Shown here: positions 1 to 64,000 of the stretch, in pieces
Layout of the letters: every line of letters begins with the position of its first letter
How positions within the stretch are numbered: the stretch's first letter is position 1
NCBI GenBank assembly: GCA_023150875.1
Contig: JAKLKC010000018.1
Location: 1-64,000 of the forward strand
DNA: 64,000 bases
Origin: Myxococcota bacterium
GTDB lineage: Bacteria; Myxococcota_A; UBA796; UBA9615; JAKLKC01
Reading direction: 5' to 3'
Made by a program: the position numbers and the translations under genes
Notes under the pieces: generated by a model
What the model saw: only the letters and a program-made list of their open reading frames with translations
Told to the model about the DNA's origin: nothing
Database searches by the model: none

Positions 1-129
1 CAATCCCTGTCAGGATTGGGCCCCTCCCCCCGTCGGGGGCCCTGAACGGTTACAGTTCCCCTCCTCGCCCCGCCCGGGTTTCAATGGGGGCATGATGGCC
101 CGTGCCCACGGGTCGCGGGGACCTGCCCG
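1..129. other. Left-edge intergenic region with hairpin
   Basis: No gene is visible before the sigma factor. The stretch holds a small inverted repeat at 1-18 (CAATCC / GGATTG). It also holds a perfect 7-bp GC stem, GGGCCCC at 18-24 paired with GGGGCCC at 36-42, which could end transcription of a gene left of the window although no T-run follows. A spaced GAAC...GTTC pair lies at 44-58. I see no convincing -35/-10 pair for the sigma gene. Confidence 0.4.
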
Positions 130-765
130 ATGTGGATGCTCGCGACGACGAACGAGGGTCGGCCGAGGCCGAGGCTGATGGCGCTGGACGCGGACCTGGC
201 TCGCCTGGCGGATGAGGAGCTGATGGGGCGCTACCGGGACGGGGAGGCCGCGGCCTTCGACGTGCTGGTGCGCCGCCACCGCGACGGCGTCCTGAACTTC
301 CTGTGCCGCATGGTGCGGGACCGCTCCGTCGCCGAAGAGATCCAGGCCGAGGTGTTCTTCCGGGTGCACCGCTCCGCGCCCCGCTACGAGCCGTCGGCGA
401 AGTTCACCACCTTCCTCTACACCATCGCCTACCGGCAGTGCTTGAGCGCGGTGCAGCGGAAGGAGCACCGGGTGCGGACCCGGTCCGCGGCGCCGGACGA
501 CTGGGGCCGGGCCCCGGCGGACGCCGACGGAGGCCGCCCCGCCGCCGACCCCGAGCGGCGGCTGATCCTGGAGGAGCGGATGGAGCGGCTGGCGGCGGAG
601 GTGGACGACCTGCCCGAGACCCACCGCGCCGCCTTCCTGCTCTACTACCTCGAAGGCTTGAGCTGTCAGGAGATCGCCGGCGTCCTGTCCCTCTCCGGGG
701 AGGAGGTCAAGGGGCGCCTGGCCTACGCGCGGCGGCTGCTGCGCGAACGGATGGGTGGAGAATGA
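130..765 (+). CDS. ECF-type RNA polymerase sigma factor
   Basis: A 211-residue sigma-70 family factor of the extracytoplasmic-function type, which redirects RNA polymerase to a small regulon. Region 2 is seen as GEAAAFDVLVRRHRDGVLNF and the following RDRSVAEEIQAEVFFRVHR; the linker is followed by region 4, LPETHRAAFLLYYLEGLSCQ then EIAGVLSLSGEEVKGRLAYA, a helix-turn-helix. ATG 130 gives an N-terminal extension; ATG 178 (MALDADLARLADEEL), with GAGG just upstream, is closer to where the family normally begins. The stop overlaps the next start as ATGA at 762-765, so translation is probably coupled to the anti-sigma-like gene. The family is certain; the exact start is not. Confidence 0.93.
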   Translation: MWMLATTNEGRPRPRLMALDADLARLADEELMGRYRDGEAAAFDVLVRRHRDGVLNFLCRMVRDRSVAEEIQAEVFFRVHRSAPRYEPSAKFTTFLYTIAYRQCLSAVQRKEHRVRTRSAAPDDWGRAPADADGGRPAADPERRLILEERMERLAAEVDDLPETHRAAFLLYYLEGLSCQEIAGVLSLSGEEVKGRLAYARRLLRERMGGE

Positions 766-1817
766 CCGCCACGAACAGGCCCGTGGACTGCGCCGGGACC
801 AAGGCCATCGCCCTCCTGCGCCCCGCGGACGTCGGCGTCGCCCAGAGGGCCGCCGCCGAGGAGCACCTGCGGGGGTGCGAGCTGTGCCGGCGCGAGGTGG
901 AGCGGGAGGGGGAGATCCTGGACCTCGTCACCGCCCTGCCCCGCCCGAGGTCCGCCCTCACCTCCGCCGAGGTCCTGGCGATGGACCCCAGCGCCCGCGC
1001 CCCCGGGGACGCCGCTCCCCCGGGACCCCGGGCGATCCCCCCGCCGGCCCCCGCCCGCCGCCGCCCCGCCCGGGTCCTGGCGCGGTGGTGGGCCCCCGTC
1101 TCGGGGCTGGCGCTGGCCGCCGCCGCCACGGCGCTGGCGCTCCTCCTGCCCCGTCCGCCCGCGGATCCCGACGCGTCGTCGCCGCCCCCGCCCGCCGCGG
1201 AGGACGGGGGTGCGGCGCCCGTTCCTGCCGGCGAGGGCCCCACTCCCGGCGCGGCTTCGGCGCCTCTCGCCGCCGGGCGCGCCCCCCGGGCCGCCGTGGC
1301 CCCGCGCCGCGCCGGTCCCGCCGGGGAGGCCGCCCACCGCTGGAAGGGGGACGCCCCCCGCCTCGCCGCCCGGGCCGACCTCGTGGCGTCGGTGGAGCGC
1401 CGGACCCTGGGCCTCACCGAGCTGCTGCCCGCCGCGGACGGGGTGCGCCTCCACGACGACGACGCCCTGGCCTTCCGCTTCCGGATCGAGGGCCAGGGGT
1501 GGCTGCTCCTGGTGGAGGTGGGACCCGACGGCGCCGTGCGCCCGGTCCACCCCGCAGACGGCGTCTCCCTGCCGGTGGCGACGGGGGCCTTCTCCATGGC
1601 CGACGCCTCGGGCGGTCCCCTGGTGTGGAGGGCGGACGGGGGGGCCGGGGCCTACCGCTACGTGGCCCTGGTGGGGGACCGCCCCTTCCGCGTCGCGGAG
1701 CTGCCCGCGGACCGGATCGGCGCCGCCGGGGACGGGACGGAGGTGGCTCCGGGGATCGCCGCCACCGACGCCCTCGCCACCGTGCGCGAGGAAGGGGGAG
1801 GGGGGCGGAGTGACTGA
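762..1817 (+). CDS. Anti-sigma-like zinc-finger membrane protein
   Basis: 351 residues. The N-terminus has the anti-sigma zinc-finger signature H35-x3-C39-x2-C42 (EEHLRGCELC), typical of proteins that bind and silence the sigma factor encoded directly upstream. One membrane segment follows (WWAPVSGLALAAAATALALL, about residues 108-130), then a Pro/Ala-rich linker. The outer domain has a FRFRIEGQGWLLLVEVGPDG stretch resembling DUF4384, a domain often found with caspase-like proteins (inference from memory of the motif). It overlaps the sigma gene by 4 nt and the next gene by 8 nt. The likely role is a transmembrane anti-sigma factor whose outer domain senses or contacts the lipoprotein encoded next. 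No direct evidence for the signal is visible. Confidence 0.8.
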   Translation: MTATNRPVDCAGTKAIALLRPADVGVAQRAAAEEHLRGCELCRREVEREGEILDLVTALPRPRSALTSAEVLAMDPSARAPGDAAPPGPRAIPPPAPARRRPARVLARWWAPVSGLALAAAATALALLLPRPPADPDASSPPPPAAEDGGAAPVPAGEGPTPGAASAPLAAGRAPRAAVAPRRAGPAGEAAHRWKGDAPRLAARADLVASVERRTLGLTELLPAADGVRLHDDDALAFRFRIEGQGWLLLVEVGPDGAVRPVHPADGVSLPVATGAFSMADASGGPLVWRADGGAGAYRYVALVGDRPFRVAELPADRIGAAGDGTEVAPGIAATDALATVREEGGGGRSD

Positions 1818-3570
1818 GGGGGCCCGCCCCGCGCGCCCCGCCCGCACCCGCCCGGGGGCGTGGGGAGCGCCGCGTCTCCTCCTGCTGATCGCCGCCCTCG
1901 CCGCCCTCGCCGGCTGCGCCGCCCCCCAGCGGGCGGGGATCCGCGACAAGGGGCTGGAGTCCGCCCGCAGCACCCGGGCCGAGGTCGAGGCCAGCCTCGG
2001 GCCCCGCCGCCTCGCCCTCCTGATCGGCGTCGACCGGTACGAGGACCCCGTCTTCCCACCCCTGCGCTTCGCCTCCCGGGACGCCGCCGACCTCGCGGCG
2101 GTCCTGCGCTCGGAGAAGTACGGGGGATTCGAGCGGGTGGTGACCCTCACCCGCCCCGAGGAGGTCACCCGCGCGAGGATCATCAAGGAAGTCGCCAACT
2201 TGCGCGCCGACGCCCGCCGCGAGGACAGCGTCGTCGTGTACTTCTCGGGCCACGGCACCATGGCCTTCGCCGCCGCCGAGCGTCCCCGCCTGTACCTGGT
2301 GGCGGGCGACAGCCAGGTCTCGGACCTGCCCGGCACCGCCCTGGACCTGGCGGACCTCCAGGAGATCGTCACCGAGCTCCGGGCGGAGCGGAAGGCCCTG
2401 GTGGTGGACGCCTGCTTCGACGGGCTGGGCAAGTCCAGCGTGCCCAAGGAGGTGCGGGAGCGCTCCCTCCGCCTGGGTTCCGCCTCGAACCTCTCCAGCC
2501 GGATCTCCCTGGGTCAGTCCGAGGCCCACCTCTTCGCCACCACCTGGGGCCGCCCCGCCCGGGAGGACGACGCCCTCCAGCACGGGGTCTACACCTACTT
2601 CCTGGTCCAGGCCCTCAACTGGGAGCAGAAGGCGGCGGACACCAACGGCGACGGGCTGGTCAGCGTCTACGAGGCCCACGACTTCGCCCGGGGGAAGACG
2701 GTGTCCTACACCCAGGCGGCCCAGGTGCCCGAGGCGTACTTCCGGGTCGTGGGCGAGCGGGACCTCTACCTCGTCGGCGACGTCACCCGGCGGGCGGCCA
2801 CCGAGATGGGCCTGATCTACTTCTACGGCGACGGCACCTCGGAGTACGCTGACGCGAGCCTGTCGGTGGACGGCCGGTTCAAGGGCGCCTTCCCGGGCAC
2901 CTACGCCATCCCCCCGGGGGAGCACCGGATCGCCATCCGGAGCGGCACGGGGAGGATGCTCTTCGACCGGGTGGTGGGGATCCAGGCGGGCTCCAGCGTG
3001 GTCGCCGACCGGCTCACGGGAGAGCCGCCCCCCCGCCGGGTGGCCGTCTCGGTGGCGGGGGGGGCCCGCTTCGCCCTGGACGAGGGGATGCTGGGCCTCA
3101 CCGGTCGGTCGGTGCCGGGCCTGGAGGGGCGCGTGACCTTCCGGCCCGGGAACGGCCGGTGGAGCGGCCTGACGCTGGCGGCGGTGGGGGGATGGGGACG
3201 GACGGGCTCCCTGGCCGCCGACGGCGATCCCGCCGGGGACCGCCGCCGGGACCTGGGCTCCGTGGGGATCGCCCTGGGCTGGCGCTGGGACCGGCCCCGC
3301 TTCGGCTTCGGGATCGCGTGGAGCGCCCGCGCCCACTTTGCATCGGCCCTGCCCGGCGGGGAGGCGTCGTGCGGCGGAGCCGCCGGGTGCGACGGGTTCG
3401 CGTGGCCCTCCCAGGGCCTCCTGCTGGACCAGTCCCTCCCCCTCGTCCCGGGGCGCCTCGGCCTGGTCCTCTCCGAGGACCTCCAGCTCGCCCTGGTGGA
3501 CGTCGGGGGGGGCGCGCGCTGGCTCAGCGCGTCGGCGGCGGTGAGGCTCGGCGTCGAGGTCGCCTTCTGA
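1810..3570 (+). CDS. Caspase-like (peptidase C14) lipoprotein
   Basis: 586 residues from GTG 1810, which overlaps the previous gene. A hydrophobic signal ending LAALAGC places a lipobox Cys at residue 36, so the protein is probably anchored to a membrane outside the cytoplasm. The caspase fold follows: LALLIGVDRYEDP, the catalytic His in VVVYFSGHG (H148) and the catalytic Cys in LVVDACFDG (C202). A DTNGDGLVSVYE loop later resembles an EF-hand. The C-terminal third is beta-rich with a terminal Phe (GVEVAF), as in outer-membrane or surface domains. Both dyad residues are intact, so proteolysis is plausible. The sigma/anti-sigma partners suggest a regulated envelope stress or self-targeting function, which is inference. 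Confidence 0.87.
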   Translation: MTEGARPARPARTRPGAWGAPRLLLLIAALAALAGCAAPQRAGIRDKGLESARSTRAEVEASLGPRRLALLIGVDRYEDPVFPPLRFASRDAADLAAVLRSEKYGGFERVVTLTRPEEVTRARIIKEVANLRADARREDSVVVYFSGHGTMAFAAAERPRLYLVAGDSQVSDLPGTALDLADLQEIVTELRAERKALVVDACFDGLGKSSVPKEVRERSLRLGSASNLSSRISLGQSEAHLFATTWGRPAREDDALQHGVYTYFLVQALNWEQKAADTNGDGLVSVYEAHDFARGKTVSYTQAAQVPEAYFRVVGERDLYLVGDVTRRAATEMGLIYFYGDGTSEYADASLSVDGRFKGAFPGTYAIPPGEHRIAIRSGTGRMLFDRVVGIQAGSSVVADRLTGEPPPRRVAVSVAGGARFALDEGMLGLTGRSVPGLEGRVTFRPGNGRWSGLTLAAVGGWGRTGSLAADGDPAGDRRRDLGSVGIALGWRWDRPRFGFGIAWSARAHFASALPGGEASCGGAAGCDGFAWPSQGLLLDQSLPLVPGRLGLVLSEDLQLALVDVGGGARWLSASAAVRLGVEVAF

Positions 3571-3639
3571 CCCGGCGGATCGGCGCCGCGCGTCCCCCCT
3601 TCCGTAACAATCGACTCTCGCTCTTCGCCGCCGAGCGGC

Positions 3640-3645
3640 TAGACT
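3640..3645 (+). promoter_or_regulatory. -10 element TAGACT upstream of the PilZ gene
   Basis: TAGACT followed by GCGC lies 51 nt before ATG 3696. No good -35 hexamer is seen. The same TANACTGCG word recurs near other gene starts in the window (25156, 46263 minus, 59555 minus), which supports it as a promoter element. Confidence 0.4.
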
Positions 3646-3695
3646 GCGCAACGTGTCCGGCAGGCGGTGCGTCCTCCCGGCCGATTGAGGTCACG

Positions 3696-4592
3696 ATGAG
3701 CGGATCCTCCCCGGGTTCGGGCCCACCGCCCGAACCGCCGGAAGTCCTCGTCTTTTCCGATGATCCGGCACTGGTTGAGCCCCTGGGATCCACCCTGGCG
3801 CGCATGGCGGTGGGGTCTCGCGCCTGCGCGACGGCGGACGAGGCCCTTTCCCTGCTGGCGAGGTCCCGCCCGTCGGTGGCGATGGTCGACCTGTCCGTGC
3901 CCGGGCCGGACCGCTGGCGGGTGCTCGCCGCCCTCAGGGGAGCCACCGGGGTTCCCCGGACCTCGGTGGTCCTGATCTCCCGGGATCTCCAGGACGCGAG
4001 GGCCGCCCGCCAGATCCTGCCCGATCCCTCGGTGCCCCTCCACGGCCCCGAGCAGGCCCTCCCCGCCCTGCTGAAGGCCTGGCACGAGCGGGACCGGCGC
4101 CCGGTTGCCTCTGCGCCCGTGCCCGTGCCCTCCCCGCTTCGCGGGACCCAGAACCCGTCGCGCCCCCCGGCGCTCCATGCCACGCCTCCCCCACGACCCA
4201 AGCCCCCCGGGCGGGAGCAGCGGCGGTTCCCCCGCCTCCCCGCGGACGCCCCGGCGACCCTGATGCAGGGGGCTGAGGCCTGGAAGGCGCGGGTGGCGGA
4301 TGTGAGCGAGGGGGGGCTCGGCCTGGTGCTCGACGCCCGGAGCGCGCCCCGGGGGCGGGTCGGGCTCGTGGTCCACGGCGGCGACGGCGAGGCGCCGCCC
4401 ATCGCGCGACTGGTCGCCGAGGTGAGGTGGGCCCGGGAGACCTCGGGGGCGCGGGATCGCGTCCGGATCGGGCTCGGGGATCCCCTGGTGGCCGGTGCCG
4501 CCATCGAGGGGGGGATGCGCGGCCTCGTCCGTACCATCGAACGGATGGCGGCGCCCCCGTCGCGCCCGGACGACCCCGGCGAGCCCCTGTGA
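3696..4592 (+). CDS. Degenerate receiver-like domain plus PilZ domain protein
   Basis: 298 residues, ATG 3696 with GAGG 5 nt upstream. The N-terminal half (about residues 10-125) resembles a response-regulator receiver: acidic pair in VLVFSDDPALVEP and a phospho-acceptor-like Asp in VAMVDLSVPGPDRW. The conserved Lys near its end is missing (sequence there is PSVPLHGPEQ), so phosphorylation signalling is doubtful. A Pro-rich linker leads to a PilZ domain with both c-di-GMP binding motifs: RRFPR (RxxxR) and DVSEGG (D/NxSxxG). The protein is therefore expected to bind cyclic di-GMP and act in motility, adhesion or exopolysaccharide control. It is monocistronic and converges on the CBS gene. Confidence 0.85.
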   Translation: MSGSSPGSGPPPEPPEVLVFSDDPALVEPLGSTLARMAVGSRACATADEALSLLARSRPSVAMVDLSVPGPDRWRVLAALRGATGVPRTSVVLISRDLQDARAARQILPDPSVPLHGPEQALPALLKAWHERDRRPVASAPVPVPSPLRGTQNPSRPPALHATPPPRPKPPGREQRRFPRLPADAPATLMQGAEAWKARVADVSEGGLGLVLDARSAPRGRVGLVVHGGDGEAPPIARLVAEVRWARETSGARDRVRIGLGDPLVAGAAIEGGMRGLVRTIERMAAPPSRPDDPGEPL

Positions 4593-4618
4593 TCCACCCC
4601 CCCGGAGGGAGGGTCCCG

Positions 4619-5104
4619 TCACCCCCGGGGGCGAGGCCAGTGGTCGGAGATCCCCCGGACCAGGTCCATCGTCGACACGATGCCCACCACCCGCTCTCCC
4701 CGGGTGACGAGGAGGCGGTGGACGCCGGTCTCGGTCATCTGGCGGGCGATCTCGGTGATGGGGGCGTCGGCGTCCACGGTCAGGACCGTGCGACTCATGA
4801 TGTCCTCGACCCGGGCGTCGGGGATCTCGCCGATCCAAGAGGCGTCGGGGGGAAGGATCTCGCCCCCCTCCGCGTAGCGCCGGTACCACTCCCCGGGTTC
4901 CCGCCCCGCTCCCTCCGCCTCGGCCCGCATGCGGCGCAGCAGGTCCGTGGCGCTGACCAGTCCCACCGGCCGGCCGTGGGCGTCGACCACGGGAGCCCCG
5001 TGGATGCGGTTCTCGGCCAGCAGGCCGGCCAGCTCCTCCAGGGTCATGTCGGGGCGGGCGGCGACGACGGCGTTGCTCATCAGGTGGGCGGCGGTGGGCG
5101 TCAT
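4619..5104 (-). CDS. Tandem CBS-domain protein
   Basis: 161 residues from ATG 5104, with AGGAG about 7 nt upstream. The whole protein is a CBS pair: HLMSNAVVAARPDMTLEELA then NRIHGAPVVDAHGRPVGLVS form the first domain, and VEDIMSRTVLTVDADAPITE then TGVHRLLVTRGERVVGIVST the second. CBS pairs bind adenine nucleotides or S-adenosyl-methionine and usually regulate an enzyme or transporter. Here the pair stands alone, so the partner is unknown. The frame is open further upstream to 5227, but that part is GC-rich filler without family resemblance, so the ATG with a ribosome site was chosen. Confidence 0.9.
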   Translation of the reverse strand: MTPTAAHLMSNAVVAARPDMTLEELAGLLAENRIHGAPVVDAHGRPVGLVSATDLLRRMRAEAEGAGREPGEWYRRYAEGGEILPPDASWIGEIPDARVEDIMSRTVLTVDADAPITEIARQMTETGVHRLLVTRGERVVGIVSTMDLVRGISDHWPRPRG

Positions 5105-5259
5105 GGGGAAGCTCCTGCGGGGGCCGGGGTGGGGGGCGGGTCCCGTCCCGGGCTCGCCCCGCGTTCCGTCCCCGACAGCAAAGCTAATGCTCCCCATCCC
5201 GACGCGCCCCCCGCGGCGCGCCCCCACCGATCCCCGGGGGTCTCCGCAGGTCCCACGCC

Positions 5260-5703
5260 ATGGCCCAGGTGAGGCCCACGCGCTCCCCCGGGGAGCGGGA
5301 GGACGCCTTCCGCGTCCGCCACGCCGTCTTCTGCGAGGAGCAGCGCGTCCCGGTCGACCTGGAGAGGGACGAGCTGGACGACACCGCGACCCACTTCGTC
5401 GCCCTGGACGACCGGGGGGTGGTCGTCGGCACCGCCCGCCTCCACCCCTACCGGCCCGCGGGGACGGGGAAGGTGGGCCGGGTGGCGGTGCTGGCCGCCG
5501 CCCGGGGCCGCGGCCTCGGGCGGGCGCTGATGGGGGCCGTCGAGGAGGAGGCGGCGCGCGGCGGCTTCGTGGAGCTGGTGCTGGACGCCCAGGTGCAGGT
5601 GAGGGAGTTCTACCGGGACCTGGGCTACGTCGCGCGGGGGGAGGAGTTCCAGGACGCCGGGATCCCCCACGTCCGCATGGGGAAGCGGCTGGATCGGGGC
5701 TGA
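5260..5703 (+). CDS. GNAT family N-acetyltransferase
   Basis: 147 residues. Complete GNAT fold: an ElaA-like beginning FRVRHAVFCEEQRVPVDLER, the beta4 strand ending VGRVAVL and the acetyl-CoA pyrophosphate loop ARGRGLGRALM (R/Q-x-x-G-x-G/A), then the C-terminal VREFYRDLGYVARGEEF. It transfers an acetyl group from acetyl-CoA to an amine; the substrate cannot be told from sequence. Divergent from the CBS gene and convergent with the aminopeptidase. A short GCCGG-aac-CCGGC hairpin at 5710-5722 follows the stop. Confidence 0.92.
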   Translation: MAQVRPTRSPGEREDAFRVRHAVFCEEQRVPVDLERDELDDTATHFVALDDRGVVVGTARLHPYRPAGTGKVGRVAVLAAARGRGLGRALMGAVEEEAARGGFVELVLDAQVQVREFYRDLGYVARGEEFQDAGIPHVRMGKRLDRG

Positions 5704-5709
5704 GGCGGT

Positions 5710-5722
5710 GCCGGAACCCGGC
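5710..5722. terminator. Short GC hairpin between convergent genes
   Basis: GCCGG at 5710-5714 pairs with CCGGC at 5718-5722 around a 3-nt loop, midway between two convergent stops. There is no T tract, so function as a terminator is only suggested by position. Confidence 0.3.
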
Positions 5723-5728
5723 GGCGGC

Positions 5729-8287
5729 TCACCCCTTCGATTCCACTTTATCCAGTCTTTCCCGGAGCTTGCGGTTCTCCTCCCGCAGGCCGTCCAGGTC
5801 GCGGCGCAGGGACTCCAGCGCCTCGGGCTGGCGCTGCCCGTCCCGGATCGCGGCGATGGCCTCCTCCGCCATCTGCTTCAGCCGGCCGTCCCTCTCCCCC
5901 CGCTTGCGCTCCAGGGCGGGGATCGCGGCGGGATCGCCGGCCTCCTTCAGCGCGGCGATGGCGGCGCGGCGGACGTGCCAGAAGGGATCGGCGAGGAGGG
6001 CCTCCAGCCGCTCCCGGGCCGCCTCGCGGTCGGCGCGGTCCCGCAGGAAGGGCCCGAGGCGCCCCAGCGCCGTCGCCGCCCCCACCCGGGCGAGGGTGTC
6101 GCGGCCCCGCCGGCTCCACTCCAGGGCGGGGGCGAGGCCCCGGGGGTCCCGGAGGTGGGCGAGGCCGGCCAGGACGCCGCGCCGGATCACCTCGGCATGG
6201 CTGTCCCGGGACAGCGCGTCCTCCAGGGTGTCGAAGGCCCGCTCACCCCCGATCCTCCCCACCGTCTCGGCGAGCTCCGCCTCGACGAAGTACGAGGCGT
6301 CGCCGATCCGCAGGGCGTCGCAGGCGGCGGCCTGGACCTTCTCGTCCCCCCGCCACCCCGCGAGGGCCTTCGCAGCGGCGCGCCGCACCCGGGGGCTCTC
6401 GTCCCCGGTCAGGGCCGCCAGCAGGGCGTCCCGGGCCCGATCCCCCCGGACCGCCCCCAGGGCGGCGGCGATCCGCGCCCTCACCCCCCAGAACGCCTCC
6501 CGGCCCAGCGCCTCCACCAGGGCCGCCACCGAGCGGCCGTCCCCCTCCTTGCCGAGGGCGGCCACGGCGGCGATCCGCCCCAGGGGATCGGGATCCCGGG
6601 CCAGTACCGTCCGCCAGGCGTCGGCGGACTGCTCCACCTTCGCCTCGGCCACCGCCCAGCCCCCCGAGCCCACGACGAAGGCGCTCGGCGCCGCGGGTGC
6701 CGGGACCCACACGTCCTGCCGGGCCTCGGTGAGCCGGATCGCCAGGTCCCGGTGGCCCTCCCCCTCGAAGATCCGCACCGCGAGGGTGAGGTGGCGGGCG
6801 TCCTCGGGCTTCTCGATCCCCTCCTGTTCCACGCGGATCCGCAGCATCCCCGCCTTCTCGTCGTGCTCGCTGGAGGCCTTCAGGCGGGCGTGCCCCTCCC
6901 GGTAGATCCACTGGGCGAAGAAGCGCTCCAGCCCCAGGCCCGACGCCTCCTCCATGGCCCGCCGGAAGTCCTCGGTCTCCACCACCCCGCCCCGGTGGCG
7001 CTCCAGGTAGAGGCGCACGCCCCGCCAGAAGCGCTCGTCCCCCATCTCCTGCCGGAGCATGTGCAGGACGCACGCCCCCTTCTCGTAGAGGTGGCGGTCG
7101 AAGACCTCGATGGGCTCGCGGTACCGCCGCTGCACCAGGGGGCGGGAGTAGCGCCCGCCGTCCTCCTCCAGGTAGGCCTCGAAGGTGCCCAGGAGGTAGA
7201 GGCGGAGCTCGTCCTCGCCGAAGGCCCGGCCCTGGTACAGGCACTCCAGGTAGGTCGCCCAGCTCTCGTTCAGCCAGGCGTGGGCCCAGCTCCGGCAGGT
7301 CACCAGGTCGCCGAACCACTGGTGGGCCAGCTCGTGGCTCACCAGCGGCTCGCTGCGGAAGTCCAGGTGGGCGCGGTCGTCGTGGAAGGTGGTGGCGGTC
7401 AGGGTGGTGAGGGTGGTGTTCTCCATCCCGCCGAAGATGAAGTCCTCCAGGATCGCCTGGTCGTACTTGGAATAGGGGTAGGGGACGCCGGTCAGCTCCT
7501 CGAAGAACTCCACCATCTCCCGGGTGCGCCCGAAGGTGTTGCGGGCCCGGGCGTGCTCCCCGGGGGGGTAGAGCCAGCGGAGCCGCACGTCCCCGTGGCG
7601 CTCCTCCGCCTGGTCGAACACGCCCACCACCAGGGCCACCAGGTAGGCGGGCAGGGGCTGGTCGAACCGGTAGTGGAAGCGGTGCCAGCCCGGGTCGCAG
7701 GGGACGACCTCCAGCAGCTCGCCGTTGGACACGGCCATGAGCCCCTCGGGCACCTCGGCGACGACCTCGACGGTGTGCTTCATCGAGGGATCGTCGAAGC
7801 AGGGGAACCAATAGCGGCTGTCCTCGTCCTGGCCCTGGGTCCACGCCTGCCAGGCGCGGTCGGGCTCCTCGTCGGTGGGGGCGACGAAATAGAGTCCCGC
7901 CTCGGGGGCGCCGGAGTAGTCGACCTCCACCAGGACCTCCCCCCCTTCCGCCAGCGGGCCGGGGAGGGAGATCCTCAGGTCGTGCCCGCGGTGGACGAAG
8001 GGGGCGGGCTCCCCGCCTGCCCGCACCGCCGAGACGTCCAGGTCGGCGGCGTGGAGGGTGAGGGCCGTCAGAGGGGCACCCTGGGCCGCCACGCGGTGGG
8101 CGACGGTGCCCCGGACGGAGCGGGACTGGAGGTCCAGGCGGACGTCGATGCGGCTGTGGCGCACCCGGAAGGGGTGGTCGCAGACGTAGTGGTCCACCGC
8201 CCCGGGCAGGGCGAAGGGGCGGCGGGACGCCCGCCGATACTCCACCGCCGACCCTCGCTCCTGCACTCGGGATCCCCGCGACGCCAT
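5729..8287 (-). CDS. M1 aminopeptidase fused to HEAT repeats and a coiled coil
   Basis: 852 residues from ATG 8287. The first 450 or so residues are an M1 (aminopeptidase N-type) zinc peptidase: GGMENTTLTTLT is the GAMEN substrate motif, SHELAHQWFGDL holds zinc ligands H318-E319-x2-H322, and the downstream NESWATYLE supplies the third ligand Glu. It removes N-terminal residues from peptides. About residues 560-810 are alpha-helical HEAT/armadillo-type repeats (AAVAALGKEGDGRSVAALVE, AAAKALAGWRGDEKV, RAAIAALKEAGDPAAIPALE). The last 30 residues form a short coiled coil (LRRDLDGLREENRKLRERLD). No signal peptide is seen, so it is probably cytoplasmic. The HEAT extension is longer than in classical aminopeptidase N. 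Confidence 0.93.
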   Translation of the reverse strand: MASRGSRVQERGSAVEYRRASRRPFALPGAVDHYVCDHPFRVRHSRIDVRLDLQSRSVRGTVAHRVAAQGAPLTALTLHAADLDVSAVRAGGEPAPFVHRGHDLRISLPGPLAEGGEVLVEVDYSGAPEAGLYFVAPTDEEPDRAWQAWTQGQDEDSRYWFPCFDDPSMKHTVEVVAEVPEGLMAVSNGELLEVVPCDPGWHRFHYRFDQPLPAYLVALVVGVFDQAEERHGDVRLRWLYPPGEHARARNTFGRTREMVEFFEELTGVPYPYSKYDQAILEDFIFGGMENTTLTTLTATTFHDDRAHLDFRSEPLVSHELAHQWFGDLVTCRSWAHAWLNESWATYLECLYQGRAFGEDELRLYLLGTFEAYLEEDGGRYSRPLVQRRYREPIEVFDRHLYEKGACVLHMLRQEMGDERFWRGVRLYLERHRGGVVETEDFRRAMEEASGLGLERFFAQWIYREGHARLKASSEHDEKAGMLRIRVEQEGIEKPEDARHLTLAVRIFEGEGHRDLAIRLTEARQDVWVPAPAAPSAFVVGSGGWAVAEAKVEQSADAWRTVLARDPDPLGRIAAVAALGKEGDGRSVAALVEALGREAFWGVRARIAAALGAVRGDRARDALLAALTGDESPRVRRAAAKALAGWRGDEKVQAAACDALRIGDASYFVEAELAETVGRIGGERAFDTLEDALSRDSHAEVIRRGVLAGLAHLRDPRGLAPALEWSRRGRDTLARVGAATALGRLGPFLRDRADREAARERLEALLADPFWHVRRAAIAALKEAGDPAAIPALERKRGERDGRLKQMAEEAIAAIRDGQRQPEALESLRRDLDGLREENRKLRERLDKVESKG

Positions 8288-8369
8288 CGTGCCTCCCCCG
8301 GGCGGAGGCCGCCCGCCGGATGTCCGTCCTCGCCTCCCCCGGGCCCACGCCGGGCGGCGGAAGCGGGAC

Positions 8370-8375
8370 ATTATA
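8370..8375 (-). promoter_or_regulatory. -10 TATAAT for the aminopeptidase gene
   Basis: On the minus strand this reads TATAAT, a perfect -10 hexamer, 82 nt before ATG 8287. No good -35 is visible at the right distance. Confidence 0.45.
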
Positions 8376-8441
8376 GCTAGAATGCCCCCCGCCGCCGGGT
8401 GCGGAGCCGTCCCTGTCGCTCCGGAGCCGGCCGAGGGCACC

Positions 8442-9716
8442 ATGATCTCCGTCGATCGAGCCATCGATCTCGTCCTCGCCCAGGTCCGCCCGCTGGAGGC
8501 GGAGCGGGTGCCGCTGCTCCGGGTCCGGGGCCGGGTCCTGGCGAGGCCCGTCGCCGCCCCCCGGGACCAGCCCCCCTGGGACAACACCGGACTCGACGGC
8601 TTCGCGGTGCGGGCCGAGGACGTCGCCGGGGCGTCCCCCGGCACGCCGGTCCTCCTGGACGTGGTGGACACCGCGGCGGCGGGCACGGTCAGCCGGGCCG
8701 TCGTCGGGCGGGGCCAGGCGGTGCGGATCATGACCGGGGCCCCCATGCCCCGGGGCGCCGACTCCGTGGTGATGGTGGAGAGGACGAGGGGGGGGCCCCA
8801 GGCGACGCGGATCGAGGTCCTGGACGCGGTCCAGGCGGGGAACGCCGTGCGCCGCCGGGGCGAGGACCTGCGGGAGGGGGAGGTGGTGCTGGAGGAGGGC
8901 ACCCTCCTGAGGGCCGGGGAGGTGGGGATCGCCGCCGCCGTCGGCCTCCCCCACCTGGAGGTCCACCGCCGCCCGGTGGTGGGGGTCCTGTCCACCGGGG
9001 ACGAGCTGGTGGAGCCCGGCGGCGAGCTCCCCGAGGGGTCGATCTTCTCCTCCAACTCCTACTCCCTCATGGCGATGATCGAGGAGGCCGGGGGCGAGCC
9101 CCTCTACCTGGGGATCGGCCGGGACGAGCCCCTGGACCTGGAGCGGCGGCTCCGGGCCGGCATGGAGGTCGCCGACGCCGTCGTGACCTCGGGGGGGGTG
9201 AGCGCCGGGGACTTCGACTACGTCACCGACGTTTTCCGGCGGATGGGCGGCGACATGCACTTCCACAAGGTCGCCATGCGGCCGGGCAAGCCCGTCGCCT
9301 TCGGCACCCTGGCGGGCCGCCCCCTCTTCGGGCTGCCGGGCAACCCGGTCTCCTGCATGGTGGGCTTCGCGCTCTACGTGCGCCCCGCCTTGTTGGCGAT
9401 GCAGGGGCGGCGGGACCCGCACCTCCCCTCGGTGTCCGCCGAGCTGGACCACGCCGTCCGCGGCAAGCGGGGGATGCGGGTCTTCCTGCGGGGCATCCTG
9501 AGGGAAGAGGAGGGCGGGGCGAGGGTCCGCACCACGGGGCCCCAGGGCTCGGGGATCCTGCGCTCCATGGCCCTGGCCAACGCCCTGATCGTGGTCCCCG
9601 AGGAGGTGGACGAGTTGCCGGAGGGGGCCGCCGTCCGGGCGCTCCGCCTCGACTCCTTCCCCGAGGGGGCCCGGGCGCACGGCCACCTCGGGGGGATCGG
9701 GGAGGTCGCCCCGTGA
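8442..9716 (+). CDS. moeA: Molybdopterin molybdenumtransferase MoeA
   Basis: 424 residues, ATG 8442 with GAGGG at good spacing (an upstream ATG at 8382 is possible but adds non-conserved residues). MoeA inserts molybdate into adenylylated molybdopterin, completing the molybdenum cofactor. Hallmarks: PPWDNTGLDGFAVR near residue 45, MTGAPMPRGADSVVMVE, STGDELVEPGGELPEGSIF, SGGVSAGDFDYV and FGLPGNPVSCMVGF in the expected order, with the C-terminal beta-barrel domain IV at the end. It overlaps the next gene by 4 nt (GTGA), so moeA and the mobB-mobA fusion form a cofactor operon. Confidence 0.97.
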   Translation: MISVDRAIDLVLAQVRPLEAERVPLLRVRGRVLARPVAAPRDQPPWDNTGLDGFAVRAEDVAGASPGTPVLLDVVDTAAAGTVSRAVVGRGQAVRIMTGAPMPRGADSVVMVERTRGGPQATRIEVLDAVQAGNAVRRRGEDLREGEVVLEEGTLLRAGEVGIAAAVGLPHLEVHRRPVVGVLSTGDELVEPGGELPEGSIFSSNSYSLMAMIEEAGGEPLYLGIGRDEPLDLERRLRAGMEVADAVVTSGGVSAGDFDYVTDVFRRMGGDMHFHKVAMRPGKPVAFGTLAGRPLFGLPGNPVSCMVGFALYVRPALLAMQGRRDPHLPSVSAELDHAVRGKRGMRVFLRGILREEEGGARVRTTGPQGSGILRSMALANALIVVPEEVDELPEGAAVRALRLDSFPEGARAHGHLGGIGEVAP

Positions 9717-10840
9717 GGCTGCCCCCCGTCGTCTCCTTCGTCGCCCCCAGCGGCACCGGCAAGACCACCCTCCTGGAGCGCCTGATCCCCGAGCTGCGCC
9801 GCCGCGGGCTCCGGGTGGCGGCGGTCAAGCACGACGCCCACCGCATCGAGATCGACCGGGAGGGCAAGGACACCTACCGGATGAGGCAGGCCGGCGCGTC
9901 ACCGGTGGTGATCAGCTCCCGGGAGGGCTACGCCGCCTTCGGCGACCTGGACGGGGAGTGGCCCCTGCTGGACGTCGTCGCCCGCTTCGCCGGCGCCGCC
10001 GACCTCGTCCTCACCGAGGGGTACCGCCGCACCGACCTGGCGAAGGTGCTCGTCCACCGCGCCGCCCGGGGGCGGGACCCCTCCTGGGTCCTGCCCGACG
10101 GCATCTTCGCCGCCGCCACCGACGTCCCCCTGGGGATGGGCCTGCCGGAGGTCCCCCTGGAGGACCCCGTGCCCCTGGCGGACCTCCTGTGCGCCCGCTT
10201 CGGCCTCGGGGCCTCCCCCGCGGTCCCGGTGCCGGCGACGCCGGTGGTGCTGGTGGGCGGGGCCTCGCGGCGCATGGGGAGCGACAAGGCGTGGCTGGAC
10301 CTCGGGGGCCGCCCCGTCCTGCCCGAGCTGGTGCGCCGCCTGGGCGAGGCCACCTCGCGCCCGGCGCTGGTCGTCGCCCGGGAGGGTCAGGACCTCCCCC
10401 CCGTGGACGCCCGGATCGTGCGGGACCTCCGTCCCCGCCAGGGGCCCCTCGGCGGCCTCCTCACCGCCCTCGCGGCGATGGACGAGGCCCGGGCGGTGGT
10501 GGTGGCCTGCGACCAGCCCTTCGTGATCCCCGAGTCGATCCGCATACTTATGAGCCGATCCCCCCACGCCGACGCCGTCCTCATGGAGAGGGGCGGCCGC
10601 CTGGAGCCCCTCCCGGGGGTCTACGCCGCCTCCTGCGTCCCCGCGGTCCACCGGGCCCTCCTCGCCGGCGAGCGGCGCATGGACGGCTTCCTCGGGGCGG
10701 TGCGGGTCGAGGCCGTGCCCGAGGCCGACTGGCGCCCCGCCGATCCCGAGGGCGCCAGCTTCCTGAACCTGAACTCCCCCGAGGACCTCCGGGCCGCCGA
10801 GGCCCGGGCCGCCGGCGCGCCTCCTTCTTCGGAGCTCTAG
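9713..10840 (+). CDS. mobBA: MobB-MobA fusion, molybdenum cofactor nucleotide attachment
   Basis: 375 residues from GTG 9713, overlapping moeA. The N-terminal part (about 1-160) is MobB, a GTP-binding partner: P-loop APSGTGKTTLLERL and AAVKHDAHRIEIDREGKDT. The C-terminal part (about 175-365) is MobA, the molybdenum cofactor guanylyltransferase that attaches GMP to make the bis-MGD cofactor: VVLVGGASRRMGSDKAWLDL is its nucleotide-binding signature, followed by RQGPLGGLLTALAAM, VVACDQPFV and FLNLNSPEDL. Fusion in the order MobB then MobA makes one polypeptide for both steps. The organism therefore probably has bis-MGD enzymes such as formate dehydrogenase or DMSO-reductase family members, although none is in the window. 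Confidence 0.95.
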   Translation: MRLPPVVSFVAPSGTGKTTLLERLIPELRRRGLRVAAVKHDAHRIEIDREGKDTYRMRQAGASPVVISSREGYAAFGDLDGEWPLLDVVARFAGAADLVLTEGYRRTDLAKVLVHRAARGRDPSWVLPDGIFAAATDVPLGMGLPEVPLEDPVPLADLLCARFGLGASPAVPVPATPVVLVGGASRRMGSDKAWLDLGGRPVLPELVRRLGEATSRPALVVAREGQDLPPVDARIVRDLRPRQGPLGGLLTALAAMDEARAVVVACDQPFVIPESIRILMSRSPHADAVLMERGGRLEPLPGVYAASCVPAVHRALLAGERRMDGFLGAVRVEAVPEADWRPADPEGASFLNLNSPEDLRAAEARAAGAPPSSEL

Positions 10841-10905
10841 GGGGAGCGCTCGTCCAGGAAGGGAATCTCCGCACCCGGCCGCGGTCCTTGAGATCCGGCG
10901 CGCGG

Positions 10906-10911
10906 TACACT
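10906..10911 (+). promoter_or_regulatory. -10 TACACT before the lamin-tail surface protein
   Basis: TACACT lies 29 nt before ATG 10941. A TTGAGA upstream is only 12 nt away and unlikely to serve as -35. AAAGGA before the ATG is a reasonable ribosome site. Confidence 0.35.
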
Positions 10912-10940
10912 ACCTTGCGCGCCCCCGAAAGGACCGCCCC

Positions 10941-13298
10941 ATGGACCACTCCCCGCCGCCGAGGCTCGGCGCCGCGGCCGTCAGCCTCTCCTTCCTCCTC
11001 GCCGTCCTGCTGGCCGCCACCCCCGCCGGTGCCGGGGGAGGGCCGGACGCCTACGGCTACACCTGGAAGTGGTCCACCGATGCCGGCGGTCCCGCGTACG
11101 ATCCGGCCGGCGGCTCCACGTCGATCTCCCTCGCCGATCCCGACGACGGGTGCTCCTCCCCCCTCTCCCTCGGCTTCACCTTCCCCTTCTACGGCGAGAC
11201 CTACACCGAGGTCTCCGCCTGCGCCAACGGGGCGCTGACCTTCGGAGCCGTGGCCGAGTACGCCAACACCGCCCTCAGCGCGGTGGTGGAACCGCTGATC
11301 GCCCCCTACTGGGACGACCTCGTCGGGGACGCCGACGACCTCTGGGCCTCCACGACGGGGAGCGCCCCCAACCGGACCTTCGTGGCCGAGTGGCGGGACG
11401 TGGGCCGTTACGGCCTCGGGACCACCGACGGGGCGACCTTCGAGGTCAAGCTTCACGAGGGCGGGACCGTCGAGTTCCACTACACGGACGTCACCTTCGG
11501 AAACGCCACGTACGACTCCGGCCTCTCCGCGACCGTGGGGATCGCCTCGGGGATCTCGGGGGAGTCCCTGCAGGTGTCGTACAACTCCGCCTCCCTGGTC
11601 GCCTCCCGGGCCATCGCGTTCTACCCGCCCGCCGCGGGGGGGATCGCCCCCGGGGACCTGGTGATCACCGAGATCATGTACGACCCCTCGGCGGTCGCCG
11701 ACGAGGCCGGCGAGTGGTTCGAGCTGTACAACACCACCGGTGCCACCCTGGACCTGGCGGGCCTCGAGGCGAGCGACGAGGTGGGCTCCACCATCACCGT
11801 GGCCGGATCCGTCACCGTCCCGGCCCACGGCTACGTCGTGCTGGGGCGCAACGCCGCCACCGCCGCCAACGGTGGCGTGCCCGTCGCCTACGGCTACGGG
11901 AGCGCGCTGGCCCTCAACAACGACGGGGACTGGCTGGTGTTGACCCACGGCGGCGTGGAGATCGACCGGGTGGAGTACGAGCCATCCGCGGGCTTCCCCG
12001 ATCCCAGCGGGGCCTCCATCCAGCTCGATCCGGCCCACCTCGATCCCGGCGACAACGACGTCGGCGCGAACTGGTGCGTCTCGACGATCACATACGGCGC
12101 CGGGGACGAGGGCACGCCGGGGGCGGCGAACGAGTCGTGCGCGGGCGAGGTGGACGCCGACGGGGACGGGTACGGCGAAGACGACGACTGCGACGACGGC
12201 GATCCCACGGTCCACCCCGGGGCCTCCGAGTCCTGCGACGGGGTCGACGAGGACTGCGACGGCACCGTGGACGAGGGCTTCGACACCGACGGGGACGGGT
12301 GGACCACCTGCGAAGGGGACTGCGACGGGGGCGACGCCACGGTCCACCCCGGCGCCTCCGAGACCTGCGACGGCGACGACGAGGACTGCGACGGGTCGGT
12401 GGACGAGGGCTTCGACACCGATGGGGACGGGTGGACCACCTGCGAGGGGGACTGCGACGACACCCGCGCCTCCGTGAAGCCAGGGGCGGCGGAGACCTGC
12501 AACGCCCGGGACGACGACTGCGACGGCACCGCCGACGAGGGCTTCGACGTGGACGGGGACGGGTGGACCACCTGCGAGGGGGACTGCGGCGACGCGAACG
12601 CCAACGTCCACCCGGGCGCCACCGAGCTGTGCGACGGGCTGGACAACGACTGCGACCCGGGGACGACGGAGCACGTCGACAACGACGGCGACGGGCAGTC
12701 CGGCTGCGCCGGGGACTGCGACGACACCGATCCCGGCAACTTCGTCGGCGGCACCGAGGTCTGCGACGGCGGGGACAACGACTGCGACGGCGCTGTGGAC
12801 GAGGGGATCGACGGCGACGGCGACGGCTCCCCCTGCGCCGACGACTGCGACGACTCCGAGCCCGACGCCTTCCCGGGCGCCGACGAGGACTGCGCCGACG
12901 GGATCGACAACGACTGCGACGGGTGGACGGACTCCCAGGACTCCGACTGCGGGGGCGGCGACGACGACACGGCGGACGACGACACGGCGGACGACGACAC
13001 GACGGGGGACGACGACACGACGGGGGACGACGACACGACGGGGGACGACGACACCGCGGACGATGACACGGCGGGGGACGACGACACGGCGGGGGACGAC
13101 GACACCGCGGACGACGACGCCGCCGGGGACGACGACGCCGCGGGGGACGACGACGCCGCGGGAGACGACGATACCGACGATGAGGGAGATCGCTTGGTCT
13201 CCTGCCGGTGCTCGTCCGCGGCGGCCCCGAGCCCGGGGTTGGGGGGGGCGATCGGCCTGCTGGCGCTGGCGGGGTCGAGGCGCCGGTCCCGGCAGTAG
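10941..13298 (+). CDS. Surface protein: lamin-tail domain, metal-binding repeats, Asp-rich stalk, C-terminal anchor
   Basis: 785 residues with a Sec signal peptide (SLSFLLAVLLAATPAGAGG). Residues about 35-235 form a beta-rich domain of unknown type. Residues about 237-395 are a lamin-tail (LTD) domain: GDLVITEIMYDPSA, WFELYNTTGATLDLAG, VEIDRVEY. Six Cys/Asp repeats follow (12,141-12,950; unit type DGDGWTTCEGDCDD... VHPGA..CDG.D.DCDG), like the MopE/putative metal-binding family that binds Ca or Cu ions. Then comes a 70-residue stalk of GDDDT/ADDDT units. The tail has Cys residues, a short hydrophobic run (PGLGGAIGLLALAG) and SRRRSR, a MYXO-CTERM-like sorting signal. It is expected on the outer cell surface. 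Its ligand is unknown. Confidence 0.9.
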   Translation: MDHSPPPRLGAAAVSLSFLLAVLLAATPAGAGGGPDAYGYTWKWSTDAGGPAYDPAGGSTSISLADPDDGCSSPLSLGFTFPFYGETYTEVSACANGALTFGAVAEYANTALSAVVEPLIAPYWDDLVGDADDLWASTTGSAPNRTFVAEWRDVGRYGLGTTDGATFEVKLHEGGTVEFHYTDVTFGNATYDSGLSATVGIASGISGESLQVSYNSASLVASRAIAFYPPAAGGIAPGDLVITEIMYDPSAVADEAGEWFELYNTTGATLDLAGLEASDEVGSTITVAGSVTVPAHGYVVLGRNAATAANGGVPVAYGYGSALALNNDGDWLVLTHGGVEIDRVEYEPSAGFPDPSGASIQLDPAHLDPGDNDVGANWCVSTITYGAGDEGTPGAANESCAGEVDADGDGYGEDDDCDDGDPTVHPGASESCDGVDEDCDGTVDEGFDTDGDGWTTCEGDCDGGDATVHPGASETCDGDDEDCDGSVDEGFDTDGDGWTTCEGDCDDTRASVKPGAAETCNARDDDCDGTADEGFDVDGDGWTTCEGDCGDANANVHPGATELCDGLDNDCDPGTTEHVDNDGDGQSGCAGDCDDTDPGNFVGGTEVCDGGDNDCDGAVDEGIDGDGDGSPCADDCDDSEPDAFPGADEDCADGIDNDCDGWTDSQDSDCGGGDDDTADDDTADDDTTGDDDTTGDDDTTGDDDTADDDTAGDDDTAGDDDTADDDAAGDDDAAGDDDAAGDDDTDDEGDRLVSCRCSSAAAPSPGLGGAIGLLALAGSRRRSRQ
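12958..13182 (+). repeat. GAC-rich tandem repeat encoding Asp/Thr stalk
   Basis: About 225 bp of imperfect 12-15 bp units (GACGACGACAC plus GCGG or GGGG) inside the surface-protein gene, encoding GDDDT and ADDDT. The units vary in phase at third positions, so the array is maintained at the protein level, but it is long enough for replication slippage. Confidence 0.85.
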
Positions 13299-13326
13299 CC
13301 GCGCATCCCCCCCAATGGACCCCCCG

Positions 13327-14205
13327 ATGAAGACCGTCGCCCTGGTCACCGCCGCGGCTGCCCGGGACCTCGACGAGGACCTCGCCCCCCTCGCCTCCTC
13401 CCTGGAGGGACGGGGCCTGGAGCCGGCGGTGGTCGCCTGGGACGATCCTCGGGTGGCCTGGGGGGACTTCGCCGGCGCGGTGGTGCGCTCGACCTGGGAC
13501 TACGCCCCGCGCCGTGACGCATTCGTCGCCTGGGCCGAGGCGGTGGGGAAGGAGGTCCGCCTGTTCAACCCCCCGCCGGTGCTCCGGTGGAACACCGACA
13601 AGCGCTACCTGGCGGACCTGGCCGCCCGGGGGATCCCTGTGGTTCCAACCCGCTGGATCCTTCCCGGCCAGCCCGTCTCCCTGCCCGAGGACGGCGCGCC
13701 CTTCGTGGTCAAGCCCGCGATCTCGGCGGGGGCCTGGGACACCGCCCGCTACGCTCCGGGGGAGGAGGCGCGGGCCCACCATCACGTCGCCCGCCTGCTG
13801 GCCGAGGGGCGCACGGTGATGGTCCAGCCCTACCTGGGGAGGGTCGACACCTCGGGGGAGACCGGCCTGGTCTACGTGGACGGCGCCTTCAGCCACGCCA
13901 TCCGCAAGGGCGCGATCCTGCGGCCCGGCACGCGGGTGGTGGGGGGCCTGTACGCCGAGGAGCGGATCGAGGCCCGCGTCCCCACCACCCGGGAGAGGGC
14001 CCTCGCCGAGCGCGTCCTGTCGCTGCTTCCGGACCTCGTCCCCGGGGCCCCGGAGCCCCCCCTGTACGCCCGGGTCGACCTCATCCCCTCCGAATGCGGT
14101 CCCGTGCTGCTGGAGTTGGAGCTGACCGAGCCCTCCCTGTTCCACGCGCTGGGCCCGGGCTCTGCGGGCCGGCTGGCGCGGGCCATCGAGGGGCGCGTGG
14201 GCTGA
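13327..14205 (+). CDS. ATP-grasp family ligase-like protein
   Basis: 292 residues from ATG 13327; an ATG 12 nt upstream (13315) is equally open and neither has a clear ribosome site. The family is the glutathione-synthetase/RimK-like ATP-grasp group whose hallmarks are seen: FAGAVVRSTWDYAPRRDAFV, NPPPVLRWNTDKRYLADLAA, GIPVVPTRWI, PFVVKPAISAGAWDT, and the ATP/Mg-binding C-terminus ARVDLIPSECGPVLLELELT. Such enzymes join a carboxylate to an amine with ATP through an acyl-phosphate. The substrates of this branch are not known, and the neighbours do not reveal them. It lies downstream of the surface-protein gene and converges on the ASPIC gene with 5 bp between stops. Confidence 0.85.
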   Translation: MKTVALVTAAAARDLDEDLAPLASSLEGRGLEPAVVAWDDPRVAWGDFAGAVVRSTWDYAPRRDAFVAWAEAVGKEVRLFNPPPVLRWNTDKRYLADLAARGIPVVPTRWILPGQPVSLPEDGAPFVVKPAISAGAWDTARYAPGEEARAHHHVARLLAEGRTVMVQPYLGRVDTSGETGLVYVDGAFSHAIRKGAILRPGTRVVGGLYAEERIEARVPTTRERALAERVLSLLPDLVPGAPEPPLYARVDLIPSECGPVLLELELTEPSLFHALGPGSAGRLARAIEGRVG

Positions 14206-14210
14206 GCCCC

Positions 14211-15971
14211 TCACCCCCCGCCCTGGTCCTCCGCCGCCAGCACCCACTTCTGCCCCGCGGCGACCCCCTCGGCGACCAGCGCGGTGCCGTCCGGGAGGCG
14301 GGCCTCCACCCGGTCGGCGACCTCGGCGGTGCCCAGGCCGAAGTGGACCACCGGGGGCGAGGAGCCCAGGGCGGAGCGGGAGCCGCCGTCGATCTCCCGG
14401 CGCAGGGTGCGGTCCCCCACGGTCACCGTCACCGTGGCGCCGACGCCGTGGACGTTGCCGGTGCCGGGCAGGTGGACGGCCACGTCCAGCCAGGTGCCGG
14501 CGGTGCACTCGGGCCGGGAGAGGTTCAGGCGGGGGGTGCCGCCCATCACGCCCGTGAGGACGTCGGGGGTGCCGTCGCCGTTGAAGTCGGCCACGGCGTA
14601 GGAGCGGGAGGAGGCGGGATCGGCGAGGTCCAGGGGCGGGCCCGCGGGCACCAGGCCCCCCTCGCTCCCCCACAGCAGCACGTCGGGCTGGGCCTCGGCG
14701 TTGGAGAAGTTGGAAGAGACCAGTCCCTCCATGTGGCCGAACTGCACCAGCACGTCCTCGCGGCCGTCGTTGTCCAGGTCCTCGAACACGGCGTTCCAGG
14801 CGACGTCGTGCTCGGCGGTGGCGAGGGCGTCCAGGCCGTAGGCGGCGGTGGACTCGAAGAACTGCCAGGGTCCGGTGGCCTGGAGGAACACGATCCCGGG
14901 CATGGAGGGGACGATGACGTCCCGGTCCCCGTCGCCGTCGGCGTCCCCGAAGGCGATGGCCATGCTGCACTGCACCACGTCCAGGCCCGCCTCGGCGCCG
15001 ACCTCCACGAAATTCCAGCCGCCCTCGCCGTCCGGGCCGTCGTTGCGGAAGACCACGCCGGGCAGCACCCAGGCCCCCAGGTCGTTGGGGATGGACAGAT
15101 CGAGGTCGGAGTCGCCGTCGAGGTCGGTCCAGGCCACCTGCATGGAGGGCCCGTGGAGGGTGCCCGGGGGAAGCAGCGCGGTGGCGTCCTCGAAGGTGCC
15201 GTCGCCGCGGCTGCGCAGCAGGCGGTTGCCGTCCCCCACCGCCAGGCCCAGGGCCATCTCGGCGGGCTCCCCCGGGTAGTAGTAGCTGGCGACGGCCAGG
15301 TCCAGGTCCGAGTCGCCGTCGAAGTCGCCCCAGGCCCCGCCCATGTCCCGGCGGAGCACCCCGTCGTCCACCCCCGACTCCACCGAGACGTCCTCGAAGG
15401 TGCCGTCCCCACGGTTGCGGAAGAGGCGGGATCCCCCCGAGCGGAGCACCAGCAGGTCCATGTCCCCGTCGCCGTCGTGGTCCGCCGAGGAGGCGCCGTT
15501 GACCCTCCCCTCGGGCACGTCCACCCCCGCGGCGGCGGCCACGTCCTCGAAGGTCCCGTCGGCCCGCCCCCGGTAGAGGGCGCTGGGGCCGGCCTGGTTC
15601 CCCGCGAAGGCGTCCAGGATCCCGTCCCCGTCGAAGTCGGCGACGGCGATCCCTCCCCCCATCTGCCCGTCGAGCTGGGTGGTGGTGCCGAGCCCCTGGA
15701 CGGCGTGAAGGCCGATCTCCGTCGACAGCCGGTCCCACCGCGGCCCCCCGGCGCACCCCTCGATCACCGTGTCGTCGTCGCCGGGTCCGCTGTCGTCGTC
15801 GGATGAGGCGTCGTCGTCGTCGAACGCGGCGTCGTCGTCCCCCCGGGGCTGCTCGTCGAAGTCCGAGGGAGGACAGCCCAGCGCCAGCGCCAGCGCGGCG
15901 GCACCCCACGGGCGGGGCGACGGGGCCTTGGCCCCCCGGCCGCGGGCGGGCGTCGGGGGAGGGGGGATCAC
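14211..15971 (-). CDS. FG-GAP/ASPIC-UnbV lipoprotein
   Basis: 586 residues. The N-terminus has a signal ending ALALALGC, a lipobox-like site with Cys at residue 33. A stalk rich in DDD follows (about 44-70). The body is a run of FG-GAP/VCBS calcium-binding blades with the pattern VADFDGDGILDAFAGN, DHDGDGDMDLLVL and GDFDGDSDLDLAVASY, forming an integrin-like beta-propeller. The C-terminal 100 residues are an ASPIC/UnbV domain (TGNVHGVGATVTVTVGDRTL, VHFGLGTAEVADRVEARLPD). It is probably lipid-anchored and exposed, with adhesion or matrix binding likely but unproven. It starts inside the stop of the R3H/AAA gene (ATGA, 15,968-15,971), so the two are translationally coupled. Confidence 0.9.
   Translation of the reverse strand: MIPPPPTPARGRGAKAPSPRPWGAAALALALGCPPSDFDEQPRGDDDAAFDDDDASSDDDSGPGDDDTVIEGCAGGPRWDRLSTEIGLHAVQGLGTTTQLDGQMGGGIAVADFDGDGILDAFAGNQAGPSALYRGRADGTFEDVAAAAGVDVPEGRVNGASSADHDGDGDMDLLVLRSGGSRLFRNRGDGTFEDVSVESGVDDGVLRRDMGGAWGDFDGDSDLDLAVASYYYPGEPAEMALGLAVGDGNRLLRSRGDGTFEDATALLPPGTLHGPSMQVAWTDLDGDSDLDLSIPNDLGAWVLPGVVFRNDGPDGEGGWNFVEVGAEAGLDVVQCSMAIAFGDADGDGDRDVIVPSMPGIVFLQATGPWQFFESTAAYGLDALATAEHDVAWNAVFEDLDNDGREDVLVQFGHMEGLVSSNFSNAEAQPDVLLWGSEGGLVPAGPPLDLADPASSRSYAVADFNGDGTPDVLTGVMGGTPRLNLSRPECTAGTWLDVAVHLPGTGNVHGVGATVTVTVGDRTLRREIDGGSRSALGSSPPVVHFGLGTAEVADRVEARLPDGTALVAEGVAAGQKWVLAAEDQGGG
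15765..15845 (-). repeat. Asp-rich stalk repeat in ASPIC lipoprotein
   Basis: GTC/CGTCGTCGTC-type triplet-rich stretch that encodes GDDDA, DDDDAS, DDDSG and GDDDT just after the lipobox Cys. It is the short version of the stalk seen at 12,958, 18,148 and 23,208. Confidence 0.6.
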
Positions 15972-17572
15972 GCCTCCTCCTCCGCCCCCGCCTCGCCGCC
16001 GACCCCCCGGCCCTCGCCCTCGGCGGCGGGGTGCACCAGCAGGTAGCGGGCGGGCTCGCGCCCGACGCTCTCGGCGGCGAGGTGGTAGCGGGCGATCAGG
16101 CGGTGCTGGATCCGGCGCACCGCCGGGCGCCGGGGGGTCAGCGGGACCTCCACCCCCTCACTGAGGACCCGCTGGACGGCGCCCTCCGCCTCCCGGACCG
16201 CCTCCTTCACGTCCTCGGAGTCCAGCTCGGCCATGGCCAGGAAGGCGTTCTGGAGCAGGCGCCGGAGCTGGGCGGTGGTGTCGTTCTTCACCAGGTGGAC
16301 GGGCGCCCCCGTGGACCGGGCGATCCGCTCGAACCGCAGGTCCGCGGCGCGGGAGCGCAGGGCGACGATCATGTCCGCCTGCTCGGGGCGCGCGACGATC
16401 CGGGCCTTGACCCGCACGTCGCGGATGGCCCGGTCCAGGCTGTCGGGGCTGACGGCGTAGGGGTAGATCCGGACGATCCCCCCCTCGGGCTCCGGGGCGA
16501 GGGCGGGCAGGGGCGCCGGGGCGGCGCCGGGGCGGCGGGTGGGGGGCCTCTCCTCCCGCTCCAGCGTCCCCTCCGGCGTCCGGATCCGGCGCTCCCCGCC
16601 GGGCTCGATCCCCGCCAGCACCCGGTCCACCGCCACCGCCGTGTCCCGGTGCACCAGCACCTCGTCCCGGTCGGCCATCTCCACCACCACGTCGAAGGTG
16701 GGGGGAGCGCGCCGCTCGCTGGTGGTCTTGGGGGTGCCCCGCCGCCGCGCCTCCTCGTCGGAGAGGGTGACGGTGTGCACGCCCCCCACCAGGTCGGAGA
16801 GGGTGGGGTTCAGGACGAGGTTCTCCAGGGTGTTGCCGTGGGCGGTCCCGATGAGCTGCACCCCGCGCTCGGCGATGGTGCGCGCCGCGGTCGCCTCCTC
16901 CTCGGTGCCGATCTCGTCCACGATGACCACCTCGGGCATGTGGTTCTCCACCGCCTCGATCATCACCGCGTGCTGGCGCTCGGGCCTCGGCACCTGCATC
17001 CGCCGGGCGCGGCCGATCCCGGGGTGGGGGATGTCGCCGTCGCCGGCGATCTCGTTGGAGGTGTCGATGACGATGACCCGCTTGCCCAGGTCGTCCGCCA
17101 GGACCCGGGCCGCCTCCCGCAGCTTGGTGGTCTTGCCGATCCCCGGCCTCCCCAGGATCAGGGTGTTCTGACCGGTCTCCACCAGGTCCCGCACCAGGTC
17201 GATGGTCCCGAAGATCGCCCTCCCGACCCGGAGCGTCAGGCCCACCACCCGCCCCTTGCGGTTGCGGATGGCCGAGATCCGGTGGAGGGTGCGCTCGATC
17301 CCCGCCCGGTTGTCCTCGGTGAAGTCGCCGATCTGGGCGAGCACGTGGCCGAGCTGCTCGGCGGTGACCGGGGACTCCCCCAGGGCCTCGACCCGGTCCG
17401 GCAGGCGGGCCTCGGGGATCCGGCCCAGGTCCATCACCACTTCCGTCAGGGACTCCAGCGGCAGCCGCCGGACCTCCCGCTGCACCTCCCCCGGCAGGAC
17501 GGCGACCAGCAGGTGGACGTCGTCGCCGACGGCATCGGTGGTGGGATCGGCGCTCTTCTTCGACCGGGCCAT
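15968..17572 (-). CDS. AAA ATPase with R3H domain (Ycf45/SpoIIIAA-like)
   Basis: 534 residues. The AAA core has Walker A GRPGIGKTTKLREAARVLAD (about residue 143) and Walker B MPEVVIVDEIGTEEEATAAR, with a sensor-like GVQLIGTAHGNTLENLVLNP. This is the SpoIIIAA/Ycf45 family layout. After a Pro-rich linker the C-terminus has an R3H nucleic-acid-binding motif (RRIQH in a VRRIQHRLIARYHLAAESVG context) and a short acidic tail. The family is predicted to bind single-stranded nucleic acid and hydrolyse ATP; no precise role is established. Coupling with the ASPIC lipoprotein downstream is unusual and gives no obvious functional link. Confidence 0.9.
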   Translation of the reverse strand: MARSKKSADPTTDAVGDDVHLLVAVLPGEVQREVRRLPLESLTEVVMDLGRIPEARLPDRVEALGESPVTAEQLGHVLAQIGDFTEDNRAGIERTLHRISAIRNRKGRVVGLTLRVGRAIFGTIDLVRDLVETGQNTLILGRPGIGKTTKLREAARVLADDLGKRVIVIDTSNEIAGDGDIPHPGIGRARRMQVPRPERQHAVMIEAVENHMPEVVIVDEIGTEEEATAARTIAERGVQLIGTAHGNTLENLVLNPTLSDLVGGVHTVTLSDEEARRRGTPKTTSERRAPPTFDVVVEMADRDEVLVHRDTAVAVDRVLAGIEPGGERRIRTPEGTLEREERPPTRRPGAAPAPLPALAPEPEGGIVRIYPYAVSPDSLDRAIRDVRVKARIVARPEQADMIVALRSRAADLRFERIARSTGAPVHLVKNDTTAQLRRLLQNAFLAMAELDSEDVKEAVREAEGAVQRVLSEGVEVPLTPRRPAVRRIQHRLIARYHLAAESVGREPARYLLVHPAAEGEGRGVGGEAGAEEEA

Positions 17573-17627
17573 CGGGGGTCACGCCGGGGTCGGCCGGCCG
17601 CGGGGTGGGCCAGGAGGCGTCACCATC

Positions 17628-17900
17628 CTACTCCTTCCGGCACTCGGCGAGGGGGCCCGCCCACTCCGCCAGCAGCGCGGCGCGGACCCCGGGATCGGCG
17701 CGGCTCGCCAGCAGGCGGTCCTTGTCGACCCGCAGCACCGCCGACTGGTGGCCTCCCCGGGCCAGGGCGCAGTCGACCCGCACCTCCCAGGGGCCGTCCC
17801 GGGGCTCCACCTCGAACAAGAAGCCGGCGAGACCGAGGGCGTCCAGGAGCATCCCCGCGGCGACGGTCGCGCCCTGCAGCTCGCTGGCGGAGAGCGGCAT
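17628..17900 (-). CDS. Small hypothetical protein
   Basis: 90 residues from ATG 17900, preceded by GGAGGGG at about 5 nt (a GTG lies 6 nt earlier). I do not recognise a family. The predicted fold is mixed: an Ala/Leu-rich helix (VAAGMLLDALGLAGFLFEVE), a strand pair (WEVRVDCALARGG, SAVLRVDKDRLL) and a C-terminal helix. It has no signal or membrane segment. It sits 55 nt before the R3H/AAA gene on the same strand and may share its transcript. Confidence 0.6.
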   Translation of the reverse strand: MPLSASELQGATVAAGMLLDALGLAGFLFEVEPRDGPWEVRVDCALARGGHQSAVLRVDKDRLLASRADPGVRAALLAEWAGPLAECRKE

Positions 17901-17997
17901 GGGCACCCCTCCTCCCGCCCGGACTCCTTCAAACTGCGCCCCCCTCCCCGCGCCGTCCAGCGGGCCCGCCGGTCTGGCGGGGGGGGCCGGCGTCCAC

Positions 17998-18003
17998 TAT
18001 GCT
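17998..18003 (+). promoter_or_regulatory. -10 TATGCT for the FG-GAP lipoprotein
   Basis: TATGCT in an otherwise GC-only stretch, 58 nt before ATG 18062. The -35 region (near 17975) has only TGGCGG. Confidence 0.35.
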
Positions 18004-18061
18004 GGAGGCGGACCCCGCCCCCCGATCCGACCCTCCCGGGGCCGTCCCCCTCTCCGCGCCC

Positions 18062-20665
18062 ATGAACTACTGGCGGACCCGCCTTCCCCTCCTGCTCGCC
18101 ACCCTGCTCGCCGCCTCCCTCCCCGGCTGCGCGCCCGATGAGCCCGCGGACGACGACTCCGCCCCCGCGGACGACGATACCGGGGCCGACGACGATACCG
18201 GCGACGACGACACGGCCGACGACGACATCGCCGACGACGATACCGGCGACGACGACACCGCCGACGACGACACCGCCGCCGACGATGACACCGCGGACGA
18301 TGACACCGCGGACGACGACACGGCGGACGACGATACCGCGGACGATGACACCGCGGACGACGACACGGCGGACGACGATACCGGCGACGACGATACCGGC
18401 GACGACGATACCGGCGACGACGACACGGCGGACGACGACACCGCCGGCGACGACGACACGGCGGACGACGACACCGCCGCCGACGACGACACCGCCGATG
18501 ACGACACCTCCCCCGGGGAGGACGCCGACGGGGACGGCTTCTACACCCCCTCCGACTGCGACGACGGGGACGCGGGGGTCCACCCCGGCGCGGTGGAGAC
18601 CTGCGACCACGTCGACGAGGACTGCGACGGCGTCGTGGACGACGGGTTCGACGTGGACGACGACCACTACACCGTCTGCGAGGGGGACTGCGACGACTCC
18701 AATCCCCTCCGCTACCCGTTCCGGCTCGAGGTCTGCGACGGGATCGACCAGGACTGCGACGGCGTCGTGGACGACGGGTTCGACGTCGACGGCGATGGCC
18801 ACACGCTGTGCGGGGGGGACTGCGACGACGGCGACGGCGGGGTCCACCCGGGCGTCCCCGAGGTTTGCGACGGCGTCGACGAGGACTGCGACGGGGTCGT
18901 GGACGATGGGTTCGACGCCGACGGCGACGGCCACACCACCTGCGGCGGCGACTGCGACGACGCCCACCCGGGGGTCCATCCCGGGGCCGCCGAGGCCTGC
19001 GATCTGCGGGACCAGGACTGCGACGGGGCCGTGGACGAGGGCTTCGACGCCGACGGGGACGGCTACACGTCCTGCGGGGGGGACTGCGACGACGCCCGCC
19101 CCGGTTCCCACCCGGGGGCGACGGAGATCTGCGACGGCCTGGACCAGGACTGCGATGGGGCCCCCGACGACCCCTTCGACGCCGACGGCGACGGACACAT
19201 GCCCACCGGGATCTGCCCGGACGACCTCGCCTCGGACTGCGACGACGGGGACGCCACCATCTACGAGGGGGCCCCCGAGGCGTGCCGGAACGGCGTGGAC
19301 GACAACTGCGACGGCGTCGCCGACGACTGCGGCGTGGTGGGGCTCGGCTCCCTCGCCTCGGCCGCCGCCCGGTTCACCGGCGAGACCCTCAACGACGGAT
19401 CCGGGAGCGTCGTCGCCTCCGCGGGAGACGTGAACGGCGACGGCTACGGGGACGTGATGTTGACCGCCCCCTACAACGACGGCGGGGCCACCAACGGGGG
19501 CACCGTGTACCTGGTCCTCGGGCCGGTGGGGGGATCCGTCGACCTCTCCCTCGCCGACGCACGGATCCAGGGGGCCGTCAACCAGCTCGCCGGGACCTCG
19601 GCGGCCGGCCTGGGAGACACCAACGCCGACGGCATGGACGACCTGGTGATCGGCGCCCCCGGGGACGGTGCGGGCGGGACCGGCGCCGGGGCGGCCTACC
19701 TGGTGCGCGGGCCGGTCTCGGGGACGGTGGTGCTGGCCGGCGCCGGCCGGAAGCTCACCGGGGAGAACGCCGGGGACGCGGCGGGGAGTGCGGTGGCGGG
19801 GGCGGGGGACGTCAACGGGGACGGCCGGCCGGACCTGCTGGTGGGAGCCCCGTTCCGGGACGGGCCGGCCTACGATGGCGGGGCGGCCTACCTGGTGCAC
19901 GGCCCGCTCCTGGCGTCCATGGACCTCTCGGCGGCGGACGCGATCCTGACCGGCGAGGCGGACGGAGACATGGCGGGCTACGCGGTGGCGGGCGCCGGGG
20001 ACGTGGACGGCGACGGGTACGCCGACGTGCTGGTGGGCGCCCCCGGCGAGGGGGGAGGCCGGGGCGCCGTCTACCTCGTCCGCGGCCCGGTCTCGGGGAC
20101 GTTGTCCCTGGCCGACGCCGCCGCCCGCCTCACCGGCGAGGCCGCGGGCCACCAGGCGGGGGTGGCGATCTCGTCGGCGGGGGACTTCGACGGCGACGGC
20201 TACGGCGACGTGGCGGTGGGGGTGCGGGAGGCCGGCGACGCCGGGTCCGGGCGCGTGTACGTCTTCTTCGGCCCCCTGAGCGGCGCCCACTCCCTCGCCG
20301 CGGCGGACCTGGTGCTGGTGGGGGCCGCGGACTACGACGCGGCGGGGATCTCCGTCGCCGCCGCGGGGGACCTCAACGGCGACGGTTACGGCGAGCTGCT
20401 GGTGGGGGCCACCGGCTCCGATCTCGGCACCTCCGAGGCCGGCGCGGCCTTCGTGGTCTACGGCGGGGTCCAGGGCGTCTTCGACCTCGGCGGCGCCGAC
20501 GCCATCCTCACGGGGGGCGCCTCGGGGGACTCGGCGGGGGTGTCGGTGGCGTCGGCCGGCGACGTGAATGCGGACGGCTGCCCCGACCTCCTCATCGGCG
20601 CCTCGGGCCAGGACGACGGCGGGTTCAACGCGGGGATGACGTACCTGGTCCTCTGCGACCGGTGA
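18062..20665 (+). CDS. Lipoprotein with Asp-rich stalk, metal-binding repeats and FG-GAP propeller
   Basis: 867 residues. ATG 18062 opens a lipoprotein signal (RLPLLLATLLAASLPGC, Cys about 22). Immediately after the Cys is a stalk of some 120 residues made of GDDDT/ADDDT units (18,148-18,510). Six Cys/Asp MopE-like repeats follow (18,525-19,335; e.g. DADGDGHTTCGGDCDD, CDGVDEDCDGVVDDGF). The C-terminal 440 residues are about seven FG-GAP blades (SAGDVNGDGYGDVMLTAPYN, GAGDVDGDGYADVLVGAPGE), an integrin-alpha-like propeller. A lipid anchor, stiff acidic stalk and Ca-binding head are consistent with an adhesin or matrix protein. The frame is open further upstream but without coding character. Confidence 0.92.
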   Translation: MNYWRTRLPLLLATLLAASLPGCAPDEPADDDSAPADDDTGADDDTGDDDTADDDIADDDTGDDDTADDDTAADDDTADDDTADDDTADDDTADDDTADDDTADDDTGDDDTGDDDTGDDDTADDDTAGDDDTADDDTAADDDTADDDTSPGEDADGDGFYTPSDCDDGDAGVHPGAVETCDHVDEDCDGVVDDGFDVDDDHYTVCEGDCDDSNPLRYPFRLEVCDGIDQDCDGVVDDGFDVDGDGHTLCGGDCDDGDGGVHPGVPEVCDGVDEDCDGVVDDGFDADGDGHTTCGGDCDDAHPGVHPGAAEACDLRDQDCDGAVDEGFDADGDGYTSCGGDCDDARPGSHPGATEICDGLDQDCDGAPDDPFDADGDGHMPTGICPDDLASDCDDGDATIYEGAPEACRNGVDDNCDGVADDCGVVGLGSLASAAARFTGETLNDGSGSVVASAGDVNGDGYGDVMLTAPYNDGGATNGGTVYLVLGPVGGSVDLSLADARIQGAVNQLAGTSAAGLGDTNADGMDDLVIGAPGDGAGGTGAGAAYLVRGPVSGTVVLAGAGRKLTGENAGDAAGSAVAGAGDVNGDGRPDLLVGAPFRDGPAYDGGAAYLVHGPLLASMDLSAADAILTGEADGDMAGYAVAGAGDVDGDGYADVLVGAPGEGGGRGAVYLVRGPVSGTLSLADAAARLTGEAAGHQAGVAISSAGDFDGDGYGDVAVGVREAGDAGSGRVYVFFGPLSGAHSLAAADLVLVGAADYDAAGISVAAAGDLNGDGYGELLVGATGSDLGTSEAGAAFVVYGGVQGVFDLGGADAILTGGASGDSAGVSVASAGDVNADGCPDLLIGASGQDDGGFNAGMTYLVLCDR
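18148..18510 (+). repeat. GAC-rich tandem repeat encoding Asp/Thr stalk
   Basis: About 360 bp of degenerate 12-bp units (GACGACGAC/T-ACC/G-GCG) encoding ADDDT and GDDDT in the lipoprotein gene. It is the longest of the four stalk arrays in the window. Confidence 0.88.
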
Positions 20666-20749
20666 GGGCGATGGGCGTCCGCCCCGGTTCGTGGGGGGTG
20701 GCGCGGCCCTTTACTCCGCCCCCTGGCCCGGGCAGGATCCCGGGCTCCC

Positions 20750-22159
20750 ATGACCGAGATCCCCGGCGCGCCGACGATCCCCCCCGGACCCCCTCCCGCT
20801 CCCGCGGCCCTGCTGCGGGAGTGGCGCTGGAGCGCCGCCCGGGGGGCGCTCACCGATCCGCTGTTCGTCGCCACCGTCCTCGCCTGCGGGGCGGCGGCGG
20901 CTGCCGTGGCGGGGGGTTGGGCGGACGCCCTGGCCGGCCGGGTGGGGCCGTCCCTCGCCGCCCTCGCCGTGGCCGCGGCGGGGGCCGTCGCCGCCGCCGC
21001 CGCCGCGGGGATCGCCGAGGGGCTCCTCTTCCGGGTCGCCGAGAATGCGCTGCTGCTCACCCTCCCCCTGCCCGACGACGACCTCTTCGCCGCCCGGGCC
21101 GCCGAGGCGAGGTGGTGGGCCTCCCCCCTCGCCTTCGTGCTCGCCTGCGCCGCCGCCGGGGCCGCGGGATGGACGGTCGGCCTCGCCGCCGGCCTCGCCG
21201 CCGGGGTGGCCGCCCCCGCCCTGGGGTTCGGCACGGCGGCGGCAGCCCGGAGCCGCGGGCGCTCCGTCGGGGTGGCGATGGGCGCGGCCCTGGCGCTGGG
21301 GGCGGCCCCCGGCCTCCTCGTCGCCGCGGCCCTCCCCCTCCCGGCCTCGCCCCGGGCGGCGGCGGCGGTCGCGCTCACCTGGGCGGTGGGCCTCGGGACC
21401 CTGGCGGCGGGGCGGAGCGCCTGGCGGGAGGGGGGGCGGCGCGCGGCGGCCCAGCCCGCGGCGGCCCGCCCCCGGGGCACGGCGTGGCGGGTGCTGTCGG
21501 GGCTCCTGGCCGCGCTGCCGGCGCCCGTCCGGGTGCGGCTGGTGAGGGACGCCACCCTCCTGCTGGCGGGTGCGTCCCCCCGGGCCCTCCTCACCGCCCT
21601 GCTGGCCCTCTCGATGCTGCCTTTCGCGGCGCGGGACTTCGCCGCCTGGGACCCCGGGGAGGGGGCCCTGGCCTGGCACCTCCAGTGGTTCCGGTGGCTC
21701 ACCGCGGGGGGCGCCGTGCTCTCGTTCGGCTGGGGGCTGGACCTGATGGAGGCCCGGGCGCCGGGACTCGTGCTGGAGCGCACCGCCCCCCGCCGCGCCG
21801 CCCCGGCCCTGTGGGCGTCGGCGATCCTCGCGTTCGCCGCGGTCTTCGCCTGGGGGGGCGCGCTGCTCGCCGTCGCCGCCCCCGGCCGCCCCCCCTACGG
21901 CGCGGGTCGGCTGGCGCTGGAGTCGGCGGTCTTCGCCGCCTCCCTCGCCCACTTCGCCGCCGCCTTCGCCCTCCAGCGCTTCGACGGGCGGAGGGTCTCG
22001 GGGGCCTTCGCCTTCCTGCCCGGCGTGCTGGCCATCGGGGTGCTGGTGGCGCTGGCCCTCCACGTCCACCCCCTGGCGGGGCTCCTCTACTTCGCCGTCG
22101 CCCCGGGGATGGGCGCCCAGGCCCGGGCGGCGTGGGAGCGGCTGGAGGTCCCGGGATGA
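20750..22159 (+). CDS. ABC transporter permease
   Basis: 469 residues, strongly hydrophobic, with about ten to twelve predicted membrane segments (for example LFVATVLACGAAAAAVAGGW, LAALAVAAAGAVAAAAAAGI, LTALLALSMLPFAARD, FLPGVLAIGVLVALAL). Between the third and fourth a charged cytoplasmic loop reads FRVAENALLLTLPLPDDDLF. I assign it as the membrane subunit because its stop overlaps the ATP-binding gene by 4 nt (ATGA at 22,156-22,159), not from a clear family motif. It resembles ABC-2-type exporters in size. The substrate is unknown. Confidence 0.75.
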   Translation: MTEIPGAPTIPPGPPPAPAALLREWRWSAARGALTDPLFVATVLACGAAAAAVAGGWADALAGRVGPSLAALAVAAAGAVAAAAAAGIAEGLLFRVAENALLLTLPLPDDDLFAARAAEARWWASPLAFVLACAAAGAAGWTVGLAAGLAAGVAAPALGFGTAAAARSRGRSVGVAMGAALALGAAPGLLVAAALPLPASPRAAAAVALTWAVGLGTLAAGRSAWREGGRRAAAQPAAARPRGTAWRVLSGLLAALPAPVRVRLVRDATLLLAGASPRALLTALLALSMLPFAARDFAAWDPGEGALAWHLQWFRWLTAGGAVLSFGWGLDLMEARAPGLVLERTAPRRAAPALWASAILAFAAVFAWGGALLAVAAPGRPPYGAGRLALESAVFAASLAHFAAAFALQRFDGRRVSGAFAFLPGVLAIGVLVALALHVHPLAGLLYFAVAPGMGAQARAAWERLEVPG

Positions 22160-22926
22160 GCGCGCCGGCCCTGGAGATCGCCGCCGTCAGCCGCCGCTAC
22201 GGCGCCGTCCAGGCGCTGGACGGGGTGTCCCTGGAGGTGGCCCCGGGGGAGGTCGTCGCCCTGATGGGGGCCAACGGCTCGGGCAAGAGCACCCTCAACA
22301 AGGTCGTCGCCGGCCTGCTGCGCCCCGACCACGGGCGGGTGGCGATCGGCGGCCACGACGTGGTCGAGCAGGGCCCCGAGGCGAGGCTGCGCCTCGGCTA
22401 CATGCCGGAATTCCCCTTTCTTTACAAGCACTTGTCCGCGTGGGAGCACCTGCGGTTCGTCGCCGGGCTCCGGGGGCTGCCGGGGGAGGCCGCCCTGGAG
22501 CAGGGCCGGAGGCTGCTGGAGGTGCTGGACCTCGCCGCCGAGGCGTCCCGCCCGGTGCGGGGGTACAGCCAGGGCATGTCCCGCAAGGTGGCGCTGGCGA
22601 TGGCCCTGCTGGGGCACCCGGAGCTCACGCTGCTGGACGAGCCCACCAACGGCCTCGATCCGCCGTCGATCCGCCTGGTCCGGGAGATCGTGCTGGGCCT
22701 GAAGGCCCGGGGGCGCGCGGTGCTGGTGTCCACCCACGTCGCCGACTTCGCGGCGCGCTGCGCCGACCGGATCGCCGTGCTCTCCCGGGGACGCCTGGTC
22801 GCCGCCGGCACCCTGGAGGAGCTGCGGGCGACCGCGGCGCTGCCGGGAGCGCCCCTGGAGGAGGTGTACTTCGCGCTGGTGCCGGCCCCCACGCGGGAGG
22901 TGGGGGCGGCGCTGGATGGGGGCTGA
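22156..22926 (+). CDS. ABC transporter ATP-binding protein
   Basis: 256 residues, a single nucleotide-binding domain. Walker A is MGANGSGKSTLNKVVAGLL, the signature motif is the divergent YSQGMSRKVALAMAL (canonical LSGGQ), Walker B is LTLLDEPTNGLDPPSIRLV and the switch His is in VLVSTHVADFA. YSQGM signatures are common in ABC-2 type exporters and in gliding/antibiotic efflux ATPases. It energises the permease encoded just upstream. The C-terminal extension (LEEVYFALVPAPTREVG) also fits that exporter class. Confidence 0.95.
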   Translation: MSAPALEIAAVSRRYGAVQALDGVSLEVAPGEVVALMGANGSGKSTLNKVVAGLLRPDHGRVAIGGHDVVEQGPEARLRLGYMPEFPFLYKHLSAWEHLRFVAGLRGLPGEAALEQGRRLLEVLDLAAEASRPVRGYSQGMSRKVALAMALLGHPELTLLDEPTNGLDPPSIRLVREIVLGLKARGRAVLVSTHVADFAARCADRIAVLSRGRLVAAGTLEELRATAALPGAPLEEVYFALVPAPTREVGAALDGG

Positions 22927-22973
22927 GGGAGGGGGACGGTGGAGAGGGAGGCGGGGACCAGGAGGAAGCGCGC

Positions 22974-23534
22974 TCAGCCCCAGCAGGACTTCGCCGCGCC
23001 CACGGTCATGGAGGCGGCCTCGATGTCGCTGCAGTCGCCGCTCTGGATGACGTCCGTCGCGCACTCGAAGGCGACGTCGTAGCTGCCGTCGTCCTCGGCA
23101 CAGAGGCTCTCGGGGTCCAGGTAGCCCGTGATGTCGTAGCCCGCCTCGGCGTAGCAGGCGATGTAGGCGTCGTAGAACGCGAGGCAGGCGGCCCCGGGGG
23201 GAGAGGTGTCGTCGTCGCCGGTGGTGTCGTCGTCGCCGGTGGTGTCGTCGTCGGCGGCGTCGTCGTCGGCGGCGTCGTCGTCGGCGGCGTCGTCGTCGCC
23301 GGCGATGTCGTCGTCGCCCCAGTCGTCGTCGGCGTCGTCGTCGCCGCCGCCCCCACCGCCCCCACCGCCGCCGATGGGGCTGCCCTCGACGTCGACGCCG
23401 AAGTCGCCATCGATGGAGGCGTGGGGGTTGCCGCCAGGACCGTCGTCACCGTGGTCCTGGCGGTTGACGCAGGCCGCCAGCAGGACGAGTCCGAGCGCGA
23501 GGGCGGGGACGAGCGAGAGGCGGATGGGTGCCAT
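22974..23534 (-). CDS. Small lipoprotein with Asp-rich stalk and Cys-rich C-terminus
   Basis: 186 residues. Signal and lipobox SLVPALALGLVLLAAC put the modified Cys at 22. A Gly-run and a stalk of DDDA/GDDDT units follow (about residues 60-115). The last 70 residues are a compact Cys-containing domain (PPGAACLAFYDAYIACYAEA, LDPESLCAEDDG, ECATDVIQSGDCSDIE, AAKSCWG), with six Cys that may form three disulfides. I do not recognise the domain. It lies 22 nt after the barrel gene with GGAGG between them, so both are probably one operon and the lipoprotein may be an accessory of the barrel. Confidence 0.85.
   Translation of the reverse strand: MAPIRLSLVPALALGLVLLAACVNRQDHGDDGPGGNPHASIDGDFGVDVEGSPIGGGGGGGGGGDDDADDDWGDDDIAGDDDAADDDAADDDAADDDTTGDDDTTGDDDTSPPGAACLAFYDAYIACYAEAGYDITGYLDPESLCAEDDGSYDVAFECATDVIQSGDCSDIEAASMTVGAAKSCWG
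23208..23345 (-). repeat. GTC-rich tandem repeat encoding Asp stalk
   Basis: About 140 bp of GTCGTCGTC-type units (reverse strand GACGACGAC) encoding DDDA, DDDT and GDDDT units of the small lipoprotein. Confidence 0.75.
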
Positions 23535-23556
23535 GGCGCGAGTCCTCCTGCCCGAC

Positions 23557-24957
23557 TCAGTCGGGGATGATGAAGGTGAGGTCGGCGCGGGAGAAGAACC
23601 CGCCGCCCTGCTCCTGGGAGACCAGGAGGCCGCCCGCGGTGACGTCCAGCACGACCTTCTCGAAGGGCAGCGAGAAGCCGCCCGCGGCGCTGAGCGAGTT
23701 GCCCGCGGCCCCGCTCAGTGAGGCGGAGGCGATCTGGTCGATGCCGTTGTCGTTCTCGTGGGTGTAGCTCCCCAGGAGGGCCGACGTGGCGAGGCCAGCC
23801 CGGATGGCGCCCCGGAGCCACAGGTTCTTCAGGACCTTCCCCTCGGCGCCGATGGACGCGATGGGGGCGCGCACCGAGGTGGAGCGCCCGACGGAGCGGC
23901 TGTAGGACTCGTCCTCGCCGCTCTCGGTGGTCAGGGTGGTGGAGTCGATCTCCGCCGAGAGGGTGCCCACCACCCGGAACTCGTCGTTGGGGGCGTACTC
24001 GATGCCCACGCCCACCGTCGCCGACACCGAAGCGACGTGGTAGAGGAACTCGTCCTCGAGGGGGTTGTCGTCGAGGCGGTCCACGTACTTGGGCATGCCG
24101 GCGGCGTAGGCGAACTGCACGCCGGGGGTGATCAGGAAGTCGTCGGCCTCGATGGGCACCCGGGCGCCCAGGGAGATCCCGTTGGGACCGCTGGTGCTCA
24201 CGGTCTGGTCGACGACGATCTCGTCGTCCTCCTGGGGCATCTCCACGAGCTGGTCGGCCAGGGCGTTGGCGCCGCCGTACCGCACCCAGAAGTCAGGGGA
24301 GACGTCGTCCCCCGCGATCCGGACCCCCACCGCCGCGGTGACGTAGGAGGTGGACGTGGTGGTGGTGGTCGCGCTGACCAGGTCCTCGTCCTCGTCGTAG
24401 GCGTCGTCGAGGGCGCGGTTCCGGGCGAACGAGGCGTAGAGGCCGAAGCCGATCTGGACGTCGTCGTTCCCGTAGGCGGCGATGAGGTCCAGGGGCAGGA
24501 AGGGGGTGGCGGCGGTGGAGCCCGAGGTGGAGCCGTCGGGCAGCACGATGGCGCCGGAGGCGGGGTCCACCAGGCTCCCCCAGACGGTGTTCAGCGCCGC
24601 CTGGTCGGAGAAGAGCCCGGCTCTGCGGTTCAGGAACACGCCGATGGTGAAGTTGTCCCCGATGGGGATCAGGGCGCCCCCGAAGGGATCCAGGGTGACG
24701 GAACCCTGGGACTGGGCGAGGCCCAGGCTGAAGGGGACCCGGCCCCGGTAGCGGACGTCGTCCCCCTCGTAGGCGGCCAGGGCGGGGTTGAGGAACACGT
24801 TGAGGTCGTCCATGACGAACATGCCGTTGCGGGCGGTGGCGGGATCCCCCGCGAGGCCCTCCATCCTCGCCGAAGCCGCCATGGCCGAGCCACCGCACAA
24901 CAGGGTCGCCGCCGCCGCCGCCAAGGCGCTCGGCCTGTTCAGACTTCCGTTCCGCAT
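23557..24957 (-). CDS. Outer-membrane beta-barrel protein
   Basis: 466 residues from ATG 24957, preceded by AGAAGG. The Sec signal peptide ends about residue 28 (ATLLCGGSAMAASA). The mature start MEGLAGDPATARNGMFVMDD and FLNPALAAY is reminiscent of FadL/OmpP1-like and related barrel proteins that begin with an N-terminal plug and list NPA motifs. The rest alternates polar and hydrophobic residues in amphipathic strands (FWVRYGGANALADQL, GVGIEYAPNDEFRVVGTLSA, VVLDVTAGGLLVSQEQ) ending SRADLTFIIPD. It is probably a porin-like or transport barrel; the ligand is unknown. It is first in a likely two-gene operon with the small lipoprotein. Confidence 0.82.
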   Translation of the reverse strand: MRNGSLNRPSALAAAAATLLCGGSAMAASARMEGLAGDPATARNGMFVMDDLNVFLNPALAAYEGDDVRYRGRVPFSLGLAQSQGSVTLDPFGGALIPIGDNFTIGVFLNRRAGLFSDQAALNTVWGSLVDPASGAIVLPDGSTSGSTAATPFLPLDLIAAYGNDDVQIGFGLYASFARNRALDDAYDEDEDLVSATTTTTSTSYVTAAVGVRIAGDDVSPDFWVRYGGANALADQLVEMPQEDDEIVVDQTVSTSGPNGISLGARVPIEADDFLITPGVQFAYAAGMPKYVDRLDDNPLEDEFLYHVASVSATVGVGIEYAPNDEFRVVGTLSAEIDSTTLTTESGEDESYSRSVGRSTSVRAPIASIGAEGKVLKNLWLRGAIRAGLATSALLGSYTHENDNGIDQIASASLSGAAGNSLSAAGGFSLPFEKVVLDVTAGGLLVSQEQGGGFFSRADLTFIIPD

Positions 24958-25155
24958 CCTTCTGTCTCCGCTCGTCACGCGAGTGATGGGTCGAATGGAC
25001 ACCGGGGGTCGCCTCGCGCCCCCCGCCGGGGGGACCCGGCCACGCGGCTTCCCCGCCGCCGCGCCGCCAATGTCGGCCAGGGACTCCCCCGATGTCAACA
25101 GGATGTGGGCCGCAAAGGAGCCCGCCGCCGTTCCCCCAACGGCTGGCGGGGGAGT

Positions 25156-25161
25156 TAGACT
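25156..25161 (+). promoter_or_regulatory. -10 TAGACT giving a near-leaderless transcript
   Basis: TAGACT at 25,156-25,161 ends 6 nt before ATG 25168, so a start point at the usual distance would fall on or next to the ATG. No ribosome site precedes this ATG, consistent with leaderless translation. Confidence 0.45.
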
Positions 25162-25167
25162 GCGCGG

Positions 25168-26760
25168 ATGGCATCCGCGGACCGGGTGGAGCCCCCCGCC
25201 GCCGCCCGTGCGAACGGGGAGGCGGGGCGGAGGGGGGGGTGGATCGCCGCGGCGGCGGTGCTCGCCGGCGTCGCCGTGCACGCGGTGCTCCTGGGGGCCG
25301 TCGCCCTCGACTGCCACCTGGACATCTACCCCAGCCACCGGGGCAACCCCGCCGACGAGGCGTACTTCCTCCAGCGGATCTGGCAGGTGGCCTTCGGCGC
25401 CCCGGCGACCCGGACCCTGCTGTGGAACGAGGTGGGCTCGGGGCTCGTCCGGGGCCTCCACTTCGAGCCGGGCCTGGCCCTGTACGTCCCCCTGGTCCGC
25501 CTCTGGCCGGACGTGGGGACCCTGGTCCTGGGGCAGGCCCTGCTGATCTCCTTGGGGGCCCTGCCCGCATATGCCATCGGGCGGCGCCTCGCCGGCGACC
25601 GGGCGGCCGCGGTGCTGCTGGCCTGGGCGTGGCTCGCGGCCGCCGCGGGCTGGAGGATGGGATCCGGAGAGTTCCGGCCCTTCGTGTCCTCGGTGCCGTT
25701 CATGGCCGGAGCCCTGGCCGCCGCGCTGGCCGGCCGGGCGGGGTGGGCGTTCGCCCTCGCCCTCGCCGCGGCGTCCTTCCGCGAGGAGGTGGCCTTCTTC
25801 GTGCTCGCCGCCGTTCCCGCCGTCGCCTGGGCGGGGAGGGGCGAGGGGCGAGGCCGGACCGCGTGGTGGGCCCTCGCGGGCGCGGCCCTGGCGTGGATCG
25901 CCGTGCTCCGGGCCTTCCACGGAGGCGCCACCCGTTTCGTGGACCTGGCCGGGATGCCCCGGGCCGTCATCGAGAACCTCCTCCATCCCGTGCCCATCGA
26001 CCCCACGAGCCCCTCTCCCCAGGACCCCTCTTGGTCCGAGATCGGGACCTACCTGTGGACGACGCTGGGCCCCGGGGCGGCCCTCGCCCCCCTTGCGCCC
26101 CTCTGGGCCCTGGGAATGGCGTTCCAGGCCGTCGCCTACAAGGTCTCGTTCGCCGCGCTCGCGGGCCTGCCGAGGCTCCACTCCTACCAGTACCTCGCTC
26201 CGGTGCTCGCCGTCCTCCCTGCCCTCCAGGCCGCGGCCCTGGGCCGCCTGTCGCGCTGGGGCGCCCGGGCGGCGGTCCGCGTGTGGCGGGGCCTCGAAGA
26301 GGCTCCCGTCCGGGCGTGGGTGGCCAGGGCGGGCGCCGCGGCGATCCTGGCCGCCCAGGTCGCCGCCTTCCGCGCCGAGCCGCCCCTGCACTGGGGCCCG
26401 GCCATCGCCTGGCTCCGGGGCCAGCGCGTCGTGTCCGCGGGACACGAGCCCCCCTGGCCCCTGCTCCGGCGGATCCCCGCGGCGGAGCCGGTGCTGGCCT
26501 CGACCACCCTGTCCCGGCTGGTGGCGGCCCGCCCGGTGGTCTACTCCACGGCGGACTGGCGGACCCCCGAGGAGAGGGCCCGGGTCGTGGGGGCGGTGGC
26601 CTGGGCGGCGATGTTGGAGTCGGAGTCCTGGGAGGAGGACCTGCGGGCCGCGGGCTTCGAGGCCGTGGGCCAGGCGGGGGGCGTCCGGGTGTTCCATCGC
26701 CCCTCGGGGCCTCCGCGCCCCTCGCCGCCGCTGACCCCGGGGGCGCCGCTTCCTCCCTGA
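25168..26760 (+). CDS. DUF2079-like integral membrane protein
   Basis: 530 residues with about ten membrane segments (for example WIAAAAVLAGVAVHAVLLGA, GQALLISLGALPAYAIGRRL, AAVLLAWAWLAAAAGWRMGS, PLAPLWALGMAFQAVAYKVS). The first outer loop CHLDIYPSHRGNPADEAYFL and the later AASFREEVAFFVLAAVP match the layout of DUF2079 proteins, which resemble glycosyltransferase-C membrane enzymes but have no proven function. The C-terminal soluble part (about 420-520) is a Rossmann-like segment (EPVLASTTLSRLVAARPVVY). It is not in an obvious operon; it converges on kup. Confidence 0.78.
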   Translation: MASADRVEPPAAARANGEAGRRGGWIAAAAVLAGVAVHAVLLGAVALDCHLDIYPSHRGNPADEAYFLQRIWQVAFGAPATRTLLWNEVGSGLVRGLHFEPGLALYVPLVRLWPDVGTLVLGQALLISLGALPAYAIGRRLAGDRAAAVLLAWAWLAAAAGWRMGSGEFRPFVSSVPFMAGALAAALAGRAGWAFALALAAASFREEVAFFVLAAVPAVAWAGRGEGRGRTAWWALAGAALAWIAVLRAFHGGATRFVDLAGMPRAVIENLLHPVPIDPTSPSPQDPSWSEIGTYLWTTLGPGAALAPLAPLWALGMAFQAVAYKVSFAALAGLPRLHSYQYLAPVLAVLPALQAAALGRLSRWGARAAVRVWRGLEEAPVRAWVARAGAAAILAAQVAAFRAEPPLHWGPAIAWLRGQRVVSAGHEPPWPLLRRIPAAEPVLASTTLSRLVAARPVVYSTADWRTPEERARVVGAVAWAAMLESESWEEDLRAAGFEAVGQAGGVRVFHRPSGPPRPSPPLTPGAPLPP

Positions 26761-26769
26761 ACCCCCCGT

Positions 26770-28716
26770 TCACAGCTCGATCTGGGTGCCGATCTCCACC
26801 ACCCGGTTGGGCGGGATCCGGTAGTAGGCGGCGGCGCTGGTGGCGTTGCGGGCCAGCACCGCGAACAGGCGCTCCCTCCACAGCGCCATCCCCGGCTTGC
26901 GGGACGGGATCAGCGTCTCCCTCCCCAGGAAGTACGTCGTCTCCATCGCCGGGAAGGCCAGGTCGGCCCGCCGGATCGCCTGGAGGGCGGCGGGCACGTC
27001 CACGTCCTCCATGAACCCGTAGCGGAGGAGCACGGCGAAGATCCCCTGCCCCAGGGGGGTGACCTCCCGGCGGTCCGCCGCGGCCACGTAGGGGACCTCC
27101 TCGGTCAGGATGCAGAGGAAGACCACGCGCTCGTGCAGGACCTTGTTGTGCTTGAGGTTGTGGAGCAGGGCCGGCGGCGTTCCCTCGGCGTTCCCGTACA
27201 TGAACACCGCCGTCCCGGGCACCCGCAGCGGCGGGTTCTCGGCGACGTCGGCGACGAACCACTCCCGGGGGATGGTCCGATCCCCCATGCGTTCCCCGAG
27301 GATCCGCCGCCCCTTCTTCCACGTGGTCAGGACCGCGAACCCCGCTGCGCCCACCAGCAGGGCGAACCACCCGCCCCTCGAGATCTTGAAGAGGTTGGCC
27401 CCCCAGAACGCCAGGTCGACGGCCAGCAGCGTCCCGCAGAGCAACAGGAGCAGGGGGGCGCTCCAGCGCCACCTCTCCCGGGCGACGACGTAGAGCAGCA
27501 GCGTGGTGACGACCATGCTGTTGGTCAGCGCCACGCCGTAGGCCGCCGCCAGGTTGCTGGACGTGCGGAACCCGAGGACCAGCCCGATGCAGGCGATCAT
27601 CAGCGCCCAGTTGACCGCCGGGAGGTACACCTGGCCGATCTCCGTCGCCGAGGTGTGCTCGATGCGGACCCGGGGGCTGTAGCCGAACTGGACCGCCTGC
27701 ATCGTGAGCGAGAACGAGCCGGAGATCAGCGCCTGGGAGGCGATGACCGTCGCCGCGGTCGCCAGGGCGATGGTGGGGTACAGGCCCCACTCCGGCACCA
27801 TGCGATAGAAGGGGTGCTCCACCGCCTCGGGGCTCCGGAGCAGCAGCGCCCCCTGCCCGAAGTAGTTGAGCAGCAGCGCCGGGAGCACCAGCGTGTACCA
27901 GGCCAGCCGGATGGGGCGGCGCCCGAAGTGGCCCATGTCGGCGTAGAGGGCCTCTCCCCCGGTGACCACCAGGAACACCGAGCCCAGCACCAGGAAGGCG
28001 TTCCCCCGGTTCTCGGCGAAGAAGCGGGCTCCGTGCAGCGGGCTGACGGCGGCCAGGACCGACGGCTCCTCCAGGATGTGGGAGATCCCCAGGATCCCCA
28101 GCACCACGAACCACACCAGGGTGATGGGGCCGAACAGGCGCCCCACTCCGGCGGTGCCGTGACGCTGCATGGCGAAGAGGCCGACCAGCACGCCGATGGT
28201 GAGGGGGATCACGTAGGGGGCGAACAGGGGGGTGGCGAACTCCAGCCCCTCGACGGCGCTGAGCACCGAGATCGCCGGCGTGATCATCCCGTCCCCGTAC
28301 AGGAGCGCGGTGCCGAACAGGCCGAAGAGGATCAGGACCCAGCGCCCCCCCCGCATGGTGCCCATGGGGGTGACCAGGGCGGTCAGCGCCAGGATCCCCC
28401 CCTCGCCCCGGTTGTCGGCCCGGAGCACCAGGACCACGTACTTGAGGGTCACCACCACCAGCAGCGCCCAGAAGATCAGCGAGAGCACCCCCAGCACGTT
28501 GGCGGCGGTGGGCGCCACCCCGTGCTCCGCCAGGAACGCCTCCCGCATGGCGTACAGGGGGCTGGTCCCGATGTCCCCGTAGACGACGCCCAGGGCCGCC
28601 AGGGACAGCAGCGCCAGCCGCCTCCCGGTGGGGTCGGGGGGAGGGTGGGTCCCAGCCACCTCCGACCCCGCCCTCTCCAGGTCGCTGGGACCGGCGGGGG
28701 GCTTCGGCGGATCCAT
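26770..28716 (-). CDS. kup: Kup family potassium uptake transporter
   Basis: 648 residues from ATG 28716, which has GGGAGG at good distance; an alternative start at 28746 lacks one. Kup imports K+ with protons across the inner membrane. The first helix has GVVYGDIGTSPLYAMREAFL, followed by LIFWALLVVVTLKYVVLVLR and ADNRGEGGILALTALV, all diagnostic. Twelve membrane segments are visible up to about residue 450 and a soluble C-terminal domain follows (AVFMYGNAEGTPPALLHNLK, FLGRETLIPSRKPGMALWRE). It is a single-gene unit, divergent from the restriction-modification operon. Confidence 0.97.
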   Translation of the reverse strand: MDPPKPPAGPSDLERAGSEVAGTHPPPDPTGRRLALLSLAALGVVYGDIGTSPLYAMREAFLAEHGVAPTAANVLGVLSLIFWALLVVVTLKYVVLVLRADNRGEGGILALTALVTPMGTMRGGRWVLILFGLFGTALLYGDGMITPAISVLSAVEGLEFATPLFAPYVIPLTIGVLVGLFAMQRHGTAGVGRLFGPITLVWFVVLGILGISHILEEPSVLAAVSPLHGARFFAENRGNAFLVLGSVFLVVTGGEALYADMGHFGRRPIRLAWYTLVLPALLLNYFGQGALLLRSPEAVEHPFYRMVPEWGLYPTIALATAATVIASQALISGSFSLTMQAVQFGYSPRVRIEHTSATEIGQVYLPAVNWALMIACIGLVLGFRTSSNLAAAYGVALTNSMVVTTLLLYVVARERWRWSAPLLLLLCGTLLAVDLAFWGANLFKISRGGWFALLVGAAGFAVLTTWKKGRRILGERMGDRTIPREWFVADVAENPPLRVPGTAVFMYGNAEGTPPALLHNLKHNKVLHERVVFLCILTEEVPYVAAADRREVTPLGQGIFAVLLRYGFMEDVDVPAALQAIRRADLAFPAMETTYFLGRETLIPSRKPGMALWRERLFAVLARNATSAAAYYRIPPNRVVEIGTQIEL

Positions 28717-28763
28717 CGGGCCTCCCGGGGGGCGGACGGCGCACACCCGCGCCGCGCCGCGGC

Positions 28764-28769
28764 ATTCTA
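28764..28769 (-). promoter_or_regulatory. -10 TAGAAT for kup
   Basis: On the minus strand TAGAAT lies 47 nt before ATG 28716 in an otherwise GC-only region. The -35 is not clear. Confidence 0.35.
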
Positions 28770-28825
28770 CGCGCCCCCCACCGCCCCGGCGAGGCCGCCA
28801 CCCCGCCCGGATCTCGGCCAGGGGG

Positions 28826-28853
28826 TTGAGCGCGGCGCCCCGAGGGGTATCCT
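28826..28853 (+). promoter_or_regulatory. Promoter of the hsdMSR operon
   Basis: TTGAGC (28,826-28,831), 16-nt spacer, TATCCT (28,848-28,853), 27 nt before the GTG of hsdM. It is one of the few sites in the window with both hexamers at standard spacing. Confidence 0.55.
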
Positions 28854-28880
28854 CGTGCCCGCCACCCGGAGCGCGGGCCC

Positions 28881-30863
28881 GTGGACGACGCGACCTACAG
28901 CCGGATCGTCAGCTTCATCTGGGGGATCGCCGACGACTGCCTGCGCGACCTGTACGTGCGGGGCAAGTACCGGGACGTGATCCTGCCCATGACGGTGATC
29001 CGCCGCCTCGACGCCGTCCTGGAAGGCACCAAGGCGGCGGTCCTGTCGATGAAGGCCACCGTGGACGCGGCGCGGGTGGAGCACCCGGAGCCGGCCCTCC
29101 GGCACGCCGCGGGGCAGGCCTTCTACAACACCTCTCCCTTCAGCCTGAGGGACCTCAGGCACCGGGCCCACCGGCAGACGCTCCGGGCGGACTTCGAGGC
29201 GTACCTCGACGGGTACTCTCCCAACGTGCAGGTGATCCTGGAGAGCTTCGAGTTCCGCCACCAGATCCCCCGCCTCACGAAGGCCGACGCGCTGGGGACC
29301 CTCATCGAGAAGTTCCTGGACCCCTCGATCAACCTCAGCCCCCGGCCCGTCCTGGACGCCGACGGCACGGTGCGGCAGCCGGGCCTCGACAACCACGCCA
29401 TGGGGACGATCTTCGAGGAGCTGGTCCGCCGCTTCAACGAGGAGAACAACGAGGAGGCGGGGGAGCACTGGACGCCCCGGGACGCGGTGAAGCTGATGGC
29501 GCGGCTGATCTTCCTGCCCGTCGCCGACCGCATCGAGTCGGGCTCCTACCTCCTCTACGACGGCGCCTGCGGCACGGGGGGGATGCTCACGGTGGCCGAA
29601 GAGACCCTCAAGGCCCTGGCCCGGGAGCGGGGCAAGCAGGTATCCACCCACCTCTTCGGCCAGGAGATCAACGCCGAGACCTTCGCCATCGCCAAGGCGG
29701 ACTTCCTGTTGAAGGGCGAAGGCGAGGAGGCCGACAACCTGGTCGGCGGCCCCGAACACTCCACCCTGTCGAGCGACGCCTTCCCGGCCCGGCAGTTCGA
29801 CTTCATGCTCAGCAACCCGCCCTACGGCAAGAGTTGGAAGGGGGACCTGGAGCGGATGGGCGGCAAGGACGGCCTGCGGGACCCGCGTTTCGTGGTGCGC
29901 CACGGGGACGATCCGGGACTCTCGCTGGTGACCCGGACCAGCGACGGCCAGATGCTCTTCCTGGCGAACCTGCTCTCCAAGATGAAGCGGGACACGCCGC
30001 TGGGCAGCCGGATCGCCGAGGTGCACAACGGCTCGTCGCTGTTCACCGGGGACGCGGGGCAGGGCGAGAGCAACATCCGCCGCTGGATCATCGAGAACGA
30101 CTGGCTGGAGGCCATCGTCGCGCTGCCGCTCAACATGTTCTACAACACCGGCATCGCGACCTACGTGTGGGTGCTGACCAACCGCAAGCCCGAGCACCGG
30201 CGGGGGAAGGTCCAGCTCATCGACGCCACCGCCTGGTCCCGGCCGCTGCGCAAGAACCTGGGCAAGAAGAACTGTGAGCTGTCCGACGAGGACGTCGCCC
30301 GGATCTGCGACACCTTCCTGGCGTTCCGCGATACGGAGCAGTCGCGGATCTTCGACAACCGGGCCTTCGGCTACTGGAAGGTGACGGTGGAGCGCCCCCT
30401 GCGGGTCCGGGGCATCGACCCCGAGCGGACCTGGTCGGCGAAGGAGGTGAAGGAACTGAAGGCGAGGGGGGAGGTGGCCGAGGACGGGGTGCCGGTGCTC
30501 CGCCAGGTCCACGAGGCGGGCGTCGCCCCCGATCCCTTGCGGGGGCTTTTCGAGGCCACCGTAGGCGGCCGTCGCCGCGTGGTGGAGTACGAGCCCGACT
30601 CCGACCTGCGGGACACCGAGCAGGTCCCCCTGCTGGAGGAGGGCGGGATCGACGCCTTCTTGCGCCGCGAGGTCCTCCCCCACGCCCCGGGCGCCTGGTA
30701 CGACCCCGGCAGCGTGAAGGTGGGCTACGAGATCAGCTTCACCCGCTACTTCTACAGGCCCCAGCCCATGCGGACCCTGGAGGAGATCCGGGCCGACATC
30801 CTGGCGTTGGAACGGGAGACCGAGGGGATGCTGGCGGAGATCGTCGGGGGGGTGGGGCGATGA
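28881..30863 (+). CDS. hsdM: Type I restriction-modification methyltransferase subunit
   Basis: 660 residues from GTG 28881. The N-terminal helical HsdM domain (YSRIVSFIWGIADDCLRDLY, YRDVILPMTVIRRLDAVLEG) precedes the N6-adenine methylase core: SAM motif DGACGTGGMLTVAEE (D227) and catalytic motif NPPYGKSWKGDLERM (N312-P-P-Y), after AMGTIFEELVRRFNEENNEE and EHWTPRDAVKLMARLIF. It methylates adenine in the target chosen by HsdS and protects host DNA. It is longer than classical EcoKI HsdM because of the C-terminal region (about 470-660). It overlaps hsdS by 4 nt (ATGA). Confidence 0.97.
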   Translation: MDDATYSRIVSFIWGIADDCLRDLYVRGKYRDVILPMTVIRRLDAVLEGTKAAVLSMKATVDAARVEHPEPALRHAAGQAFYNTSPFSLRDLRHRAHRQTLRADFEAYLDGYSPNVQVILESFEFRHQIPRLTKADALGTLIEKFLDPSINLSPRPVLDADGTVRQPGLDNHAMGTIFEELVRRFNEENNEEAGEHWTPRDAVKLMARLIFLPVADRIESGSYLLYDGACGTGGMLTVAEETLKALARERGKQVSTHLFGQEINAETFAIAKADFLLKGEGEEADNLVGGPEHSTLSSDAFPARQFDFMLSNPPYGKSWKGDLERMGGKDGLRDPRFVVRHGDDPGLSLVTRTSDGQMLFLANLLSKMKRDTPLGSRIAEVHNGSSLFTGDAGQGESNIRRWIIENDWLEAIVALPLNMFYNTGIATYVWVLTNRKPEHRRGKVQLIDATAWSRPLRKNLGKKNCELSDEDVARICDTFLAFRDTEQSRIFDNRAFGYWKVTVERPLRVRGIDPERTWSAKEVKELKARGEVAEDGVPVLRQVHEAGVAPDPLRGLFEATVGGRRRVVEYEPDSDLRDTEQVPLLEEGGIDAFLRREVLPHAPGAWYDPGSVKVGYEISFTRYFYRPQPMRTLEEIRADILALERETEGMLAEIVGGVGR

Positions 30864-32272
30864 TCGAGGGGTTGAGGGCGTATCCGGCGTACAAGGACTC
30901 GGGGGTGCCGTGGTTGGGGGAGGTACCGGGGCATTGGGGGGTGAGGCGGGCGAAGTGGTTGTTCCTCAAGATGGATCGGCCATTTCGGGAGTCCGACGAG
31001 GTCATCACCTGCTTCCGCGATGGTGTCGTCACTCTACGGAAGAATCGGCGAACGCGTGGGTTCACGGAGTCGATAAAGGAGATCGGCTACCAGGGGATCC
31101 GCCGTGGCGACCTGGTGATCCATGCGATGGACGCCTTCGCGGGGGCCGTCGGCGTCTCCGACTCGGACGGCAGGGGGACACCCGTGTACGCGGTCTGCGA
31201 GCCGCGTGCTGGGGTCAGCGGCCAGTTCTTCGCGCGCGTGGTCCGCGAGATGGCCAGGAGCGGGTGGATCTTGGCGCTCTCGAGGGGGATTCGAGAGAGG
31301 TCCACGGACTTCCGGTACGAGTCCTTCGCTTCACAGCTTGTGCCTTTACCCCCACCGGACGAGCAGTCCGCCATCGTCCGCTTCCTCGACCACGCCGACC
31401 GCCGCATCCGGCGCTACGTCCGGGCGAAGCGGAGGCTGATCGCGTTGCTGGAGGAGGAGAAGCAGGCCATCATCCACCGGGCGGTGACGCGGGGGCTCGA
31501 TCCCGACGTGAAGTTGAAGCCGTCGGGTGTGGCGTGGGTGGGAGAGGTGCCGGAGGACTGGTCCGTCTGCGCGCTTCGGCACAGGTACTCTGAGTGCCTG
31601 GGAAAGATGCTGGATTCCAAGCGGATTCTCGGTAAGCACTCGCTCCCGTACCTGCGGAACACGGATGTGCAGTGGTTCCGCATCAACACGGAGGACTTGC
31701 CAGTTATGGACATCGCCCCCGACGAATGGGAGCGTTACACCGTCAGGAACGGTGATCTGCTCGTTTGCGAGGGAGGCGAGGTCGGTCGTGCCGCGCTATG
31801 GAGTGGCCATGCGGGAGTGTATGGCTTTCAGAAGGCGCTGCATCGCCTGCGCCCGTTACGGGATGAACATGATGTGCCTGGTTTCCTGCTCTATGTCCTC
31901 TGTGCGGCGGCGGCAGCGCGCGCCTTCCAGGACGGCCACGAGAGCACGATAGCTCACCTGACCGGCGACAAGCTTCGGGCACATCGATTCCCGTTCCCAC
32001 CCCTGCGGGAGCAACTCGCTATCGTGAAGTTCCTGGAGCGGGCCGGCGAGAAGATAGATGGCGCAGTAGCTGACACCCACCGCGAGATCACCCTCCTCCA
32101 CGAATACCGCACCCGCCTCGTCGCCGACGTCGTCACCGGCAAGCTCGACGTCCGGGCCGCCGCCGCCGCGCTGCCCGACGAGCCCGTCGACGAGGCTCCC
32201 GACGAACCCGACGACCTCACCCCCGACGACGCCGAAGACCTCGGCGACGCCCCGGAGACCGACGCCGCATGA
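30860..32272 (+). CDS. hsdS: Type I restriction-modification specificity subunit
   Basis: 470 residues. It has the two-half organisation of HsdS: each half begins with a similar phrase, AYKDSGVPWLGEVPGHWGV and KPSGVAWVGEVPEDWSV, opens a variable target-recognition domain and ends in a conserved helix (PPPDEQSAIVRFLDHADRRI and PPLREQLAIVKFLERAGEKI). It chooses the bipartite DNA target and bridges HsdM and HsdR. Base composition drops sharply between about 30,950 and 32,060 compared with the flanks, as expected for a module shuffled by recombination. The C-terminal tail is Asp/Glu/Pro-rich. It overlaps the next gene by 4 nt. Confidence 0.96.
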   Translation: MIEGLRAYPAYKDSGVPWLGEVPGHWGVRRAKWLFLKMDRPFRESDEVITCFRDGVVTLRKNRRTRGFTESIKEIGYQGIRRGDLVIHAMDAFAGAVGVSDSDGRGTPVYAVCEPRAGVSGQFFARVVREMARSGWILALSRGIRERSTDFRYESFASQLVPLPPPDEQSAIVRFLDHADRRIRRYVRAKRRLIALLEEEKQAIIHRAVTRGLDPDVKLKPSGVAWVGEVPEDWSVCALRHRYSECLGKMLDSKRILGKHSLPYLRNTDVQWFRINTEDLPVMDIAPDEWERYTVRNGDLLVCEGGEVGRAALWSGHAGVYGFQKALHRLRPLRDEHDVPGFLLYVLCAAAAARAFQDGHESTIAHLTGDKLRAHRFPFPPLREQLAIVKFLERAGEKIDGAVADTHREITLLHEYRTRLVADVVTGKLDVRAAAAALPDEPVDEAPDEPDDLTPDDAEDLGDAPETDAA

Positions 32273-32550
32273 CCGGCGAGCGCACCGCCACCTACGTCCA
32301 GGGGCTCGTGCGGGAGCTGTGCAAGCTCCCCACCGAGACGGAGTGGGTGGAGTTCAAGGTCGACAACAGCCACCCGCAGGAGATCGGGGAGTACATCTCC
32401 GCCCTCGCCAACGCCGCCGCCCTGGCGGGCAAGTTCATTAAGGATGCGATCCGGGCCGGCGTCATCGTGCCCTTCGATCCTGACGCTTCCCGGCAGCAGA
32501 TGAAGTACGTTCCTTGGTGGGCGGCGGCGTCCCGACGGGGGCTTCCATGA
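32269..32550 (+). pseudogene. Internally deleted AlbA/Schlafen-type ATP-binding gene
   Basis: 93 residues. Residues 20-54 (LPTETEWVEFKVDNSHPQEI, GEYISALANAAALAG) are the start of the AlbA_2/Schlafen-type putative transcriptional-regulator family (PF04326). Such genes often sit among hsd genes. Residues 55-85 (KFIKDAIRAGVIVPFDPDAS, MKYVPWWA) match the extreme C-terminus of the same family. The roughly 400-residue middle, including the DNA-binding and GHKL-like parts, is missing with the frame kept at about 32,431. I infer a precise in-frame deletion; the remnant can no longer perform the full function but may still be translated, since it overlaps hsdS by ATGA. The tail AASRRGLP goes beyond the normal end. 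Confidence 0.72.
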
Positions 32551-32556
32551 GTGCGC

Positions 32557-32665
32557 CACTTGACGGTCACTTGATGGAGAAGGGGGTCCGGCCCCCTGAG
32601 CGCGACCACAATTCCTTGCAATTACTGACTTTCCGTAGACCGAGTCTACTTGACGGCTACTTGAT
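32557..32665. repeat. Paired ACTTGA direct repeats before hsdR
   Basis: Two 19-bp repeats, 32,557-32,575 and 32,647-32,665, match at 16 of 19 positions. Each contains two ACTTGA hexamers 11 bp apart, so four copies lie on the same face of the helix in pairs. Between them is a GGGGG-TCCGG-CCCCC stem (about 32,582-32,596) and an AT-richer stretch that differs in composition from its surroundings. Whether this is operator DNA or residue of an excised element is unknown. The rest of the 220-bp gap before hsdR shows no gene. Confidence 0.7.
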
Positions 32666-32770
32666 CGTGCCAGCCGCGAAAGCTGTACCCCACCCTGGTG
32701 TAGAGGCGCAGCCCTCCCACCGAGAAGCTCGGCCCCGCGGGCTGACGTCTGGGCAGCGGAGTGCACTTCG

Positions 32771-35700
32771 ATGAAGACCGACACCACCGAGAAGGGCCTG
32801 GAATCCCTCATCGTCCGCGCCATGACCGGGCGGACGGACTTGCTTTCGCCCCCCCACGTCGCCACCGAGACCTCGGTCCCCGTCGCCGGGGGCACCGGCT
32901 GGCTGCTGGGGGACGCCGCCCACTACCACCGGGAGCACTGCCTGGACCTCGTCCAGCTCCGCGGCTTCCTGAGGGCGACCCAGCCCGAGCGGATCGGGGA
33001 CTTCGGGCTGGAGGCGGACGGGTCCGCGCGCTTCAAGTTCCTCTCGCGCCTCCAGGGAGAGGTCACCCGGCGCGGCGTGGTCGACGTGCTCCGCCAGGGG
33101 ATCCAGCACGGCCCCCACGACGTGGCGCTCTTCTTCGGCCCGCCCACTCCGGGCAACACGGCGGCGGAGGAGCGCTACCGCGGCAACCGCTTCAGCGTCA
33201 CCCGACAGCTCCGCTACTCCCAGGACCGGGCCGCCCTCGCCCTGGACCTGTGCCTCTTCGTCAACGGCCTGCCGGTCTTCACCTTCGAGCTCAAGAACCG
33301 GCTGACGAAGCAGTCCGTGGCCGACGCCGCCCTGCAGTACCGGCGGGACCGCGACCCCAGGGAGCGGCTCTTCGAGCTGGGCCGCTGCGTGGCCCACTTC
33401 GCCGTGGACGACCAGGAGGTGCGCTTCTGCACCCACCTCCAGGGGAAGGCGTCGTGGTTCCTTCCCTTCAACCGGGGTCACGACGACGGCGCCGGCAACC
33501 CGCCCAACCCCGACGGGCTCAAGACCGACTACCTGTGGAAGGAGGTCCTGACCCCGGACGGCCTCGCGGACCTCCTGCTGAACTACGCCCAGGTCACGGT
33601 GCGCAAGGATCCGCGGTCCGGGAAGAGGGAGCGCAAGCAGATCTTCCCCCGCTACCACCAGGTCGATGCCGTCCGGCGCCTGCTGGCCGACGCCCAGGTT
33701 CGCGGACCGGGGCGGCGCTACCTGGTCCAGCACTCGGCCGGCAGCGGCAAGTCGAACTCCATCGCCTGGCTCGCCCACCAGCTCGTCGGCCTCGCGCGGG
33801 GTGGGGCGCCGGTCTTCGACTCGGTCATCGTGGTCACCGACCGCCGGATCCTGGACCAGCAAATCCGCGACACCCTCAAGGACTTCGTCCAGGTGGGCGC
33901 CACCGTCGGGCACGCCGAGCGCTCGGGGGATCTGCGCCGCTTCATCCAGGCGGGCAAGAAGGTCATCGTCACCACCGTCCAGAAGTTCCCCTTCGTGCTC
34001 GACGAGATCGGCGCCGACCACCGGGGGCGCGCCTTCGCCCTCCTCATCGACGAGGCCCACTCCAGCCAGGGGGGCAAGGCGTCGGCGGCGGTGTCCCTGG
34101 CCCTGTCGGGGAGCGGCGCCGCCGAGGAGGAGGAGACCACCGAGGACCGGATCAACCGGATCATGGAGGGGCGCAAGCTGCTGCCCAACGCCAGCTACTT
34201 CGCCTTCACCGCCACGCCGAAGGCCAGGACCCTGGAGACCTTCGGCGAGGCCGTCCCCGGCGAGGTCGACGCCCACGGCGCTCCGAAGCGACGCGCCTTT
34301 CACAGCTACACCATGAAGCAGGCCATCCAGGAGGGCTTCATCCTGGACGTACTCCAGAACTACACGACGGTCCACAGCTACTACCGGCTGGTCAAGACCG
34401 TGGAGGAGGACCCGGAGTTCGACACCCGCAGGGCGCGCAAGAAGCTCCGGCGGTACGTCGAGGGCCACGACCACGCGGTCCGGCTCAAGGCCGAGATCAT
34501 GGTGGACCACTTCCACGAGCAGGTGCTGGCCCGCCGGAAGATCGGCGGCCAGGCCCGGGCGATGGTGGTGTGCAACGGCGTGGACCGCGCCATCCAGTAC
34601 TTCTCGGCCCTCCGGACCTACCTTTCCGAGCGGGGGAGCCCCCACCGCGCCATCGTCGCCTTCTCCGGCGAGCACGACCACGACGGCGGGAAGGCGACCG
34701 AGGCCACCCTCAACGACTTCCCCTCGGCGGAGATCCCCGACCGGATCCGCAAGGATCCGTACCGCTTCCTGGTCTGCGCCGACAAGTTCCAGACGGGCTA
34801 CGACGAGCCGCTGTTGCACACGATGTACGTCGACAAGACCCTCTCGGGGATCAAGGCCGTCCAGACCCTATCGCGTCTCAACCGGGCACACCCGGGCAAG
34901 ACCGATGCCTTCGTGCTGGACTTCGTGAACGACGTCGAGGCCATCCGGGCCTCCTTCGAGCCGTTCTACCGCGCCACGGTCCTGAGCGGAGAGACCGATC
35001 CGAACCGGCTGCACGACCTGAAGGCGGCCCTGGACCGGCGGCAGGTCTACGGCAGGGAGCAGGTCCAGGCGGTGGTCGAGGCCTTCCTCTCCGGAGCCGA
35101 ACGCGACTCGCTCGACGCCATCCTGGACGCCTGCGTCGCGGCATACGAGGAGCTGGACGAGGACGGGCAGGTGGAGTTCAAGGGCAAGGCCAAGGCGTTC
35201 GTTCGGACCTACGGCTTCCTGGCGAGCATCCTCCCGTTCAAGCGAGCGGACTGGGAGAAGCTGTCGATCTTCCTGGACTTCCTGATCCCGAAGCTCCCCT
35301 CGCCCGAGGAGCAGGACCTGTCGCGGGGGATCCTGGAGTCCATCGACATGGACAGCTACCGGGCGGAGAAAAGGGAGGCGATCCGGATCGCGCTCTCGGA
35401 CGCGGAAGGGGAGATCGAGCCGGCGACCGAGGGCGGGTCCGGGCGGAAGCCCGAGCCGGAGCTGGATCGCCTCTCGAGCATCGTCCGGGCCTTCAACGAC
35501 GAGTTCGGGAAGTACCCCTGGAAGGACACCGACCGGGTCCGCCGGATGATCACCGAGGAGATCCCGGAGCGCGTCGCCCAGGATCCGGCCTACCAGAACG
35601 CCCGCCGCCAGTCCGACGCGCAGAACGCACGCCTCGAGCTCGACCGCACCCTCACCCGGGTCCTGGTCGGCATGATGCAGGACGACACCGGCCTCTTCAA

Positions 35701-35800
35701 GCAGTACCAGGACAACCCAATCTTCCGCCGCGCGTTGCTCGAGTGGACCTTCGCCCTGACCTACGACGCCCCCCGCACCTCAACGCCCGCCCCGCGCTGA
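32771..35800 (+). CDS. hsdR: Type I restriction enzyme motor/nuclease subunit
   Basis: 1009 residues. The N-terminal PD-(D/E)xK nuclease has FELKNRLTKQSVADAALQYR with E173-x-K175. The superfamily 2 translocase follows: Walker A SAGSGKSNSIAWLAHQLVG (K327), DEAH box LIDEAHSSQGG, motif III AFTATPKARTLETFG, and later SRLNRAHPGKTDAFVLDFVN. A helical C-terminal domain completes it. HsdR pumps DNA past the bound complex and cuts at a distance when the target is unmethylated. The gene is complete and intact, so the system is probably active despite the damaged gene before it. Confidence 0.97.
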   Translation: MKTDTTEKGLESLIVRAMTGRTDLLSPPHVATETSVPVAGGTGWLLGDAAHYHREHCLDLVQLRGFLRATQPERIGDFGLEADGSARFKFLSRLQGEVTRRGVVDVLRQGIQHGPHDVALFFGPPTPGNTAAEERYRGNRFSVTRQLRYSQDRAALALDLCLFVNGLPVFTFELKNRLTKQSVADAALQYRRDRDPRERLFELGRCVAHFAVDDQEVRFCTHLQGKASWFLPFNRGHDDGAGNPPNPDGLKTDYLWKEVLTPDGLADLLLNYAQVTVRKDPRSGKRERKQIFPRYHQVDAVRRLLADAQVRGPGRRYLVQHSAGSGKSNSIAWLAHQLVGLARGGAPVFDSVIVVTDRRILDQQIRDTLKDFVQVGATVGHAERSGDLRRFIQAGKKVIVTTVQKFPFVLDEIGADHRGRAFALLIDEAHSSQGGKASAAVSLALSGSGAAEEEETTEDRINRIMEGRKLLPNASYFAFTATPKARTLETFGEAVPGEVDAHGAPKRRAFHSYTMKQAIQEGFILDVLQNYTTVHSYYRLVKTVEEDPEFDTRRARKKLRRYVEGHDHAVRLKAEIMVDHFHEQVLARRKIGGQARAMVVCNGVDRAIQYFSALRTYLSERGSPHRAIVAFSGEHDHDGGKATEATLNDFPSAEIPDRIRKDPYRFLVCADKFQTGYDEPLLHTMYVDKTLSGIKAVQTLSRLNRAHPGKTDAFVLDFVNDVEAIRASFEPFYRATVLSGETDPNRLHDLKAALDRRQVYGREQVQAVVEAFLSGAERDSLDAILDACVAAYEELDEDGQVEFKGKAKAFVRTYGFLASILPFKRADWEKLSIFLDFLIPKLPSPEEQDLSRGILESIDMDSYRAEKREAIRIALSDAEGEIEPATEGGSGRKPEPELDRLSSIVRAFNDEFGKYPWKDTDRVRRMITEEIPERVAQDPAYQNARRQSDAQNARLELDRTLTRVLVGMMQDDTGLFKQYQDNPIFRRALLEWTFALTYDAPRTSTPAPR

Positions 35801-35883
35801 GGACGGCGGGAGACAAGCCCCCCGTCCCAACCCGCCTCAGGCTATGAGCTGGAGGGGAACGGCCTCGGAGCGGATCCGTACCA

Positions 35884-36017
35884 CGTTCCCTCGTGCCCGA
35901 GCCCAGGCCGAAGGCCGGTGCCCGCGCCCGTGCCCGGCGGGGACATCCGATCACGGTGCCGTTGTCCACCACGGATCGGGCACGGGCTCGGGCACGGGCT
36001 CGGGCGCGCAAGGAACG
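35884..36017. repeat. Inverted-repeat element between convergent genes
   Basis: The left arm, 35,884-35,904 (CGTTCC...GTGCCCGAGCCC), and right arm, 35,996-36,017 (GGGCTCGGGCGCGC...GGAACG), are imperfect inverted repeats. Inside, GGGCACGGGCTC is tandemly repeated at the right and GTGCCCGCGCCCGTGCCC at the left, so most of the 134 bp can fold on itself. It lies between the stops of hsdR and the heparinase gene. It may be a small dispersed repeat or a strong bidirectional terminator. A related GCCCGTGCCCGTGCCC run occurs in the linker of the PilZ gene (about 4,117-4,132). Confidence 0.7.
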
Positions 36018-36043
36018 TTCGGTGGGGAGATCCGTTGCCGACC

Positions 36044-37768
36044 CTACCCCTTCCTCTCCAACCGGATCCGCACCGCCCACTCCGCGGTTCCCGCCGTCTC
36101 GCCGTGGAGGAGCAGCACCGGGGAGGGGACGACGCGCTCGTAGGCGGTGGAGCGCCAGCCCAGGGGGGGATCCTCCTCGCCCTCGGCGACCCGGAAGGAC
36201 AGGGACGGTCCACCCTCCACCGAGAAGTGGGCGCGGACGGGCCCGCAGCGGGCCTCGGCGGTGCGGGCCGACGCCGCCACCGCCGCCCCCTCCGGCAGGT
36301 GCCAGGCGACCTCGACCCGGTGGCGACCCCGGGCCTCCAAGCGGTCGGAGACCGTGAGCGTCGCCTCGGCGTGCCCCCACGCGACGCGCCGCTCCAGGCG
36401 GACCGGATCCGCCAGGCGCGCGTAGCCGTCGTGGCGGGCCGCGGCGCGCGCCGGGCCGGACTCCAACACCTCGGGGACGTAGCGGGTGCTCCACAGGAAG
36501 GCGCCCCCGGGCTCGGCGGCCTCCCGGCCGTCCACCCGCACCGTGGAGTGGGCGGCGGTGGACCGGAAATAGCCCCGCAGGGGGTCCCGGGGGCGGTAGG
36601 TGCCGGTGCCGGGATCGACCAGCACCTCCTCCCCCCAGGCCCACAGCAGCACGGCGAGGGCGTCGGCGTGGCCGTGGGCGGCGATCCCCTCGGCCCCGAG
36701 GGGGGAGGCCACCAGGGCCGCCCGCACGTCGCCCCCCTCGTCCCCCACCCACAGCACCTCGGCCCCAGGCACCCGGCCCCGGCGCCACCGGGGCGCCACT
36801 TCCAACTCCCCCAGCAGCGGCGAGCCGTCGTCGTCGCCCAGGGGGATGGGGAGCCCCCGGGGATCGCACAGGAGGCCGAGGGTCTCCAAGCCCCGCGCCA
36901 GGGCGTCCGGGACCCCCTCGGGCGGCGGGCGCCCCGCGGCGCGGGCGGTCCGGACCACCCAGTCCAACCACTCCATGTCCCACCGCTGGTAGCCCGTGGA
37001 CTGCTCCCGGGTGTAGCCCCCCTCGGGATCGAGCTGGCGGGCGACCTGGCGGGCGAGATCCGCCCCAGCCTCCCGGGCGAGGCGCGCCGACTCCGGCAGG
37101 GAGGGCAGGGCGGCGCCGAACACCCACAGCGCCGCCGCCTCCCCCAGCCGGTGGTTCATCGCCGGGGGCGCCGGGGCGGGCCGCCGCCGCAGGAGTTCCG
37201 CCGATCCCCGCAGGCAGGCGAGGATCCGCCCCCAGCCGGGGTCCGACGCAGCCACCTCCCCCAGGGCCCCCGCCCGGCCGAAGGCCCGCAGCCCGTGGAC
37301 CAGCCGCACCGCGACCTCCAAGCCGTCCATCCACGCCTCGCCCCGGGGGGGCGGGTTCACCTCCAACCAGCGCAGCAGCGCCCGCCGGGCCTCTTCGGGG
37401 GGGAGGATCCCCACCGCGGCGAGGCGGTCCCGCTCCCACCGGCGCCGCAGGCCGCGGTCCGCCCGGGGCGCCTTCCGGAGCCAGGGCCCGAAGGATCCCC
37501 GGGGTGGATCCGGAGGAGGGAGGGAGGGCGCGCCGCTCCCGGGGGGAGGCGGGGGCAGGTTCCGGGCGGCCTCGGCGGCGAGGGCGGGGAGGGCGTCCCC
37601 CGGGACCGCCAGGGAGGCGAGCCACGCCTCCCGCCCCCGGGCGGACCGCGTCTCCATCGCCAGGGGCAGGAGCCCGAGGGCACCCCGGACGCGCCCCCGC
37701 GCCTCGCCGGGGCCGCCGGCCCTCAGCCGACGCCACAGCCAGCCTCCCCCCCCGGGAGGGCCGCTCAA
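36044..37768 (-). CDS. Heparinase II/III-like polysaccharide lyase
   Basis: 574 residues; the start codon used here (TTG 37768) is weakly supported. The N-terminal (alpha/alpha) toroid includes NHRLGEAAALWVFGAALPSL, EGGYTREQSTGYQRWDMEWL and VVRTARAAGRP. The heparinase core has GHADALAVLLWAWGEEVLVD, PGTGTY and YFRSTAAHSTVRVDGREAAE. The C-terminal beta-sandwich ends VRIRLERKG. Family members cleave uronic-acid polysaccharides such as heparin, alginate or self-made exopolysaccharides; in exopolysaccharide clusters they often trim the polymer. It is last of three co-directional genes with a GT4 enzyme and a phosphodiesterase. Confidence 0.85.
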   Translation of the reverse strand: MSGPPGGGGWLWRRLRAGGPGEARGRVRGALGLLPLAMETRSARGREAWLASLAVPGDALPALAAEAARNLPPPPPGSGAPSLPPPDPPRGSFGPWLRKAPRADRGLRRRWERDRLAAVGILPPEEARRALLRWLEVNPPPRGEAWMDGLEVAVRLVHGLRAFGRAGALGEVAASDPGWGRILACLRGSAELLRRRPAPAPPAMNHRLGEAAALWVFGAALPSLPESARLAREAGADLARQVARQLDPEGGYTREQSTGYQRWDMEWLDWVVRTARAAGRPPPEGVPDALARGLETLGLLCDPRGLPIPLGDDDGSPLLGELEVAPRWRRGRVPGAEVLWVGDEGGDVRAALVASPLGAEGIAAHGHADALAVLLWAWGEEVLVDPGTGTYRPRDPLRGYFRSTAAHSTVRVDGREAAEPGGAFLWSTRYVPEVLESGPARAAARHDGYARLADPVRLERRVAWGHAEATLTVSDRLEARGRHRVEVAWHLPEGAAVAASARTAEARCGPVRAHFSVEGGPSLSFRVAEGEEDPPLGWRSTAYERVVPSPVLLLHGETAGTAEWAVRIRLERKG

Positions 37769-37793
37769 CCCCGCGCCCCGGGGGCATGGCCCG

Positions 37794-38897
37794 TCACCGC
37801 CGCCTCGCCCCGGACCGCCCCTCCCGGAGGGCCCCCGCCCACACCGCGTCCAGGGCGTCCGCCACCCGCCGGGGCGAAAACAGCCGCTCCGCCCTCTGCC
37901 GCCCCGCCTCCCCCATGGCCCGGGCCGCGCGGGGATCCCGGAGCACCCGCACCATCGCGGCGGCGAGGGCGGCGGGATCCCCGGGGGGCACCAGCAGGCC
38001 GGTCACCCCGTCTTGGACGGCGTCGGGGATCCCGTCCACCGCCGTCGCCACCACCGGCAGCCCCGCCGCCATCCCCTCCAGCACCGCGTTGGGCATCTGC
38101 TCCCGGTGGGAGGGGTGGACCAGCAGGTGGGAGCCCCGGAGAGCGCTGGCCCGGTCCTCGGCCCCCAGCCAGCCCGGGCAGACCACCCGCGCCGGCACCC
38201 CCACCTCCCGGGCCAGGTCCCGCACCCGGTCGGCGTCGCCGGCCCCCGCCAGCATGAAGTCCACCTCTCCCAGCTCCCGCACCACCGCCGGCGCGGCGCG
38301 CACCAGGTCCAGCACCCCCTTGTGCTCCGCCAGGGCCCCCAGGAACAGCACCCGGTGGGGGGGAGGCTCCGGCGGCGACGCCGCGGGGACGGGCTCGGCG
38401 ATGTTGGGCACCACGACGACGGCGGGGTTCGAGGTCAGCTCCCCCGCCTCCATCCTCCCGGCCTCGCTCAGCACCACCACCGCCGCCGCCCGGTCCAGCA
38501 CCCGCCTCACCCACGCCCGCCGCGCCCGGGACTCGGTGGCGAACGCGGAGAAGCGGGAGCCCCGCACCTGGAAGACCACCGGGATCCCCGAGGCCCAGAG
38601 CCGGAGCGCCACCGCTGCCTTGCGGTAGAAGCTGCCGTCGGCGGCCAGGTGCAGGTGGGCGACGTCCACCTCCCCCCTCCGGAGCAGGCCGTCGATCTCC
38701 GCGAGGCCGCGGGCAAACCGCCACTCCCGCCAGCCCGGCTCGGGGCGGTGGGTGGCGACGTAGTGGACGTGCCAGCGCTCGGCGATGGGGCTCCTCAGGA
38801 GCCTCCCCGCCGACATGCCGATCCCGCCGTGGCGGTCCGGCACCGGCCCCACCATGAGCAGGCGGGGCAGGCCGTCGTCCCTTCCGTGTCGTTCCAT
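37794..38897 (-). CDS. GT4 family glycosyltransferase
   Basis: 367 residues, GT-B fold. The N-terminus MVGPVPDRHGGIGMSAGRLL is the usual glycine-rich acceptor loop; the C-terminal nucleotide-sugar domain has LVHPSHREQMPNAVLEGMAA, GLPVVATAVDGIPDAVQDGV and TGLLVPPGDPAALAAAM with the E-x7-E region. It transfers a sugar to a growing glycan or lipid at the inner membrane. It is 25 nt upstream of the heparinase-like gene and 50 nt after the phosphodiesterase gene on the same strand. Confidence 0.92.
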   Translation of the reverse strand: MERHGRDDGLPRLLMVGPVPDRHGGIGMSAGRLLRSPIAERWHVHYVATHRPEPGWREWRFARGLAEIDGLLRRGEVDVAHLHLAADGSFYRKAAVALRLWASGIPVVFQVRGSRFSAFATESRARRAWVRRVLDRAAAVVVLSEAGRMEAGELTSNPAVVVVPNIAEPVPAASPPEPPPHRVLFLGALAEHKGVLDLVRAAPAVVRELGEVDFMLAGAGDADRVRDLAREVGVPARVVCPGWLGAEDRASALRGSHLLVHPSHREQMPNAVLEGMAAGLPVVATAVDGIPDAVQDGVTGLLVPPGDPAALAAAMVRVLRDPRAARAMGEAGRQRAERLFSPRRVADALDAVWAGALREGRSGARRR

Positions 38898-38947
38898 GGG
38901 ATCCGGGGACTCCCCTCGGGCGCCGGCCGACGCCGCCCCGCGACGGT

Positions 38948-40582
38948 TCAGGATAGATAGCCGAGGGCCCTCAGGCTCGCCTCCACCGCGGCGGCCGAAG
39001 CGCCGTCCAGCCCTCCGCCGTCCCCGTTCCCCCCGGGGGGCCCGGCGGGGGGCCCCCGCCGCGGGGCGAGCCGCGCCGCCGCCTCGGCGGTGAGGATCCC
39101 CGTCAGGGGGCGCCCCTCGACGTCCGAGGGGATGGGCAGCCCCAGCAGGGCCAGCACCGTGGGCATGACGTCGACGATCCGGGGGGAGCCGGGCGAGGCC
39201 CCCGCCGCGACGAGGGGCCCCGCGGCGATGAACACCCCCTCGGGGCGGTGGGTCCCCGAGATCCGCGCCCCGTCGGCGGCGGGCACCGGCGTCACCGCCG
39301 GGCCGGGGGGCAGGCCCCCACCGCCCCGGAGCCCGTCGGAGAGGCGCACCAGCACGTCGGGCAGCCGCTCAGCCCTCTCCCCGGGCCACACGTCCTCCCC
39401 CCGGTGGACCTCCCGCGCCATGGGCCGCCCGTCGGGGAGCCGGGCACCCCCGAGGGCGGCGATCAGGGCCTCCCGCTCCGCCCTCCAGGGCGCGCCGGGC
39501 TCCACGATCCCCAGGGGCTGCCGCCCCCGCACGTTGAGGTTCACCCCCTCCCACCCCTGGTAGAGGCCGATCCGGTAGGCCCGGGTCCGGGGCCAGTCCA
39601 CCCGGTCCCGCCCGGCGGCCCGGTCGTAGAGCCGGGTCTTCATCCCCCCGGGCAGGCGGTCCCGCCAGCGCTTCCACAGGCCCTTGGGCACCCGCCGCCG
39701 GGCCTCGGCGACCAGGCGCCCCACGGGATCGCCGCCGCCGCCCCCTCCCCGCACCCGGAGCCAGCCCTCCCCCGCGAGCCAGCGGTCCAGGTGGACCTCC
39801 TCGGTCTCCGCCGGGCCGAAGCCGTGGTCGCTCGCCACCAGCACCGTGGCTCCGGGACCGGCGGCGGCCACCAGCTCGCCGCACAGGCCGTCCACCAGGG
39901 CGTAGTGGTCCTCCAGGGCCGAGGCGTGGGGGCCCCCCTCCCGGCGGTGGCGCCAGAAGAGATGCGCCATGTGATCGGTCCCCGAGAACACGCACACGTG
40001 GACCCGGTCCGAGCGATTCGCCAGCAGATCCAAGGAGATCTGCGCGTGGCGCCGGTCCCAGTGGGCGCAGGCGGCGGGCCTCTCGCCCTCGCCCAGGTCG
40101 CGGGAGGAGGCGTCGGCGGGCTCGTCCCAGCGCCCCCACCGCCCCTCCATCGCCCCGGGCTCCACGGGGGCCCCGGGCCGGGGGGGCCGGGGGAAGCCGC
40201 TGACCAGCACGCCCTGGATGGGGAAGGGCGGGTAGGTCATGGGCAGCCCCACCGACGACACCGCCACCCCCGCCCGGGAGGCGATCTCCAGCCAGTTCGA
40301 CCCCCGCAGGTCCGCCGAGGTGACCATGCGCGGGTCGTAGCCGCTGTACCGGCCCAGGTCCAGGTGGCGGAAGGACGCGATCCCCGTCCCCCCGGGGCCC
40401 TTGCCGGTGAGGAAGGCCGCCCACGCCGCCGCGGTCATGGGGGGCGCCGTGGAGCGCAGGGGCGCGCTCACCCCCCGGGCCGCCAGGGCGGCGAGGTTCG
40501 GGCACCGCCCCGAGGCCATGAGGGGACCCAGCACCTCGAAGGTGGCGCCGTCCAGGCCCAGGATCAGCAGCTCGGTGGCCAT
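38948..40582 (-). CDS. Alkaline-phosphatase-superfamily phosphodiesterase
   Basis: 544 residues from ATG 40582. Type I phosphodiesterase/nucleotide pyrophosphatase fold: the metal Asp in LLILGLDGATFEVLGPLM, the nucleophile Thr in RSTAPPMTAAAWAAFLTGK, metal sites FSGTDHMAHLFWRH and LVASDHGFGPAETEEVHLD, and a late His in ISGTHRPEGVFIAAG. The protein ends SLRALGYLS, a terminus typical of this branch. Members hydrolyse phosphodiesters, sometimes lipid- or polysaccharide-linked; the substrate is unknown. It is first in the three-gene cluster with GT4 and heparinase-like genes, and a TATGAT -10 lies only 9 nt before its start. Confidence 0.9.
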   Translation of the reverse strand: MATELLILGLDGATFEVLGPLMASGRCPNLAALAARGVSAPLRSTAPPMTAAAWAAFLTGKGPGGTGIASFRHLDLGRYSGYDPRMVTSADLRGSNWLEIASRAGVAVSSVGLPMTYPPFPIQGVLVSGFPRPPRPGAPVEPGAMEGRWGRWDEPADASSRDLGEGERPAACAHWDRRHAQISLDLLANRSDRVHVCVFSGTDHMAHLFWRHRREGGPHASALEDHYALVDGLCGELVAAAGPGATVLVASDHGFGPAETEEVHLDRWLAGEGWLRVRGGGGGGDPVGRLVAEARRRVPKGLWKRWRDRLPGGMKTRLYDRAAGRDRVDWPRTRAYRIGLYQGWEGVNLNVRGRQPLGIVEPGAPWRAEREALIAALGGARLPDGRPMAREVHRGEDVWPGERAERLPDVLVRLSDGLRGGGGLPPGPAVTPVPAADGARISGTHRPEGVFIAAGPLVAAGASPGSPRIVDVMPTVLALLGLPIPSDVEGRPLTGILTAEAAARLAPRRGPPAGPPGGNGDGGGLDGASAAAVEASLRALGYLS

Positions 40583-40591
40583 CGGGCGGCG

Positions 40592-40597
40592 ATCATA
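40592..40597 (-). promoter_or_regulatory. -10 TATGAT near-leaderless promoter of the phosphodiesterase gene
   Basis: On the minus strand TATGAT ends 9 nt before ATG 40582, so the transcript would have almost no leader. No -35 is evident. Confidence 0.4.
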
Positions 40598-40651
40598 ACC
40601 CGAAGCCCCGGGGTTGCGGGGCGGCCGGTCCGGGGCCAACATGCTCGGACC

Positions 40652-41752
40652 ATGCGCGTCCCCCGTCCCCTCGCCGCCGCCCTCGCCGTCCTCTTCGCCG
40701 TCGCCTGGGCCACCCCCGCCGCGGCGTCCTGAGGGCTCTGAGGCTCGGCCTCCCTCCCGGTCGGGAGGGTCCCCACCGACGACCCCCTGGGGGCGGGCCA
40801 GGTCCGCCTCGGGGCGGGGGTGCAGCTCATCCCCCAGGTGCTCCCGTGGGACCGCTGGTCCCCCGCCGACACCCCGGACGGCGAGGTCGCCTCCGCCGCC
40901 GTCCTGCTCCGCCTGCCCCTGCGGGCCTCCTTCGGGCTCGCCCCCAGGGCGTCCATCGAGGTGGAGTTCCCCCTGGAGGCCCAGTGGGTCCGCGCCCCCA
41001 CCGGCGAGGACGGGAGCCGCTTCGTCCCCGGCGACCTGAACGTCGGGGTCCAGCTCTGGCCCGTGCTGCCCCGGGGATCCGGCGTGGTGCGGGCGGGCGC
41101 CTTCCTGGGCGCCAGCCTGCCCACCGGCGCGTCGGGGGGGGCCCTGCTGGCCTACGAGCAGGGGGGCGTGTCCCTCCGCACCGGATCGGGCACGGTGGAC
41201 CCGGTGCTGGGGGGCGACGTCCTGGTGTTCACCCCCACCGTCGCCTTCGTGTCCTCCTGGGCCCGGGCCCGCCTGCCCGTCTACGCCAACGGCGAGGGGT
41301 ACCGGCGGGGGATCTCCCTCTCGGAGGGGGTGGAGCTGGGGCTCCGGGAGCCCCGGGGCCGGCTGGTGGTGCAGGTCGGGGTGGAGGGCTTCCACGCCGC
41401 TTCGGACCACGTGTCATCGGAGGGGGACGGAGCGGGGGGGATCGCCACCGCCGCGGGGGTGCCCACCGCCCTGCCGATGCACGCCGCCGGCGAGGTCCAC
41501 GACGGCCGCCGCCACGAGGTGGCGTTCACGGCGGCGGTCTCCCTGCTCCCGAGCCGCACCTGGGCCTTCGCCGCCCGGGTGCGGGCGCCCTTCCTCCGCT
41601 TCGCCGGCGAGCCCCAGGTGATGAGCCCCGTGGACGTGTCGCTGTCGGTCTCCGCCGTCCTGGGGCCCCCCTCCCGCAGGGGAGGGGCGGGAGGGGGCCA
41701 CGCGCACCCCGGGGAGGCCGTACCCCCTCCGGAGCCCGCCCCGCCTCAGTAG
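40652..41752 (+). CDS. Candidate selenoprotein: secreted barrel-like protein with in-frame UGA-Gly-Leu-UGA
   Basis: Read from ATG 40652 through two in-frame TGA codons (40,730-40,732 and 40,739-40,741), 366 residues. Residues 1-26 are a clear Sec signal peptide (RPLAAALAVLFAVAWATPAAAS). Right after the cleavage site comes U27-G-L-U30-G, then a beta-rich body in the same frame: GSASLPVGRVPTDD, VRLGAGVQLIPQVLPWDRW, LNVGVQLWPVLP, RAGAFLGASLPTG, ending VDVSLSVSAVLGPPS. Secreted proteins with CxxC at exactly this place are common, so Sec-x-x-Sec would replace Cys. A hairpin with a GGUC loop lies 17 nt after the second UGA. Alternatives: start at GTG 40820, which loses the signal peptide and has no ribosome site, or a doubly nonsense pseudogene. 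Divergent from the phosphodiesterase gene. Confidence 0.6.
40752..40769 (+). promoter_or_regulatory. SECIS-like hairpin after tandem UGA codons
   Basis: CCCTCCC (40,752-40,758), loop GGTC (40,759-40,762), GGGAGGG (40,763-40,769): a perfect 7-bp stem. The first loop G is separated from the second UGA by 17 nt and from the first by 26 nt. In bacteria the SECIS element sits directly after UGA with a G in the small apical loop about 16-37 nt downstream; E. coli fdhF has a loop containing GGUC with nearly the same spacing. No bulged U is obvious in this stem. In a region this GC-rich a chance hairpin cannot be excluded. Confidence 0.5.
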
Positions 41753-42369
41753 CGCCGGAGCAGGCCCACGAGGCGGCCGCGGACCTCCACCTCGTCGGCG
41801 AAGAGGGGCTTCATGTCGGCGTTGGCGGGCTGGAGGCGCACCCGGTGGCCGTCCCGGTAGACCCTCTTGAGGGTGGCCTCGCCGCCGGGCAGGACCGCGA
41901 CGGCGATCTGGCCGTCGTCGATGTCCCGCTGGGGGCGGATCAGCACGAAGTCCCCGTCGAGGATCCCGTCGTCCACCATGGAGAGGCCCTGGACCCGGAG
42001 CAGGAAGTCCCCCACCTGGGCCATGGCCGCGGGCACCGGCAGGGGGTCCACGGGGCTCTCCAGCGCCTCCAGGGGCCGGCCGGCGGCGATCCGCCCCAGC
42101 ACCGGCACCGGGACGACGTCGGCGAGGTCGACGGTGCTCGACTCCAGCGCCTCGCGGGCGATGCGGGTGAAGCGCACGCCGTGGGGGCTGCCGTCGATCT
42201 CCAGGTAGCCCTTGCGCCGCAGCGCCACGAGGTGCTGCTGTACGGTGGGCGCCGACAGCCCCACGTCCCCCGCGAGCTGGCGGACGCTGGGCATGATCCC
42301 GCGCCGCTGGGCGAAGCGGTACACGGCCTGGAGGATCTGGAGCTGGCGGTCGGTGAGGTTGGCGGCCAT
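41746..42369 (-). CDS. lexA: LexA SOS repressor
   Basis: 207 residues from ATG 42369. The N-terminal winged helix begins LTDRQLQILQAVYRFAQRRG and has PSVRQLAGDVGLSAPTVQQH; the C-terminal S24 self-cleaving domain has the scissile A96-G97 in LGRIAAGRPLEALE, catalytic S130 in QGLSMVDDGILDGD and K168 in GGEATLKRVYRDG. It represses DNA-damage genes and cleaves itself when RecA filaments form. The promoter and a candidate operator overlap upstream. It is divergent from the phosphotransferase gene and its stop overlaps the end of the preceding plus-strand gene by 7 nt. Confidence 0.97.
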   Translation of the reverse strand: MAANLTDRQLQILQAVYRFAQRRGIMPSVRQLAGDVGLSAPTVQQHLVALRRKGYLEIDGSPHGVRFTRIAREALESSTVDLADVVPVPVLGRIAAGRPLEALESPVDPLPVPAAMAQVGDFLLRVQGLSMVDDGILDGDFVLIRPQRDIDDGQIAVAVLPGGEATLKRVYRDGHRVRLQPANADMKPLFADEVEVRGRLVGLLRRY

Positions 42370-42379
42370 CGTGTGTTCC

Positions 42380-42396
42380 TTGAACGTACCGTACAG
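42380..42396. promoter_or_regulatory. Candidate LexA operator
   Basis: TTGAAC-GTACCG-TACAG. It resembles the Myxococcus xanthus SOS box (reverse form CTGAAC-N5-TDYAG) except for a 6-nt rather than 5-nt middle. It covers the -10 of lexA, the place expected for autorepression. Confidence 0.5.
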
Positions 42397-42416
42397 ACCG
42401 CGGACGGAAAGGTCAA
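42388..42416 (-). promoter_or_regulatory. lexA: Promoter of lexA
   Basis: Minus strand: TTGACC (42,416-42,411), 17-nt spacer, TACGGT (42,393-42,388). Both hexamers and spacing are near standard and the SOS-like operator overlaps the -10. Confidence 0.6.
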
Positions 42417-42423
42417 CCGGGTG

Positions 42424-43515
42424 ATGCGAAGAAGTGCGAAGATCCCGGGGTCCGCCCTCCTCTCCCGGGCCCAGCTCTCCGCCGCCCTCTCCGCCTTCCC
42501 CGAGGCCGGGGCCCTGGTCCGCGTCCTCGCCGGCGGTTCCGGGGGGTTCGCCCCCGCCGCGCGGGTGCGGGCCCGGGGAGGGGTCCTGTGGGTGCGCCGG
42601 GCTCCGCTGGCCGCCCGTCCGCCCGAGCGCCTCCGGGCCCAGTCCGCCCTGGGGGCGCTGCTGGCGGCCCGGGGCCTGCCGGTGCCCCGCCCCCTCCTCA
42701 CCCCGGCGGGGGACGCCTTCGCGGTGCTGGGCGACGGGATCTGGACCGCCACCCCCGAGGCGCCGGGCCGGGACCTTTACCGGGACGGGGAGGCCGGCGA
42801 CGAGGCGGTGCCGGAGGCGGTGGGCCTCTCCCTGGGCGCCACCCTGGCGCGCCTCCACCTCGCCGCTGCCGCCTTCGCCGCGCCCCTCGATCCCGCGCCG
42901 GCGGGGCCGACGGCGGGCCTGCGGACGGTGGAGTCCCCCACCCTGGAGGAGGGGATCCGGGCCCTGGGGCCGGGGGCGCTCGCCCGGGGGGCGCGGCTCG
43001 CCTCTCGCCCGGGGGCCGCCCGGGCCCTGGACCTCGCCCGGGGCGCCCGGGAGGCGCTGCGGCCGCGGCTCCCCCTGCCATCGGGGCCCCTCCACGGGGA
43101 CTGGCACCGGGCCAACGCCCTGTACGGGCCCGGGGGCGAGGTGACGGCGGTGCTGGACCTGGACGCCTGTTTCCGGGGTCCGTGGCTCTTCGACCTCGCC
43201 CGCCTCGCCGACGACCTCGCCTTCACCTGGTGGCGGGTGCTGCGGGGCGCCCCCCCGCGGCCCGACCGGGGCGCCCTCGCCCTGGCGGGCTACGCGTCGG
43301 TGCGGCCCCTCTCCCGGGCTGAAGAGGAGGCCCTCCCGGCGATGCTCGCCGCCTTCCGGATCGACGCCCGGATCGCCGCCGCCCTGGCCGAGGACGAGGC
43401 CCTCCCGGAGGGGGCGCCGTCCGCGGTCCTGGACCGCCTGGGGGCGGAGCTGGAGTGGCTCGCGTCCGGGCCCGGCCGGGACGCCGCCCGCGCGATCTCG
43501 GGGGGAGTCCCCTAG
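42424..43515 (+). CDS. Aminoglycoside-phosphotransferase-like (APH) family protein
   Basis: 363 residues from ATG 42424. Kinase-like fold of the APH/choline-kinase family: the catalytic loop LHGDWHRANALYGPGGEVTA (HxDxxxxN) and metal-binding VLDLDACFRGPWLFDLARLA are clear, preceded by LSLGATLARLHLAAAAF. The N-terminal lobe has GSGGFAPAARVRARGGVLWV. It phosphorylates a small-molecule hydroxyl; its substrate is unknown and resistance should not be assumed. It is divergent from lexA, so the SOS-like site in the 54-bp gap may also affect it. It converges with the exonuclease gene, overlapping its stop by 4 nt. Confidence 0.86.
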   Translation: MRRSAKIPGSALLSRAQLSAALSAFPEAGALVRVLAGGSGGFAPAARVRARGGVLWVRRAPLAARPPERLRAQSALGALLAARGLPVPRPLLTPAGDAFAVLGDGIWTATPEAPGRDLYRDGEAGDEAVPEAVGLSLGATLARLHLAAAAFAAPLDPAPAGPTAGLRTVESPTLEEGIRALGPGALARGARLASRPGAARALDLARGAREALRPRLPLPSGPLHGDWHRANALYGPGGEVTAVLDLDACFRGPWLFDLARLADDLAFTWWRVLRGAPPRPDRGALALAGYASVRPLSRAEEEALPAMLAAFRIDARIAAALAEDEALPEGAPSAVLDRLGAELEWLASGPGRDAARAISGGVP

Positions 43516-44201
43516 AACAGCCCCCGCTGCCGCTGGTCGGGGGCGGGGGCGGCGGGAGCCTCGGGCGAGGCGGCGGCGCCCTTGCGGCCCCGCTTCTCGG
43601 CGAAGGCGCGCTCCTGCTCGTCGGACCAGGACTTCTGAAGGGCCAGCAGCTCCCCCAGCGTGGGGGGGACCTTCTCGCCCAGGCGCAGCAGCACGCGCCC
43701 CGCCGCCTCGGCGTCGTCCACCGCCCGGTGCGCCTGGCGCAGGTCGATCCCCAGCAGCTCGCAAAGGGCCCCCAGCTTGCGGCTGCGGGCGTTCGGGATC
43801 AGGGCCCGCGCCCACACCAGGGGATCGAGTCCCGGCACCTCGGGCGTGGAGAGGCCCGCGCGGGTGAACTCGCTCCGGAGGAAGCCCATGTCGAAGGGCA
43901 GGTTGTAGGCGACCACCACCCGGTCCCGGAGGCGGAGGTAGACCTCCCAGGCGACGTCCCGGAAGGTGGGCTTGTCCCTCAGCATCTCGTCGGTGATGGA
44001 GGTGATCCCCACCACCTCGTCGGGGATGGGGAAGCCCGGCTGGACGAGGGTGCCCCAGCGCTCCGCCACCTCGCCCCGCTCGAAGCGCACGATCCCCACC
44101 TCGATGACCCGGTGGGCGGCCGGGTCGAGCCCGGTGGTCTCGAAGTCCATCACCACCAGGGGCAGCTCGCGCCAGGGCGCGCTCATGTCGAACTGGATCA
44201 C
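43512..44201 (-). CDS. DEDDh 3'-5' exonuclease (PolC/DnaQ-like)
   Basis: 229 residues from GTG 44201, which has GGAGG 4 nt before it and overlaps the lipoprotein stop (GTGA); ATG 44186 is possible but lacks a ribosome site. The DnaQ-like exonuclease domain has Exo I LVVMDFETTGLDPAAHRVIE (D19, E21), Exo II VVVAYNLPFDMGFLRSEF and Exo III AHRAVDDAEAAGRVLLRL (H-x4-D). It removes nucleotides from 3' ends, as in proofreading or repair. The C-terminal 50 residues are a charged Ala-rich extension. Its position beside lexA hints at DNA damage processing, but no SOS box is seen in front of it. Confidence 0.93.
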   Translation of the reverse strand: MIQFDMSAPWRELPLVVMDFETTGLDPAAHRVIEVGIVRFERGEVAERWGTLVQPGFPIPDEVVGITSITDEMLRDKPTFRDVAWEVYLRLRDRVVVAYNLPFDMGFLRSEFTRAGLSTPEVPGLDPLVWARALIPNARSRKLGALCELLGIDLRQAHRAVDDAEAAGRVLLRLGEKVPPTLGELLALQKSWSDEQERAFAEKRGRKGAAASPEAPAAPAPDQRQRGLF

Positions 44202-44914
44202 TTCGCCTCCGCCCCGGGGGCAGCCCCCCGGCCTTCCGTGCAGGTCCCCCGGGTCCGGTCCGTCCCCCCCTCGGTCCAGGTCCCGGCCACGCAGCGCCAG
44301 GTCCCCCCGTCCCCGTCGATCTCGTAGGTGCCGGGCGCCCCGGCGATGAAGGCCGCCGGCAGCGCCGTGCGGAGGGCGTCGACCCCCTCTCCCCGCCGGA
44401 AATTCCCCGCCGCCCGGGCCCGCTCCGCCAGGGCCACGCCCCCCCGGCCGAGGGCCGCCGCCATGGTCTCGTACTCCCGCGCCGCCTGGGCCAGCTCCCG
44501 GGTGGCGGTGTTGAGGGCCATGGCCAGCTCCGGCTGGCTCCCGGCGGACATCGGCCTCTCCTCGGCAGGGCGCAGCTCCTTGCGGGCCGCGTAGGCGCGC
44601 TGGGCCGCCAACGCCCGGGGGGAGGGAGGGCCGCCGGCCGCCTCGGGCTCCTCCCCGGACCGGGCGATGGAGGAGAGGTCCGGGGGGAGGTCCCGCTCCA
44701 GGCCGGCCAGCGCCCCCGCGGCCTTCCAGGCGATCTCCAGCCTCCTCCCGGCGTCCTCCCTCATCGCCACCTGGGGGTCGGCGGCGGGGGGAGCCGGGGC
44801 CGGCGCTCCCGGCGATCCCTCCGGAGCGCCTCCGCACCCCGCCGCGGCGAGGAACCACCAGGCCAGGGCCAGCCCCAGGGAGGGCCGGGACGCGGGGAAG
44901 GGCCGAGCGCGCAT
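44198..44914 (-). CDS. Lipoprotein of unknown function
   Basis: 238 residues from ATG 44914 with GGAGG at 6 nt. Signal and lipobox LGLALAWWFLAAAGC (Cys 27). The mature part is Ala/Glu-rich helices (LAMALNTATRELAQAAREYE, ALAERARAAGNFRRGEGVDA) with a small C-terminal module (GTYEIDGDGGTWRCVAGTWT) carrying two Cys. No family is recognised. It precedes and overlaps the exonuclease gene; the link is probably only transcriptional. Confidence 0.8.
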   Translation of the reverse strand: MRARPFPASRPSLGLALAWWFLAAAGCGGAPEGSPGAPAPAPPAADPQVAMREDAGRRLEIAWKAAGALAGLERDLPPDLSSIARSGEEPEAAGGPPSPRALAAQRAYAARKELRPAEERPMSAGSQPELAMALNTATRELAQAAREYETMAAALGRGGVALAERARAAGNFRRGEGVDALRTALPAAFIAGAPGTYEIDGDGGTWRCVAGTWTEGGTDRTRGTCTEGRGAAPGAEAK

Positions 44915-44951
44915 GGGCACCTCCGGAGGGGGCGGGCGGCGCGAGCGGGAC

Positions 44952-44957
44952 AGGATA
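44952..44957 (-). promoter_or_regulatory. -10 TATCCT before the lipoprotein gene
   Basis: TATCCT on the minus strand, 37 nt before ATG 44914; it could drive the lipoprotein-exonuclease pair. No clear -35. Confidence 0.35.
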
Positions 44958-44997
44958 GCAGAGGCCCGGCTCCCCCGGGCCCCCGCCCGCCGCGGTC

Positions 44998-46239
44998 CTA
45001 GCCCTCCTCGGGACCCTCCGCCGCCCGCTGCGCCGCCGCCCGCTGCCTCTTGAGGTGCTCCCGGAGCTGACCCCACTTCAGGCGGTCCTCGACCTTCTGG
45101 CGTTGGCGGCGCTTGTAGTTGGCGTGGGAGTTCTCGCCCTGCTCGTTGAGGTAGGCGCACTCCTGGTCCACGATCTGGAACTCCACCAGCACGTAGACGA
45201 CCCGCCCCCTCTTCTCCAGGCGGTCCAGCACCTCGGCCCCGACCACGTCGTCCAGCTCCAGGGGCACGTCCAGGATGAAGTTGATCATCCGGTAGGTCCG
45301 CCCGCTGAACTCGTTCTCCAGGTCCGGCCCGTCGGGGACCTCGACGCCCACGTCCGCCTGGACCTGGTCCAGGAGGGGGCGAAGCTCGTCCCGCTCCTCG
45401 ACGAAACGGCGGAGCTGCACCAGGTTGTTGGATGCCTGGCCCGCCCGCACGTGGTTCCACGGGAACACGTAGCGCAGCAGGTAGGCGAGCACCGTCACGA
45501 TGTCGTCCCGGGTCTCGGTGACGATGCGGAAGCGCAGGCGGTCCAGGATCGCGGCGGCGGTGCTGTCCTTCTTGCTGAAGAGCTTGGTCACCATGGAGTC
45601 GCGGGACTTGCGGCTCCCGTAGAAGTGCACCACCGGCAGCCCCGCGGCCATCACCTCGCGCCCGAACTGGTGGAGCCGCTTCTCCAGCGCCGAGAAGAGG
45701 GACGCCTCGCTGACCGCGACCTCGTGCAGCAGCTCCCGGGCCTCCAGGTGCTGGATGACGTGCATCGTCTTGAGCACGACGCACGCCAGGAGCTGGTTGC
45801 GGTTGAAGCGCCCCCGCTGGCTGGCGACGAGGAAGAGGTCCTCGACGGACTCGGGGGAGGACACCACCCGCGAGAAGCGGAAGCTGAAGTGCCTGCGCAG
45901 GTAGGCCATGGCCTCCTGGTGCAGGTAGCGCAGGCGGGCGGCGTCCCGGCGGTCGTCGACGTCGAAGCCGTTGGTCCTGAGGAAGCGCCGCACCCGGTCC
46001 CGGTCGGCGAAGCTCAGGCGGTGCCAGTCGATGACCGAGCCCCCGTACAGCACCAGCCTCAGGGCCTCGACGTCGGCGAGGTCCAGATCGGCGTCGCGCA
46101 GCGGGGGCGGGAAGTCGATGCGGATGCGGTCCTCGATGATGGGCGGGACTGCGGCCACCGTGGCGATCCGGCTCGGGTGGGGGAGGAGGCGGGGAGGGGA
46201 GATGGCGGCCTCGACGGGGGGCGACCCTCCTGGTCCCAC
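44998..46239 (-). CDS. Conserved protein with RelA/SpoT-like stretch (TIGR04552-like)
   Basis: 413 residues from GTG 46239. The family appears to be the conserved deltaproteobacterial group I recall as TIGR04552 (from memory, not checked). Conserved phrases include DVEALRLVLYGGSVIDWHRL, RYLHQEAMAYLRRHFSFRFS and RNQLLACVVLKTMHVIQHLE. The middle, HFYGSRKSRDSMVTKLFSKK then ILDRLRFRIVTETRDDIVTV, resembles the RelA/SpoT synthetase segment (R-x-K-x4-S...K, then I-x-D-x2-G/R-x-R). I infer a nucleotidyl-transferase-like fold, not an alarmone synthase, because the full catalytic set cannot be confirmed by eye. The C-terminus is charged and helical (NYKRRQRQKVEDRLKWGQLR). A well-formed promoter lies upstream. 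Confidence 0.78.
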   Translation of the reverse strand: MGPGGSPPVEAAISPPRLLPHPSRIATVAAVPPIIEDRIRIDFPPPLRDADLDLADVEALRLVLYGGSVIDWHRLSFADRDRVRRFLRTNGFDVDDRRDAARLRYLHQEAMAYLRRHFSFRFSRVVSSPESVEDLFLVASQRGRFNRNQLLACVVLKTMHVIQHLEARELLHEVAVSEASLFSALEKRLHQFGREVMAAGLPVVHFYGSRKSRDSMVTKLFSKKDSTAAAILDRLRFRIVTETRDDIVTVLAYLLRYVFPWNHVRAGQASNNLVQLRRFVEERDELRPLLDQVQADVGVEVPDGPDLENEFSGRTYRMINFILDVPLELDDVVGAEVLDRLEKRGRVVYVLVEFQIVDQECAYLNEQGENSHANYKRRQRQKVEDRLKWGQLREHLKRQRAAAQRAAEGPEEG

Positions 46240-46257
46240 GCCCTTGCAGCCCCTCGC

Positions 46258-46286
46258 AGTATAGCGCCGGGGGTACGGCCGGGCAA
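46258..46286 (-). promoter_or_regulatory. Promoter of the RelA/SpoT-like gene
   Basis: Minus strand TTGCCC (46,286-46,281), 17-nt spacer, TATACT (46,263-46,258), 18 nt before GTG 46239. The -10 is followed by GCG, as at the other TANACTGCG sites. Confidence 0.6.
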
Positions 46287-46324
46287 CGAGGAACGGGGCG
46301 GCTCCCGTCCCCGCCCCCGGGGCC

Positions 46325-46837
46325 TCAGCGGCCGAGGAGGGTCAGGATCTCGCGGCAGAAGGCGGGGAGGTCGTCGGGCTGGCGGCTGGTGACCAGGCGG
46401 CCGTCCACCACCACCTCCCGGTCGATCCAGTCGGCGCCGGCGTGGGTCATGTCGTCGCGGATGGAGAAGAACGAGGTCACCCGCTTCCCCTGCAGCACCC
46501 CCGCCGAGGCGAGCATCCAGCCCCCGTGGCAGATCGCCCCCACCACCCGGCCCGCCAGCGCCGCCTCGCGCACGAAGCGGACCATGGGCTCGTGGCGCCG
46601 CAGGAAGTCCGGGGCCCACCCCCCGGGCACGATCACCGCCGCCACGTCGGCGACCCGGTAGTCATCGATGCGCCCGTCCGCCTTCACGGGATAGCCGTAC
46701 TTGCCGGTGTACACGTCGGCGCCGGTCCCGGCGCAGACCACCTCCAGGCCGGCCTCCAGGAACCGGTACTTGGGGTACATGACCTCCAGGTCCTGGAAGT
46801 CGCGCTCCAGCAGGATCACCACCCTGTCGGGCTTCAA
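46325..46837 (-). CDS. DJ-1/PfpI family protein
   Basis: 170 residues from TTG 46837 preceded by GAGGAGG. Typical PfpI/YhbO glutamine-amidotransferase-like fold: VVILLERDFQDLEVMYPKYR at the start, VADVAAVIVPGGWAPDFLRR and the nucleophilic elbow VGAICHGGWMLASAGVLQGK with the conserved Cys-His, then LVTSRQPDDLPAFC. Family members act as stress-protection chaperones, glyoxalases or deglycases; which applies here is not clear. It follows the PEP carboxykinase gene on the same strand with a 43-nt gap. Confidence 0.94.
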   Translation of the reverse strand: MKPDRVVILLERDFQDLEVMYPKYRFLEAGLEVVCAGTGADVYTGKYGYPVKADGRIDDYRVADVAAVIVPGGWAPDFLRRHEPMVRFVREAALAGRVVGAICHGGWMLASAGVLQGKRVTSFFSIRDDMTHAGADWIDREVVVDGRLVTSRQPDDLPAFCREILTLLGR

Positions 46838-46880
46838 GTGGGCCTCCTCCCTCTCCCGTGCGGGCGCGCCGCCGCGGAGA

Positions 46881-48656
46881 TCAGGTCCCCACCACCGCCG
46901 CGACGATGGCCGGGTCGACGTCGTACTTCTCCAGGAAGGCGCGGCGCTCGGCCTTCATTTTGTCCACCCAGGCCCGGTACTCGGCGAGCCGCCCCTCCTT
47001 CTCGTAGAAGGCGCGGGGCTGGAGGACCTCCCGGGGGACCCGCTCCAGCAGCCAGGCGTTCTCGGGGGCGCGGGCGTCCACCACCTCGTAGCCGAAGTCG
47101 GGGTCCCGCATCCAGACCACCCGGTCCGACATCAGGCCCTCCAGCATCGCCGAGGAGTGCCGGATCTTGACCTTCAGGGCCTTGCCCCGCTCGACGTCCC
47201 GGGCGTCCCCGCCGACGTAGCCGGTGTTCATCATCCACATGGAGACGTCGGGCATGGTCGCCGCCAGCTCGCCGAAGCGGCGGGCCTGGAGGCCGTGGGC
47301 CAGGGGGAAGAAGGGCTGGGTGAAGGGGGAGCGGGTCTTGCCCCTCTCCTTGCCCGCCGCCGAGGTCTTGGTGGTCTCGCCGAGCATGAAGTAGCCGGCG
47401 GCCTGCTCGGGGGAGGTGAAGCGCACGATGCCGGGGGTGGCGGCGTCGGGGCCCTCGTCCCGGTTCAGCACCCCCATGAACTTGACCGGCGGCACGTTCC
47501 GCAGGTCGGCGGCGTCCTGGATCGCCGCCATGGGGATGATGGAGCGGCCGTTCTGGGTCCAGGCCACGAAGTCCCAGCCGTCCTTGGGCACCCCGTGGGC
47601 GTCCAGCACGTCCTCCAGCTTCACGTCTCCCCGGACGTATGCGTCGACGTTCGCCTCGGAGGCGCCGGTGAGCACCAGCACCTCCCGCAGGCGGCGGACC
47701 TCGTCCGGGGCGAGGACCCCCTTCGAGAAGTCGTAGCGGCCGTCCGCGTCGACGTAGACGTTCTCGACCCAGGCCGAGGGATCGAGGGTGCCGTGGTAGA
47801 TCACCGGCTCGGTCTCGGGGCTGAGGCCGGCGGTCTTGGCGAAGCACCCGTTCTCGGTGATGGTGACCTCGCCCCCGGGCCACAGCGAGATCATGTCGTC
47901 CTGGATGGGCTGGGCCAGGTCCCCCTGCTTCGAGAAGGTGGTGGTGGTCTTGCCCGTGCCCGAGAGGCCCATGATCGCCATGGCGACGGCCTTCCCGTCG
48001 GTGTGGATGGCCTTGGCGCCGGCGTGCAGGACCAGCCCCCCCTGGCGGTAGACCCGATCACAGAGCATCCGCAGCGCCGACTTCTTGGACTCGCCGAAGT
48101 AGTCGGGGCCGATGATGTAGGTGACGTAGCGCTCCAGGTCCACCAGGAGGGCCTGGCGGCCCGGCATCCCCTCGGCGAAGAGGCCGGGCGTGTAGATCAC
48201 CCGGAACTCCGGGGCCCGCGGGGGAGCCCCCGCCCCCTCGACGGCGTCGACGGGGAAGGCCAGGACCTGCTGCATCCCGGCGATGTTCGCCCCCTCCAGG
48301 GTGTAGAGCCACTGGACCTTGGCGGCGCGCTCGCCCAGTCCGAGGTAGCCGTCGATCTGGATGAGGCGACCCCGATCCTCGATGTACTCCCGCTGGCGGC
48401 GGATGAGGTCGGCCGCGGCGGCGGAGTCGATGGTCTTGGCGGAGAGCTTCCGTCCGGCGTCGGGGTCGTCGGAGATCACGTAGGTGTACTGGGCCACCCG
48501 GGACTTGTTGCGGGAGATCTTGTCGAGGTTCCCGTGGGCGGTGCGGAGCACGGCGGGGGTGTGGTCCAGGGCCAGCCGCCGGAGCTCGTCCTGGCTGGGG
48601 TTCGCGACGTACTCGACGGCGTAGGGGCGCGGGGCCTTGGGGTCGAACGACTGCAT
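46881..48656 (-). CDS. pckA: Phosphoenolpyruvate carboxykinase (ATP-type, divergent)
   Basis: 591 residues. It converts oxaloacetate and ATP to PEP, CO2 and ADP, the first step of gluconeogenesis. The P-loop is MGLSGTGKTTTTFSKQGD (K236), followed by PIQDDMISLW (kinase-2-like, usually GDDEHGW), VTITENGCFAKTAGLSPETE, FVAWTQNGRSIIPMAAIQD, the active-site region TKTSAAGKERGK and MWMMNTGYVGG, all in the right order for ATP-type enzymes. It is longer than the E. coli enzyme (540) and the N-terminal 150 residues are only weakly similar. Likely in an operon with the PfpI gene. Confidence 0.88.
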   Translation of the reverse strand: MQSFDPKAPRPYAVEYVANPSQDELRRLALDHTPAVLRTAHGNLDKISRNKSRVAQYTYVISDDPDAGRKLSAKTIDSAAAADLIRRQREYIEDRGRLIQIDGYLGLGERAAKVQWLYTLEGANIAGMQQVLAFPVDAVEGAGAPPRAPEFRVIYTPGLFAEGMPGRQALLVDLERYVTYIIGPDYFGESKKSALRMLCDRVYRQGGLVLHAGAKAIHTDGKAVAMAIMGLSGTGKTTTTFSKQGDLAQPIQDDMISLWPGGEVTITENGCFAKTAGLSPETEPVIYHGTLDPSAWVENVYVDADGRYDFSKGVLAPDEVRRLREVLVLTGASEANVDAYVRGDVKLEDVLDAHGVPKDGWDFVAWTQNGRSIIPMAAIQDAADLRNVPPVKFMGVLNRDEGPDAATPGIVRFTSPEQAAGYFMLGETTKTSAAGKERGKTRSPFTQPFFPLAHGLQARRFGELAATMPDVSMWMMNTGYVGGDARDVERGKALKVKIRHSSAMLEGLMSDRVVWMRDPDFGYEVVDARAPENAWLLERVPREVLQPRAFYEKEGRLAEYRAWVDKMKAERRAFLEKYDVDPAIVAAVVGT

Positions 48657-48722
48657 TCGGTGAGTCCCTCGTCGGTGGCCCGTCCCCCTCCCAGGGGGGC
48701 GGTCGGAGCGGGAAGGGGCGGG

Positions 48723-48728
48723 AATATA
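48723..48728 (-). promoter_or_regulatory. pckA: -10 TATATT for pckA
   Basis: Minus-strand TATATT, 66 nt before the pckA start, in an otherwise GC-rich leader. The -35 position has TTCCGC, a poor match. Confidence 0.4.
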
Positions 48729-48756
48729 GCCGACGGCGGGAGCGCGCGGAAGCGGC

Positions 48757-49107
48757 TCAGAACGTGGCGGCCTCCAGGTCCTCGCAGGCGCGGCTGCCGT
48801 GCAGCTCCATCAGGCGCAGGGACGCGGCGCAGGTGGCCTCGGCGTCGCTGTCGGGCAACCGGACCGTCACCAGGAACTCCCGGCAGGCCAGGGTCGCGTC
48901 CTCGTCGCTGGGGAAGAGGCCCTCGGGGTAGTCACCGGCCCCGAGGGACTCCTTGGAGACGCAGGCACAGACGTAGTTCTCCACGTCGGAGCCGCAGGTG
49001 TCGCAGTAGTTGCGGGCGTATTGCTCGCATGGGCTGGCGCAGCCGGCACCCCAGAGCGCCAGGGCGGCGAGCAGGAGGACCGGCGCGGGGCTCGCGGGGG
49101 TGGGCAT
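48757..49107 (-). CDS. Small Cys-rich lipoprotein, paralogue A
   Basis: 116 residues from ATG 49107. Signal and lipobox APVLLLAALALWGAGC (Cys 23). The mature domain begins ASPCEQYARNYCDTCG and has further Cys in CACVSKESL, LACREFLVTV, ATCAASLRLM and GSRACEDLEAATF, spaced as for several disulfides. It is clearly related to the gene 14 nt upstream (49,122-49,487), which shares the start GCASPCE, the C-x-x-C and the terminal AC-E pattern. No known family was recognised. It lies in a co-directional row below the OmpA/TSP3 gene. Confidence 0.85.
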   Translation of the reverse strand: MPTPASPAPVLLLAALALWGAGCASPCEQYARNYCDTCGSDVENYVCACVSKESLGAGDYPEGLFPSDEDATLACREFLVTVRLPDSDAEATCAASLRLMELHGSRACEDLEAATF

Positions 49108-49121
49108 GGGCTGGCTCCCGG

Positions 49122-49487
49122 TCAGCGGGTGAACGCGGGGATGGTGACGTGCTCGCAGGCGCCCGTCCCCTCCTGGCGCAGGAAGGCCAGGCCGACCCGG
49201 CAGGCGGTCGCCTCGTCGTCGCCGACGTAGGCGAGGTCCAGGCGGACCTCGTCGCACGTCATCGCCGCGTCGGCGTCGCTCTCGAAGTAGTCCTCGGGGG
49301 CGTCGGCCATGCCAAGAGTGCCCTGGAGGACGCAGGTGCAGCTCACCTGCTGCGCCGTGTTGCCGGCCTCGGTCGCGGCCTGGCAGGTCCCGCAGAAGCG
49401 GTCCGCCAGCTCCTCGCAGGGGCTGGCGCACCCCGACAGGAGCCAGGCGGCGGCCAGGACCGGGAGGCCGAAGCGTGGTGGGGTCAT
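49122..49487 (-). CDS. Small Cys-rich lipoprotein, paralogue B
   Basis: 121 residues. Signal and lipobox FGLPVLAAAWLLSGC (Cys 20), then ASPCEELADRFCGTCQ, SCTCVLQGTLG, MTCDEVRLDL, TACRVGLAFL and GACEHVTIPAF. Cys order matches paralogue A, so the pair is a tandem duplication that has diverged. It starts 31 nt after the stop of the OmpA/TSP3 protein, probably in the same transcript. Function unknown; a periplasmic or outer-membrane location is expected from the lipid anchor. Confidence 0.85.
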   Translation of the reverse strand: MTPPRFGLPVLAAAWLLSGCASPCEELADRFCGTCQAATEAGNTAQQVSCTCVLQGTLGMADAPEDYFESDADAAMTCDEVRLDLAYVGDDEATACRVGLAFLRQEGTGACEHVTIPAFTR

Positions 49488-49518
49488 GCGGGCTCACCCC
49501 ACCCCCCGCGGCGGGGGG

Positions 49519-51264
<1,746 letters not shown>

Positions 51265-51347
51265 GGACGAACACCCCCAGCACCGCCCCCGCGGGCTTCC
51301 CGGAGCCCCCTCCCCCGGGGGGCACCGCGCGGACGGCGTCGGGCCGA

Positions 51348-51353
51348 AGGATA
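51348..51353 (-). promoter_or_regulatory. -10 TATCCT for the OmpA/TSP3 gene
   Basis: Minus-strand TATCCT, 83 nt before ATG 51264. No clear -35. The rest of the 51,265-51,443 gap is GC-rich with no gene. Confidence 0.35.
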
Positions 51354-51443
51354 ACGGGGCAGTCCCGGCGCGGGAAGCCCCGAGGGGATCGCCGGACCTC
51401 CGGGGACCTCCCCCGCCTCTGCAACTCTCGCTCGCCCGTGCCC

Positions 51444-52367
51444 CTACGGCTCCTCGCCCATCGCCTCCACCAGGGCGGGGGTGACGTCGGTCAGGTCCCG
51501 GAGCCGCGCCGCGATCCGCTGGGATCCCCGCCCCCACAGGTAGGTCTGGGCGGGGTTCAGGGTGTGGCCCCGGCTCGGGGCGTCCTCGATGTTGCCGTGG
51601 TCGCTGGTGAGCAGGACGGTGTCGCGGGAGGGGTCGATGGCGTGGAGCAGCCCCAGCACGAACTCCTCCAGGTCCGCCAGCACCTTCGCGCAGCCCGGGA
51701 GCTGCTCCCGGTGGCCGGCGCGGTCGGTCTGGAAGTACTCGAACATCGCCAGGTCGAGGCCGCGGCCGGCCCGGGCCAGCACCTCGCCCGCCCGGGCCGG
51801 CGTGCGGAGGGGGACGTCGAACCCCCGGTCCCGGAACGCCTGGCCGGTGAGGTCGAAGCTAACGGCGCGGTCGTCCAGCAGCTCCGGCACGCTCAGCACC
51901 GGGTTCCCGGCGGCCCGGTTGGCCCACACGCTGGCGGAGATCAGCCGCACGTACCTGGGATCGGTCCAGAGGTCCTCGGGGAGGGGCTCCGGGGGAGGGC
52001 GGAAGGCGTTGACGAACCGGGTCACCCGGCCCCTCTCCACGAGCTGCCGGTGGATGGAGTCCCGCGCGAGCACCTCCCGGAGCTGCCGGTTGGGCATGGC
52101 CCACAGGTGGAAACCCAGTAGTTTCGCGGCGTTGACGCCCGTGAAGAGGGCCGTCTGCCCCGTCGCGCTCTGGGGCGTCCCCTCCACCCCCAGGGTGGCG
52201 TCCAGGGGCACGTAGGTCCCCCCCAGGGGCACCTCGTCGTCCCGCGCGGGCGTCCCCTCCTCGTCGAACGACGCGAAGAGTCGCCCGGGCGTGTGCAGGC
52301 AAGGGTTCCGCTCCGGATCCCTGCGCCCCGCCCCCAGGCCATCGACGAACACGAAGTAGGTGGTCAT
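51444..52367 (-). CDS. Alkaline-phosphatase-fold metalloenzyme (phosphoglycerate mutase-like)
   Basis: 307 residues from ATG 52367. The core matches the metalloenzyme superfamily of iPGM, phosphopentomutase and related enzymes: the metal Asp in TTYFVFVDGLGAGRRDP, the active-site Ser/Thr region GTPQSATGQTALFTGVNAAK, and the metal pair in FEYFQTDRAGH and LLTSDHGNIEDAPSRGHT. It is shorter than true iPGM (about 510) and lacks its insertion domain, so it is not assigned that enzyme name. The start codon lies inside the first copy of a 61-bp tandem repeat. Confidence 0.85.
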   Translation of the reverse strand: MTTYFVFVDGLGAGRRDPERNPCLHTPGRLFASFDEEGTPARDDEVPLGGTYVPLDATLGVEGTPQSATGQTALFTGVNAAKLLGFHLWAMPNRQLREVLARDSIHRQLVERGRVTRFVNAFRPPPEPLPEDLWTDPRYVRLISASVWANRAAGNPVLSVPELLDDRAVSFDLTGQAFRDRGFDVPLRTPARAGEVLARAGRGLDLAMFEYFQTDRAGHREQLPGCAKVLADLEEFVLGLLHAIDPSRDTVLLTSDHGNIEDAPSRGHTLNPAQTYLWGRGSQRIAARLRDLTDVTPALVEAMGEEP

Positions 52368-52483
52368 AGGGTGTCAGGCACCAACACATTTACATTTCAG
52401 ACCCATTCGCCGCGTCCGTCCAGGTCATAGGGTGTCAGGCACCTACACATTTACATTTCGGACCCGTTCGCCGCGTCCGTCCA
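52362..52483. repeat. Two tandem copies of a 61-bp unit
   Basis: 52,362-52,422 and 52,423-52,483 are identical at 58 of 61 positions. Each contains the near-palindrome GGTGTCAGGCACC, then ACACATTTACATTTC and a TTCGCCGCGTCCGTCC end. Copy 1 includes the start codon of the metalloenzyme gene; copy 2 includes the stop codon and last residues of the histidine kinase. A duplication across that junction has therefore separated the two genes by one extra unit. Confidence 0.95.
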
Positions 52484-53837
52484 GGGTCCGTACCGTGAGG
52501 GCCACCCGCGCGCCCCGTCCGGAGCGGGACTCCTCCACCCGGCAGTCGCCGCCGTGTCGTCTGGCCACTTCCCGCGCCAGGGGCAGCCCCAGTCCGAGTC
52601 CGCCCGGGTGAAGCCGTCGCGCCGCCCCTCCCCGGGCGAACCGGTCGAAGGCCGAGTCGCGCTCCCCCTCGGGGATCCCGGGGCCCTCGTCCTCGACGAC
52701 GAAGGCGACGAGGGGCCCCCGCCTCTCGGTGTCCAGGGACACGCGGCTCCCCGGGGCGTGGAGCGCGGCGTTCCGGAGCAGGTTCCCGAGGGCGGCCACC
52801 ACGAGGGGGCGGTGGACTTCGGCCTCGGCGTCCTCCTGGACCCGCAGCGCGAGGGTGCAGCCCGCGGCCGCCAGCGCCCCCCGCTCCCGAGCCGCCGCCT
52901 CTTCGGCCACCTCGCCGGCCCGCACCCGCTCCCTCCCCAGGGCGGCCTGCCCGGCGTCCACCCGGGCCAGGGCCAGCAGCGCGTCCACGAGGTCCTGTAG
53001 GCGCGCCACCTCCTCGGCGAGGGAGCGGAGCAGGACGGGATACTCCTCCGCCGCCCGGGGGCGCCTCAGGGCGACTTCGATCTCGCCGCGCAGGACGGCG
53101 ATGGGGGTCCTCAGCTCGTGGGCCGCCTCGGAGGTGAACCGGGCCTGGACCTCCATGGCGCGCTCTACCCGCTCCAGGAGGGCGTTCATGGCGTCCAGCA
53201 GCACCCGCACCTCCTCCTCGCCCGTCGCCTCCAGGCGGAAGCCCGCCACCTGACCGACGGCCTGGGAGGCGTCCCGCGCCGCCGCGCGAAGGGGCTCCAG
53301 GGCGCCGCGCATCGCGCAGCGCTGGCCCAACCCCGCCGCGAGGGTGGCGACGGTGGCGATGGCGGTGTAGGCGAGGGCGAAGGGCCCCGCGCTCTCCGCC
53401 GGGTGCACCCGAGGGACCCGGGCGACGACGACGCCGTGGACCTCGTCGGCCTCCCCCTCGGCGTCCTCCCGGGCCCCCCGCCTCGCCGCCGTCTCTTCGC
53501 CCTCGACGGGGAGGAGCAGCACCCGAAGCTCGCCGAGGTCGCGGAAGACCGGGCCCTCGGCCTCCAGTGCCTCGCCGACCCACGGGGCGGGGACGATGCG
53601 GGGATCGTCACCCGGGCGGACGAGGTCCACCGCCACCTCCGGGCGGGAGCCCTCGGCCTCCCACGTCTCCACCCGCGCGTGGGCGCCTCCGTGGGCGGCG
53701 GCGAGGAGCACCTGGTCCAGGGCCCGGACCCGCGCGCCGTGGAGGAGCGTGGCCGTGCCCAGCCCCGCGAGCAGCAGCGTCCCGGCGGTGACGGCGGTAG
53801 CCGCCCGGGCCGCCCGGGACGCGACCGACCCGCTCAT
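52443..53837 (-). CDS. Sensor histidine kinase
   Basis: 464 residues. Two membrane segments (TAVTAGTLLLAGLGTATLLH near residue 16, FALAYTAIATVATLAAGLGQ near 152) flank a periplasmic sensor. The HisKA box is SEAAHELRTPIAVLRGEIEV with the phospho-His; the ATPase domain has the N box LGNLLRNAALHAPG, G1 VVEDEGPGIPEGERDSAFDR and G2 GGLGLGLPLAREVARRHGG. It phosphorylates the response regulator encoded upstream; the genes overlap by 4 nt (ATGA, 53,834-53,837). The last 12 residues (DGRGERVRNVNV) are encoded by repeat copy 2, so the natural end was replaced or extended by the duplication. Confidence 0.95.
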   Translation of the reverse strand: MSGSVASRAARAATAVTAGTLLLAGLGTATLLHGARVRALDQVLLAAAHGGAHARVETWEAEGSRPEVAVDLVRPGDDPRIVPAPWVGEALEAEGPVFRDLGELRVLLLPVEGEETAARRGAREDAEGEADEVHGVVVARVPRVHPAESAGPFALAYTAIATVATLAAGLGQRCAMRGALEPLRAAARDASQAVGQVAGFRLEATGEEEVRVLLDAMNALLERVERAMEVQARFTSEAAHELRTPIAVLRGEIEVALRRPRAAEEYPVLLRSLAEEVARLQDLVDALLALARVDAGQAALGRERVRAGEVAEEAAARERGALAAAGCTLALRVQEDAEAEVHRPLVVAALGNLLRNAALHAPGSRVSLDTERRGPLVAFVVEDEGPGIPEGERDSAFDRFARGGAARRLHPGGLGLGLPLAREVARRHGGDCRVEESRSGRGARVALTVRTLDGRGERVRNVNV

Positions 53838-54514
53838 CGCCCTCGGTCCTCGAGCACGTACCCGACGCCCCGCACGGTGTGCAGGAGGGGCCGCTCCCGC
53901 CCCCGGTCCACCTTGGCCCTGAGGTAGCTGACGTAGACGTCGACGGTGTTCGTGCCGGGGTCGAACCGCATGTCCCAGACGTGTTCGAGGATCCGGGTGC
54001 GGGAGAGCACGCGGCCGGCATTCTCGGCGAGGTAGCGCAGGAGGGCGAACTCCCGGGCGGTGAGGGGGATCTCTTCGCCCCCTCGGGACGCCCGGTGGGC
54101 GGCGACGTCGATCTCCAGGTCGGCGACGACGATCCGGTCCCGTTCGGCGCCGGTGCCGGACCGCCGGGCAATGGCGGCGATCCGCGCCAGCAGCTCGTCG
54201 AAGGAGAAGGGCTTGACCAGGTAGTCGTCGGCTCCGCCCAGCAGGCCCTCGACCCGCTCCTCCACCCGTTCCCGCGCCGTCAGGCAGAGGGCGGGGATGC
54301 GGGAGCCGGCGCGGCGCAGCTCGCGGATCAGGGCCAGCCCGTCCCCGTCGGGGAGCATGCGGTCGACCACCATCAGGTCGGGGTGGGCGAGGGCGAGGGC
54401 GGTGCGAGCCCCCAAGGCGTCCCCCGCCACCTCGACCGAGTGTCCCTCCTCCCTCAGCCCTTTGGCCAGGAATCCCGCGATCTTGGGCTCATCCTCGACG
54501 ACCAGGATCCGCAT
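53834..54514 (-). CDS. OmpR/PhoB-family response regulator
   Basis: 226 residues. The receiver has acidic D8-E9, phospho-acceptor D51 in LMVVDRMLPDGDGLALIREL and K101 in DDYLVKPFSFDELLARIAAI. The C-terminal winged helix (VVADLEIDVAAHRASRGGEE, LTAREFALLRYLAENAGRVL, NTVDVYVSYLRAKVDRGRER) binds DNA. It is the partner of the histidine kinase encoded directly downstream. The regulon is unknown; the membrane protein just upstream on the same strand (54,538-55,269) may be a target or a co-transcribed accessory. Confidence 0.96.
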   Translation of the reverse strand: MRILVVEDEPKIAGFLAKGLREEGHSVEVAGDALGARTALALAHPDLMVVDRMLPDGDGLALIRELRRAGSRIPALCLTARERVEERVEGLLGGADDYLVKPFSFDELLARIAAIARRSGTGAERDRIVVADLEIDVAAHRASRGGEEIPLTAREFALLRYLAENAGRVLSRTRILEHVWDMRFDPGTNTVDVYVSYLRAKVDRGRERPLLHTVRGVGYVLEDRGR

Positions 54515-54537
54515 CCGTCCCTTTGCTCCCGCGCCGG

Positions 54538-55269
54538 TCAGTCGCCCCGGTCGCCCTCGTCCCCCGAGGTCGCAGGCGCCCCGCCATCATGGTCATCGCC
54601 GCGCGGGTTCGCACCCGACTGGCCCTCGAACTCGTCCTTCCGGGGCGATCCGGACTCCTTCCGCTCCTTCCGCCTCTCCTCGCGGTCCTCGCGCTCGTCC
54701 TTTTCCTCGTCCTCGTCGTCTTCCTCGTCCTCGTCCTCGCCCTCGTCCTCCTCCTGGCCCCCGCCCTTGCCTTCGTCGTGGGAAGCCAGCGCGAACCGGC
54801 CCGCCGGACCCTCGCCGGCCGTGGCGCCGCCCAGCTCGGAGTGGCGGATCGCGCCGCCGGAGGCGCCGGTGGCGGCCATGGCGGCGGCGGCGACGAGGGT
54901 GCTGGCGATGGGGACCGCGAACCACGCCGCCGGCGCGGGGCCGCTCCGCCTCCAGGCCAGGGCGAGCAGGCCCAGTCCTGAGAGGGCGGCGAGCCCGGCC
55001 ACGGCGGTGGCGGTGGCGGCCCGCTCCTCGTGGGTCTCGACGGCGGATTCGGAGATGCCGGGGAGGTCCTCGACCCTCTCCTCGGCGGGCTCGCCGGTCA
55101 GGAAGGCGGCCCCGGCCCCGGCGCCGGACAGGGCCAGCACCGTGACCGCGGCGAGCAGGGCGCCCCGGTCGTGCCTGCGCCACAGAGCCAGCAGGAGCAG
55201 GGGGATGGACAGGAACACGCCCACGATGGGCAGGTGGTTGACGATCAGGTGCAGGTGGGTGGCGTCCAT
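54538..55269 (-). CDS. Four-helix membrane protein with highly charged tail
   Basis: 243 residues from ATG 55269 with GAGGAG upstream. Four membrane segments: HLHLIVNHLPIVGVFLSIPL, LLAAVTVLALSGAGAGAAFL, ATAVAGLAALSGLGLLALAW and FAVPIASTLVAAAAMAATGA. It resembles DUF2231-like small membrane proteins (HLPIV-type start), though I am not certain. The C-terminal 75 residues are a Glu/Asp/Lys/Arg-rich tail (EDEGEDEDEEDDEDEEKDER and KDEFEGQSGANPRGDDHDGG), probably disordered and in the cytoplasm. It sits 23 nt upstream of the response regulator on the same strand, so co-transcription with the two-component system is likely. Confidence 0.78.
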   Translation of the reverse strand: MDATHLHLIVNHLPIVGVFLSIPLLLLALWRRHDRGALLAAVTVLALSGAGAGAAFLTGEPAEERVEDLPGISESAVETHEERAATATAVAGLAALSGLGLLALAWRRSGPAPAAWFAVPIASTLVAAAAMAATGASGGAIRHSELGGATAGEGPAGRFALASHDEGKGGGQEEDEGEDEDEEDDEDEEKDEREDREERRKERKESGSPRKDEFEGQSGANPRGDDHDGGAPATSGDEGDRGD

Positions 55270-55423
55270 GATCTCGCTCCTCGGGGTTCGGTCCGGCGCG
55301 TCGGCCGGCACCCTCACATTGAGGCCCCGACGTTGGAGATCCGTGAGAGGAACATGAGAAGATCGTTGGATCGGATCCGGTGTCAGCCATCGACGCACTC
55401 GCATCCCGGAGCGACCATCTCCT

Positions 55424-56410
55424 TCAGCCGGCGTCCTCGTACCCTTCGGGGTGGGCCCGCATCCACTCCCACGCCGACGCGACGATGTCCCGGAGGTCCT
55501 GCCGCTCGGGGCTCCAGCCCAGCTCTCGCCGGATCCGGTCCGAGCGGGCCACCAGCACCGGCGCGTCCCCCGGGCGGCGGGGCCCGACCTTCACGGGGAC
55601 GTGCCGTCCGGTGACCTGGCGGGCGACTTCGATCACCTGGCGGACGGAGTACCCGTCGCCGCCGCATCCCACGTTGTACACCCGGTGGGAGGGGCCCAGG
55701 GCCGGCAGCGCCAGGACGTGGGCCCGGGCCAGGTCGGCGACGTGGACGTAGTCGCGCACGCAGGTCCCGTCCGGGGTCGGGTAGTCGTCGCCGTGGACCG
55801 TCACCTCCGCCCGCCGCCCCGCCGCCGCCTGGAGCACCAGGGGGATCAGGTGGGTCTCGGGGCGGTGGTCCTCGCCGAGGCGCTCGGTCGCTCCGGCGGC
55901 GTTGAAGTAGCGCAGGGACGCGGAGCGGATGCCGTGGGCCCGGCCGTACCACGCCAGGGCGCGCTCGAAGGAGAGCTTGGTCTCCCCGTAGGGGTTTCCG
56001 GGACCGGTGGGGGCGTCCTCGGCGATGGGCGCGCCCGACGGCTGCCCGTAGACCGCCGCCGTCGACGAGAACACCATGCGCCCGATCCCGCACTCCACCA
56101 TCGCGTCCAGCAGGCCGAGGCCGGCGGCGAGGTTGTTCCGGTAGTACTTGCCGGGCGCGGTCACCGACTCGCCCACCTGGATGTAGCCGGCCATGTGGAC
56201 GACCGCTTCGATCCGGTGCTCCCGCAGCGCCGCCCGCACCGCCCCGGCGTCCCGGAGGTCCGCCACGACCAGGGGCACGCCGGCGGTCAAGGCGCCGCGA
56301 TGCCCCGTCTCCAGGCTGTCCAGCACCACCGGCCCGTGCCCCGCCCGGGCGAGCTCGGCGGTGACGACGCTGCCGATGTACCCTGCGCCTCCGGTGACCA
56401 GGACTCTCAC
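55424..56410 (-). CDS. galE: UDP-glucose 4-epimerase
   Basis: 328 residues from GTG 56410 with GGAGG upstream. NAD-binding short-chain dehydrogenase fold: MRVLVTGGAGYIGSVVTAEL, catalytic Ser/Thr in FSSTAAVYGQPSGAPIAEDA and Y141-x3-K145 in GNPYGETKLSFERAL, then RYFNAAGATERLGEDHRPET and DGTCVRDYVHVADLARAHVL. It interconverts UDP-glucose and UDP-galactose for polysaccharide or lipopolysaccharide synthesis. It may serve the cell-envelope glycan genes elsewhere in the window, but is not in an operon with them. Length matches the family (about 330). Confidence 0.95.
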   Translation of the reverse strand: MRVLVTGGAGYIGSVVTAELARAGHGPVVLDSLETGHRGALTAGVPLVVADLRDAGAVRAALREHRIEAVVHMAGYIQVGESVTAPGKYYRNNLAAGLGLLDAMVECGIGRMVFSSTAAVYGQPSGAPIAEDAPTGPGNPYGETKLSFERALAWYGRAHGIRSASLRYFNAAGATERLGEDHRPETHLIPLVLQAAAGRRAEVTVHGDDYPTPDGTCVRDYVHVADLARAHVLALPALGPSHRVYNVGCGGDGYSVRQVIEVARQVTGRHVPVKVGPRRPGDAPVLVARSDRIRRELGWSPERQDLRDIVASAWEWMRAHPEGYEDAG

Positions 56411-56551
56411 GGGCCGATCCTCCTCGCCAAGCAGCCTGGCCCGCCCCCGAGGCCGCCGCGGGCCGTCCCCGACGTTCTACCCCTTCCCGGGCCCGACGGC
56501 GCGGGATCGGGGCGGCCGGGGGCGCGGGGAGCCCCGTCGGCGCGGCCTGGA

Positions 56552-57343
56552 TCAGGTCCCTTCGGGGGGGGCCTCGTCCACGATCCCCCGGAGCACGTCG
56601 GGGTGGTTGGTGCCGATCCCGTCCACGCCCAGGGAGATCAGGCGGCGCAGGACGTGGGGATCCGAGGAGACCCAGGGGGCGACCGCCAGGCCGGCGGCGT
56701 GGGCGGAGCGGACGTCCTCCTCGCGGACGAAGGCCCAGTGGGGGAGCAGCGCGTCCGCGCCCGCCGCCCGGGCCAGGGCCACCGGGTCCACCGGGCGCCC
56801 GGCGTAGAGCACCCCCGTCGCCACCCGGTCGTCCAGGGCCTTCACCCGCTGCACGGCGACGTGGTCGAAGGAGATCACCAGGGCCCGCTCGGTCATGCCG
56901 TGGCGGGACAGGGCCTCCACCACCGCCGCCCCGATCCCCGGGTAGACCACCGGCCCGCTCTTGATCTCCACGTCCAACAGGACCCCCTGGGACGCCGCCC
57001 AGTCCAGGACCTCCTCGAAGGTGGGGATCCGCTCGCCTGCGTAGGCGTCCCCGAACCACGAGCCGGCGTCCAGGGCCCTGAGCTCGGGCAGGGTGCGCTC
57101 CCCCACCAGGCCGGCGCCGTCGGTGGTGCGCTCCAAGGTCTCGTCGTGGATCGCCACCAGCACCCCGTCCCGGGACAGGTGCACGTCCAGCTCCACCAGG
57201 TCGGCGCCCAGCTCCACCGCGTGGCGGAACGAGGCCATGGTGTTCTCGGGGCGATACCCCATCGCTCCGCGGTGGCCCACCACCAGGGGCCGGCCCGCCG
57301 CCTGCCGGATCCGGAGTCCCAGGGGCACGGTCTCGGGTCGCAT
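56552..57343 (-). CDS. Glycerophosphodiester phosphodiesterase
   Basis: 263 residues from ATG 57343 (GGAG 8 nt before). TIM-barrel [24 protein letters not shown] (catalytic His and metal Glu), [37 protein letters not shown] and [17 protein letters not shown]. It hydrolyses glycerophosphodiesters from phospholipids to sn-glycerol-3-phosphate and an alcohol. There is no signal peptide, so it is cytoplasmic, unlike GlpQ. It is divergent from thiD. Confidence 0.96.
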
Positions 57344-57545
57344 GGTCTCGCTCCAGGGCCGGGGCGCCCGGCCCACGGCCGGTGCCGCCGACCGAGAAGA
57401 GGATCGGTCCCGCCTCCGGCGCGGGTCAAGCCCGGGGGCGCCTCGGCGGCGGCGCCCTCCGCCCTTCCGCCCCGCCCCCCGCGGGGGCATCATCCCGGTC
57501 CGGGACGGGTCGCGGGGGGGCGGGCCCGTCCCCCTCGGGAGCGCC

Positions 57546-58337
57546 GTGATCCCCGTAGTGCTCACCATCGCCGGCTCCGACTCCGGGGGCGGCGCCGGAA
57601 TCCAGGCCGATCTCAAGACCTTCCACGCCTTCGGCTGCTTCGGGACGACCGCCATCACCGCCGTCACCGCCCAGGACACCCGGGGGGTGAGGGGGGTCCA
57701 CCGGGTGCCCGTCGAGACCGTCGTGGCGCAGGTCCGGGCCGTCGCGGAGGACCTGCGCCCCTCCGCCTGCAAGTCCGGGATGCTGGGCACCGGGGAGGCG
57801 GTCCGGGCCGTCGCCGCCGCCCTGGACCGGCACCGGCTGCCCCGCTACGTGCTGGACCCGGTGATGGTGGCCACCAGCGGCGACCGGCTGCTGGACCGGG
57901 AGGGGGAGAGGGCGGTGCTGGACGAGCTGGTGCCCCGGGCCGCCGTGGTCACCCCCAACCTCGACGAGGCGTCGTTGCTGGTGGGCTTCCCGGTGCGGGA
58001 CGTCGAGTCCATGGCCCGGGCCGCCGAGGCGCTGGTGTCCCGGGGGGCGAGGGCGGCCCTGGTGAAGGGGGGGCACCTGGAGTCCGACGCGCTGGTGGAC
58101 CTGCTCTGGGACGGCGCGGAGTGGAGGGAGTGGCGCCGGCCCCGCCTCGCCACCCGCAACACCCACGGGACGGGCTGCACCCTCTCCGCCGCCATCGCCG
58201 CCGGCCTCGCCCGGGGCCACGACCTCCCCCGGGCGGTGGGGGACGCCCTGGACTACGTCCGCCGCGCCATCGAGGCCGCGCCGGGCCTGGGCTCGGGCCA
58301 CGGCCCCCTCAACCACATGGTCACAGGGGGGGCGTGA
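57546..58337 (+). CDS. thiD: Hydroxymethylpyrimidine/phosphomethylpyrimidine kinase
   Basis: 263 residues; GTG 57546 is the only start near the family N-terminus ([20 protein letters not shown]). ThiD phosphorylates HMP twice for thiamine pyrophosphate synthesis. The ribokinase fold shows [61 protein letters not shown] and the anion hole [18 protein letters not shown] with the catalytic Asp position replaced in context HGTGCT as usual. No TPP riboswitch is seen in the 202-bp leader. It converges with the GTPase gene. Confidence 0.95.
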
Positions 58338-58357
58338 GGCGCGCCGCGCCGCCGCGC

Positions 58358-59452
58358 TCAGGCCCGCGCCATCGCGCGTTCCCGGCGGAAGTGGTCGACC
58401 ACCTGCTCGGGGGAGGGCGGGGGGCCCTCGCGGTGGAGGTGGGTCAGGGTGGCGACGTAGGCCTCGCCGAAGGCGGAGGTGAGGGTGGCGGCGGTGAGGG
58501 CGGAGATCCCCGAGGCGGCGACCTGGGCGCCGGGGAGGAGCTTGAGCAGGCCCGTGGCCACCGCGCGGCCCGTCAGGGTGGCGCCGGTGCCGGTGACGGC
58601 GCTGGCCACCAGGGTCCGGAGGAAGGCCTCGGAGAGGGGCAGGCCGAAGACGGCGGTGATCCCCGCCAGCATCGCCACCTGCACGGGCACCAGCAGGGCG
58701 GCGTCGGAGAAGGGGATGGGGGTGGCGCCGATGGCGCCGGCGGCCGTCGCCGCCGAAGCGACGACGGCCCGGGCTCGCTTGCGCTTCGCCTCGACGTCAA
58801 CCTTCTGTGCGGCCACGAAGGCGTTGCGTTGCCCCTCGGGCACCACCTCCATCGTCGCCTCCACCAGGGGCACCAGCCCCATGGGGGGCATGGCGTGGCC
58901 GTCGTCGTACTCCTCGGGGATCGCCCGCACCCGCACCACCCCCCGGGCCTCCGGGGCCAGGCGCTGGGCCTCCGCCCGGAAACCCTGGTCGGAGCGGGCC
59001 TTGGTCACCACCACCAGCACCGGCATGTAGCGCGACAGCGTCCGGACCAGGTCGCTCTCCGCCTGCTCCACCCGCCGGGAGTCCTCGGCGACGCAGACCC
59101 AGGCGACGTGGACGTGGCGCTGGGGGTCCCGGTCCCCGGCCCGCTCCCGCACGAAGTCCTCCAGGGCCGCGAGGGTGCTCCGGAACTCCGCCAGCTCCAG
59201 GCCCCGGGTGTCGAAGATCGACACCGGGACCCCCTCCTTGACGATCTCCCGGGTGCCCGGGGTCACCGGGCGCCCCTGCCCCGTGTGGGCCAGGTCCCCT
59301 TGGAAGATGGCGTTGACCAGGGTGCTCTTGCCCACCCCGGTGCGGCCCGCCACCAGCACGTTCACCCGGCCCCGCCGCTGCAGGGCCTGTTCCATGGCGG
59401 ACAGGACGTCCACCACCTCCGGGGCGGCGCTCCGGCCGGATCGGGTCTTCAC
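58358..59452 (-). CDS. Era-like GTPase with DUF697-type membrane domain
   Basis: 364 residues from GTG 59452, with GGAGG 6 nt upstream. G1 is VLVAGRTGVGKSTLVNAIFQ, the switch is GQGRPVTPGTREIVKEG, G3 is VSIFDTRGLELAEF and G4 is VLVVVTKARSDQGF (TKxD variant). The C-terminal half is hydrophobic and glycine-rich (ATAAGAIGATPIPFSDAALL, VPVQVAMLAGITAVFGLPLS, LVASAVTGTGATLTGRAVAT), like DUF697/YcjF-type dynamin-like GTPases with membrane insertion. The end carries a conserved EQVVDHFRRERAMARA tail. It follows the CHAT gene with a 116-nt gap and may be part of that module. Confidence 0.88.
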   Translation of the reverse strand: MKTRSGRSAAPEVVDVLSAMEQALQRRGRVNVLVAGRTGVGKSTLVNAIFQGDLAHTGQGRPVTPGTREIVKEGVPVSIFDTRGLELAEFRSTLAALEDFVRERAGDRDPQRHVHVAWVCVAEDSRRVEQAESDLVRTLSRYMPVLVVVTKARSDQGFRAEAQRLAPEARGVVRVRAIPEEYDDGHAMPPMGLVPLVEATMEVVPEGQRNAFVAAQKVDVEAKRKRARAVVASAATAAGAIGATPIPFSDAALLVPVQVAMLAGITAVFGLPLSEAFLRTLVASAVTGTGATLTGRAVATGLLKLLPGAQVAASGISALTAATLTSAFGEAYVATLTHLHREGPPPSPEQVVDHFRRERAMARA

Positions 59453-59549
59453 GGGGGGTCCTCCCTCGGCGCCCGGCGGCGCCTCTCGCGAGCGGACGGG
59501 CCCGGCCACGGTCCGCGGCGGCGCGGCCCCTGGCGGGGCGAAGGGGCGC

Positions 59550-59555
59550 AGTGTA
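59550..59555 (-). promoter_or_regulatory. -10 TACACT before the GTPase gene
   Basis: Minus-strand TACACT followed by GCGC, 97 nt before GTG 59452, within the 116-nt gap after the CHAT stop. It suggests a separate start for the GTPase, which weakens the idea of one operon. The -35 is poor. Confidence 0.35.
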
Positions 59556-59568
59556 GCGGATTCCGCAA

Positions 59569-61605
59569 TCAAGGCGGAGGGCCGCCCACCCGCTCCGCCA
59601 CCGGCGCCCCCTCCAGCACCGCCACCAGGTCCGCCGCCAGGTCCGCCACGCCGAGGTGGCTCCACCATGCCACGTAGCGCCGGATCTGGCGCCGGGTGGA
59701 CCGCGCCGGGAAGCCGTCCGGCCCCGAGTGGGCCAGGAGCGCCCGGGCGTGCTTCCGCGCCCGGTCGGCCGCCCCCAGGGCGTCGGTGTCTCCCCACTCC
59801 TCCAACCCGCGCCGGGCCGCCAAGGCCTCCAGCAGGTGGAGCTCCGTCAGGGTCCCCTCCGCCCACTCGGCCTGGGAGGCCGATCCCCCGAGGTCCCGGC
59901 CCGCCGCCTCCCGGGCGGCCCGCCACCGCTCTCGGGGGACGGTCCCGTCCAGGACCGCGTCCAGGCAGAGACACTGGGTGATCTGCCACCACGCCGCCCC
60001 GGCCGCCTGGCGATACCAGCCCCGGGCCCGGACCAGGGCGCGCCGCTCCTCGCCCCCGGGGCGGCGGGGCTCCTCGCCCGGCGCCCCGCGGAGGCGGCCC
60101 GCCGCGAACACCCCCTCGGCGACCCGCTTGGACGCGCTCCCGAGGCACCCCAGCGCTTCGGCCCGCATCGCCTTCCACATCTCGGTGCGGCTCTTCTCCC
60201 ACGGGCGGTAGTGGTCCGCGTCCGAGGGGAGGCTCCGCTCCGCCCGCCGGGCGCACTCCTTCTCCACCCCTTCAAGGCGCTCGATCTCCGCCCGGAGCCG
60301 CGCGAAATGACGTTCCAATTCCAATGCCGCGGCCAGGGCCTCGGGCGAACCCGGGGCGAAGCCGCCGGCGGCGAGGGCGTCGATCCAATCGGAGGCCGTG
60401 TTGGAAGCCCGGTCCGCCTGCCGCAGCCGGCAGCCCACGAGCTGCTCGTCCAGGTCCTCGGGCAGCGCCGCGTAGGCCGCGAGGGAGGCCCAGTCGGCGG
60501 AGTCGGGGCCGAGGGCCCCCTGGAGGGTCACCCGGGCCCCGTGGATGGTCCGGCACACGTCCTCGCCCCGCAGCAGGCCGGGGTAGAGGGTCTGGGTCAG
60601 GACCACCGAGCCCCGCCAGGTCAGGGGGAACTGGGACGCCAGCACCAGGGGGATCCCCTCGTGGTGCAGGTCGTGGGCGACGCTGGCCCCCGGGGCGACC
60701 ACGGAGCCGACGTTGGCGCTGTCGCAGGTGGCCAGCGTGACCACCGTGGGGCCCAGCACCTGGCCGTCCTCGGCGCGCCGGAAGGAGCGGAGGGCCCGGG
60801 CCAGGCGGGCGCCGTCCACGACGTCGAGGGGGGGCGCCCCCGCCTCGCCGTGCAGGGCGATCCCGAACTTCCGCTGGCCCAGCACCTCGCGGGGGGCTCC
60901 GTGGGCCAGGACGTGGACGTGGGTGAAGTGGGCCGCCCCGCAGGCCTCCCGCACCTGGCCCCAGGTCGCCCGGGGGAGCACCGTCAGCAGCGCGTCCCGG
61001 GGGTCCGGCTCCCCGGGCCGGGGGGGACCGATCCAGGGGTCCAACGCCTGGCGCAGCGCCAGCAGGTGGGCCCGAAGCGGGATCCCCGGCACGCCCTCGG
61101 GGGAGGCGGCGACCACCAGCACCCGCGGTCGCTGGGGCCAAGGGTCCTGGGGAGGGCGGGCCCGTCGGGTGGTGCGGGTGAGCACCACCCGGGGGGAGTC
61201 CCGCAGCGCCAGCGGCAGGGGCCCGTCGGCGTAGCCCCGGGGCGGCGCCGCGATCTCGAAGGGGAGCAGGGCCAGCTCCGCCGCCGAGAGGACCAGGCTC
61301 ACGTGGATGGTGCTGGTCCCGGGGCCCTCGGCGATCCGCAGCTCGGCGGCCAGGGAGGGCACGGCCTCCAGCACCTCTCGCACCGTCTGGGCCGCTCGCT
61401 GGCGCAGGGCCTCCCGCTCGGGGCTCGGCTCCTGGGAGGCCAGGGCGCCGAGCTGGGCCAGCAGCTCCCAGTGGTCCACCGGCACCTGGACGGTGGCGCC
61501 GTCGTGGTCGCCGCACAGGGCGAGGTAGCGGTTGACCGGGGAGAGGATCTGGGCGTGGGAGGCGCCGTGTCGCAGGATCTCCAGGGTGACGGTGGCCACG
61601 GCCAT
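59569..61605 (-). CDS. CHAT-domain caspase-like protease
   Basis: 678 residues from ATG 61605, which overlaps the stop of the phosphoesterase gene (TGATG). The N-terminal half is the CHAT fold: pre-strand SAAELALLPFEIAAPPRGYA, the catalytic His in FTHVHVLAHGAPREVLG (H235) and the catalytic Cys in PTVVTLATCDSANVGSVVAP (C294), with SQFPLTWRGSVVLTQTLYPG after. Both catalytic residues are intact. The C-terminal 300 residues are helical, starting LELERHFARLRAEIERLEGV, and include WWQITQCLCLDAVLDGTVPR; no TPR signature is clear. CHAT proteases cut partner proteins in signalling and in defence. The likely partners are the coupled phosphoesterase and the truncated gene upstream; the target is unknown. 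Confidence 0.9.
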   Translation of the reverse strand: MAVATVTLEILRHGASHAQILSPVNRYLALCGDHDGATVQVPVDHWELLAQLGALASQEPSPEREALRQRAAQTVREVLEAVPSLAAELRIAEGPGTSTIHVSLVLSAAELALLPFEIAAPPRGYADGPLPLALRDSPRVVLTRTTRRARPPQDPWPQRPRVLVVAASPEGVPGIPLRAHLLALRQALDPWIGPPRPGEPDPRDALLTVLPRATWGQVREACGAAHFTHVHVLAHGAPREVLGQRKFGIALHGEAGAPPLDVVDGARLARALRSFRRAEDGQVLGPTVVTLATCDSANVGSVVAPGASVAHDLHHEGIPLVLASQFPLTWRGSVVLTQTLYPGLLRGEDVCRTIHGARVTLQGALGPDSADWASLAAYAALPEDLDEQLVGCRLRQADRASNTASDWIDALAAGGFAPGSPEALAAALELERHFARLRAEIERLEGVEKECARRAERSLPSDADHYRPWEKSRTEMWKAMRAEALGCLGSASKRVAEGVFAAGRLRGAPGEEPRRPGGEERRALVRARGWYRQAAGAAWWQITQCLCLDAVLDGTVPRERWRAAREAAGRDLGGSASQAEWAEGTLTELHLLEALAARRGLEEWGDTDALGAADRARKHARALLAHSGPDGFPARSTRRQIRRYVAWWSHLGVADLAADLVAVLEGAPVAERVGGPPP

Positions 61606-63167
61606 CACCCGCGGGCGGGGGCGAGGGTGCCCCCCGGGGAGGGGAGGAGGGAGGCGCCCTCGCCCTGGGGCGCCGCCAGGCACAGCTCCCCCACCACCCG
61701 GCCTCCGGTGGCGCGGATCCGGACGACGGTGGGGCTCCGCATCACCAGGGGCAGGTCGGAGGCGACGCCGAGGCGCACCCGGGCGGCGTCCAGGCGCCGG
61801 AGGGTGGGCGCCCGCAGCCCCTCCCACACGTCGACGAAGGCCGCGGGGTCCTGGAGCATCGCCGGCTTCAGGTGGATCAGGCGGGCCCAGGTGCCGGTGT
61901 TGAAGTAGATCCCCCCCGAGGGCCGGCGCAGCGCCCGCCGCAGGTGGGTGTGGCCGGCGACGACGAAGTCCAGATCGGGGCTCGTGGCGCCGTCCAGGGC
62001 GCGGAAGACCTCGTCCTCGTGGGAGGGATCGAAGCTGCGGTCGTCCGCCAGGCCCAGGAGGGCCCGGCGCACCCTCTCGTGGTCCGGGAGCCCCTGCACC
62101 CGACCCCACAGGGAGCGGCCGATCCCCGCCAGGGCGTCGCCGACCCCCAGCGTATCGTATCCGCCCTCCTCCTCTCCGGCCAGGGCCACGGGGTCCACGC
62201 CCCGCCGCAGCATGTCGTCCACCTCGTCGAGGAGGGCGGAGCCGCCCTCCGGAGCGGGGGAGGATCCCCCGGCCTCGTCGATCCGCCGCGCGGCGCGGGC
62301 CAGGAGGGGGGACTCCTCGCCCCCCGTCCCCTCGAGGCCGGGGTCCGCCCCCAGCACCGCGGGCAGGCGCCGCCGGTCCAGCGCGGCGTGGGCCGCCAGC
62401 CTCCCCACGTCCCCGATCCGGGCGGCCAACCGCCAGTCCAACGCGAACAGGACCGTGAAGACCGCCTCGATCTCCGGCTTCAGCAGGTCCACGAAGGGGT
62501 AGCGGGCCTTCACCGCGTTCATCACGTCGACGACGAGGCGCGTACCGGCGTTGGCGGGCCAGGGGGGAGGTGGGGCGCCGGCGAGGACCGCCGCCGAGGT
62601 CTCGGCCAGGGCCCCCCGGTCCACGATGTTCCAGTCGTCGGCGGTGTTCCCGTGGACGCACAGCACCCGGGAGGGGCCCACCCGGCAGGCGTAGCCCGCC
62701 CCGTCGAGGGCGATCCGCAGCCGCCCGCGGGCCGCCTCGGTGGCGTCGTCGGGGCCGCCGGGGCCGTCGCAGAGGGTCCGGATCAGGCGGTGGCGGACGT
62801 CGGGGAGGGCCAGCTCCACGTCGTGGTTGCCCAGGGCGAGCACCAGGTGGCAGCCGGGGGACCGGGCGAAGGCCGAGAGGGCGTCGAACACGGGGGAGAA
62901 GGCCGGGTCCCGGCGGATGGCGTCGAACTTGGAAAGGGCCCCGGGCACGTCCAGGTACTGCCCGGGCCTCGGCCCCTGGGCCAGGAAGTCTACGATGTCG
63001 CCGTTCAGCACCAGGCCCACCCGCCGCCCCGCCGCGCCGGCCGCGGCGGAGCGGATCACCCGGGCGAGGAGGTCCCCCTGGTCGAAGATCTGGAAGTCCG
63101 GGGAGGGTCCGCCCAGGTGGAGGTCCGACACCACCTGGAGCTCGTCGTAGACGTCGATGTCCTCCAC
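61605..63167 (-). CDS. Calcineurin-like metallophosphoesterase
   Basis: 520 residues from GTG 63167, with GGGAGG 7 nt upstream. Metal-binding motifs are in order: QVVSDLHLGG (D-x-H), VLNGDIVDFL (GD), ALGNHDVELALPD (GNHD), VLCVHGNTADDWN and FVVAGHTHLRRALRRPS (GHxH). This two-metal fold cleaves phosphomonoesters or diesters, including nucleic acids and cyclic nucleotides. Large inserted stretches (about residues 215-330) make it longer than typical members (200-350). Its stop overlaps the CHAT start, and it begins 18 nt after the truncated gene ends, so these three are one operon. Confidence 0.92.
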   Translation of the reverse strand: MEDIDVYDELQVVSDLHLGGPSPDFQIFDQGDLLARVIRSAAAGAAGRRVGLVLNGDIVDFLAQGPRPGQYLDVPGALSKFDAIRRDPAFSPVFDALSAFARSPGCHLVLALGNHDVELALPDVRHRLIRTLCDGPGGPDDATEAARGRLRIALDGAGYACRVGPSRVLCVHGNTADDWNIVDRGALAETSAAVLAGAPPPPWPANAGTRLVVDVMNAVKARYPFVDLLKPEIEAVFTVLFALDWRLAARIGDVGRLAAHAALDRRRLPAVLGADPGLEGTGGEESPLLARAARRIDEAGGSSPAPEGGSALLDEVDDMLRRGVDPVALAGEEEGGYDTLGVGDALAGIGRSLWGRVQGLPDHERVRRALLGLADDRSFDPSHEDEVFRALDGATSPDLDFVVAGHTHLRRALRRPSGGIYFNTGTWARLIHLKPAMLQDPAAFVDVWEGLRAPTLRRLDAARVRLGVASDLPLVMRSPTVVRIRATGGRVVGELCLAAPQGEGASLLPSPGGTLAPARG

Positions 63168-63185
63168 TTTCCAACCTCCCTCGCG

Positions 63186-64000
63186 TCAGTACAGGGCGCG
63201 CACGCGGGTCGAGAGGGTGAGCCTCGCCCGTTCCAGCTCGACGGTGACGGTGCCGTCGGCGATGGGGAGGTCCAGGGTCCCCTCCCCCAGCGACTCGTCG
63301 GCGTCGAACAGGTTCTCGAAGACGTCGTGGGTCGCGTACCAGTCCGCCTCCAGGGCCTTCAGGGCGAGGCGGATGGAGGTCATCTCGTCGAAGACCGGGC
63401 CGTCCACGATGGCCTCGCCGGGGGAGAGGGTCGCCCCCTCCTCCATCGCGTAGACCGGCACCACCCGGTGGGACATGCGGCGGACGTCCACGACGGGGTC
63501 CCGGCCGAAGACCTCCCCCAGCCACGGCCATCGGACCTCGGTCTCCACCACCACCTCGGCGGGAGGCTCGCCGGTCTCCTCCAGGTCGAGGGCGTCGTCC
63601 CTCTCGCGGTCGTCCAGGAGCTCGATGGACTCCAGGACCACCGTGAAGCGGCGGGAGCCCACCAGGGCGGCGGCCCCCGCGGCGTGGGCGCCGTCGGAGT
63701 CGCGGGTGGCGAAGTGGTCGGTCCAGGCGTAGCTCCGGGACGAGGCCAGCAGCTCCCCCGAAGGGGTGGGGAGGCGGGCGTCCGGGGCCATGGCGTGGAA
63801 CCACTGGTCGTCGCTGAACAGGATCCCGTCGTTGGGCCAGGACTCGGGGTTGACCAGGTCCAGGAGGGGCAGGCCGAAGGCGTCCTCGAAGGTGGGGCGA
63901 TCGGCGACGACGTGGTGGACGACCATGCCCCCGAAGGCGGGGTTGTTGCCCTCGGTGCGGACGTGGTCGCAGGCGGCCACGTTGGACTCGTACCAGTCGT
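63186..64000 (-). CDS. 5'-truncated hypothetical protein at the right edge
   Basis: Partial. The frame is open to the last base, so the true start lies outside; the first readable residues (DWYESN) join the stretch from 63,980 on. About 271 residues are seen, acidic overall. Phrases such as GGMVVHHVVADRPTFEDAFG, MSHRVVPVYAMEEGATLSPG and DGTVTVELERARLTLSTRVR suggest a beta-rich fold; I recognise no family. The word DWY occurs both at the broken start (DWYESN) and near the end (LEADWYATHDVFENLF), hinting at an internal duplication. It is first in the operon with the phosphoesterase and CHAT protease. Confidence 0.75.
   Translation of the reverse strand, partial: DWYESNVAACDHVRTEGNNPAFGGMVVHHVVADRPTFEDAFGLPLLDLVNPESWPNDGILFSDDQWFHAMAPDARLPTPSGELLASSRSYAWTDHFATRDSDGAHAAGAAALVGSRRFTVVLESIELLDDRERDDALDLEETGEPPAEVVVETEVRWPWLGEVFGRDPVVDVRRMSHRVVPVYAMEEGATLSPGEAIVDGPVFDEMTSIRLALKALEADWYATHDVFENLFDADESLGEGTLDLPIADGTVTVELERARLTLSTRVRALY

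Follow-up and report, generated by a model that had tools for sequence, protein, structure and literature searches.

This locus raises the question of what an exported caspase might do when its gene shares an operon with those of a sigma factor and a membrane protein. The window analyzed was a 64,000-nucleotide stretch of a Myxococcota bacterium genome (contig JAKLKC010000018.1), and all features given below lie on its + strand. Three genes were found near its beginning: an ECF sigma factor (130..765, 211 aa), a single-pass membrane protein regarded as a putative anti-sigma factor (762..1817, 351 aa), and an exported caspase lipoprotein with a predicted C-terminal barrel (1810..3570, 586 aa). 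This arrangement is referred to as the triad. The overlaps between the genes are 4 nt (ATGA) and 8 nt, just as in the original prediction. Gene starts, transmembrane (TM) helices, and middle genes were obtained with our own scripts, and a start at position 178 was also possible for the sigma gene according to the gene caller. Since the window starts at base 1 of its contig (C90), the upstream sequence known amounts to 129 bases only.

The first gene was confirmed as encoding a sigma factor. Its product contains Sigma70_r2 (4.5e-13) and Sigma70_r4_2 (1.3e-08), both over the Pfam cut-off, and also scored above the NCBIfam cut-off for TIGR02937; sigma-2 and sigma-4 regions within a short protein of 211 aa are the mark of an ECF sigma factor. 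Upstream of the sigma genes, ECF-type promoters were not enriched (2/68 triads vs a shuffled mean of 1.15).

The third gene product belongs to Peptidase_C14 (PF00656, 2.5e-15, 57.3 bits vs a cut-off of 21.4). Its caspase domain, residues 66-309 (2005..2736), was also recognized by fold comparison: the VIA-align Z score was 24.1 for Arabidopsis metacaspase 4, and MALT1 followed with 23.8. The predicted catalytic dyad, H148 (2251..2253) and C202 (2413..2415), is intact with exactly this numbering, is invariant in 15/15 close relatives, and was kept in all 102 scored triads (68/68, and 34/34 held-out). Two acids are predicted to line the S1 pocket. D91 (2080..2082) aligns with the metacaspase NDA motif and is D in 96/96 aligned caspases. 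D200 (2407..2409), whose equivalence to a pocket acid rests on its position two residues before the cysteine, is D in 90/96 aligned caspases, 62/68 triads, and 33/34 held-out triads, and is replaced by Ala in 7 triads. Judged from the alignments, the protein would thus have the acidic S1 pocket of Peptidase C14B (metacaspases and paracaspases), in which the pocket acids are Asp95/Asp211 in TbMCA2 and Asp365/Asp462/Glu500 in MALT1 (PMC4357240). The CHAT protease family (PF12770) was barely above its cut-off (24.4 bits vs 24), with Peptidase_C14 scoring far better, and the EACC1-associated caspase model NF047832 gave 101.4 bits, below the NCBIfam cut-off of 140. A reading as a defence system was rejected, the only PADLOC match being to its generic caspase model.

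The same protein had been predicted to be a lipoprotein. The lipobox cysteine C36 (1915..1917), in LAGC after a hydrophobic stretch, agrees with this, and the label proved incomplete: in the AlphaFold2 model, the caspase fold is followed by two further parts, one a small beta domain and the other a barrel of eight beta strands. The small domain (residues 333-392, 2806..2985) has AlphaFold2 strands and is PEGA-like (E 0.018, below cut-off). The predicted barrel (residues 411-585, 3040..3564) is built of eight strands of 11-17 residues, and OmpA chains were among the Foldseek matches.

Conservation of the gene neighborhood was surveyed across the phylum with the best listed caspase match per genome (78 loci; at most five candidates were scored per genome and the matches were partly listed). 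Twelve of the 78 loci had less than 1.5 kb upstream and were left out, although three of these were still triads. In the remaining 66 loci from distinct genomes (at least 1.5 kb upstream), the triad was present in 51 and missing from 15, while about 0.35 would be expected by chance (29 sigma genes in 6.92 Mb). It was also found in 34/40 further caspase matches, and the ATGA overlap between sigma and middle genes in 44/68 triads. The triad recurs across the phylum and the linkage is strong; its absence from other genomes would have counted against the original prediction. L141 was dropped because the contig end cuts its caspase; L185 (RTKG), a triad by eye for which the scripts had picked a wrong middle gene, was counted in the linkage and excluded from the motif counts; and the structure alignments leave out L112, which is not a triad, as well as the L106 middle gene, whose start is uncertain. 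L112, from Candidatus Hydrogenedentes and the one caspase relative found whose name places it outside the group, had no match to the sigma or middle gene upstream.

The middle protein consists of N-terminal helices, one TM helix, a disordered linker, and a beta outer domain, according to its sequence and the AlphaFold2 model. The single membrane helix that had been predicted was recovered at residues 111-129 (1092..1148; Kyte-Doolittle 1.99 over 19 residues; AlphaFold2 helix 114-128). The outer domain, residues 204-342 (1371..1787), was modeled with high confidence. Its proposed likeness to DUF4384 did not hold at the level of a direct HMM match, PF14326 (cut-off 27 bits) not being reported for this protein at E<=1; a paralogue on contig C157 reached 25.5 bits, also below the cut-off. 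The likeness did appear in profile-profile comparison: against 28 DUF4384 domains outside triads, hhalign gave 95.7% with the 5 nearest sequences, 96.8% with 14, and 98.1% with 69 (a profile that includes one wrong row, L185), while controls gave 3.4% or less. The profile comparison supports kinship of the outer domain with DUF4384, so that neither of the two refuting outcomes named in the original prediction came about. Among solved structures, the domain resembled many Ig-like beta domains (Z up to 8.8), which was too general to use, and no anti-sigma structure was among the listed structural matches.

The linker carries a short motif, K195-G196 (1344..1349), at which the caspase is predicted to cleave, with Lys as P1 and Gly as P1'. 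It lies outside the membrane, just N-terminal of the outer domain. In the alignment, one column was K/R in 67/68 triads and was followed by G/S/A in 67/67; the second-best K/R column reached 59%. For the held-out triads, the prediction was set beforehand and the motif was found at the exact column in 30/34; the preset expectation of 90% was reached only when a shift of one residue was allowed (31/34), and inspection by eye placed the motif in the other three as well. Altogether, K/R-G/S/A stood at the exact column in 97/102 middle proteins, and within the linker by eye in the remaining five. K/R-G occurred within 45 residues after the TM helix in 90/102 triads, compared with 7/26 other single-TM genes. 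When linkers were shuffled, K/R followed by G/A/S was expected in 52 cases vs 68 observed, so this pattern alone is a weak signal; for K/R-G, 31.1 were expected and 63 observed. A link between D200 loss and P1 was considered and set aside: in all seven triads without D200, Lys is at the P1 column or at most two residues away, but Lys is commoner anyway and these genomes are related.

Taken together, the most likely mechanism, and one that we hold to be moderately probable, is that the envelope caspase acts as a site-1 protease cutting its own anti-sigma factor. Metacaspases and paracaspases cut after Lys/Arg (PMC4357240), and because nearly every inhibitor carries the type of site that such proteases usually cut, it is probably the caspase that activates the sigma switch. 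On this view, the three genes would work as a single signalling unit leading from the envelope to gene expression. The ECF sigma factor would be kept at the inside of the cytoplasmic membrane by the middle protein, whose DUF4384-like domain would face the periplasm, and the exported caspase, here lipidated, would probably be anchored in the outer membrane by its eight-strand barrel. Once activated by an envelope signal, the caspase would cleave the anti-sigma factor behind its conserved basic residue, at K195-G196 between the TM helix and the outer domain; a site-2 (M50) protease, together with cytoplasmic proteases, would then complete the degradation and free the sigma factor. M50 proteases are encoded in the genome. 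With the conserved K/R-G at the base of the outer domain and the conserved predicted acidic pocket, the original suggestion of sigma release by an envelope protease gains a concrete predicted site. Several points count against the mechanism: a caspase in the outer membrane must reach a target in the inner membrane, the background of K/R-G in single-TM proteins is not zero (7/26), the motif lies at a fairly steady distance from the outer domain, the preset 90% was reached only with the one-residue shift, D200 is Ala in 7 triads, ECF-type promoters are not enriched, and 15/66 caspase loci lack the triad.

A fairly unlikely alternative is that the anti-sigma factor serves as a sensor of the caspase. 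The DUF4384-like domain would dock on the protease and hold it, with Lys/Arg-Gly as a bound pseudo-substrate, and the sigma factor would adjust caspase production, the real targets being elsewhere in the envelope. The same gene linkage and motif speak for this, and DUF4384, an accessory domain in 23 cyanobacterial orthocaspases, may be a general partner domain (PMC8283722). The residue before the predicted cut, however, lies within positions 192-197, where pLDDT is <50 (AlphaFold2), that is, in a predicted disordered stretch on the membrane side of the outer domain. Such a stretch is a usual place for site-1 cuts. The active dyad in 102/102 triads also fits cutting at least as well as docking.

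It is unlikely, too, that Lys/Arg-Gly is a structural element at the edge of the outer domain or the target of another protease, the gene linkage then reflecting co-regulation only. The motif might be structural because its distance to the start of the outer-domain profile is fairly steady (21-36 residues). Against this, the linker itself varies from 7 to 65 residues across triads, and in the DUF4384 control set from outside triads K/R-G was present in the equivalent span of only 3/28 domains and missing from 25. A DUF4384-like anti-sigma protein on contig C178, which has no adjoining caspase gene, also lacks it in the 40 residues that follow its TM helix.

The middle protein remains a putative anti-sigma factor. 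Its gene is ATGA-coupled to the ECF sigma gene, and the protein has a single TM helix with basic residues before it, which place the N-terminus in the cytoplasm; coupling of this kind together with such a plan is typical of anti-sigma factors of the ECF type. The predicted zinc finger survived in part: HxxxCxxC (H35, C39, C42; 864..887) is present in the cytoplasmic part as a pattern, while zf-HC2 was not matched at E<=1. Since neither Pfam nor NCBIfam gave any match at E<=1, the zinc finger is a motif-level call, and it was rejected as a general family feature, being present in 14/68 triads only. A solved-structure search by sequence gave nothing useful. That the protein is instead a membrane receptor or substrate with another output, the sigma gene merely being co-transcribed, would suit the missing anti-sigma family match, the sparse HxxxCxxC, and a cytoplasmic part of only ~40 residues in some triads, but is very improbable given the ATGA coupling in 44/68 triads and the N-in single-TM plan.

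Anti-sigma factors are already known to be controlled by regulated proteolysis; cleavage by the caspase would be a further form of this, new in having a caspase as site-1 protease. In the open-access literature searched, no caspase/sigma/anti-sigma unit was found in print. To our knowledge, few natural substrates have been identified for bacterial caspase homologues, the literature consulted speaking of test peptides. More than 100 operons now point to a predicted substrate, bond, and output, which bears on the question of caspase-controlled transcription outside CRISPR systems. We give an even chance to a broader proposal: that envelope caspases throughout the phylum are dedicated anti-sigma site-1 proteases; that many bacterial caspases are transcriptional signalling enzymes with an encoded, co-conserved substrate and cut site rather than primarily cell-death enzymes; and that some join caspase, receptor barrel, and lipid anchor to sense the outer membrane.

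Several known systems resemble parts of this arrangement. In regulated intramembrane proteolysis of the RseA/DegS/RseP type, mentioned in PMC10028731, the site-1 protease is a PDZ serine protease, whereas here it would be a caspase from the same operon with a basic P1. Shared with that system are a single-pass anti-sigma factor (here putative), a site-1 cut outside the membrane (here proposed), and a site-2 protease in the genome. In CASP (Cas7-11-Csx29)/Csx30/CASP-sigma, the caspase-fold protease Csx29 cuts Csx30, which holds an ECF-like sigma factor in check, and transcription is freed, as is proposed here; the CASP protease, however, is a TPR-CHAT protein activated by RNA through the CRISPR effector (PMC10028731). 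In the triad, the protease is instead a lipoprotein that is exported and carries a predicted barrel, and the putative sigma inhibitor sits in the membrane and has an outer domain resembling DUF4384. ECF54 sigma factors are accompanied by genes for caspase-like CHAT and other proteases, and proteolytic control has been proposed for them; they are described as lacking an anti-sigma factor (PMC8999054), whereas a putative one is present in the triad. Cyanobacterial orthocaspases likewise bring Peptidase C14 and DUF4384 together, but as an accessory domain within one protein, and that source makes no mention of a sigma factor (0 occurrences; PMC8283722). Metacaspases and MALT1 (peptidase C14B) share the fold (Z 24.1 and 23.8), the dyad, and the predicted pocket acids, with a basic P1 in known members; unlike them, the caspase of the triad is exported, lipidated, equipped with a C-terminal barrel, and encoded in a sigma-factor operon.

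The contig opens at the window's first base, in a draft genome of 6.92 Mb. Three overlapping genes were found on the + strand, with the overlaps of 4 and 8 nt that the original prediction had stated: an ECF sigma factor gene (130-765), a middle gene for a putative anti-sigma factor (762-1817), and a caspase gene (1810-3570). Profile search placed the first product in the ECF family, upholding its proposed identity as a sigma factor. The middle protein carries an HxxxCxxC motif and crosses the membrane by a single TM helix at residues 111-129, from which a long linker leads to the outer domain. In the third protein, a lipobox is followed by a caspase domain bearing the expected H148/C202 dyad (kept in 102/102 triads of sigma, middle, and exported caspase genes) and by an extra C-terminal part.

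AlphaFold2 modeled the middle protein (15 sequences, pLDDT 72.6) with helices at the N-terminus and across the membrane, then a linker predicted to be disordered; residues 204-342 form a beta domain modeled with confidence. This outer domain had been called DUF4384-like; Pfam did not report DUF4384 for the window protein, but profile-profile comparison supported the kinship, with a probability of 95.7% for the five nearest middle genes, 96.8% for 14, and 98.1% for all 69 (one wrong pick, L185, included), against 0-3.4% for controls. Pfam DUF4384 was matched in 2/15 close relatives. In addition, 28 DUF4384 domains taken from outside triads were made into a profile, which matched the window protein at 0.017 and 23/69 middle genes at 1e-3 or better. 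Four caspases from the phylum with no upstream sigma gene (L161, L169, L182, L189) weakly matched this profile in their own frame (E 0.006-0.025).

In the AlphaFold2 model of the caspase protein (16 sequences, mean pLDDT 82.4), the caspase fold is followed by a small beta domain and then by eight long strands, which span residues 411-585. MALT1 was the top Foldseek match, and OmpA was also among the matches listed; VIA-align superposed the protein on metacaspase 4 (Z 24.1, rmsd 2.4, 224 residues) and MALT1 (Z 23.8, rmsd 3.2, 219 residues). The lipoprotein assignment held for the lipobox but was incomplete, as the C-terminal part adds a predicted barrel. The protein is therefore predicted to be held, probably, in the outer membrane in two ways, by the lipid and by this barrel. 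Among triad caspases, 59/68 had a hydrophobic N-terminal stretch and 11/68 a lipobox-like pattern.

Caspase relatives were present in 6/7 genomes of the order (the window's own included), and a middle gene with at least a partial sigma gene lay upstream at all 15 places examined, two of them in the window's genome. Across the phylum, a caspase match at 1e-15 was obtained in 114/235 genomes. Taking the best listed hit per genome gave 78 loci, 66 of them with at least 1.5 kb upstream; the predicted linkage was conserved in 51 of these 66 (50 by script and L185 by eye), with about 0.35 loci expected by chance (29 sigma genes in 6.92 Mb). The other 15 mostly held weaker, different caspases. The 54 triad genomes of the sample (including L185 and three with short upstream regions), together with those of the order, span about 20 families by genome codes; of the relatives that bear a name, most are metagenome assemblies labelled Deltaproteobacteria or Myxococcales.

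A single linker column outside the TM helix, right before the outer domain, is the predicted caspase cut site. In the alignment it held Lys/Arg in 67/68 middle proteins, followed by Gly (60), Ser (5), or Ala (2); the window's version is K195-G196. Motif aside, middle proteins of the order share only ~26% identity per column. The motif lies 7 to 65 residues from the TM helix and 21 to 36 residues from the DUF4384 profile start (33 proteins). A prediction for this column was fixed before 40 additional hits were fetched; 34 were triads, and 30/34 had K/R then G/A at the column. L237 has the motif one residue off the column; by eye, PKG, PKG, and VRG stand elsewhere in the linkers of L216, L241, and L222, respectively. 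With L134 of the first set (VKA, off the strict column), 97/102 were strict and five assigned by eye. As controls, K/R-G occurred in 3/28 DUF4384 domains outside triads and, within 45 residues of the TM helix, in 90/102 triads versus 7/26 other single-TM genes. K/R-G near the TM helix was seen in one (L199) of six single-TM genes of the window's genome judged directly downstream of caspase-less sigma genes (L194, L199, L202, L209, L211, L008). The motif could instead be a structural feature.

Other loci were also recorded. A second triad in the window's genome (contig C157, L007:324-3426) comprises an ECF sigma gene, a DUF4384-like membrane protein (25.5 bits) bearing the K-G motif (LKG), and an exported caspase. 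On contig C178 (L008:851-2784, - strand), an ECF sigma gene precedes a gene for a DUF4384-like single-TM protein that lacks K/R-G near the TM helix; no caspase gene lies downstream, and the next gene is on the opposite strand. Two more PF00656 matches in the window's genome (L009, contig C55; L010, contig C96) have no nearby sigma gene. Relative G005 carries two different sigma-anti-sigma-caspase triads in tandem (L026:1301-7462).

Cleavage after Lys/Arg would suit the predicted caspase pocket. D91 aligns with the metacaspase NDA motif and was kept in 96/96 first-set and 34/34 held-out caspases; D200, two residues ahead of the catalytic cysteine, was kept in 90/96 and 33/34. Asp211 of TbMCA2 and Asp462 of MALT1 presumably occupy the same position. 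Ala replaces D200 in L134, L135, L136, L137, L139, L140, and L214; in the corresponding middle proteins, Lys occupies the motif column or lies at most two residues away. Metacaspases and paracaspases cleave after Lys or Arg, with pocket acids Asp95 and Asp211 in TbMCA2 and Asp365, Asp462, and Glu500 in MALT1 (PMC4357240).

The triad's parts and their conservation are shown by sequence and predicted structure; binding, cleavage, the signal, and later steps we infer. The caspase would act as a site-1 protease on its own anti-sigma factor, and M50 proteases, which the genome encodes, could make the second cut. For this, the caspase would have to reach across the periplasm to the inner-membrane anti-sigma factor. 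A promoter search upstream of triad sigma genes found nothing; a CGGTT-like stretch, possibly a binding site, was seen by eye to be shared by the regions ahead of the sigma genes in the nearest relatives (L026, L027, L028, L029).

No paper reporting such a triad was among the matches listed in searches of open-access literature; a numbered ECF group with peptidase C14 neighbours may already be on record. ECF54, which has no anti-sigma factor and whose neighbours include CHAT and other proteases, has been proposed to be controlled by proteolysis (PMC8999054). The nearest working precedent is Csx29, which cleaves Csx30 and releases CASP-sigma (PMC10028731).

Follow-up and report, generated by a model that had tools for sequence, protein, structure and literature searches.

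A candidate family of outer-membrane beta-barrel proteins with a Sec-x-x-Sec pair in Myxococcota and Neomarinimicrobiota

Selenoproteins with two selenocysteines (Sec, U) arranged as UxxU are known, and SelL is one of them. Others are a Prx-like thiol:disulfide oxidoreductase, Prx-like 2, the FmdB family, and the NF041115 metal-binding protein (PMC13188914, PMC2398784). A May 2026 inventory of 119 selenoprotein families, in its accessible part, gives UxxU only for Prx-like, FmdB, and metal-binding families, and gives as outer-membrane Sec proteins only single-Sec TonB-dependent receptors (the FCYXU type, NF049945) and MtrB-like barrels (the MtrB/PioB-like GSU2204 family, NF041027) (PMC13188914). 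The same paper describes the bacterial SECIS (bSECIS) as a stem of 4-16 bp with a loop of 3-9 nt that has a G in its first two positions, placed 16-37 nt from the UGA, and with a dG of at most -7.5 (PMC13188914). For the fold, the COG4313 structure is relevant here; in it, the periplasmic side of the lumen is filled by the residues preceding strand 1 (PMC4493636).

Here we describe a gene at 40652..41752 (+) of the window (the whole 64,000-nt stretch of Myxococcota DNA that was analyzed), which translates into a 366-residue protein if both of its in-frame UGAs are read as Sec. Its features are collected in Table 1. The codons GGG CTC (Gly-Leu) separate the TGA at 40730-40732 from the TGA at 40739-40741, the frame stays open for 336 codons beyond the second UGA until the TAG at 41750, and 26/26 codons of 40742-40819 have G or C in third position. 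A preliminary description of this DNA had reported a signal peptide at residues 1-26, TGAs at 40,730 and 40,739 followed by the same frame, and codons that all end in G or C up to 40,819. The translation confirms the frame, the count from 40742 confirms the codon bias, and the signal peptide is backed by the translation, by reading it by eye, and by the relatives. When the DNA is read with table 11, the sole open piece of the frame is an N-truncated 310-aa ORF starting at GTG 40820, so a standard annotation would drop the signal peptide and both UGAs. It is a solitary gene, flanked by a sulfatase-like gene that diverges from it and a LexA-like gene that converges on it, both named from reading their ORFs.

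Table 1. Features of the double-UGA gene, in window coordinates.
Feature	Position	Strand	Remarks
Whole gene	40652..41752	+	TAG stop 41750-41752; supported by translation and by homologues over the entire length
Signal peptide, residues 1-26, MRVPRPLAAALAVLFAVAWATPAAAS	40652..40729	+	ATG at 40652; judged by eye; relatives have one at the same place
First UGA, putative Sec27	40730..40732	+	Cys in C-x-x-C and C-x-x-U relatives
Second UGA, putative Sec30	40739..40741	+	Cys in C-x-x-C relatives
Candidate bSECIS hairpin, CCCUCCC-GGUC-GGGAGGG	40752..40769	+	7 bp; loop 40759-40762; -13.6 kcal/mol
LPVGR motif, residues 35-39	40754..40768	+	Invariant alignment columns; LPVG also invariant in a second alignment; overlaps the hairpin
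Predicted outer-membrane beta-barrel, residues 51-337	40802..41662	+	COG4313/FapF-like; same top matches for another family member
C-terminal tail with GGHAHPGE	41675..41749	+	Short His-containing tails end many relatives

The window protein has no match to any Pfam, NCBIfam, or PHROGs model, and a search by sequence of a plasmid collection and of the PDB returned nothing meaningful for it. AlphaFold models it as an outer-membrane-type barrel (pLDDT 76, pTM 0.75), as it does an Archangium relative (pLDDT 79, pTM 0.79), in keeping with the beta-rich secreted protein proposed at the outset. Among PDB structures, both models match best to 4rl8, a COG4313 channel, and to the transporter FapF (5o65), with which they share the predicted barrel and the segment before strand 1. 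The TM score to 4rl8 is 0.54-0.55 by query and 0.70-0.72 by target, but in sequence the COG4313 channel is just 13-16% identical, below Pfam thresholds; one relative (L025) reaches 16.1 bits with PF13557 (Phenol_MetA_deg), for which the cut-off is 22, while the window protein has no match to it. On the strength of these models, we consider it likely that the product is an outer-membrane barrel. The UxxU would then lie in the segment equivalent to the COG4313 residues that precede strand 1, a placement made by analogy in a segment of low confidence (pLDDT below 50 in both models). Unlike the family described here, the COG4313 structure paper mentions no Cys, and a U/C-x-x-U/C motif is not reported there (PMC4493636).

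Relatives emerged as the search profile grew. A first search of 58 related genomes with the single protein gave one weak match, from a different family within the class, which likewise has two internal TGAs; a scan of genome contigs with the single window protein gave no match. A two-row profile matched in 21 of 71 class genomes, and a 19-row profile in 104 of the 379 genomes of the phylum (Myxococcota), one copy in genome G011 ending at a contig border. A DNA pattern (TGA-6nt-TGA plus LPVG) had 13 matches in 12 genomes; two of the 13 (L060 and L062), lacking a signal peptide or the conserved protein, are chance matches. All 36 genomes with strong matches in the class (36/36) have both in-frame UGAs at the same place, at an identity to the window protein of roughly 21-33% inside the class, and many further genomes of the phylum have the pair as well. 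What stands between the UGAs differs from gene to gene (GL, SL, TS, SG, PG, AG, AA, GA, and PL, among others), but the UGAs themselves are constant. One gene (L048:1507-2322 (+)) has an extra codon between them, U-T-G-C-U, encoded as TGA ACG GGT TGT TGA. Scanning genome contigs for UxxU together with the hairpin core found genes in Myxococcus, Archangium, Kofleriaceae, and Polyangia MAGs, as well as members in Candidatus Neomarinimicrobiota (UPLUSNPSLPVG), along with a few unrelated chance matches. The Neomarinimicrobiota members are of the UPLU/UPMU type (L163, L167, L168, L175, L178, L182, L199, L204, L206, L208, L210, L212, and L214), and some have His-rich C-termini (GEEHDHEH, EDGHDHAH).

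The positions of the UGAs are also occupied by Cys. A set chosen without hairpin selection contains 61 UxxU, 11 CxxU, and 7 CxxC genes. Outside the class we find C-x-x-C (CPGCQNPNLP, CAGCSNPNLP, CAACxNPxLP) or C-x-x-U at the UGA positions, and in L115 and L117 the first motif residue is absent and the second Cys is kept. Placed on a tree with 118 members, the U-x-x-U, C-x-x-U, and C-x-x-C states require five changes, and shuffled labels need far more. At the level of sequence, this U/C exchange matches the pattern by which selenoproteins are recognized. It had been suggested that the gene either founds a Sec-x-x-Sec family or has homologues with Cys; with 11 C-x-x-U and 7 C-x-x-C members alongside the U-x-x-U ones, both are true.

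Downstream of the two UGAs, where the preliminary description expected a SECIS, there is a single hairpin. Its loop starts 17 nt past the second UGA and 26 nt past the first, and it falls inside every bound of the bSECIS model for both UGAs (PMC13188914). Among genes found via protein search alone, a hairpin at -6.5 kcal/mol with its loop 16-18 nt after the second motif position is present in 55/61 UxxU, 7/11 CxxU, and 0/7 CxxC genes, against a background of 2.8% of the other positions in the same genes; at the published cut-off of -7.5 the counts are 35/61, 7/11, and 0/7. Where Leu and Gly codons pair in the stem, their wobble bases covary (C-G 13, G-C 11, U-A 2, G-U 1; permutation p 5e-5). 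The hairpin p-values are optimistic, as the sequences are related, yet the pattern recurs in distinct clades. The covarying codon pairs (CTC/GGG, CTG/GGC, CTT/GGA, CTG/GGT) are all synonymous, and the eight exceptions to the pairing are of the CxxU-LPVGD type, with the register shifted by one base. Against a synonymous-codon null, with motif-selected loci included, the mean z is -1.75 for UxxU and -0.14 for CxxC. A plain fold of 64-72 nt of the region is no better than shuffles; it is uninformative because the region is GC-rich, and thus the position-specific and synonymous-codon tests are needed. An Rfam scan of the window gave no match, and the window yielded no second UGA gene with this type of hairpin.

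The host genome has selA (contig C11, 451 bits), selB (contig C33, 333 bits), and selD (contig C116, 373 bits), the last with an in-frame UGA in its active site, QCAG-UGA-ASK. Judging by this sequence, the host SelD (G000:C116:11470-12399, L221) is probably itself a selenoprotein, and thus the genome's second UGA-Sec gene. In the host assembly (180 contigs, 98% estimated completeness), searches for selC with RF01852, with strict and loose patterns, and with a class tRNA-Sec model returned only other tRNAs or unrelated matches, and ARAGORN reports no tRNA-Sec in ~143 kb surrounding this gene and the sel loci; it does report a tRNA-SeC for three genomes from the host's order and for eight others from the class. 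The expectation that the genome would carry the sel genes thus held for selA, selB, and a Sec-type selD, while selC was not found in this 180-contig assembly. Across the phylum sample, counted by hand per genome, selA is present in 69 of 74 genomes with a U form (five have no selA match) vs. 1 of 7 with the CxxC form only (Fisher p 9e-6).

Two in-frame stops have the textbook look of a broken gene, and the TGAs could be two nonsense mutations, or sequencing errors, that replaced other codons. But the same two TGAs occur in independent assemblies from several families and two phyla, the protein downstream is conserved, and the hairpin covariation is synonymous. A sequencing artifact is excluded because the TGAs recur in other genomes, and this recurrence already refutes the broken-gene reading, to which we give next to no probability; the early argument that random mutation was an unlikely cause is strengthened by paired TGAs, spacing, and flanking residues that recur in dozens of independently assembled genomes. 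Alternatively, a code change or general readthrough could place some amino acid other than Sec at the UGAs, which would agree with the tRNA-Sec gene not being found in the host assembly. This is very improbable given that UGA serves as terminator in many of these genes, that homologues have Cys and not Trp or Arg at the UGA positions, that the host has selA, selB, and a UGA-containing selD, and that the hairpin sits at the expected bSECIS position. Finally, the UGAs might act in control and not in chemistry, as a selenium-sensing switch that at low selenium yields the signal peptide alone. They are found exactly where the signal peptide ends, such that termination would leave only a short peptide. 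However, one UGA would suffice for a switch, not two at x-x spacing, and the relatives without the hairpin have Cys in place of Sec, so the residue itself matters; we consider a switch improbable.

Since the UGAs are conserved or replaced by Cys, a covarying hairpin lies in range, and the host has selA, selB, and a Sec-type selD, Sec is very likely inserted at the UGAs. We assign a probability of about 0.87 to the gene encoding a double-Sec (Sec27-x-x-Sec30) protein of a new outer-membrane beta-barrel family, a figure that covers the identification as a selenoprotein barrel and not channel gating. As in the known UxxU selenoproteins, there would be two Sec at CxxC-like spacing, with UGA plus a downstream candidate SECIS, and there are Cys homologues; those proteins belong to other domain families, and the motif here would lie at the mature N-terminus of an exported barrel. 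The NCBIfam and Pfam models of the known UxxU families do not match this family. The NF049945 and NF041027 proteins also have Sec in an outer-membrane beta-barrel, but they are different barrels with a single Sec, and neither NCBIfam model matches here. The family is absent, by name and motif, from the accessible part of the 119-family inventory (PMC13188914). Among open-licence papers we found none on Sec in Myxococcota and, judged by title, none on Sec in Marinimicrobia that concerns this family. The double-Sec barrel family has apparently not been described before; it would join a known kind of protein, the selenoproteins, as a new family, and in an unusual setting.

Clues to function come from the neighbors of relatives. 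The UxxU genes of the class's subfamily II have directly upstream of them a gene with HMA-like and thioredoxin-like regions, such as L035:305-979 (+); in the single case tested, both regions are under the Pfam cut-offs. In other branches a thioredoxin-like protein is encoded upstream or fused C-terminally, several times with a Cupredoxin_1 domain after it. The upstream thioredoxin-like gene is retained even beside some CxxC homologues. The fusions in L197:1397-3430 (-), L164, L174, and L211 consist of signal peptide, U-x-x-U barrel, thioredoxin, and Cupredoxin_1; the one in L197 has a His-rich linker between barrel and thioredoxin. No thioredoxin partner is found near the window gene, nor beside its closest relatives as far as seen, so the idea of a redox partner is drawn from the other branches.

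Because of these thioredoxin, HMA, and cupredoxin neighbors and fusions in relatives, we favor a thioredoxin-linked redox or soft-metal site on a channel. A thioredoxin-coupled redox or metal role has about even odds, and copper specifically is unlikely. After export and removal of the signal peptide, the U-x-x-U would be within the first few mature residues; the analogy with COG4313 would place it in or at the mouth that a 12-stranded channel opens to the periplasm. In that position the pair may alternate between the diselenide and the diselenol state, or may hold a soft metal ion, copper for example. The electron donor would be the periplasmic thioredoxin-like protein that other branches fuse or encode next door, and the channel would be gated or loaded according to the redox or metal state of the pair. 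We tentatively propose, at less than even odds, a selenol-gated channel in which a Sec-x-x-Sec diselenide at the periplasmic mouth, reduced by a dedicated thioredoxin that some species have as a fusion along with a cupredoxin-like domain, controls the passage or loading of soft metals or redox-sensitive substrates. A different function, with both Sec accepted, would be a channel for the uptake of oxyanions or hydrophobic substrates, the UxxU being a stable diselenide crosslink of the plug and neither a catalytic nor a metal site. The fold does resemble the COG4313 uptake channels and FapF, one relative has the weak Phenol_MetA_deg match, and there is a precedent in the porin-like ExtI of Geobacter, linked to selenite handling (PMC5877670). 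But the recurrent thioredoxin, HMA, and cupredoxin neighbors or fusions and the His-rich tails speak for an active role in redox or metal chemistry, and we regard a plain uptake channel as somewhat unlikely.

The family adds a two-Sec family to Myxococcota and Neomarinimicrobiota, whose members current annotation truncates or misses because Sec codons look like stops. The Sec-x-x-Sec pair would sit on a channel of the outer membrane and not on a thioredoxin-fold enzyme, suggesting a use for selenium chemistry at the cell surface. One hairpin for two UGAs nine bases apart offers a clean system for the delivery of successive Sec by SelB; a selenol-gated channel with both Sec from one SECIS, if true, would be a natural test of processive double-Sec decoding. 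The natural U-x-x-U, C-x-x-U, and C-x-x-C versions allow testing why two Sec persist. Finally, some larger C-x-x-U proteins (CSAUGNPALPVGDTDMSR...) form a clade of their own, with L147, L149, L152-L155, and L157-L159; most have a thioredoxin-like C-terminal match, and their hairpin register is shifted by one base.

What the first reader, a model, noticed from the sequence alone, without database searches (positions are those of the whole stretch)
58358..64000. CHAT protease coupled to a large phosphoesterase, an unknown protein and a dynamin-like GTPase
Seen: the truncated gene, the phosphoesterase (18-nt gap) and the CHAT gene (TGATG overlap) form a tight operon, followed 116 nt later by a DUF697-type GTPase. 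CHAT dyad H235/C294 and all phosphoesterase motifs are intact. Known: CHAT proteases work as effectors in some phage-defence and cell-death systems, and dynamin-like GTPases also occur there. Inference: a protease-phosphoesterase module, possibly with a membrane-active GTPase, that could be an undescribed conflict or signalling system.
Basis: partly seen in the sequence, partly recalled or inferred. Interest (0 to 1): 0.72.

Follow-up and report, generated by a model that had tools for sequence, protein, structure and literature searches.

The report
Protease and phosphoesterase gene pair
Two neighbouring genes, one for a caspase-like protease and one for a metal-dependent phosphoesterase, form a two-gene unit found across several bacterial phyla, and the phosphoesterase's relatives sit beside proteases of other, unrelated kinds, which suggests a protein-cutting switch; the two outer genes of the proposed cluster do not belong to it.

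Summary
The partial gene is a complete 581-aa predicted lipoprotein (63186-64931). It and the DUF697 GTPase have no homologue in 57 phosphoesterase loci from other genomes. What remains is a genuine two-gene module: metallophosphoesterase (MPE, 61605-63167) then CHAT protease (59569-61605).

A related CHAT gene lies directly downstream of the MPE in 24 of 51 MPE loci from named genomes, the 24 closest ones, and in 8 of 8 plasmid records, over Myxococcota, Desulfobacterota, Pseudomonadota and Planctomycetota. MPE and CHAT distances correlate (r = 0.92). Across the wider MPE family, 58 of 63 loci have a neighbouring or fused peptidase: CHAT, trypsin-like (often STAND-fused), C25-like or HEXXH-type. 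Of 24 outgroup MPE loci, none had a hit.

Best reading: the MPE is an enzyme controlled by a partner protease, like the gated MBL nuclease-protease pairs of Hachiman, AVAST and Canu, but with a different enzyme fold. Cleavage, substrate and phage defence are untested. Against it: similar insertions in unlinked MPEs, mostly housekeeping flanks, and one CHAT-linked MPE without its metal ligands.

The parts
61605..63167 (-). Metallophosphoesterase (MPE), 520 aa, calcineurin-like; first gene of the conserved pair
   Evidence: Pfam PF00149 E 1.2e-6; metal ligands D15, H17, D57, N114, H115, H406, H408 invariant in 36 aligned sequences, H172 in at least 90%; AlphaFold2 pLDDT 86.6, pTM 0.87; best structural match LpxH, Z 17.6
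59569..61605 (-). CHAT (caspase/separase-like) protease, 678 aa, with a C-terminal helical domain (about residues 385-664); second gene of the pair, start overlapping the MPE stop
   Evidence: Pfam PF12770 E 1.2e-16; H235 and C294 invariant in 34 sequences examined; AlphaFold2 pLDDT 89.8; best structural match Craspase TPR-CHAT 8d9g, Z 23.4 over residues 2-382
62148..62366 (-). Low-confidence stretch of the MPE (about residues 268-340) inside its large insertion between H172 and GHTH(405-408); candidate but unproven cleavage region
   Evidence: pLDDT block means 44-68 over residues 271-340; short conserved xL[GS]A[ED]-type motif at residues 270-275; against: an insertion of similar length occurs in MPEs not next to a protease
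63186..64000 (-). Neighbour, not part of the module: 3' part of a 581-aa predicted lipoprotein hydrolase (full gene to contig position 64931)
   Evidence: no Pfam hit; no homologue in 57 MPE loci; homologues in 16 of 188 genomes
58358..59452 (-). Neighbour, not part of the module: 364-aa GTPase with DUF697
   Evidence: PF05128 E 1.7e-10, PF01926 E 5.4e-8; no homologue in 57 MPE loci; best relatives lie elsewhere, without MPE or CHAT

Best explanation
The MPE and CHAT genes form one two-gene module, probably horizontally mobile. Most likely the CHAT enzyme is a substrate-specific protease whose C-terminal helical domain senses a trigger. When triggered, it cuts its co-encoded partner, the MPE, and this cut switches on (or re-targets) a phosphoesterase that then acts on a nucleotide, nucleic acid or lipid-linked phosphate, to arrest or kill the cell. 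Shown: the conserved pairing and order, co-divergence of the two proteins, intact catalytic residues in nearly all copies, and the exchange of the protease for unrelated peptidase classes in the wider MPE family. Inferred: that the MPE is the protease's substrate, that cleavage activates it, what senses the trigger, what the MPE hydrolyses, and that the outcome is defence or programmed death.
For: Linkage: 24 of 51 loci retrieved with an MPE-only query carry a CHAT-subfamily gene directly downstream, and these are the 24 best-scoring; 8 of 8 plasmid or chromid records with the CHAT have the MPE upstream; in 377 genomes 8 of 9 CHAT-subfamily hits are linked, one of them (G221) inferred from contig ends. 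Only these two families are shared by all 24 loci; the other shared ORF clusters that I inspected were mostly antisense frames of the two. Distances correlate, Mantel r 0.92, 0 of 9,999 permutations as high. Partner exchange: of 63 core MPE loci 26 have CHAT, 3 CHAT-STAND, 18 trypsin-like, 8 C25-like (one fused), 3 a fused HEXXH-type domain, 5 none found; 0 of 24 outgroup MPE loci have a hit with the three peptidase profiles. The common property of these partners is proteolysis. CHAT-linked MPEs are one clade (SH-aLRT 100; 8 partner changes on the tree against 31.2 in shuffles). The CHAT fold is closest to enzymes that cut dedicated protein substrates: Craspase TPR-CHAT, separase, SAVED-CHAT (what they cut is recalled). 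Precedent: Tuck et al. 2025 (PMC12799240; abstract, passages and Discussion read) show an MBL-fold pro-nuclease encoded beside a protease and activated by cleavage, and suggest that other enzyme classes may work so.
Against: No cleavage is shown. The large MPE insertion is not specific to protease-linked copies: GNHD-to-GHxH distance has median 251 in 21 measurable outgroup loci of 24, against 279.5 (CHAT) and 269.5 (trypsin). The MPE beside an intact CHAT in G221 has lost H17, D57, N114, H115 and H172, so catalysis is dispensable there. Genes around 19 CHAT-MPE loci are mostly housekeeping, with only scattered defence-family hits (125 proteins), and the Na+/H+ antiporter and glutamate-cysteine ligase each recur three times, apparently in the three Desulfoluna and the three close Burkholderiales loci (clusters), which is unlike a fast-turning defence island. 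No hit in phage records and only one weak partial hit in viral contigs.
Confidence: 0.5

Rival explanations
1. The MPE is an off-switch. The CHAT protease is the toxic effector, activated through its helical domain by a small phosphate-containing signal, and the MPE hydrolyses that signal, as ring nucleases do in type III CRISPR (recalled analogy).
For: Calcineurin-type phosphoesterases are described as nucleotide-processing parts of conflict systems (PMC7159879, PMC8195603, passages). One CHAT homologue (L088) shows a weak TPR-S (sensor) match, E 4e-4, under the cut-off. MPE ligands are conserved in nearly all copies.
Against: It would need CHAT, trypsin-like, C25-like and HEXXH-type partners all to answer to the same class of signal, whereas what they share is proteolysis. 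The metal-ligand-less MPE in G221 could not be an off-switch.
Confidence: 0.2
2. The MPE is a non-catalytic binding partner, an inhibitor or scaffold that holds the CHAT protease inactive, antitoxin-like.
For: G221 keeps a ligand-less MPE (no stop in the two pieces read) next to a CHAT with an intact dyad; tight co-divergence of the two proteins; gene overlaps or short gaps suggest co-translation.
Against: Seven MPE metal ligands are invariant in 36 aligned sequences, and at H17 only 2 of 64 in the wider set have another residue, which a pure scaffold would not need.
Confidence: 0.15
3. An envelope or lipid-metabolism pair: an LpxH-like phosphoesterase whose level is set by a dedicated protease, with no role in conflict.
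For: Best structural match of the MPE is LpxH (Z 17.6, 214 residues aligned); housekeeping flanks.
Against: Sporadic distribution (9 of 377 genomes of the phylum for the CHAT subfamily), occurrence on a Methylobacterium plasmid near a DNA methyltransferase gene, and STAND or WD40 fusions of the partner proteases in relatives.
Confidence: 0.1
4. A four-gene system with the GTPase and the lipoprotein, as first proposed.
For: All four lie on one strand with short gaps in this genome.
Against: No linkage of either outer gene in relatives; the lipoprotein is predicted to be exported while CHAT and MPE show no signal sequence by eye.
Confidence: 0.03

Closest known systems
Gated nuclease-protease pairs of Hachiman, AVAST, Lamassu, DRT and Canu (Tuck et al. 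2025, PMC12799240)
   Same: A metal-dependent hydrolase gene beside a protease gene, typically upstream; protease class exchangeable (trypsin or caspase family); trypsin partners fused to STAND-type proteins; co-evolution.
   Different: The hydrolase is a calcineurin-like phosphoesterase closest to LpxH, not an MBL-fold nuclease; partners also include CHAT, C25-like and HEXXH-type proteins; cleavage and defence are untested.
Craspase TPR-CHAT (Csx29) and SAVED-CHAT
   Same: Same CHAT fold with His-Cys dyad (Z 19.1-23.4); a protease with a helical or sensor domain.
   Different: No SAVED domain detected; the helical domain is C-terminal; sequence identity about 10-17% in the structural alignments.
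Calcineurin-superfamily phosphoesterase effectors in GAP1-N1, STAND and TRADD-N conflict systems (PMC7159879, PMC8195603)
   Same: Same enzyme superfamily in NTPase- or protease-linked loci.
   Different: There described as a variable effector domain; here usually a separate gene and the constant member, while the protease varies.
LpxH (UDP-2,3-diacylglucosamine hydrolase)
   Same: Closest solved fold of the MPE core (8qka, Z 17.6).
   Different: The MPE is about twice as long, with a large insertion before GHTH, and is paired with proteases.

Membership tests
CHAT peptidase family (PF12770) | Pfam match over cut-off and His-Cys dyad | tested here: met
   61.5 bits against cut-off 24; H235 and C294 invariant in 34 sequences
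Calcineurin-like metallophosphoesterases (PF00149) | Pfam match over cut-off and DxH / GDxxD / GNHD / H / GHxH motifs | tested here: met
   29.5 bits against 21.5; motifs
Gated nuclease-protease pairs (Tuck et al. 2025) | Hydrolase gene adjacent to a protease gene, protease class exchangeable | tested here: met
   58 of 63 core loci
Gated nuclease-protease pairs (Tuck et al. 2025) | MBL-fold nuclease | tested here: not met
   The hydrolase is a metallophosphoesterase by Pfam and by fold
Gated nuclease-protease pairs (Tuck et al. 2025) | Flexible active-site-blocking insertion tied to the protease partnership | tested here: inconclusive
   Low-confidence stretch 268-340 in a large insertion, but insertion length is similar in unlinked relatives; distance to the active site was not measurable
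Gated nuclease-protease pairs (Tuck et al. 2025) | Proteolytic activation | not testable with these tools
   Needs biochemistry
SAVED-CHAT | N-terminal SAVED domain | tested here: inconclusive
   Pfam finds only CHAT in the protein at E 0.01; the PADLOC SAVED_CHAT match covers only residues 228-382, inside the CHAT part
Craspase / type III-E TPR-CHAT | Linked gRAMP (Cas7-11), Csx30 and CRISPR array | not tested
   No CRISPR search was run
GAP1-type GTPase-centred conflict systems | GAP1, GASH and DO-GTPase genes beside the phosphoesterase | tested here: inconclusive
   The local GTPase is DUF697 and is not linked to the pair in relatives; models for GAP1 or GASH were not run on their own

The most novel reading that the evidence does not exclude
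A second, independent class of protease-controlled pro-enzyme in bacterial immunity or cell death: LpxH-like metallophosphoesterases kept silent by their own insertion until a partner protease, exchangeable between CHAT, C25-like, trypsin-like and HEXXH-type classes, cuts them; the window holds the minimal two-gene form with its own sensor domain on the CHAT.
Probability: 0.35. Interest if true: 0.82.

Novelty: new variant of a known kind. Interest (0 to 1): 0.66.

Why it matters
One phosphoesterase family whose gene lies beside, or is fused to, several unrelated classes of protease is strong comparative evidence for proteolytic control of an enzyme class not described as such in the papers found here. 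If true, it turns the suggestion in Tuck et al. that other proteolytically activated enzymes exist into a direct test, with a compact two-gene version present in named isolates (Minicystis rosea, Desulfoluna, Paraburkholderia caribensis, a Methylobacterium plasmid).

Tried and rejected
Four-gene system: rejected. Partial gene as unknown partner: extended into the genome, it is a complete predicted lipoprotein. MPE insertion as a protease-specific gate: the length test did not support it. Defence-island test on 125 flanking proteins: no clear enrichment; mad3 (5) and mad8 (4) led the list, and mREase_IV, LmuA, Avs1a, RTasMBL and ThsB matched one member each. That call has no control set, so it is descriptive; 5 of the 24 loci (the ones also read as G loci) and proteins of over about 1,200 residues were left out of it. 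C25-like partners are weak Pfam matches (E 2e-4 to 0.04) with conserved SHG and Cys, no PDB sequence match at E 1 and no HHalign link to CHAT; the label is tentative. The HEXXH motif was read by eye in three fusions. Sequence profiles of MPE and CHAT match no PDB chain at E 0.01. Viral contigs: one weak partial MPE hit; phage records: none for CHAT. Literature: in the open PMC library found no report of a phosphoesterase-CHAT pair; subscription papers and supplements were not seen. PMC12799240: abstract, passages and Discussion read; PMC8195603, PMC7159879, PMC10907252: passages only; other listed papers: search listing only.

Partner classes came from profiles plus reading of ORFs by eye. L100 has both an upstream CHAT protein and a convergent C25-like gene and was counted as C25. 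The 5 without a neighbouring peptidase: L037 (a trypsin-like gene lies further downstream), L169, and L103, L170, L178, where the contig ends at or soon after the MPE. Two core loci (L109, L112) were left out of the tree because their MPE is split or cut.
Full report
What is there. The window is the first 64 kb of a 107,302-base contig of a 6.9-Mb, 180-contig genome. On the minus strand lie, in order of transcription, a lipoprotein gene (63186-64931, 581 aa), the MPE (61605-63167, 520 aa), the CHAT protease (59569-61605, 678 aa) and a DUF697 GTPase (58358-59452, 364 aa). The 'truncated' gene is complete once the contig is read on; its signal sequence, DDDT repeats and serine-hydrolase-like motif were read by eye, and Pfam finds nothing in it.

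The outer genes do not belong. tblastn of the GTPase and the lipoprotein against 57 MPE loci from other genomes gives no hit at E 1e-3. The GTPase occurs in 9 of 188 genomes of the phylum; its four best relatives have no MPE or CHAT profile hit in 9-16 kb of surrounding DNA, and in one (G043) it follows genes that look like ruvC, ruvA and ruvB by eye. The lipoprotein family occurs in 16 of 188 genomes, and apart from the window's own these are not the genomes with strong CHAT hits in that sample.

The pair is real. In 188 genomes of the phylum the three strong CHAT hits (window, G075, G066) are exactly those whose MPE hits are strongest, and in each the MPE lies directly upstream of CHAT. A scan of one genome for each of 84,980 species with an MPE-only query returned 51 loci; the 24 best all have a CHAT-subfamily gene directly downstream, the other 27 do not. 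Gaps run from a 4-base overlap to 364 bases, by a mechanical start choice. Only MPE and CHAT are common to all 24 loci (other shared ORF clusters that I inspected were mostly antisense frames). From the CHAT side, 9 of 377 genomes have a hit; 8 have the MPE beside it (7 directly, G221 by contig-end evidence), and the ninth, much weaker hit (G333, E 4.7e-50) does not. Eight of eight plasmid or chromid records with the CHAT (seven Paraburkholderia, one Methylobacterium) have the MPE directly upstream; in one of them (L218) the CHAT reading frame is in two pieces. Pairwise distances of the two proteins over 25 pairs correlate at r 0.92, with 0 of 9,999 permutations as high. Carriers include Myxococcota, Desulfoluna, Burkholderiales, Methylobacterium, Robiginitomaculum, Algicola, Anammoxibacter and another planctomycete, so the pair has moved between phyla or is very old.

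The MPE family and its partners. A profile of eight MPEs found 74 of 377 genomes. Reading the neighbours of 63 distinct core loci gave 26 CHAT, 3 CHAT-STAND, 18 trypsin-like, 8 C25-like and 3 fused HEXXH-type partners; 5 had none, 3 of those at contig ends. Pfam confirmed a sample: trypsin with nSTAND1 or NACHT, CHAT with NB-ARC and TPR, and nSTAND1 with WD40 repeats. C25-like proteins are weak Pfam matches but keep an SHG and a Cys, and one is fused to an MPE (L111). The same three peptidase profiles hit none of 24 outgroup MPE loci; the HEXXH type has no profile in that test. On the MPE tree of 61 rows CHAT-linked MPEs form one clade (SH-aLRT 100), and 8 partner changes are needed against 31.2 in shuffles (quick method, the label 'none found' counted as a class). 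The partner is thus inherited with the MPE but has been replaced several times by other protease classes.

Structures. The CHAT model (pLDDT 89.8) matches Craspase TPR-CHAT (8d9g, Z 23.4, rmsd 3.6, 303 aligned), separase (Z about 21) and SAVED-CHAT (Z 20.8); these cleave dedicated protein substrates (recalled). The C-terminal 280 residues are helical and unassigned. The MPE model (pLDDT 86.6) is closest to LpxH (8qka, Z 17.6, rmsd 3.6, 214 aligned); Foldseek's top hits are purple acid phosphatases (E 2.6e-4), one of them titled with an 'inhibitory conformation of the repression loop'. That this loop is removed by proteolysis is recalled, not checked. Between H172 and GHTH the MPE has a large helical insertion with a low-confidence stretch at about 268-340.

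Mechanism. What the partner families share is proteolysis, so the most economical link is that the protease acts on the MPE. Tuck et al. [quoted passage not shown] The present family has the same gene logic with a different enzyme. Not shown: cleavage, activation, substrate, trigger, phenotype.

Results against. Insertion length is similar in MPEs without a protease neighbour (median 251 in 21 of 24 measurable outgroup loci; CHAT-linked 279.5), so it is not a gate acquired with the protease, although the CHAT-linked copies are somewhat longer. In G221 the MPE next to an intact CHAT has lost H17, D57, N114, H115 and H172; L102, trypsin-linked, has lost H17. Flanks of 19 CHAT-MPE loci are mostly housekeeping, with isolated defence-family matches. 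No phage record has the CHAT. These leave the off-switch, inhibitor and non-defence readings open.

Verdict. The four-gene guess resolves into a well-supported two-gene CHAT-MPE module within a larger protease-linked phosphoesterase family. I rate it a new variant of the protease-hydrolase pairs now known in bacterial immunity; whether it is itself immunity is open. The nine literature searches listed under Tried and rejected found no earlier description, within an open-access library only.

Noticed in passing
L114:7051-7993 and L203:2-2453 (G221): A CHAT-linked MPE that has lost at least five metal-ligand residues while its CHAT keeps the dyad: a natural pseudo-enzyme version of the pair, split over two contigs.
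   Followed up: partly
L215:8610-13508 (Methylobacterium plasmid NZ_CP099612.1): Beside the MPE-CHAT pair lie a second annotated metallophosphoesterase, a large P-loop ATPase-like protein (motif by eye), a hypothetical protein and a Dam-family methyltransferase; looks like cargo of a small plasmid.
   Followed up: no
L107:6869-9961, L108:1-3293, L110:7291-10068: MPEs fused to a C-terminal region with a conserved HEVGHD motif, a possible metalloprotease; none of the C25-like, CHAT or trypsin alignments matches it.
   Followed up: partly
window 1960-2511: A second, weak CHAT match in the window (25.9 bits, over the cut-off), far from the pair; the genome has four CHAT matches in all.
   Followed up: no
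window 28881-35800: Genes whose starts look like a type I restriction-modification cluster, read by eye from ORF starts only.
   Followed up: no
L009:1187-4664 (contig 63186-66663): Two consecutive predicted lipoproteins with long DDDT aspartate-threonine repeats.
   Followed up: no
L037 (G187):9384-17068: An MPE of the core family followed by an ABC ATPase, with a trypsin-like gene further downstream: a possible three- or four-gene variant.
   Followed up: no
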